22,350 nucleotides of DNA, taken from the IMG/VR virus record IMGVR_UViG_3300025141_000854, positions 1 through 22,350 of that record; one strand, given 5' to 3'. Shown piece after piece: positions 1 to 22,350 of the stretch (positions within the stretch are counted from its first letter, which is position 1; each line of letters begins with the position of its first letter). The stretch comes from a virus. The translations under genes were made by a program, and so were the position numbers. The notes under the pieces were generated by a model. That model did no database searches, had not been told where the DNA came from, and was given only the letters and a program-made list of their open reading frames with translations.

Positions 1-56
1 ACCTCTTCTAGTGTTTTGTTGTATTCTTCTATTAAAATTTCGCGCAAATCCGACAT
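1..56 (-). CDS. 5' end of an unidentified gene, cut by the window edge
   Basis: An open frame starts with ATG at 54-56 and runs leftward off the window with no stop. The 18 visible codons begin MSDLREILIEEYNKTLEE, a polar, probably helical start. A GAGGG Shine-Dalgarno-like sequence lies about 8 bases upstream, overlapping the end of the ClpP-like gene, so the two are probably co-transcribed. Too little is visible to assign a family. That it is a real gene rests on the good ribosome binding site and the same tight leftward packing as its neighbours. Confidence 0.65.
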   Translation of the reverse strand, partial: MSDLREILIEEYNKTLEE

Positions 57-67
57 ACTTTGTTCCC

Positions 68-724
68 TCATATAATAATGTCTGCAATACCTAGTTCGAC
101 TGCTTCTTCTGCTGATAAATAGACATTAACTTTTCGTTCGAGCATCTTTTTCAGTCTTGATTTTGTCATTTTTGTTTCTGCGACCAAACAATCTGAATAC
201 ATTTCTTGCAATTGTTCGATTGCTTCCATTTCATTTAACATATTGTGCAGGTTTCCCTGGTTGCCTCCCACCACCGTGTGAAGCATAATTCTGCAGTTTT
301 TTGCGATCTTTCTCTCGCCCTTTGTTCCCGCAGCCAAAAGCAAAACGCCGGCTGACATAACTTTGCCAAGACCAATGGTGTGAATCTCGCTATCTTCTCT
401 CACAATTCTCATTGTATCATACAACGCAAACATATCGTCGGCGCTTCCACCATAGGTTGAAAGATAAAACTTGATGGGCTTCTTCTTTTCTTCGTCCTTG
501 GTTAATCTATTGACTTCGTTCAAATATAACAAAGCATGAACCAAATCTGCTATTTTCTCCTCTACTACATCTGCGAAAAGACCGATCATATTTAACTCGG
601 GCTCGGGTGGGGCGTCTTTGTCTTTGAGAGAGGCCGGGTCAAAAAATATTATCTTTTTCTCCTCTTCTTCTTCATCAGTATTGGTGATAAAGTTAGTTAA
701 AGCGCTCTTGATTTTGTCAATCAT
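68..724 (-). CDS. ClpP-like serine protease (S14 family), Asn at the catalytic Asp position
   Basis: This 218-aa protein has the ClpP/crotonase fold signature. A Gly-rich strand (STYGGSADDMFALYD, about 89-103) is followed by the nucleophile region GKVMSAG with Ser124 and by RIMLHTV with His149. In E. coli ClpP the third triad residue is the Asp in RDRFLSA; the matching segment here is VNVYLSA, giving Asn200. Family members form tetradecameric peptidases that work with AAA+ unfoldases; phage S14 proteins also serve as prohead proteases. No ClpX/ClpA-type ATPase is in the window, so it may use the host's. An acidic Glu-rich stretch near residues 18-24 is unusual for ClpP. Its ATG overlaps the stop of the upstream membrane-protein gene (TAATG). 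A second, less similar ClpP is encoded at 8229-8834. The family call is firm; activity is uncertain because of Asn200. Confidence 0.87.
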   Translation of the reverse strand: MIDKIKSALTNFITNTDEEEEEKKIIFFDPASLKDKDAPPEPELNMIGLFADVVEEKIADLVHALLYLNEVNRLTKDEEKKKPIKFYLSTYGGSADDMFALYDTMRIVREDSEIHTIGLGKVMSAGVLLLAAGTKGERKIAKNCRIMLHTVVGGNQGNLHNMLNEMEAIEQLQEMYSDCLVAETKMTKSRLKKMLERKVNVYLSAEEAVELGIADIII

Positions 725-1131
725 TATTGCTCCTTGTCGATTGAAAGAAATTGTGCCACAAATTCCTTGTGCTTGTTTAAGTATAACATACTAGAGTCCC
801 AATCGTCAAACTCTAATAATGGTTTAAAAGATTTTGAGTGACACTCGACTATTTCAGTGATGGCTTTTTGTTTATAGATGGCAAGCTCATCTTCGTGCCG
901 ATGGATAAACGCCATGATATTATGGGAACTTTCTTTGGAGTCCCGCATTTTTTCTGCGCGATATATTTTTGAGTAAGCATAATGTTCAATGCCTCTCACG
1001 ATAATTCCCAAGCTTATTAATTGAGAGGTTTTAATTAATCGGAAGCTACTCCTCGTAGCGTTTAAAAAATAAAACGTCTTGCATGTAAAGTATCCGAATA
1101 AATAGGCTAGCACAAACAGGGCCCATTCCAT
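724..1131 (-). CDS. Hypothetical protein with N-terminal membrane anchor
   Basis: I do not recognise this 135-aa protein. It opens with a strongly hydrophobic segment of aromatic and aliphatic residues (about 3-23), likely a single transmembrane helix. A second weakly hydrophobic stretch follows near 38-46, and the rest is a charged, mostly helical region predicted to be soluble. No cleavage site or lipobox is evident. ATG at 1129-1131 is preceded by a strong AGGTGG ribosome binding site (1136-1141). It is the first gene after the interlocked terminator/promoter at 1144-1209 and is translationally coupled to the ClpP-like gene through a TAATG overlap. A membrane tether or small lysis or exclusion protein are possible roles, but nothing in the sequence decides between them. 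Confidence 0.7.
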   Translation of the reverse strand: MEWALFVLAYLFGYFTCKTFYFLNATRSSFRLIKTSQLISLGIIVRGIEHYAYSKIYRAEKMRDSKESSHNIMAFIHRHEDELAIYKQKAITEIVECHSKSFKPLLEFDDWDSSMLYLNKHKEFVAQFLSIDKEQ

Positions 1132-1143
1132 ATAACCACCTTT

Positions 1144-1183
1144 AAAAAAATAACCATCAGAGAGAAAGTCACTGATGGTTATT
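1144..1183 (-). terminator. Intrinsic terminator, overlapping a promoter
   Basis: On the minus strand a perfect 11-bp stem (ATAACCATCAG at 1150-1160 pairing with 1172-1182) encloses an 11-base loop and is followed by seven T residues (1144-1150). It lies just downstream of the acidic-protein gene, whose transcript it should end. Its upstream arm shares bases 1181-1182 with the -10 box of the next promoter. Confidence 0.85.
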
Positions 1184-1209
1184 ATAATCGCTCGCTGTTA
1201 CTTTGTCAA
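1181..1209 (-). promoter_or_regulatory. Consensus sigma70-type promoter
   Basis: Minus strand: TTGACA (1204-1209), 17-base spacer, TATAAT (1181-1186); both boxes match the consensus exactly. It is squeezed between the stop of the acidic-protein gene (1211) and the terminator hairpin. The expected start, near 1174, falls inside the hairpin, so new transcripts would lack most of the upstream arm. It should drive the membrane protein and ClpP-like genes. Confidence 0.8.
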
Positions 1210-1210
1210 G

Positions 1211-2002
1211 TTATTTCTTTGCAGTGAGTCTCGCAAAAATTCTTTCAGCTAATTGATCGCTTACTTCTTCGCGCTGCTTTTCGGCAACTAAGCGTGAAGC
1301 AACACGACGGGCAACCTCAGCGACGATGGCTTCTTGCTCTTCGGCTACCTTCTTCGCTTGTTGGGGGGAAACGCCGCCTTCCTTCCACCACTCTTCCTCG
1401 CTTTTTTTCTCCGGATCATCCTCAATTTCTCCGGGCATCCGAGACGAACGGCCGCGGCCCGTTTCTGTGCCAGTGACGCCCGAGGTGCGTTGAGAAAGTT
1501 TCCCGGGACGTCCCGTTCTTTCTTCTTCGATCTCTTGGCCTTCTTGATAGTTGCGCATTCCTGGCTCTTCTTCAACATCCAATTCAGCGCCCATTTCCAT
1601 TTCCACGTCATCGGGTGCGCCTTCAACGCCGGGCTCTTCCAAGTCCATTTCTACATCAGCATCTACTTCGAGTTCTTCACCTCCTTCTACAGATGCATCA
1701 ACACCAAGGCGGTCAGCAAGGAGATCAACTAAGTCACCAAGCAATTCTTCACGCGCCTCTTCGGGGATATCCAGGAGAGGATCGCCCTCGTCTTCAAGGT
1801 CGCCCTCTTCGGGCTCCATTCCCATATCCATGTCGGGAGGCATTTCGTCGCCTTCGGGCGGCCCTTCTTCGACGCCCACGTCCAGAGCTAATTCTTCTTC
1901 CTCTGGTTGTTCACTTAAATAAGTTTCGGTGAGGGGTGTTAGATTAGCAAGCTTCATAAAGTGCCGAATCTCGCCCTCTGTTAACAGTTTCTTACGAGCC
2001 AT
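1211..2002 (-). CDS. Very acidic protein with conserved-looking N-terminal motif and C-terminal helix
   Basis: This 263-aa protein has three parts. An N-terminal segment (LTEGEIRHFMKLANLTPLTE, about 7-26) resembles a short motif I associate with environmental phage proteins. A long Glu/Asp/Pro/Gly/Met-rich low-complexity region (about 32-150) holds repeated acidic blocks. After a basic, Gly/Arg/Ser-rich linker comes an amphipathic C-terminal helix (about 213-263). Such composition occurs in phage scaffold or prohead-core proteins and in internal proteins, but no capsid genes are in view, so that role is only a guess. ATG at 2000-2002 follows a good AAGGAG site (2011-2016). The gene ends at a strong intrinsic terminator, so it is the last gene of its transcription unit. 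The open frames on the other strand here are shadows of the skewed codon composition. Confidence 0.75.
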   Translation of the reverse strand: MARKKLLTEGEIRHFMKLANLTPLTETYLSEQPEEEELALDVGVEEGPPEGDEMPPDMDMGMEPEEGDLEDEGDPLLDIPEEAREELLGDLVDLLADRLGVDASVEGGEELEVDADVEMDLEEPGVEGAPDDVEMEMGAELDVEEEPGMRNYQEGQEIEEERTGRPGKLSQRTSGVTGTETGRGRSSRMPGEIEDDPEKKSEEEWWKEGGVSPQQAKKVAEEQEAIVAEVARRVASRLVAEKQREEVSDQLAERIFARLTAKK

Positions 2003-2083
2003 TTAAAATTCTCCTTAAGCCAAATTCTTGAACTCAAAAATAAATAGTAGGATTGTTCATTAAACACCTAAAAAAACGCACAA

Positions 2084-2410
2084 TTAAAGTTCTGGATGCT
2101 CTTCTGCGATGAGATCAAAGATGTCTACTACCTGCTGTTCGGAGAGGCCTAGGTCGGTTAGTTTTTCTTTTCCTGTCTGCCTAAGTTTTTCAGATTTAGC
2201 CACGCGGCTTTTAGATTGAGGCTTCACTTCATTTATAAAATCGTGAATCCTGTCATCATTTTCAATGTATCCCGTAATTAAGTGTCGAAAGAAAGCGGCC
2301 TGCGATAAGCCATCGTGCTTCAGTCTAATTAAAAGCTTTGCATGTCGGTGGTCGTTGTCAGTAAAAACAATGCGCTTGGTTAAGTTGCCATAATCTATTT
2401 CATTACTCAC
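2084..2410 (-). CDS. Possible ribbon-helix-helix protein
   Basis: From the preferred GTG start (2408-2410) the product is 108 aa. A short strand (KRIVF, about 12-16) is followed by a helix (about 19-33), a turn (GLSQ) and a second helix (about 37-50). This matches the layout of ribbon-helix-helix DNA-binding proteins such as Arc/MetJ, although I cannot confirm the family. The C-terminal half is charged and helical. The GTG start overlaps the purine-enzyme stop codon (TAGTG), with AAGGA seven bases upstream; an in-frame GTG at 2416 is too close to that site. If it binds DNA it could be a phage regulator. A 67-base gap follows it and contains no clear promoter or terminator. Confidence 0.65.
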   Translation of the reverse strand: MSNEIDYGNLTKRIVFTDNDHRHAKLLIRLKHDGLSQAAFFRHLITGYIENDDRIHDFINEVKPQSKSRVAKSEKLRQTGKEKLTDLGLSEQQVVDIFDLIAEEHPEL

Positions 2411-3435
2411 TACCACTTCCTTGTATTAATATGCGTGTGGCTTTCCGACAAACTAGATGTGGTCTGTTCAATAAACTCTGCTTTGGACTGCAGTTCTTCA
2501 ATTGACCTTGCGCCGCTATACGAGAGGCCCGACCGAATGCCTCGTTCTAATTCTTCAAGAATAGTCTCAACCTTTCCACCATATGGAACACGCGAGGCAA
2601 TACCTTCTAGCGAAGAATATTTTCCGCGCCAATCTGTCTGCGCCTCTTTGCTGGCCATTCCTCGATAGGATTTCCATACGCTACCGTTAGCTTCTCTAAA
2701 AATTTCTCCTGGCGCCTCAGCCGCACCTGCGAGCAGGGAGCCACACATTACTGCGTCGGCCCCCGCGGCGAGAGCTTTTACCATGTCGCCAGAATTGCGC
2801 AAGCCGCCGTCAGCAATGATGGCTACGTCCCGATCTGTTTGCGCGCAATCTAAGATTGTTTGTAAGCCAGGAAGGCCATGGCCCGTTTGAATTCGCGTTG
2901 AGCAAATGGAGCCCCCGCCAATATTGCACCGCACAGAGCTAGCACCCCAATCAGAGAGATCGTTAATCGCCTCCAAGGTTGCAACGTTGCCTGCCATAAT
3001 ATGAATGTCGTAATCAAACATAGTGCGTAACTGTTGTAAGGCTGCCTTCATTAATATATGGTGCCCGTGGGCTACGTCTATGCAGATAAATGTTGCGCCG
3101 GCTTCAGTTGCTGCAATGGTGCGGTCAGTATAATCTCCCGTAACTCCAACAGCGGCACCAATATTAATCTCGCCGGCATTATCTGTTGCTATAGCAATAT
3201 GGCGCGCTTGTTCTTCTATCGAATTATATCGATGAACAATGCCCGCGGCTCCTCTTTTGGCCAACTCCACAGCCATTGGTGCAGTGGTCACTGTGTCCAT
3301 TGGGGATGAAAAAATTGGCGTTTGTAATATTAAACCATCGCCTAGGTCTGTAGAGATATCAATCTCCGAACGTGATTCGATATCGGAATATTGGGGTGAC
3401 AATAATACATCGTCATATGAAATTGTTTTACGCAT
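2410..3435 (-). CDS. IMP dehydrogenase / GMP reductase family enzyme without CBS domains
   Basis: This 341-aa protein is a TIM-barrel purine enzyme of the IMPDH/GMPR family. The N-terminus (ISYDDVLLSPQYSDIESR) is typical of the family. The substrate loop GGGSICSTR carries the catalytic Cys178, followed by IADGGLRNSGD and the phosphate-binding CGSLLAG. The CBS pair normally inserted after the first barrel strands is absent, as in GMP reductases (about 345 aa). The C-terminus (RVPYGG, then IRSGLSYSGARSIEELQ and SESHTH) looks more like IMPDH, and an adjacent Arg-Tyr dyad as in the IMPDH flap is not evident, so direction and substrate are unresolved. Either way it adjusts guanine nucleotide supply. 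The ATG at 3433-3435 overlaps the thioredoxin stop (TAATG); a longer in-frame start at 3483 would run deep into that gene and is rejected. Confidence 0.88.
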   Translation of the reverse strand: MRKTISYDDVLLSPQYSDIESRSEIDISTDLGDGLILQTPIFSSPMDTVTTAPMAVELAKRGAAGIVHRYNSIEEQARHIAIATDNAGEINIGAAVGVTGDYTDRTIAATEAGATFICIDVAHGHHILMKAALQQLRTMFDYDIHIMAGNVATLEAINDLSDWGASSVRCNIGGGSICSTRIQTGHGLPGLQTILDCAQTDRDVAIIADGGLRNSGDMVKALAAGADAVMCGSLLAGAAEAPGEIFREANGSVWKSYRGMASKEAQTDWRGKYSSLEGIASRVPYGGKVETILEELERGIRSGLSYSGARSIEELQSKAEFIEQTTSSLSESHTHINTRKW

Positions 3436-3794
3436 TAGGCATAACTCTCGATGAAATTTTTGATATCGCTTCTCCGATACCATGTATCTTTGTGAGGTTT
3501 CTCCGGGTCGCTCAAGATTTTAACTTGGGTTTGCGGAGGGTCTGCAATCACCATTGCGATTGTGGGAACCCCATTAAACTTTAACTGTCTTTCAACCTCG
3601 GGATGGTCATCGATGTTGAATGCAAAAAAATAGACGCCTTCATAATCAGACGATATCTCTTCATAAAAATCCTTTAAAGCATGACAGTAGTGACACTCAT
3701 TAGAATAGAACTTAATCAAGCACGTAGCTGCTTCTCTGGTCTTGCCATCAAGCAAGTTGTTCAATGCCTTAATCGACAATCGTTGTACTGTCAT
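3435..3794 (-). CDS. Thioredoxin-like protein
   Basis: This 119-aa protein is of typical thioredoxin length. It has the redox motif CHYC (Cys34, Cys37) after a hydrophobic strand (CLIKFYSNE), an alternating strand YFFAFNIDD, and the cis-proline loop FNGVPTIA (Pro77). Thioredoxins reduce disulfides in the cytoplasm; the class II ribonucleotide reductase encoded at 15527-17494 needs such a reductant, so a link is plausible though the genes are far apart. CHYC is not the classical CGPC, so redox potential and partners may differ. The ATG at 3792-3794 has a good AAGGAG site seven bases upstream, and the gene overlaps the zinc-ribbon gene by 26 bases. It is coupled downstream to the purine enzyme. 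Confidence 0.88.
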   Translation of the reverse strand: MTVQRLSIKALNNLLDGKTREAATCLIKFYSNECHYCHALKDFYEEISSDYEGVYFFAFNIDDHPEVERQLKFNGVPTIAMVIADPPQTQVKILSDPEKPHKDTWYRRSDIKNFIESYA

Positions 3795-4062
3795 CTTCTT
3801 GCTCCTTTTGTTTCATATATTCTGCGACCACTTTCTGCGCTTTGTCCCAGCAGTCCGGACAATAAAGACGTACTGTGTCTTTATCTTCTCTTACAACTAC
3901 GTTCCACGACTCTACCATGACTTTATCTTGCTTGTCAAACGGCTTTACACAGGCGTTACATTCGTCTGGTAGCTGGTTGAACTGGAAAATTTTTTCCGAC
4001 AGATTTTTAGTACTATCCTCCCCTAATTGTTTTTCCATTGCGCGCCTTTGTTTTCTATTCAT
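3769..4062 (-). CDS. Small zinc-ribbon-like protein
   Basis: From ATG at 4060-4062 this is a 97-aa protein. It has a basic start (MNRKQRRAMEKQ), a paired metal-binding motif of CNAC (Cys35, Cys38) and CPDC (Cys68, Cys71) with a 29-residue beta-rich insert between them, and a charged helical C-terminus rich in Lys/Glu. Four cysteines in this spacing imply one bound zinc in a ribbon or treble-clef fold; nucleic-acid or protein binding are both possible. The chosen start overlaps the Dam-type gene stop (ATGA) and has GGAGGG nine bases upstream. A longer start at 4083 would lengthen the overlap with no better site. No specific family is recognised. Confidence 0.72.
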   Translation of the reverse strand: MNRKQRRAMEKQLGEDSTKNLSEKIFQFNQLPDECNACVKPFDKQDKVMVESWNVVVREDKDTVRLYCPDCWDKAQKVVAEYMKQKEQEDDSTTIVD

Positions 4063-4538
4063 CGGTTGATTCCCTCCACCCATCCGGGAATCATTCTTTG
4101 TGTTCCATCAAAAACTACGACTGCAGATGGGAACGGGGCCGAATTTTGACTGTCTCCAAATTTTAAGCGTCCTTTGACAAAGTGAATTTGAGCAGCCTTC
4201 ATAACATATTCGTGCCAATACTTTGTGTCTGTTCGCGCTGGAATCAACATCACCACTTTAGTGTCTGCGTGCTGCGATTCTTCATATCCCTTTTTAATCC
4301 ACGCATCAATGCCGCGGCCATATGGGGGGTTAACAAATACAGTGTGTCCTTCCCAACTTTTCTTCAAGCCATCTTCCATTGGTGTATAGAAGTTAGTGCA
4401 CTTGGTATTATGCGGAGTGGCGCACGGGTCTAAATCAAAAGGCCCGAATCTCCAATCTAGTTTCTTAAAAAAGTCATCGGGTGTTGCCCACTCTCCGCTT
4501 TTGCTTGAAAACATAACTACTTGTGTTGCTTTATCCAT
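4059..4538 (-). CDS. dam: Phage Dam-type DNA N6-adenine methyltransferase
   Basis: This 159-aa protein matches the phage N-6-adenine methyltransferase family (the Dam type common in prophages). It has the N-terminal SGEWATPDDFF (about 14-24), FDLDPCATPHNTKC (about 34-47) and the catalytic NPPYGRG (Asn70-Tyr73). KVVMLIPARTDTKYWHE and KGRLKFG follow. It would transfer a methyl group from S-adenosylmethionine to adenine in DNA, often at GATC in this family; the target here is not known. The start at 4536-4538 was chosen because AAGGA sits six bases upstream and the overlap with the preceding methylase is only 8 bases; an in-frame ATG at 4577 lacks this support. It is the last gene of the modification/nuclease block. 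Confidence 0.87.
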   Translation of the reverse strand: MDKATQVVMFSSKSGEWATPDDFFKKLDWRFGPFDLDPCATPHNTKCTNFYTPMEDGLKKSWEGHTVFVNPPYGRGIDAWIKKGYEESQHADTKVVMLIPARTDTKYWHEYVMKAAQIHFVKGRLKFGDSQNSAPFPSAVVVFDGTQRMIPGWVEGINR

Positions 4539-5403
4539 TATTAATCCTTTGTGTTGCTTTGTTATAATATTCTTCATCTATCTCGCAGCCCACAAAGCTG
4601 CGATTAGTATTCTGTGCGGCTACTGCTGTGGTTGCGGAGCCTGCGAAACAATCCAAAACTAAATCGCCTTCATTGGAGTGCTTCTTAATTAGTGCCTCAA
4701 ACAGAGGAAGACTTTTCTGTGTGGGGTGAAATCGGGATTTTCCCCCTTGGAGGGGATATTCGTATATACCTTTGTCGTATTTGCTATTAAAAGTGGGCTT
4801 TGACTTCTTGATGCCGAGCAGTGCGATCTCTCTGCAATTTGTTAAATAATTGACGCTGCTGTTAATTGGTTGTGGGTTTGTTTTAAGCCATTCGATAAAA
4901 CGAATCTGTTTAAATTTTTCAGTCTCAAGCATGCTTTTAAGATTTGTCAACTTCCACAAATCAAAAAACACAATACAGGTACCACTGGGTTTCAATACGC
5001 GATAGAAGTGTTTGATGAACATTTCAAGCTGCTCTATTGTGAATTCAGAGTCCCAGCCGCCATAATTAGTTTTCACTGCGTACTTTTTACCATAAATGCT
5101 GCCGTACTTCAGAAAGTCGGCTTTCATTTTTAAAAGCGCCTTGTCTCTATTCTCAGGCTTTACTTGAGATTTTTCGAACCACTCGTTCCACTGTTCTTCT
5201 GTCTTATAGTCAAGCCAATCTTGCTCAGTCATAATATTAACAGAACCAAACATATCTTGTGCAGCAACGTGATTAACCCACTTGTCCATCCCAGAATCAC
5301 GCGAGGTGATATAGGGGGGATCTGTTAAAATAAGGTCTACAGACTCATCCGGTATATCTGATAAGAACTGTAGACCTTCTTGGTGTTTAAGTATAATGCT
5401 CAC
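4531..5403 (-). CDS. DNA methyltransferase, beta-type order (N6-adenine or N4-cytosine)
   Basis: This 290-aa methylase has catalytic motif IV (TDPPY, 27-31) near the N-terminus and the AdoMet-binding motif I (LDCFAGSAT, about 250-258) near the C-terminus. This is the beta-class order of the PF01555 DNA methylase family. HPTQKSLPLFEALI (about 227-240) is the typical motif X region before motif I. The central insert (about 35-120) probably includes the target-recognition part. It modifies adenine-N6 or cytosine-N4; the motif alone cannot tell which. The GTG start (5401-5403) overlaps the stop of the HNH gene (GTGA), so translation is coupled to a DUF262-HNH protein. This is what one expects of a methylase protecting DNA from a partner nuclease, although methylases are common alone in phages. 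Confidence 0.87.
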   Translation of the reverse strand: MSIILKHQEGLQFLSDIPDESVDLILTDPPYITSRDSGMDKWVNHVAAQDMFGSVNIMTEQDWLDYKTEEQWNEWFEKSQVKPENRDKALLKMKADFLKYGSIYGKKYAVKTNYGGWDSEFTIEQLEMFIKHFYRVLKPSGTCIVFFDLWKLTNLKSMLETEKFKQIRFIEWLKTNPQPINSSVNYLTNCREIALLGIKKSKPTFNSKYDKGIYEYPLQGGKSRFHPTQKSLPLFEALIKKHSNEGDLVLDCFAGSATTAVAAQNTNRSFVGCEIDEEYYNKATQRINNG

Positions 5404-6800
5404 TTTTGGTAATCATAGTGCGCTTGGTTAGAGTTCGCACCCTTTTGCCGGTTTTCAAGAACTGGCATTAGTTCACCATTGCTAGTGTCGTTGGTTCCGC
5501 CGTCTTTAACAGATTTTACATGATCAGCTTCATACTTTCCAAAGTAAAGATCTAAAATACTCATTTTTTCACCTGATCTAAGGACGCCCTTTTGTTTGTC
5601 ATATAGTTCTAATTTTTGAGCCCAAGTAAAACAATCAGACGAATTTCTAATAATGGAAACTACACCGTCTTTTTTAAGATCATCAATATCTTGCAAAAAT
5701 GCCCACTCAAACAAAGATTTGATATTTTTGTAACACGATGGTGTTCCATAGTATTTTGTCCAATATGTATAAGACTCGTCTTCTAAGTTTTCCTCCAAAA
5801 CTGATTTAGATTTGTTTTGGGCGTCTGTGTCAATTTTAAGAAACCATTCAAAGAACCCCCTATAGTCATCAATTTTGAAATACTTATCATCAAAAACCTT
5901 AAAAGCTTCAAAAAGATTATGAACTTGACCTCTCGTGAGTCTTTTAGAAATAGTTTCTTTCTCAAATTCGTCGTCCAAATTAACAACGTGATTTGTAAGC
6001 CTGTTTAGCGCAGATATAGTTTTTGTACTCCAAGCAGCCGTATTTTCATACACATCGTCAAGTTGTGTGCCCTTCAGAAAACCCTTATAATTTTTTTCAA
6101 TCTTAAGAGCAAGCTGGGCTAGTGTTTCTTCATGAGTGCGCTTATCAATTGGGTCCGAGCCTTTAAAGATAAAGTTCGTAAAAAAACTCGAAGTCTTTCC
6201 GCCGTACTCACGAATGGTTTGTGCCAAAAGTGTGACCCTCGCTTGACGCCACTCCTGTCCATTCAGTTTTGTTTGGGTATTGAGCGCACGGAACAAGTGA
6301 CACATATCATTAATTGTTATTTTTCTCAAAATAACGACTTCAATTTTTTCAGTGTAAAGCACGTCGTGCTGTAAGTCCTCAATCATTTGATTAAAACTGA
6401 CTGGCTCTTCACCATATTCGTCGCTTTGGATTACCAAATCTTCTTTGCCATTAATGAAAGCTACAAGATAACTTGCTGAATTGTTACCATCAATGCTCAC
6501 ATATTTGTGCCCGTTATCCAGTAGTGATTGAAAATATACAATTGATGGCTTGTCATCTATTTCCTTACAATATTTTAAGGATTCCTGTACATCAACGTTA
6601 ATTATTTTGTTAAAAGTCGAGCCACTAAGAAAATTAGAAATATATGAACAAGCTTGAGATGTTGTCCATCCAGATCCATAATGGTACCCACCAAATCTTT
6701 GGAAACTACCATCTAGTTTAGTTTTGTTGTATATTTTCTTCAGCATGAATAGACTTTTCTTTTCACACTTCGCATCATATTTATCAGTCATTGCTGGCAT
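5400..6800 (-). CDS. DUF262-like protein with C-terminal HNH nuclease domain
   Basis: The 466-aa protein has an N-terminal ParB/DUF262-like region and a C-terminal HNH. In the first, YVSIDGNNSAS (100-110) sits where DUF262 proteins usually carry DGQQR, and FRALNTQTKLNGQEWRQA matches the second conserved DUF262 block. The end (about 425-453) reads ADH, DGG, SNGELMPV, ENRQKG, a good HNH core with His427, Asn441 and Asn450. Similar architectures occur in GmrSD-type restriction and the phosphorothioation-sensing SspE, where the N-terminal part is a nucleotide-driven switch. The DGNNS variant lacks the Arg, so that activity is uncertain. The gene is visibly A+T-rich compared with dnaE or recA, suggesting later acquisition. 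ATG at 6798-6800 has AAAGG nine bases upstream. It lies between a PD-(D/E)XK nuclease candidate and two methylases. Confidence 0.8.
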   Translation of the reverse strand: MPAMTDKYDAKCEKKSLFMLKKIYNKTKLDGSFQRFGGYHYGSGWTTSQACSYISNFLSGSTFNKIINVDVQESLKYCKEIDDKPSIVYFQSLLDNGHKYVSIDGNNSASYLVAFINGKEDLVIQSDEYGEEPVSFNQMIEDLQHDVLYTEKIEVVILRKITINDMCHLFRALNTQTKLNGQEWRQARVTLLAQTIREYGGKTSSFFTNFIFKGSDPIDKRTHEETLAQLALKIEKNYKGFLKGTQLDDVYENTAAWSTKTISALNRLTNHVVNLDDEFEKETISKRLTRGQVHNLFEAFKVFDDKYFKIDDYRGFFEWFLKIDTDAQNKSKSVLEENLEDESYTYWTKYYGTPSCYKNIKSLFEWAFLQDIDDLKKDGVVSIIRNSSDCFTWAQKLELYDKQKGVLRSGEKMSILDLYFGKYEADHVKSVKDGGTNDTSNGELMPVLENRQKGANSNQAHYDYQK

Positions 6801-6801
6801 T

Positions 6802-7305
6802 TTAAATTACCTTTATTCCATTTTGTTTAATTTCTGTCATACATACACTCGCCTTAAGGCGAGGATCGGCTTTTGGTTTCGGATCGAAATAGTCCTTTCT
6901 AAGTTGTGGTAAAACTATATCATATACTTGATCGCCTGTCAAGTACCAAGACTCTTCAAGTTTGCCAGTTTTGGCACAAAATCTGTCAAAATAGTGCCGC
7001 TTCATATCCTTGACTTTTCTCTTGGTGTATTCTACTTGTTCATTCCATGTGTTTTTATTGGACTGACCCGTATATGCGCCCTTAATATTGTTACTAATGG
7101 TAGATTTTCTCTCGGCCGGCTGGAGTTGGGCGCCCTCCATGTAATAACAATCGGGTCCAGACTTTTCCTTGCGTGCAATACAGCCTGTCTGGATAGATGC
7201 TATTACTTCTCGTAATTTACGTGGATCTGTCGGTAAACCACGTTCCGTCAATAGTGTAGTAAGATCAATATACAAACCAACAAGTTTAAGATCATCAGCA
7301 GTCAT
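6802..7305 (-). CDS. Putative PD-(D/E)XK endonuclease, restriction-enzyme-like
   Basis: This 167-aa protein carries SGPDCYY with Pro51-Asp52, and twelve residues later ERKS with Glu65-x-Lys67. This is the spacing and form of the PD-(D/E)XK nuclease active site, where the acidic residues bind Mg2+ and the Lys assists hydrolysis. The following region (GAYTGQSNKNTWNEQVEYTK) and the DPRLKASVCMTEI-like C-terminus remind me of small type II restriction-like enzymes, but this is memory of a pattern and not a database match. A helical N-terminus (1-45) precedes the core. The gene overlaps dUTPase by ATGA, with AGGGAG six bases upstream, and the HNH gene starts two bases after its stop. The block of nucleases and methylases supports a DNA-cleavage role. 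A phage recombination or repair nuclease is the main alternative. Confidence 0.65.
   Translation of the reverse strand: MTADDLKLVGLYIDLTTLLTERGLPTDPRKLREVIASIQTGCIARKEKSGPDCYYMEGAQLQPAERKSTISNNIKGAYTGQSNKNTWNEQVEYTKRKVKDMKRHYFDRFCAKTGKLEESWYLTGDQVYDIVLPQLRKDYFDPKPKADPRLKASVCMTEIKQNGIKVI
6914..6942 (-). promoter_or_regulatory. Possible internal promoter upstream of the HNH gene
   Basis: Inside the nuclease coding region the minus strand reads TTGACA (6937-6942), a 17-base spacer, then TATAGT (6914-6919). A start near 6907 would give an mRNA with about 107 bases before the HNH start codon. It may be chance, because the bases also encode LTGDQVYDIV. Confidence 0.35.
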
Positions 7306-7760
7306 CCCGTACTCCCTAGTGCGCCATCACCCCTGTCGCTGATGGTCATTGGATATTCATTATAGAGTGTCTCTGCGGCTGTCTCTTGCGGTCGAAAATG
7401 AACCACAGGGGTCAGCACCAGTTGTGCAATTTTTGTGCCGTTCTCAACATATTCTGTGGTTGAGCCGATGTTGTGAAGGTTAATAAAGACCTCGCCTTCA
7501 TAACCTGAATCAATTACGCAGGCTCCTACAACCAAGCTTCTCTTCGCGGCCATTCCTGACCGGTTTTTTACCTCAAGCATATAGCCATGTGGCACTTCAA
7601 ACTTCAAGCCAGTTGGGAAGATTTTGCTATCTCCCGGCTGCATCCGCCAGTGAGCGGTGGTCATATCGGGGCAAAAGTATACATCGAGTCCTGCGTCCGA
7701 AGGGTTTGCGCGAGTTGGGGTCGTAACCCCTTCCCGCACTTTAGAATATCGTATAATCAT
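7302..7760 (-). CDS. dut: dUTP diphosphatase (dUTPase)
   Basis: This 152-aa protein is the usual length of the homotrimeric dUTPase and has all five motifs: SDAGLDVYF (21-29), NRSGMAAKR (66-74), CVIDSGYEGEV (81-91, with catalytic Asp84 and uracil-contacting Tyr87), NGTKIAQLVL (107-116) and RGDGALGSTG at the C-terminus. It hydrolyses dUTP to dUMP and pyrophosphate, keeping uracil out of DNA and feeding thymidylate synthesis. In motif 5 the usual Phe that stacks on the uracil is replaced by Leu (GALGS in place of GGFGS). The start overlaps the preceding gene by ATGA and the end overlaps the nuclease gene by ATGA, placing it firmly in the operon. Confidence 0.95.
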   Translation of the reverse strand: MIIRYSKVREGVTTPTRANPSDAGLDVYFCPDMTTAHWRMQPGDSKIFPTGLKFEVPHGYMLEVKNRSGMAAKRSLVVGACVIDSGYEGEVFINLHNIGSTTEYVENGTKIAQLVLTPVVHFRPQETAAETLYNEYPMTISDRGDGALGSTG

Positions 7761-8011
7761 GGGGTGTTGTTGCCTCCGCTAATCATTTCAAAGTTCTCCA
7801 CCACTTCATCGATGTTAAACTTACCCTTGTAAAGCCGATAGGCTTTTACTGCTGCTCGAATTTCGTCGGTATTCAACCAACTGTTCTCGCGGTACTCTGA
7901 CCGCAGGTCGCGACGTTGATCCTTATAGGGTTCCATCGCCTCTTCAATTGCTGCCAATGAGCGAATATACTCCTTGACATACTTTTTCTTTTCTTCGTGT
8001 GAATTGGCCAC
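7757..8011 (-). CDS. Small helical protein, possibly DUF2312/GapR-like
   Basis: The likely product is 84 aa, from GTG at 8009-8011. This start is four bases after a strong AGGAGG (8016-8021), whereas an upstream in-frame TTG at 8044 overlaps the promoter region and is rejected. The protein is helical and charged: a first helix rich in Glu/Lys, a middle part (EPYKDQRRDLRSEYRENSW) and a final helix (TDEIRAAVKAYRLYK). The helix pair followed by an LRK-like tail recalls DUF2312/GapR-type DNA-binding proteins, but the similarity is only in layout. A promoter directly precedes it, and it is the first gene of the dUTPase-nuclease-methylase operon. Its place could suit a regulator or a nucleoid-type protein. 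Confidence 0.7.
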   Translation of the reverse strand: MANSHEEKKKYVKEYIRSLAAIEEAMEPYKDQRRDLRSEYRENSWLNTDEIRAAVKAYRLYKGKFNIDEVVENFEMISGGNNTP

Positions 8012-8034
8012 ACTGCCTCCTTTGTTACTTATAT

Positions 8035-8063
8035 AATATAACAAATTCTAGAGGGAATGTCAA
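8035..8063 (-). promoter_or_regulatory. Sigma70-type promoter for the dUTPase/nuclease/methylase operon
   Basis: Minus strand: TTGACA (8058-8063), 17-base spacer ending TGT, then TATATT (8035-8040). The expected start near 8028 gives a short leader that contains AGGAGG. It lies five bases from the stop of the 50-aa gene; no hairpin is seen here. The TGT-TATATT junction recurs at 19921-19974. Confidence 0.78.
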
Positions 8064-8067
8064 GCGT

Positions 8068-8220
8068 TTATTTGCCTTGACCCCGATATTTTTTCTTGTA
8101 TCTCTTGCCGCCGCCATTTGGGCCGGGACTACCATATTTCGTATTGGTAGATTGTCCATTATACGTTCGTTTCGGCCTCTTTACTGCCGTTTTATTCTTA
8201 GTGTGTTTGCTAGATGCCAT
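8068..8220 (-). CDS. 50-aa basic protein of unknown function
   Basis: A short frame from ATG at 8218-8220 to TAA at 8068-8070 encodes 50 residues. It is very rich in Lys, Arg, Gly and Asn, with almost no acidic residues; its start reads MASSKHTKNKTAVKRPKRTY and its end YKKKYRGQGK. A good AGGAG site lies five bases upstream, overlapping the end of the ClpP-like gene. The composition suggests a nucleic-acid-binding or packaging-type peptide, or a ribosome-associated one; no family is recognised. It fills the space between the ClpP-like gene and the next promoter, which would otherwise be about 165 bases of empty sequence in a genome with almost none. Confidence comes from the ribosome site and the packing, not from homology. 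Confidence 0.7.
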   Translation of the reverse strand: MASSKHTKNKTAVKRPKRTYNGQSTNTKYGSPGPNGGGKRYKKKYRGQGK

Positions 8221-8228
8221 TTTTACTC

Positions 8229-8834
8229 CTATTTAAAGTCAAATTTAACTGTAGCTTCAATTTTCAAGTGTGGGACGTGAAGATGATTTGCAAGATTGTG
8301 CTTCAAACACTCGTCAGATTCTAGGAACCAATCTGCGTGTCCTTTTTCATGAATAATATCTAAAAAATAATCTTCGTGATGGCCACAATTTTTTGCCATC
8401 ATCTTATAAACTTTTTGGTTGAGCCGCTCCGTTTCTTCTGCATCGGCTTTAACCTCTTCTACTTTTCCAATAGTCATTGACGAGACATCATGAATCATCA
8501 AGGTAGCGTCTGGGTCCATATAGCGCATACCTTCTTTACCAAAGCTAAAAAGGAGCGCACCACATGACATGGCCTTTCCTTGAACTATTGTAGCAACTGA
8601 AATGCGAGAATGTCTTATGTCAGAAATCATTGACATCAAACTATATACTTGCCCTCCATAGCTATCTATAATTATAGGGACCACCGGTTGGCCTGTGTTT
8701 TGGGCTTTGCTCATTTTGTCCGAAAACTCTTTTGCGGACGCTTCATCAAATTTTTTGACGCGGATAACAATCGGAAGATCGTCAATGAGTTCTTTATCTT
8801 TCAATAAAGGACTAAAATTTTTAATAACATTCAT
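8229..8834 (-). CDS. ClpP-like serine protease (S14 family), triad intact
   Basis: This 201-aa protein has the ClpP fold, with IIIDSYGGQVYSLMSMI (about 54-70), nucleophile GKAMSCG (Ser90), LMIHDVS (His115) and ADWFLES (Asp168), the last aligned with RDRFLSA of E. coli ClpP. The triad is therefore complete, in contrast to the paralogue at 68-724. ClpP enzymes are self-compartmentalised peptidases in the cytoplasm; a phage copy might remodel host proteolysis, process virion proteins or pair with the other copy. A C-terminal tail (about 187-201) extends past the core. The ribosome binding site is weak. The stop lies 8 bases before the start of the 50-aa gene. Confidence 0.87.
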   Translation of the reverse strand: MNVIKNFSPLLKDKELIDDLPIVIRVKKFDEASAKEFSDKMSKAQNTGQPVVPIIIDSYGGQVYSLMSMISDIRHSRISVATIVQGKAMSCGALLFSFGKEGMRYMDPDATLMIHDVSSMTIGKVEEVKADAEETERLNQKVYKMMAKNCGHHEDYFLDIIHEKGHADWFLESDECLKHNLANHLHVPHLKIEATVKFDFK

Positions 8835-8842
8835 ATTATTAA

Positions 8843-11800
8843 CTAGCCCAATAGCCTGAAAGTTCTACCAATTGCATAGGTAGAAAACCCCCATTGCTCA
8901 TCATACTTTAATCTTGCCATATAAGGTCGGTTCAAGAAGATCGCGTCTTTCTCTGGTTTAACGCCCCAGCAGCGGATTTTGGTCAACTCGTTATTAGAAT
9001 CAATTGTCTCCACAATCCAATAAAGTTTTCCATTTTTTGTTTTCTTCGGAATAATCTTGCGCGGAATAAACCAGCACACTTCCAAATCGGTATCAAATTC
9101 AGAAATGGGAGGAATAAATTTCTCTTGGAGTTTCTCCACCGTTTCTGTTTTAATGACAAGGTTAATCGGGAAGACTCCTGTAAGCTCTGTCTTAAATTGA
9201 ATGATCTCTTCTTCGGTGAAATCGCCTTCGGGCCGATACAGTTCCAGATTCTCTCGAAACTTCTTTAAGTTCTTCGGACGCTCGACCACACAAGCTGACC
9301 AAAAATGCTTTCGACCAGTGAATCTGTCATCCATGATGTTGTCCAGGGCTCCTCCACGACATAGCGCGTCGAGGGCTTTCTTGTTGAATTTGCTATAAGA
9401 TATTTCTTCTCTAAACAGAAGATCTTCTGCGTTCTTAAAAGGTCGATGCTCAAGAATCTGTTCAATCGCTGACATACCTAGACCCTTAATGGAAGTGAGC
9501 GGCTGAATAAGCGTTTTGCCATCTTTGCTAATCTCCCACACGGTTCCAGATTTGTTGATGTCTAACGGAGCGATCTTGAAGCCATACTTCTTGGCGATGT
9601 TGATTGCCTTTTCTTTTCTCGTCTCGGGCTCTTTGTCCAAGAAGGCGGCCATCCACTCAGAAGGATAATAATTCCACAGCCACGCGCACTGGTAAGAGAT
9701 AATGCTGTAGGACACTGCATGCGACTTATTGAAGCCGTATCCAGAGAAATACTCAAACTTATCCCACAAGGCCTCTGCCTTGTCTCTATCGATTCCCTTA
9801 GCTGCGCAGCCGTCTACAAACTTAACTCTAAGTTTGGTTTTGATTCCGCCTTTACCAGTTCCCTTTTTAGTGAGAATCTTGCGCAAGAGGTTGCCCTCGT
9901 CAAGAGTAAGGCCACCGAGCCTGTGAGCCAACAATGCAATCTGTTCCTGAAAAATCAAGAACCCAAAGGTCTCTCCGGTAATCTCTTGGGACTCTTCGGA
10001 AAGATACGATACATATTGGGGATGGTTCTTTGCTTCCATATAATCTGCATCGACGCCAGCCGACAAAGGGCCGGGACGAAAGATGGAAGTTACGGCTGAA
10101 ATATCAATGATATTGCGTGGTTGTGCTTTTGTACAAAAGCTTTGCGCGCCTTGTTCTGTAAACTGAAATACACCAGCCCACTTGCCTTGATGGAAAATGT
10201 TTTCATACACCGCTTGGTCATCAAAATCGATTACATCTGGATGTATATTCTCATTGTAATACTTGAGAACATCTTCAAAGGTTGGGTCTTCGACTCCATG
10301 GTGACGACGCAAGATATGCTCAATGCACCCTTCCATCATCTTCAAGGTAGACAGTCCCAATAGATCAAACTTAATGAAGCCCATGGGCTCTAGATGTCGA
10401 ACGTTCTGACCTTCGGCCCACGGCGCTTGACGCACCCCACCCGAATTAATGAGAGGCATTGACTGATCCAAATCCTCGGCAATCACCACCCCGCCGGCGT
10501 GACGCGAACAGGAGCGTACCTGTCCTACAAGGCCCTCAACGCGTGCCTTGACTTCTGGATACTTTTGAAGAAAGCTTTGGAGGGTAACAGAATATTCCAT
10601 CACCTCTTCCCACGTCGGTGCATACACGCCGGCTTTAATACCGTGCTTCTTCTTAGCTTCGGGCGTTGCTTCTCGAATCATCACACTAGTGACGTTGTTA
10701 ACCTCTGTAAAGGGGATACCATAAAGCTTTGAGATGTCTTTGATTAGAGATCTCAACTGCAATGTATTCCAATTGGAGATCGGGGCTACGCAATCTTCAC
10801 CCCACATCTGAACCAACCTCTCTTTAAGCTCCATACTATCAGATACATCATAATCAATATCGGGATAGTCGGTTGCGTCCGAGCGCAGAAACCGTGAGAA
10901 TAGCAGCCCATACTTAATGGGATCTACCTGCGTAATGCCCAGCGTGTAGGCTACCAGGGAACCAGCGGCCGAGCCCCGGCCAGGGCCAGCAAGCATCTGC
11001 TTGGTGGCTTCGTCTGCAATTGCTTTCATTGTCAGGAAATACTTGGAAAATCCGCGGTCATCAATTACATCTAGTTCTTTCTTTAATCTCGCGAGATACT
11101 CTTTGTTATCATGGAGGCCGCGTTCACGCAAACCTTCCAAGGCGTAGTTTACCAGCGCTTGCGTAGCAGTGGTGCCGGCAGGCACAACAAAATCAGGAAG
11201 GCGCACGGTTGTATCTGGAAAGAAACTTTCAATGCGGTCGTGGGCAATATGGTATGTCTCGGTAATGCTATTCATTACCAAGTCATCATTATACTCAAAG
11301 CCCGTGCTCAGACAATAATCTTGATAGCTTTTCCACATTTGGTCGCCGTTCTTGGGATACAGTTCGTATCCAATCTCCTCTACACCCTCGGGGAATTCCG
11401 CGCCCTCACCCCAGGATGGAGTTCCTTTCCCGAGCCAACCCAGGCGCTTGTATAGCTCTCTATCCTTCCATGCAGTCTGGTTCGGGTAGTGACTGTCGGC
11501 TGTGGAAATCAGCTTCATATTAAACTCTTCAGAAATCTGAATGATGAGCTGGTTAAGTTCGTGCTGCTCTTTAATATTGTTCCACTGTAGCTCTCCATAC
11601 CAGCGATCTCCGAAGACCGCTTGCATGCGGCGCGTAGTCTCGCGCATGTCATCGAGGGCCGCTTCACGGTCAACACCGGTACGGTTGCCCTCGTCATCAT
11701 ACGTGCCATTCTCCCAGTAGTTTCCGGCATAGACTCCACCGAGACATGCGGAGGCAGCGATGATTCCCTCGTTATATTTCTCAAGCAGCGCATAGTCCAT

Positions 11801-12283
11801 GCGAGGATAACGATAGAAGTTTTCACTCTTATAGCTCTCGGATACCAATTTGAAAAGGTTGTTAAGCCCTGTTTGGTTCTGGGCCAAAAGAATGAGGTGG
11901 CGTCTGCGGCGTAAAATATCTTGTACGCGCTTGCTGTCAGTTTCGTCTTCTACGGTTGCGCCTGACGCTGCGTCTTTCTTGGCGCTTCTCGCGCGTTTCT
12001 TGTCAGCCATCGCTGTGTCGTATTCTTCGCGCCATTCGTCAATGGAGGGAATGAAGTAAGCTTCGACTCCAAAAATAGGTTTGAAGTCTCTCCCGCCTGC
12101 CTGCATCTTTTTGGCGTGCAATACCTGATATGCTAGACCGTTCATATTGCCGTGGTCAGTGAGTGCTAATGCATCACTGCCATTCTCATATGCAAAGTCC
12201 ATGTGTGCTTGCGGATAGCCAATGGCATCAAACAGCGATCCCGCTACGCTGTGGGCGTGAAGCCCTACGAATTTAATCGTCAT
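8843..12283 (-). CDS. dnaE: DNA polymerase III alpha subunit (DnaE type)
   Basis: The 1146-aa protein is nearly as long as E. coli DnaE (1160 aa) and is the phage replicative polymerase candidate. The PHP domain comes first, with HAHS (His9, His11), LALTDHGNM (Asp43, His44) and STADSHYP; many metal ligands remain, so PHP exonuclease activity is possible. The C-family palm shows GPGRGSAAGS, PDIDYDVSD (Asp475 and Asp477 as catalytic acids) and FIKFDLLGL (Asp640). Then come RPGPLSAG, IFQEQIALL and SHAVSYSIISYQ, helix-hairpin-helix and a C-terminal OB-like domain (about 1040-1146). Clamp and loader genes are not in the window, so it may use host factors or genes elsewhere. ATG at 12281-12283 overlaps the previous gene by 11 bases; GAGGG (12292-12296) precedes it. 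Confidence 0.97.
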   Translation of the reverse strand: MTIKFVGLHAHSVAGSLFDAIGYPQAHMDFAYENGSDALALTDHGNMNGLAYQVLHAKKMQAGGRDFKPIFGVEAYFIPSIDEWREEYDTAMADKKRARSAKKDAASGATVEDETDSKRVQDILRRRRHLILLAQNQTGLNNLFKLVSESYKSENFYRYPRMDYALLEKYNEGIIAASACLGGVYAGNYWENGTYDDEGNRTGVDREAALDDMRETTRRMQAVFGDRWYGELQWNNIKEQHELNQLIIQISEEFNMKLISTADSHYPNQTAWKDRELYKRLGWLGKGTPSWGEGAEFPEGVEEIGYELYPKNGDQMWKSYQDYCLSTGFEYNDDLVMNSITETYHIAHDRIESFFPDTTVRLPDFVVPAGTTATQALVNYALEGLRERGLHDNKEYLARLKKELDVIDDRGFSKYFLTMKAIADEATKQMLAGPGRGSAAGSLVAYTLGITQVDPIKYGLLFSRFLRSDATDYPDIDYDVSDSMELKERLVQMWGEDCVAPISNWNTLQLRSLIKDISKLYGIPFTEVNNVTSVMIREATPEAKKKHGIKAGVYAPTWEEVMEYSVTLQSFLQKYPEVKARVEGLVGQVRSCSRHAGGVVIAEDLDQSMPLINSGGVRQAPWAEGQNVRHLEPMGFIKFDLLGLSTLKMMEGCIEHILRRHHGVEDPTFEDVLKYYNENIHPDVIDFDDQAVYENIFHQGKWAGVFQFTEQGAQSFCTKAQPRNIIDISAVTSIFRPGPLSAGVDADYMEAKNHPQYVSYLSEESQEITGETFGFLIFQEQIALLAHRLGGLTLDEGNLLRKILTKKGTGKGGIKTKLRVKFVDGCAAKGIDRDKAEALWDKFEYFSGYGFNKSHAVSYSIISYQCAWLWNYYPSEWMAAFLDKEPETRKEKAINIAKKYGFKIAPLDINKSGTVWEISKDGKTLIQPLTSIKGLGMSAIEQILEHRPFKNAEDLLFREEISYSKFNKKALDALCRGGALDNIMDDRFTGRKHFWSACVVERPKNLKKFRENLELYRPEGDFTEEEIIQFKTELTGVFPINLVIKTETVEKLQEKFIPPISEFDTDLEVCWFIPRKIIPKKTKNGKLYWIVETIDSNNELTKIRCWGVKPEKDAIFLNRPYMARLKYDEQWGFSTYAIGRTFRLLG

Positions 12284-13175
12284 TTAGTTTTCCCTCTCTA
12301 TATACTAATTTAACATGTTTATGGGCTTTAGTCAAGTTATTTGACGGTTTTTGTATAAAATTTTCAGAACCCATAAATAGTTGATATTCTTGCCATTTTG
12401 AGATATCATAGTACCAGTCAAGCTCTTCTTTGTGAGCATTCGTCTCGTTAATTTTTTGAAAGACTGTATCGAAGTCAAATTGGCGTGCTGACCACCTTTC
12501 ATTAAGTGGCAATTTTTTTTGGGGGTATTTTTCTTCGGGGCCTGGGTTAATAAACTCACGAGTGGTAGTTTTGTTGATATGTCTGCGACACTGTATGTAG
12601 TCTTCTCCAAACATTGTAAAGGCAAGCGGTACATTATCTTTAACAGTTTTGCCATTATGCGTTAAAAAAAAGTTATTTTCAAAATCTGAAATTTTGGGCC
12701 GCAAATTTCTTAGCGAATATACATTATAGGCACTCATTGGAAATGTCACAAAATACTTGTGTGGAATCACCCAGTGGGAGATAATGTTTGCTACCCTCCA
12801 CGCTGAATTTACGCCATGCAAAGCTGACCACCCGTAGGAGTCTCGCCGGTCTCGGTCTTTGGGATGAACTGGCACGTAGTATATAGGTATTTCCTTGCGC
12901 TGTTCACTCGGAAAGATAGCATGTTTTCGCGAATAATATACAGGGTCATAGGCCCACTCTCCTATCACTTTTTTTATGATGGGCGCAAGGTCATCATTGG
13001 CGACAATCCAAATGGTTTGACAGCCTGCGATAGCGCACTCAAAGACTGCTTTTTGAATGGCCGTAAAGCCAGGATCTACTGGGAGTAGGCACTCTGGTGT
13101 GGTCAAATCAAAATCTGTATGTAAATTGGCTAGTGGTATAATACCGGCAAGATGTATGTGTCTCCCATCACTCAT
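12273..13175 (-). CDS. Putative nucleotidyltransferase-like protein of the GT-A type
   Basis: The N-terminus of this 300-aa protein has IHLAGIIPLANL (about 7-18), then LLPVDPGFTAIQKAVFECAIAGC and IWIVANDD. This looks like the start of a nucleotidyltransferase/GT-A fold: a Gly/Pro loop, a stated target site, then a strand ending in acidic residues. The later part (IPIYYVPVHPKDRDRRDSYG, and FPMSAYNVY) resembles phage proteins I have seen without clear function. The canonical GxGTRxxP loop is missing (AGIIPLANL stands there), so catalytic activity is uncertain. Its start overlaps the Rossmann-like gene by ATGA, suggesting the two work as a pair. Sugar-nucleotide or surface decoration and nucleotide activation are both possible; neither is shown. 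Confidence 0.6.
   Translation of the reverse strand: MSDGRHIHLAGIIPLANLHTDFDLTTPECLLPVDPGFTAIQKAVFECAIAGCQTIWIVANDDLAPIIKKVIGEWAYDPVYYSRKHAIFPSEQRKEIPIYYVPVHPKDRDRRDSYGWSALHGVNSAWRVANIISHWVIPHKYFVTFPMSAYNVYSLRNLRPKISDFENNFFLTHNGKTVKDNVPLAFTMFGEDYIQCRRHINKTTTREFINPGPEEKYPQKKLPLNERWSARQFDFDTVFQKINETNAHKEELDWYYDISKWQEYQLFMGSENFIQKPSNNLTKAHKHVKLVYREGKLNDD
12307..12335 (-). promoter_or_regulatory. Promoter for dnaE inside the end of the upstream gene
   Basis: Minus strand: TTGACT (12330-12335), 17-base spacer ending TGT, TAAATT (12307-12312). A start near 12300 leaves a leader of about 17 bases containing GAGGG before the dnaE ATG. It shares the TGT-TAWATT junction with the promoters at 8035 and 19946. 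Confidence 0.6.
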
Positions 13176-14053
13176 AAGTTTTCTAAAAGTCTATGATATC
13201 CCATACAAGCCGATGATAAATCTTTGAGTAGATCTTCTTCTTTAATCTCCGGAGTTTCGATAGTCTCGACGGATGACTGTGGGCGCGCCAGTTCCTTGCG
13301 TCTCTCGCGGCCAATGATAGTCGTTCTAAATTTGTAATATTTTGGCACCCCCGTAGGCGAATAACCATTAAACAACCCCTTCATTCCTCGGCTTTCCATT
13401 TCAGCTACCATCTTAAATCTCGCCATGGTTTGCGAGTAGTCAAAATCTAATAACTCTGTTTCTGTTAGCCTGGAAACAAGACAAGCATCCTTGACAGGAG
13501 AAGCCCCATCAATGCGATCTGTAGGGTAAAACCAGATTTGCTTAACGAATTCATCCGCTGTCTCAATGAAATCGATTTCATGTTTCCCTCCTCGATTGAA
13601 TGCTATCCAATCATAACACATATATGTGGGGTTGGCAACTATTTTTTCTTCAGTGAGGCCAGTGCAATTGTCATCACCAAAATAATAAGCTTTTTCAAAT
13701 TTGATCTCAGCTATTTTTGAATACTCGTTGGAACACACTAAAGTTTCTCCCGTGTATCTCATGCTTTCACACAGATCGCTTAACGGCATTTGTCCTTCGA
13801 GCGACAGAAGAAACAAGAGCCTTTCCCAAAGTAATTCTTTAGCAGTTCCAACGTTAATGTTTTGATTGTGCGTGACGAGAGAGCGAGAAACATTCTCCAA
13901 ACGCACACACGAAAGATCCCACGAGGGCTCTAAATAATCAAATCTAAAAGGTCGACGTGGTACTGTGAAAAAAATGGGCAATTTGTTATGGAAGGCATAC
14001 AAAACAGCCGTTAAATTGCTACCAATTACTACGTCGCCGTATTCAAGAATCAT
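13172..14053 (-). CDS. Unidentified protein with Rossmann-like N-terminus
   Basis: The preferred start (ATG 14051-14053) gives 293 aa. Residues 1-22 run MILEYGDVVIGSNLTAVLYA, a strand, Gly-rich turn and helix that look like the start of a dinucleotide-binding (FAD/NAD) or SAM-type Rossmann fold, although a classic GxGxxG is not present (GSNLTA stands there). The rest has many aromatic and acidic residues and a C-terminal charged tail. No family is assigned. The first ATG overlaps the endolysin end, with GAGG immediately upstream, so its ribosome site is not ideal; a start at 14086 would overlap more. It is coupled to the downstream nucleotidyltransferase-like gene (ATGA), which supports a shared pathway. 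Confidence 0.6.
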   Translation of the reverse strand: MILEYGDVVIGSNLTAVLYAFHNKLPIFFTVPRRPFRFDYLEPSWDLSCVRLENVSRSLVTHNQNINVGTAKELLWERLLFLLSLEGQMPLSDLCESMRYTGETLVCSNEYSKIAEIKFEKAYYFGDDNCTGLTEEKIVANPTYMCYDWIAFNRGGKHEIDFIETADEFVKQIWFYPTDRIDGASPVKDACLVSRLTETELLDFDYSQTMARFKMVAEMESRGMKGLFNGYSPTGVPKYYKFRTTIIGRERRKELARPQSSVETIETPEIKEEDLLKDLSSACMGYHRLLENL

Positions 14054-14999
14054 CCTCGCAGACTTCGCTGGCGCTGCTGTATCCACTCTCTTCCTCTTCT
14101 TCTACTTCTTGTAAAAGGGCCTTAATATCTAAATTGGCACAGTCTCTTTTGGTTTTGCTCACATGATAGTGGCTAATAAATCCGGAGAAGGAACCATACT
14201 TTACATCCTGCTCATAATTGGTAGACGTATTGCCAAATTGTGTGAGGGGTGCTTCATAGGGAATGTCTAGGCCCTCGTGGATTGCTTTCCAAAGTGCCTT
14301 TAAGGCTCTAATTTGAACCGGATAAAAATCTAGGTAGGGATCTATATCCTCGCCGTGAACACGAGAATTTTCTACGAGTGCTCTTTCGCCATATCCATTT
14401 TTAACATACCAGTCTTGGTACTTGAGATAATAAGCGTTGCTAATCTCCACTCCCACAGAGGCGCGATTAACTCGGGTGCTTCCCGCGTGCCAACATCCAT
14501 GTTGCATATCAATAGTTTGATAAATGGTTCCATCATTATCAATTAAGAAATGGACTGAGATCCCTTTCTTGTCGAGCACTTGCTGACAGGAGTTAGAACT
14601 TAGGCAAACATCCCAATGGTTTACAAACAGGCGTATTTTGCGTGAGGGTCGGCCTGTATAGTCATAGTAGGTGCCGGCTTTAGATTTTTGACCGCCGCTC
14701 TCAGACCACAACACAACTTTGTCCCACTTAATTGGAATAAAGTTTCCGTTATAGACGATGTAATTAGAATACGCAGGCGTGCTAGGTTTATGCTCATCTA
14801 TCTCGGCTTGTCTTTCAGTCCAAACCCTACGAAATGTCATTGGGCCGACCAAGCCATCAGGCGAAAGTCCGCGTTCGCGCTGCCATTTCTTAATGGCGCG
14901 TACTAGCTGGTCGTCAAAATATTTCTCTCCAAACCAAGTTGGATCCCATCCCAAATTCGCCCCGGATGATTGGTTATAAAAGTTCTTATCAATGGGCAT
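14043..14999 (-). CDS. Endolysin: peptidoglycan-binding plus N-acetylmuramoyl-L-alanine amidase
   Basis: The 318-aa protein has an N-terminal peptidoglycan-binding repeat (RAIKKWQRERGLSPDGLVGP, about 34-53) followed by an Amidase_2 domain. The latter shows LFVNHWDVC (His128), a VHFLIDNDGTIYQ strand pair (149-161), CWHAGSTRVN (His171), SVGVEISN (181-188) and SHYHVSKTKRDC (about 276-287), where His, Lys and Asp/Cys are the usual zinc and catalytic residues. It would cut the amide bond between N-acetylmuramate and L-alanine to release phage. No signal peptide is seen, so a holin or another export path is needed, and no clear holin is in view. A Glu/Ser-rich tail ends the protein. The ATG at 14997-14999 follows AGGA at a longish spacing of about 12 bases. 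Confidence 0.93.
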   Translation of the reverse strand: MPIDKNFYNQSSGANLGWDPTWFGEKYFDDQLVRAIKKWQRERGLSPDGLVGPMTFRRVWTERQAEIDEHKPSTPAYSNYIVYNGNFIPIKWDKVVLWSESGGQKSKAGTYYDYTGRPSRKIRLFVNHWDVCLSSNSCQQVLDKKGISVHFLIDNDGTIYQTIDMQHGCWHAGSTRVNRASVGVEISNAYYLKYQDWYVKNGYGERALVENSRVHGEDIDPYLDFYPVQIRALKALWKAIHEGLDIPYEAPLTQFGNTSTNYEQDVKYGSFSGFISHYHVSKTKRDCANLDIKALLQEVEEEEESGYSSASEVCEDDS

Positions 15000-15016
15000 A
15001 GCATTTTATTTTCCTG

Positions 15017-15298
15017 TTACTCCGACAATATTCCTACAATATAATTATCTAGCACTAGGTTAATTGTCTCATTTTTCACATTAATTTCCTCAATCATCGA
15101 CTTGTCAACGATGATTTCTGTGCCTACATTGAGTTCCTCTTTAAATCTTACATCTTGTGCCCAACTCACGACCTTAACAACTACATGCTTTTCTTCCGTA
15201 GGTTTAAAATCCTCGGGAAGAACGATTCCGCTTGCGGTGGTGGGGCCCGGCGGGGGCGGTACTACTATTTGTAGATGCCTATTTACAGGCTTCAGCAT
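15017..15298 (-). CDS. GroES-like co-chaperonin
   Basis: At 93 aa this is the size of GroES (97 aa). The start PVNRHLQIVVPPPP, the SGIVLPEDF strand (about 23-31), a charged mobile-loop region (about 32-39), then VVKVVSWAQDV, VGTEIIVDK and LDNYIVGIL match the GroES barrel layout. Phages encode such proteins (gp31 of T4) so that host GroEL folds capsid protein. The classical GGIVLT mobile loop is not exact, so its GroEL contact may differ. The start overlaps the preceding Cys-rich gene by 20 bases, with AGAGGTG four bases before ATG. It precedes the endolysin by 17 bases. Confidence 0.78.
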   Translation of the reverse strand: MLKPVNRHLQIVVPPPPGPTTASGIVLPEDFKPTEEKHVVVKVVSWAQDVRFKEELNVGTEIIVDKSMIEEINVKNETINLVLDNYIVGILSE

Positions 15299-15518
15299 TG
15301 GTCACCTCTTTATTGATTACTCTTTCATGAGTACTGAATTCTTTTCTCGTTAAAAAAGCTTCTTCGCGTGCATTGCATTTTTTACAACGCATTGAAACGT
15401 TGATGTTTTCGCAAATCATTGCTTCTATTCTGCCTGTGGGTACCCAGTAGCATTCCTTCTGGTTTCCTTTACAGGCTATCTTTATTCTTCTCTCTGCAAG
15501 AAGATGATTAAAGTTCAT
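15279..15518 (-). CDS. Small Cys-rich protein, likely zinc-binding
   Basis: The start at 15516-15518 was chosen because AGGAG (15524-15528) lies five bases upstream; a longer in-frame start at 15539 lacks this site. The 79-aa product holds cysteines at 16, 23, 36, 45, 48 and 78 and a histidine at 64, including RCKKCNA. The C-x2-C pair with earlier cysteines suggests a bound zinc, for example a short zinc ribbon. The surroundings are basic with an aromatic strand (CYWVPTG). It sits between the ribonucleotide reductase and the GroES-like gene and may belong to either function; no family is recognised. Its ribosome site overlaps the reductase stop codon, so translation is probably coupled. Confidence 0.66.
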   Translation of the reverse strand: MNFNHLLAERRIKIACKGNQKECYWVPTGRIEAMICENINVSMRCKKCNAREEAFLTRKEFSTHERVINKEVTNAEACK

Positions 15519-15526
15519 AGTTTCTC

Positions 15527-17494
15527 CTATAATGTACATGTATCGTTAGTGCAGAATTTTGTTCCCGCACCACCCTCGGATTCATCTATTCTGGCGAGGG
15601 GGGTAATCTTAGCAAACATTTTTTCATAGGTGTCTTTTGTAATAGACTCATAGGGAGCCTGCTCATAGCCTGTCTCTTGATACTTCAAGAAAGAAACAGC
15701 TTTTAATCTGGTCTCATACATTTCTAGCGCATTCTTAAGTTGGTGTGATTCGTCTTCTTTAAATGTCACAGTAATTGAAACTGAATTGTCTGCCCAATAA
15801 TATTGATATTGAGCAGCAATCTCAAGCTGTTCCCATATGCTTACGTCGCACTTACTCTTCGTAAAATATGGCTCGTGGACTGGAAACTCCACTACCATTG
15901 TGCGTGGGGAATATTTATCCTTCTCAATATTATATCCGGAGTTCTTGAGCCTGTCAAGGATTTTTGAATCCTGGGAGAATCTAATGCGTCTAATGTAGTA
16001 TTCGTCTTCCGGAAAATGAATACCGGGAGTGGAACCATTCAATAAAGAAACGGTGCCAGACGGCTTGATCGATGTCGTCCGGACAGATTTTGGAATGCAT
16101 AGCCAGTTTGAATACTCTTCATCTAATTCTTTGACATAATTATAAGCTTTGTCACACCACTCATACATTTCGCGGCGTCCATGCTTGTTAAATGCTTGGA
16201 CCACTCCCGATTGGGACAGTCCAATGCGCCTGTTCTTGAGCATCTTGGCGTTAGTCTCTGGCCAGTGCGTGTTAGAGAGTGTGATGGTCTTGCCGTATAA
16301 ATATGCAATCTTTAATGTCTTAAGGTAGTCTTCTAGATCGTCGTGCTTAGCTGGGAATGTTTCAACCAGACAGCAAAGCTCTGCATCTTCAAGCTGTTGT
16401 TCTACGCACGGGTTAAAGCCGGCAACGTTAATGTCGTCTAGTCGGATCCCATCCTTAAAGCGGCCTCGGGTGCGCGCATTCTCTAGCCAGATGTATCCGG
16501 GCTCTCCGTTAGCTTGACTTTGTGCAGCGTGCCATGTGTAATCCATACCCACTACTGCATTGAAAGAGTTGTTGGACCCCCATCGATGATGATAAAGCTT
16601 TTCGTCATCGTTTTTCATTTCCAGATAATATCGATCATCATAGTTGCCAATGGCTAACGCGGCTGACCGACGAACATTACCAGCTACCACGCAGCGGCCA
16701 ATGAGGTTTTCTGTATCTACTATATCAACTGACGAAACTGGTTCACCCGGCTTGCTTCCATAAAGCTTTACTAGGTTTTCATGAAGTTCTTTGAGGGGGC
16801 CATGGCCACTAGAGGTTCCACCAAATCCATGGATAAGGGCGCCTTCGGGACGGATGGCAGAATAATCAAACTTGGGAACCTTTCCTCCAAAGAAAAATCC
16901 ATCCAACAACAGATGGACAGAATCTACCCAGCCCTCGCGGGAGTCGTCAATGACCAGTGTATCATTTGTATATTGTGGTTCTTGAACGGTCAGCGTGTTG
17001 GCTCCTTCAGTATCAAATCCTACGCCAATCCCCAGCATCAAAGCATCCATCATCCACGCAAAAAGATATCCCCCCTTGCTGGAGAGATCTCTTGTGGAGC
17101 GGAACGCGCAATTAAAAAGTCCTGCGGCGGTGCGCTCTTCTACAAACTTGGTACCCATCATCCAGAGGCCGCGACCAGGAGGCGTCCACTTCAGATTAAA
17201 CAGCCGGTCATAAGCTTCTTTGGCAGTCTTTTGTGCCTTTGCATCATTCCATTCAAGACTAAGCAAAAAGACATGTTGCTTTTGCATGTTAAACATCCCT
17301 TCAATCACACGCTTGCAGGTTTGCCACCATTCTTCTGATCCACTGGCATCTGGATCGAATTCGCTAAGCCTACGAGAGTAGGTGCGTTTGAATGTGACGT
17401 ATCCTAGTGGACCCCATGGTACTTCTTTAGTTTTATAGGGCTCCAAAAAGGTGTCTGATAGTCGGAATCTCCGGATGTTTTCTATGGTTCTCAT
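15527..17494 (-). CDS. nrdJ: Class II (adenosylcobalamin-dependent) ribonucleotide reductase
   Basis: The 655-aa protein matches the monomeric B12-dependent reductase (the Lactobacillus leichmannii enzyme is 739 aa). LFNCAF holds Cys129 and AELCCLVE Cys374/375, and NPCVEQ (361-366) carries the thiyl-radical Cys363 and the acid Glu365. IKPSGTVSLLNGSTPGIHFP is the conserved barrel loop, and the C-terminal KFCTNDTCTL supplies the shuttle pair Cys648/Cys653. It makes deoxyribonucleotides for genome synthesis without oxygen and without a separate radical subunit, needing host cobalamin. The likely reductant is a thioredoxin (one is encoded at 3435-3794). No intein is seen. The ATG at 17492-17494 follows AAGGA, which overlaps the helicase stop. 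Confidence 0.95.
   Translation of the reverse strand: MRTIENIRRFRLSDTFLEPYKTKEVPWGPLGYVTFKRTYSRRLSEFDPDASGSEEWWQTCKRVIEGMFNMQKQHVFLLSLEWNDAKAQKTAKEAYDRLFNLKWTPPGRGLWMMGTKFVEERTAAGLFNCAFRSTRDLSSKGGYLFAWMMDALMLGIGVGFDTEGANTLTVQEPQYTNDTLVIDDSREGWVDSVHLLLDGFFFGGKVPKFDYSAIRPEGALIHGFGGTSSGHGPLKELHENLVKLYGSKPGEPVSSVDIVDTENLIGRCVVAGNVRRSAALAIGNYDDRYYLEMKNDDEKLYHHRWGSNNSFNAVVGMDYTWHAAQSQANGEPGYIWLENARTRGRFKDGIRLDDINVAGFNPCVEQQLEDAELCCLVETFPAKHDDLEDYLKTLKIAYLYGKTITLSNTHWPETNAKMLKNRRIGLSQSGVVQAFNKHGRREMYEWCDKAYNYVKELDEEYSNWLCIPKSVRTTSIKPSGTVSLLNGSTPGIHFPEDEYYIRRIRFSQDSKILDRLKNSGYNIEKDKYSPRTMVVEFPVHEPYFTKSKCDVSIWEQLEIAAQYQYYWADNSVSITVTFKEDESHQLKNALEMYETRLKAVSFLKYQETGYEQAPYESITKDTYEKMFAKITPLARIDESEGGAGTKFCTNDTCTL
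15929..15957 (-). promoter_or_regulatory. Possible consensus promoter inside nrdJ
   Basis: On the minus strand the coding sequence contains TTGACA (15952-15957), a 17-base spacer and TATAAT (15929-15934), an exact match to both consensus boxes. It would lead into the Cys-rich, GroES-like and endolysin genes. It also encodes DRLKNSGYNI, so chance cannot be excluded. Confidence 0.45.
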
Positions 17495-17500
17495 TTGTTT

Positions 17501-18877
17501 TTATTTCCTTTTTAATCTTGAATATTTTTCTCGTAATAATTTCTGCTGTTCTTTGGAACTTAGCGTAAGCGGGGCTGTTACAACAGAATTAACTGTGGTG
17601 GGCATCGATGCTTTTGGAAGAATCTTAATCTGTACATTGGATGTATCCATAAAGATAGGATACACCATCCCATCCGGCCCATTTCTATTCTTTGCAATAA
17701 ACAGCTTTCCCTGATTATTTTGTTTGTCTTCGATTGTTCGAGAAATCGAAAAGATAAAGTCTGCTACGAAACACTTGTTAAATGCTTCTGAGATCTGCTC
17801 CATTGTAATAACTTCTGCGCTTAATCCAGAGCGATTTGTTTGCGATGCTGTCCATATGGGACACTTGAATTCCGAAGCGAGCGCGCGTAGCTCTTCGTAA
17901 ATAGACTCAAGCTCGTTTCTCTTCTCTTTTCTTGCGATAACCGGTTTTAAAAGATCGGCATAATCAATAATAATCATACCGGGAGTAATGCCCCGCTTGA
18001 GCAAGCGCGCAAGATGGGAGCGAATTGTGTTGGTGCTGGCTGACTTGGTGGGATACTCTTTAACAATCAAAGAGCCATCAAGCTCTTTAATCTCTTCATA
18101 GATTTCGTCTTTAAAGCTACGAATATCTGAAAGTGGGTAGCCAGTAATACAACTATCGTAACGTATTCCAATAACGGTATCTTGCAATTCAAGTGTGTAA
18201 TGTACAACCGTCTTGCCCTCTAAGATCCCTTGGGCGCCAAGATGCACTAACGCCATTGACTTTCCTGCGCCTGTGGGTGCAATAACAACGCCTAATTCAC
18301 TTTTGCCGAGGCCCCCGCCAGTAATTGTGTCTATTTCTTTCCACCCTGTGGTCATAGGATTTCGATGCTTGGGCTTAAACCTCTCTTCAAAATCAGCAAA
18401 ATAGTCATAGCCGAAATTGTTTTCGGATCCAAGTTTAAGAGCATCATTAATAACTGTAGAGATTTCATCGAACGAGCAATTTTGTAGCAGCCCTACAGAT
18501 TTCATCATGGCTTCTTTAAGGTTTTGCTTGCGGCAAAAATCCAGAGAGGTTTCCTTAATGTATAATATGTCGGACATTTCACGCGTATGAATTCTAGCGA
18601 AATAATCGCGTACTTGATTTTGTGTAACCTCATCCTCATTATCCATTTCGGTTCTAAGAATTGTAATCATTGCCTCGACAGAAGGATGGGTGCCGTATCT
18701 ATTTCGATAGTTAATAACTTTGGTAACAAAGACGCGTAAATATTCAAGTTCTAAAAATTCTGTGTCGAGGACTTCGGTAATCTGATCCGCGAACGGTCTG
18801 TCCTCAAAAATAAGTTGTACTAGTCCCTCTTGGAAGGCTTTTCCGTACCTTCCAAAATTCACATTTTCAGTGAGCAT
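17501..18877 (-). CDS. dnaB: Replicative DNA helicase, DnaB/gp41 type
   Basis: This 458-aa protein has an N-terminal helical domain (about 1-165) and a RecA-like C-terminal ATPase. GWKEIDTITGGGLGKSEL (178-195) leads into Walker A APTGAGKS (200-207); Walker B is MIIIDYADLL (301-310), followed by TASQTNRSG (343-351). The end (NRNGPDGMVYPIFMD) is also typical of DnaB-family members. It would unwind DNA 5'-to-3' as a hexamer ahead of the DnaE polymerase. No separate primase is seen in the window. ATG at 18875-18877 follows GAGGG; two promoter-like sites precede it. It sits directly upstream of nrdJ, 6 bases away. Confidence 0.93.
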   Translation of the reverse strand: MLTENVNFGRYGKAFQEGLVQLIFEDRPFADQITEVLDTEFLELEYLRVFVTKVINYRNRYGTHPSVEAMITILRTEMDNEDEVTQNQVRDYFARIHTREMSDILYIKETSLDFCRKQNLKEAMMKSVGLLQNCSFDEISTVINDALKLGSENNFGYDYFADFEERFKPKHRNPMTTGWKEIDTITGGGLGKSELGVVIAPTGAGKSMALVHLGAQGILEGKTVVHYTLELQDTVIGIRYDSCITGYPLSDIRSFKDEIYEEIKELDGSLIVKEYPTKSASTNTIRSHLARLLKRGITPGMIIIDYADLLKPVIARKEKRNELESIYEELRALASEFKCPIWTASQTNRSGLSAEVITMEQISEAFNKCFVADFIFSISRTIEDKQNNQGKLFIAKNRNGPDGMVYPIFMDTSNVQIKILPKASMPTTVNSVVTAPLTLSSKEQQKLLREKYSRLKRK

Positions 18878-18903
18878 CTATTCCCTCTCGATGTTGTATT
18901 ATA

Positions 18904-18931
18904 TATATAACAAACCTCCCCATAAAGTCAA
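18904..18931 (-). promoter_or_regulatory. Promoter for the helicase-nrdJ unit
   Basis: Minus strand: TTGACT (18926-18931), 16-base spacer ending TGT, TATATA (18904-18909), within a run of alternating T and A. It lies between the exonuclease stop and the helicase start and has the TGT before the -10 box shared with three other sites. Confidence 0.6.
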
Positions 18932-18936
18932 TCTAA

Positions 18937-18965
18937 AATTTAAAATAATTCTTTTGTGTTGTCAA
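18937..18965 (-). promoter_or_regulatory. Second, upstream promoter-like site before the helicase
   Basis: Minus strand: TTGACA (18960-18965), 17-base spacer, TAAATT (18937-18942). It overlaps the end of the exonuclease gene and would be in tandem with the site at 18904-18931. Weaker than the others because the -10 is A+T-rich background. Confidence 0.4.
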
Positions 18966-19920
18966 GACATTCCCTGGTGATCTTATTTAAGTTCTCTTTA
19001 AGATCCTCCCAGTTTAATTCACCAAATCCATCTGCGCGCATCATACCAATGAGTTCGGTTTTATTAAATTCGCACTCAAAGTTTTCTATCGATTCTTCAA
19101 CATGCTGTTTAGATTGAAACGACATTTGTGGAGCATATAATTGCATCATCTTATAGTTGTGCGCGATTAACTTTTGGTTGTCGGCAACGTTCGAGAAAAA
19201 CTTTAAGTTACTATCAGCATCTTTGCAAAATTCTACAACTTCATCAATCGTATACGACTTCTCTTCACTAAGAAAATCAAGGCGTTTCTGAATTGTTTTA
19301 AACCCGGCACCCTTAACACCAGGAAGGTTGTCGGAAGCGTCTCCAATGATCGCTCTGGCGAGTGCCATATTGGTTGGGTGTACTCCTGTCTGCTCAATGA
19401 TGCGCTTTTGGTTTAGCAACTCGTTTTTAGTAGGCCGAAGCAGTACAGTTTCCTCGTTGCAAACCTGCATAAAATCTTTGTCATTAGAAATGATAATTTT
19501 TTGCCATCCTTTATAATAATCCATCTGCGTAATATATGCAATCACATCGTCAGCTTCAATTTCCGGAATCATAAACTGAATGATGGGCATGTTATTCATA
19601 TATTCAATAACACGACTTTGTTGCCACATCTTGTTCTGCAACTCTTCGTCATCAGTAAGGTTGTGATACGCTCGATTTAATCTAATCGGCTTCCTACCCT
19701 CTTTATAGTTTTTGTCTATGCTCTTTCGCTTTCTAGAGCCGTTAGGACCGTCCCATACCACTACGATCTGATCCGGTTTCGTCTCTCGGACGTGTCGCTG
19801 AAGGATTTTGATAAACCCTTTCAGGCCGCCGATGGGATCTCCATTAGAGGAAATCGAGGGGTCTACGATATACGCCCTCAAATATGCGTTTAACGCATCT
19901 ACAATTAATACTCGTTTCAT
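18940..19920 (-). CDS. 5'-3' exonuclease / flap nuclease (FEN family)
   Basis: This 326-aa protein belongs to the family of T4 RNase H and the Pol I 5' nuclease. Acidic metal ligands fall at the expected places: LIVDALN (Asp8), VVVWDG (Asp57), PEIEADDVI (119-127), SNDKDF (Asp147, Asp149) and GDASDN (Asp194, Asp197). It is followed by the H3TH motif LPGVKGAGFKT. It would remove RNA primers and flaps at the phage replication fork, which fits its place among helicase, recombinase and SSB. The ATG (19918-19920) comes directly after a terminator hairpin/promoter module; the AGG-type ribosome site is weak. No polymerase domain is attached, so it is a stand-alone nuclease. Confidence 0.92.
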   Translation of the reverse strand: MKRVLIVDALNAYLRAYIVDPSISSNGDPIGGLKGFIKILQRHVRETKPDQIVVVWDGPNGSRKRKSIDKNYKEGRKPIRLNRAYHNLTDDEELQNKMWQQSRVIEYMNNMPIIQFMIPEIEADDVIAYITQMDYYKGWQKIIISNDKDFMQVCNEETVLLRPTKNELLNQKRIIEQTGVHPTNMALARAIIGDASDNLPGVKGAGFKTIQKRLDFLSEEKSYTIDEVVEFCKDADSNLKFFSNVADNQKLIAHNYKMMQLYAPQMSFQSKQHVEESIENFECEFNKTELIGMMRADGFGELNWEDLKENLNKITRECLDNTKELF

Positions 19921-19922
19921 TT

Positions 19923-19965
19923 AAAAAGCCCTACCTGTTATATACAATATAACATGGCAGGGCTT
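19923..19965 (-). terminator. Intrinsic terminator, interlocked with a promoter
   Basis: On the minus strand AAGCCCT (59-65) and TGTTATA (48-54, as complement) pair with 26-32 and 36-42 (last two digits of 19900s), giving two 7-bp blocks around an imperfect middle and a five-base loop. A run of five T follows (19923-19927). It should end transcripts arriving from SSB, RecA and the lipoprotein. Confidence 0.72.
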
Positions 19966-19974
19966 AAATGTCAA
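19946..19974 (-). promoter_or_regulatory. Sigma70-type promoter for the exonuclease unit
   Basis: Minus strand: TTGACA (19969-19974), 17-base spacer ending TGT, TATATT (19946-19951). The expected start near 19939 falls in the downstream arm of the terminator stem, so transcripts from this promoter would lack the upstream arm and could not form the terminator. Confidence 0.78.
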
Positions 19975-19981
19975 GCAGTTT

Positions 19982-20302
19982 TTAGCGATATCTGCGGGCT
20001 GGTGGGTGTGGTCTGCCGCGGCCTTGGATGTATCTAACATGCGTATGCGGCTGTCGTGACAACATCTGGCGAGGCACCGTTCGCAAATCCCAATACCCGT
20101 GTACCCACACACCACGCGGAGTTCGGTGTCCCCTTACCCAGACCCATGCACGGACATTGACACTAACATTGTGCGTGTGGGGATGGGGGGTGTGACGCAC
20201 GACTGGTGGTGCGGGTGGTCGCTGACTCGGTGGAGGGGTGTGTGCGTGAACTGTGCAGCCACTCCCAATTAAAGCTATAAAAGCTATAGTGAATTTATTC
20301 AT
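19982..20302 (-). CDS. Small His/Pro-rich putative lipoprotein with WXXGXW-like repeats
   Basis: The 106-aa protein starts with MNKFTIAFIALIGSGC, a Lys, a hydrophobic stretch and a Cys at 16. It resembles a type II signal peptide, although the -3 position is Gly, not the usual Leu. A Pro/His-rich linker follows (about 20-45), then AWVWVRGHRTPRGVWVHGYW, which resembles the two-copy WXXGXW repeat of bacterial outer-membrane or periplasmic proteins. The tail is basic. The gene is much richer in G+C than its neighbours and encodes no known replication function, so it may have been picked up from a host. The ATG overlaps the recA end by 8 bases and has a plausible AAAGGA site. An outer-membrane spanin-like lipoprotein is an alternative for a Pro-rich lipoprotein in a phage, but no inner-membrane partner is seen. 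Confidence 0.65.
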   Translation of the reverse strand: MNKFTIAFIALIGSGCTVHAHTPPPSQRPPAPPVVRHTPHPHTHNVSVNVRAWVWVRGHRTPRGVWVHGYWDLRTVPRQMLSRQPHTHVRYIQGRGRPHPPARRYR

Positions 20303-21461
20303 TTTGTTTTCCTTTCTCTGCTGGTGCGGCTAATTCGTCCGGATCTTCATAAAAATCTTCTGCGCTTCCATCCCGACGATCAAATCTTTGAATAACCTCT
20401 TCATCCATTAGACGTATGACGTGCTCTCTAAATTCATTATCGGTTTTAATAATCTCGGTCCACTTTGAAGGCTGGAATTTCTTGGAGTATCCGTCTGCAG
20501 TTTCTAATGTATACCACGCACCCTTGGAAGTGAGACACTCGGATGTTTTAATAGCATCAAACCAACTCTCTTCGTCTCGGATACCAACTTCGTCAGTGCC
20601 CCACATAATACGGAAAGCACAATTTCTTCCTTGAGTTCCAAACCTAGACTTCTCCAGTCTAATCTTGACTTCGGATCCGATACGGAAACCTTTATCATCC
20701 ATCACAAACGCACTCTTAGCCTTGCGTCCGGTTAGCCAGATACGCAAAGAATAAGAATAGTGCATAGCTTTTCCGCCCGGTGTCATATAGGGCGTAGTCA
20801 TCGCTGTGATATGCGCCATAGGGCCGCTAGTAATGTTGGTCTTAAGCTGGTTAAGAACCAAGAAGGTTGCTTGCTTGTCTGCAATCGGGAGAGTAAGCTT
20901 TGACATTCCCTTCGCAAGGATGCGCGCCTTCATTGCCATCGAGGATTGAGGATTAAAGTCGCCCTCAACATCTGATACCGATGGAGTGAATGCTAGAGAG
21001 TCCCAAATCAACAACAGCTTTTCATCCGTTGCTGCCAGAAGTTCTTCAATCGTCTCCAATACAAACTCGACAGACGATGCCTGAACGTACATTAACCGCT
21101 CTAGGTCGCATCCTGCTGCCTCCAAAAAAGCAGGGTCGATGGCTGACTCGGAATCAAAATACACCACCAGCTTATCCTGTTTTTGGGCGTTCGCTGCAAT
21201 CTGTGCAGCCATGTAAGATTTGCCTGTGGAGGTGAGTCCTGCAATCTCTGTGACCTTACCAACAGGAATGCCTGCGTACTGTCCTTTACAGATAATACTA
21301 TCCAGCCAGCGGGAGCCTGTGGGTATCCACTCTTTGACTTCCGTAGGATTGTCTCCTGTCAGGTCGTGGGCCACGTTGCGGCCCGCTTTTTTATTTACCA
21401 AGGTCATGAGATCTTGCATAGATACACGACCAGCTTTAGTTTGTTTTGCCTTTCTCGGCAT
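20295..21461 (-). CDS. recA: RecA/UvsX-type recombinase
   Basis: The 388-aa protein has the RecA core. Walker A is GLTSTGKS (75-82), preceded by IPVGKVTEIA; VVYFDSESAIDP (99-110) corresponds to the catalytic Glu region and LLLIWDSL (149-156) is Walker B. FLVLNQLKTN and TPGGKAMHYSYSLRIWL follow, the loop 2 and C-terminal core of the family. It would form filaments on single-stranded DNA and promote strand exchange for recombination-dependent replication. The Walker A resembles phage UvsX-like forms more than the bacterial GPESSGKT. The C-terminus is acidic (about 370-388), as in bacterial RecA. ATG at 21459-21461. It follows the SSB with a hairpin in between. Confidence 0.92.
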   Translation of the reverse strand: MPRKAKQTKAGRVSMQDLMTLVNKKAGRNVAHDLTGDNPTEVKEWIPTGSRWLDSIICKGQYAGIPVGKVTEIAGLTSTGKSYMAAQIAANAQKQDKLVVYFDSESAIDPAFLEAAGCDLERLMYVQASSVEFVLETIEELLAATDEKLLLIWDSLAFTPSVSDVEGDFNPQSSMAMKARILAKGMSKLTLPIADKQATFLVLNQLKTNITSGPMAHITAMTTPYMTPGGKAMHYSYSLRIWLTGRKAKSAFVMDDKGFRIGSEVKIRLEKSRFGTQGRNCAFRIMWGTDEVGIRDEESWFDAIKTSECLTSKGAWYTLETADGYSKKFQPSKWTEIIKTDNEFREHVIRLMDEEVIQRFDRRDGSAEDFYEDPDELAAPAEKGKQNE

Positions 21462-21491
21462 TTTGCCTTCCTTTGTTTCTAATTAATGGGG

Positions 21492-21513
21492 GGCAGACTT
21501 TTCCCGGTCTGCC
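21492..21513 (-). promoter_or_regulatory. Stem-loop between SSB and recA, no U-run
   Basis: GGCAGAC pairs with GTCTGCC (7 bp, 8-base loop). On the minus strand it is followed by C residues and then ATTAATTAG, so it is not a standard intrinsic terminator. It could stabilise the abundant SSB transcript end or reduce readthrough into recA. Confidence 0.45.
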
Positions 21514-21525
21514 AGCGGGGCGAGC

Positions 21526-22293
21526 CTAGCCTGCTACCAATTCATTGAAAGCACGGTCGACGTCAGTCGTTTCGGTTGTGCTATACTTGGCAGTCTCGCG
21601 TGAGCGCGACTCGGCGGATCCGTCTCCGGCAAGCTGCTCGTCGAGAATAGCGTCTACCTGCTGTGAACTAAGTCTCTCAAATAGACCGTCAAAGTCAGGC
21701 ATGCCATCAAGGAGGGCGGGGATGGCTTCAGTATCCTCAAGCAATGTTGAGGTGTTACGACGCATTTTCAGGCTCGTCTGGGGGTAGGCTCCAGGCTTTG
21801 TGGGCTTAGTGTAGGTAAGAGTAATATCTGTACCCTCCCCGATATCAGTGATATCGCCATATTCTGGATCCAGGATGTAGCCCAGAAGAAGTTCGTATGC
21901 GGTCTTACCATAACCGTATACCTTAATTCCCTCATCTTCTCGACCACGAATAACGACAGGGCTGAAGTATCGAGTGCGCACAAAGAGTGACTTTGCAAGC
22001 TTCTTGCTTTCCTCGTCGTTATTTTCGCTTCCTTCGCGCCACAGTTGTGATGCGAATTCGCAGATAGGACATGCTTCACTAAAGTTACGCTTGGGACACA
22101 GGACACCGCCCTTGTGATCACCTACGTTATAATGAAAGAACATTTCCTTCAACGGATCTCCGTCGTTAGTTGGAATGATCCGAATATCGGTGTCTCCCTC
22201 GTCTGGCTTGAACCAAACAGAAGTAGAATCACCCTTGTTTTCACCGCGCAAAGTTGCGAGCTTGCGGCGCATAAGCTCCATATCAATTGACAT
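21526..22293 (-). CDS. Single-stranded DNA-binding protein, T4 gp32-like
   Basis: This 255-aa protein has the marks of the gp32 family. A short basic N-terminus (MELMRRKLATLR) for cooperative binding is followed by VWFKPDEGDTDIRIIP (26-41) at the start of the OB fold. A zinc site is formed by HYNVGDH (His54, His60), Cys66 and CPIC (Cys75, Cys78). An acidic and Ser/Thr-rich C-terminal tail usually contacts other replication proteins. It would coat single-stranded DNA and organise helicase, polymerase and recombinase, in line with its place at the head of the replication genes. The ATG at 22291-22293 lies 10 bases after AAGGAG, with a good promoter just upstream. The stop (21526-21528) is followed by a hairpin and recA. 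Confidence 0.9.
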   Translation of the reverse strand: MSIDMELMRRKLATLRGENKGDSTSVWFKPDEGDTDIRIIPTNDGDPLKEMFFHYNVGDHKGGVLCPKRNFSEACPICEFASQLWREGSENNDEESKKLAKSLFVRTRYFSPVVIRGREDEGIKVYGYGKTAYELLLGYILDPEYGDITDIGEGTDITLTYTKPTKPGAYPQTSLKMRRNTSTLLEDTEAIPALLDGMPDFDGLFERLSSQQVDAILDEQLAGDGSAESRSRETAKYSTTETTDVDRAFNELVAG

Positions 22294-22319
22294 TATTCAA
22301 TTTCTCCTTTTGTGAATAA

Positions 22320-22348
22320 AGTATATCACACTCAACTTGAAGAGTCAA
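22320..22348 (-). promoter_or_regulatory. Promoter for the SSB gene
   Basis: Minus strand: TTGACT (22343-22348), 17-base spacer, TATACT (22320-22325). The -35 box lies in an inverted repeat ACTTGA-N4-TCAAGT (22335-22350), a possible operator at the window edge. Confidence 0.72.
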
Positions 22349-22350
22349 GT

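Follow-up and report, generated by a model that had tools for sequence, protein, structure and literature searches.

Gene Organization and Elements of the Exonuclease Module

The analyzed stretch of DNA, hereafter called the window, is an IMG/VR virus fragment of 22,350 bases from a marine phage. A gene for a 5'-3' exonuclease (Pfam PF02739/PF01367, 5_3_exonuc_N matched) is located on its minus strand at positions 18940–19920 as the first gene of the downstream block. It is preceded on the same strand by a small open reading frame of 106 amino acids (19982–20302) and, further upstream, by a gene for a RecA-like recombinase (20295–21461). The protein deduced from the small reading frame has a lipoprotein-like start and a His/Pro/Arg-rich body; its end is conserved in relatives, and a Pfam search with it gave no match. 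The RecA-like, exonuclease and DnaB-like helicase genes share one direction. Since the neighboring genes are co-directional, read-through from upstream is expected, and the RecA-like gene is its expected source.

From the stop of the small reading frame (19984–19982) to the exonuclease start codon 67 bases were counted, in agreement with the preliminary description, which had placed stop codon, promoter, terminator and start codon within about 65 bases. The minus-strand sequence of the whole exonuclease module is TTGACATTTAAGCCCTGCCATGTTATATTGTATATAACAGGTAGGGCTTTTTAAATG. From 5' to 3' it consists of TTGACA, a 17-nt spacer (TTTAAGCCCTGCCATGT), TATATT, the stretch GTATATAACAGGTAGGGCTTTTTAA and the ATG (19920–19918). 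The promoter scan placed the −35 element TTGACA at 19969–19974, 7 nt from the upstream stop codon, and the TG-extended −10 element TATATT at 19946–19951. With 11 of 12 matching positions, a 17-nt spacer and TG before the −10 element, the module contains a sigma70-type promoter (TTGACA, 16–18 nt, TATAAT, good match).

Folding of the same strand revealed a near-perfect, terminator-like hairpin of approximately 40 nt at 19926–19965 with a minimum free energy (MFE) of about −24 kcal/mol. Its outer 7-bp block (AAGCCCT/AGGGCTT) pairs 19965–19959 with 19932–19926, its inner 7-bp block (GTTATAT/ATATAAC) pairs 19953–19947 with 19943–19937, and CC/GG pairs connect both blocks to one hairpin. The 5' arm is the spacer between the −35 and −10 elements, the −10 element lies in the upper stem and apex, and the 3' arm is the leader of the exonuclease mRNA. 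A TTTTT tract (19923–19927) follows the 3' arm and overlaps the end of the outer arm. Thus, the stem of two 7-bp blocks with five T residues overlapping TTGACA-17-TATATT, noticed in the preliminary description, was found again on the minus strand. With its stable, GC-rich stem and a U-run immediately behind it in the coding direction, the module has the structure of an intrinsic terminator. On the plus strand just two T follow the same stem; consequently, this putative terminator is directional.

The transcription start predicted from the position of the −10 element (19938–19940) lies 6–7 nt past this element at about 19939, beyond the apex and, as expected before, in the inner downstream arm of the stem. 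Furthermore, the Shine-Dalgarno (SD) region AGGTAGGG (19930–19937) is located inside the 3' arm. In most relatives it reads AGGAGG; the SD of the window itself, AGGTAGG, is imperfect. The predicted occlusion of the SD by the 3' arm is a layer that the preliminary description had missed.

Conservation and Covariation in Related Phages

Relatives were collected by an exonuclease search of IMG/VR, which gave 80 loci, and the 77 with an intact start were examined. Approximately 58 of these 77 carry a promoter with spacer-leader pairing at the head of the exonuclease operon, many of the contigs being close relatives, so that such counts are not independent events. One of them (L019) was missed by a strict −10 filter and carries the module nevertheless; some relatives have no detectable module. 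The module lies 54–1450 nt upstream of the exonuclease start, 54 nt in the closest relatives, and elsewhere at least one small gene separates it from that start. At two loci (L020 and L116, the latter at G004 about 69754) an inserted small gene was observed, so that another gene now comes first behind the module. In the remaining coding-strand sequence of ten related contigs, the same pairing criterion yielded about 0.08 sites per 2.2 kb; the strongest sites in these contigs (−18 kcal/mol or below) were mostly the exonuclease modules themselves.

The modules fall into sequence families with the spacer and leader arms GCCCTGCC..GGTAGGGC, GCCCTCCTGATT..CAGGAGGG, AGCCTCCCGAT..ATCGGGAGG, CACCCCCCC..GGGGGGG and GCCCCCTCAA..TTGAGGGGG. 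Within the family of the window, pair 3 is G-T, G-C or T-A, pair 4 T-A, T-G or C-G, pair 7 C-G or G-C, and pair 8 G-C, A-T or G-T. This comparison is based mainly on modules abutting the exonuclease gene, which were located by position ahead of any threshold. In a swap test the module's own arms paired better than the arms of another family in 38 of 38 cases, with a mean gain of 5.5 kcal/mol, a result that is inflated because a pairing threshold was used in gathering the modules. The spacer-leader duplex had a mean of −18.3 kcal/mol in the modules; for 148 further promoters from these phages the mean was −5.7 kcal/mol. Base-pair-preserving changes keep the module design across dozens of related phages, and the sequence itself turns over.

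Most module members have T-runs of 3–6 after the stem. In some the run is interrupted or comprises only 3 T, and termination may therefore be weak in those members. Nearly all members have the SD in the 3' arm, and it is better conserved than the T-run; in most members the start codon follows it after roughly 5–12 nt.

A Second Layout and Other Promoters

The preliminary description had stated that the same design occurs twice in the window. Recurrence was observed, with a different layout. The promoter scan revealed TTGACA-17-TATAAT at 1181–1209 (minus strand), where a 35-nt terminator hairpin with T7 (about 1148–1183, minus strand) begins at the −10 end and leaves the SD outside; the exonuclease module has its predicted start beyond the apex and its SD inside the 3' arm. 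The start at 1181–1209 corresponds to position 9 of the 35 in the hairpin, so most of the 5' arm would be missing from the transcript of this promoter. In about 10 contigs including the window, the genes for an EVARRVA..RL protein and a MEW..FGY.TCK protein meet at a junction that carries an element of this kind, with the upstream stop 1–4 nt from the −35 element. The two junctions are 18.8 kb apart in the window and approximately 16 kb in two related contigs. From this spacing both appear to bound the same replication-gene block in this lineage.

Several other promoters were noticed. At 8010–8063 of the window (minus strand) a promoter TTGACA-17-TATATT (8035–8063) has a CCCTC in its spacer that forms pairs with the following gene's AGGAGG. 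It was rejected as a module: it has no T-run, and relatives, which seemingly keep the upper stem, do not keep the spacer arm. On L096 (G001:199001-203204) and the end of L095 about 10 strong promoters within 10 kb each precede a small gene; many carry TGCTATATT at the −10 element, and several combine CCCC in the spacer with GGGG just past the −10 element (ATAGGGGCAA). This cluster is a possible early region. Finally, L111 (G003, minus strand, offset 18517) contains a near-perfect inverted repeat (GCCTCTACTG/TATAGTAGAGGC) around a promoter −10 element without a T-run, possibly an operator.

Predicted RNA Folding and Proposed Mechanism

RNA from the module's own promoter is predicted to begin at position 26–28 of the approximately 40 in the hairpin in every exonuclease module listed. 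The mean MFE was −21.3 kcal/mol for the read-through RNA versus −3.2 kcal/mol for RNA starting after the −10 element. According to these predictions, RNA from the module promoter cannot refold the hairpin, and the SD would be hidden in the long RNA and exposed in the short one. Lacking the 5' arm, the RNA of the own promoter would neither terminate nor hide the SD.

We consider it probable that the exonuclease module acts as a read-through-proof promoter. RNA polymerase coming from recA would transcribe spacer, −10 element and leader into an RNA hairpin followed by U5, at which most complexes would terminate. In transcripts passing the terminator the exonuclease SD would stay paired, and translation would be poor. 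Initiation at the embedded sigma70-type promoter would start past the apex of the hairpin and yield RNA without the 5' arm. The level of the exonuclease and of the replication genes behind it would then depend on their own promoter, shielded from transcription that comes from upstream. This reading builds on the observed architecture, conservation, covariation and recurrence and on the weak folding predicted for the short RNA; we infer that the promoter is active, that the hairpin terminates transcription and occludes the SD, and that insulation is the function under selection.

Alternative Explanations

The module might act by SD occlusion alone in the manner of T4 gene e, with an incidental T-run, an untranslated long RNA and an embedded promoter that provides a translatable short RNA. 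The nearly universal SD in the 3' arm and the short T-runs in families b and c would fit such a function, and T4 genes e and soc fold likewise (PMC3014915; gene e was refolded here). However, the loci L047 and L052 retain a G7/C7 stem and a T-tract with the SD outside the stem, the module at 1181–1209 has T7 with the SD outside the hairpin, and in the window, L025, L036 and L229 T5–T7 directly follow a GC-rich stem. We therefore regard SD occlusion as the only function as unlikely.

Ordinary crowding is a further explanation: in a compact phage genome with just 67 nt between upstream stop and exonuclease start, a terminator and a promoter could overlap by chance or compactness. The preliminary description, which had argued for selection over chance, had proposed a scan of the genome and its relatives for such overlaps. 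In 10 related contigs and the window, promoters of at least 11/12 starting inside terminators of −13 kcal/mol or stronger were counted and compared with rotated positions. The 13 starts observed, which include orthologous repeats of two junctions, exceed the 0.86 expected from rotation; the highest count among 300 rotations was 4. A looser criterion (promoter of at least 10/12, terminator of −10 kcal/mol) was rejected, as it gave 16 versus 7 expected and the stricter thresholds separate clearly. Over all 155 promoters spacer-leader pairing was only slightly enriched; thus, the design is confined to a few junctions and does not characterize these promoters in general. Against crowding also speak the constant placement of the start in the hairpin, the layout kept during sequence turnover and the T4 arrangement. 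In stretches of T4 (NC_000866) subjected to the same scan, terminators end approximately 50–60 nt upstream of the start without a promoter inside, and none of the strong promoters (10/12 or better) has its start within a terminator. Crowding is very unlikely, and selection over chance is supported by the orthologous position, the covarying arms, the swap and rotation tests and the control scan of IMG/VR described below.

Even less probable is that the inverted repeat is an operator, with a phage or host repressor bound to the dyad around the −10 element. The dyad is near-perfect and centered on this element, and repression is common among early phage promoters. In a site bound as DNA, though, the sequence would be conserved, and G-T states would disrupt the dyad; here the dyad sequences vary among families, and compensatory changes including G-T intermediates keep the pairing. 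Because the sequence varies while pairing is kept, the repressor operator was rejected. The hairpin promoter of the kind used by N4 virion RNA polymerase was dismissed as well, as the apex varies in sequence and the module has a complete TTGACA/TATAAT promoter.

Relation to Known Systems and Wider Recurrence

The read-through-proof promoter proposed here resembles the SD-occluding leader hairpins of T4 genes e, soc, 49 and I-TevI (Uzan and Miller 2010, PMC3014915). Long early transcripts of gene e are silenced approximately 100-fold, and late transcripts without the 5' arm are translated, a mechanism that has been demonstrated in T4 (PMC3014915). When the gene e leader was refolded here, the loop contained the late promoter and the 3' arm the AGGAGG. 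In the exonuclease module, too, the promoter lies within the hairpin and the SD in the 3' arm; the long RNA would hide the SD, and the RNA of the local promoter is predicted to lack the 5' arm. In contrast to the gene e type, which has a late gp55 promoter (TATAAATA) and no terminator-making T-run, the module combines a sigma70-type TTGACA/TATATT promoter with a T-run, and unlike the T4 hairpins it serves a replication exonuclease gene.

Promoter early stem-loops (PeSLs) of T4-type phages are described, in papers citing the original work, as composites of a promoter and a terminator-like stem-loop between genes (PMC4503421, PMC5931544, PMC3950731). As far as these accounts go, the exonuclease module is likewise a promoter, putatively an early one, and a stem-loop in one composite intergenic motif; unlike PeSLs, promoter and terminator are interleaved, positionally fixed and present about twice per genome stretch. 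The source studies are reportedly Arbiol 2010 (GBE 2:140) and Comeau 2014 (GBE 6:1611). The T4 layout seen in our scan, a separate stem-loop upstream of the promoter, differs from that of the module. The module family of the window matched only at exonuclease loci, with a looser pattern also before other genes, and the search for its further copies gave no sign of shuffling. With intrinsic (Rho-independent) terminators the module shares a GC-rich stem and T-run at the end of the upstream gene; unlike in ordinary ones, the stem doubles as promoter spacer, −10 element and SD of the next gene.

The pattern TTGAC-N5-CCTCC-N8-TATAAT-N8..25-GGAGG was found in IMG/VR at 62 loci, many of them related to one another; with GGAGG placed in the spacer as a non-complementary control, 3 loci matched. 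At most of the 62 loci the pairing continues into a long stem, at many of them with a T-run behind it, and the genes that follow include several unrelated ones. L151 and L229 are striking among them; in L229 a stem of approximately 21 bp is followed by T7. A CTCCC-spacer scan proved a poor control, since it mixed real modules (L229, L216) with an unrelated weak-fold promoter family. Short N-terminal pieces of the genes behind other modules gave no match above cut-off in a Pfam search, and a DNA-level search of phage records with the module region gave no match. Tentatively, interleaved promoter-terminator-SD elements of approximately 45 nt may represent a widespread, convergently recurring class of phage regulators, through which a gene would be expressible only from its own promoter, with read-through stopped and leaked RNA silenced. 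The parts are known separately, from the SD-occluding hairpins of T4 e and I-TevI and from the T4 PeSL cassettes. Interleaving all three appears to be new, provisionally so, as no description of this layout was found in the literature searched, which covered PeSLs through citing papers only.

In the exonuclease module a promoter, a terminator and a putative translational lock are packed into approximately 45 bases, whose fold was retained by evolution and whose sequence was replaced. If the proposed function is true, such a module would offer synthetic biology a compact leak-proof promoter part. It would also provide a searchable signature of operon boundaries in uncultured phages and explain how genes in dense one-strand phage operons are timed independently.
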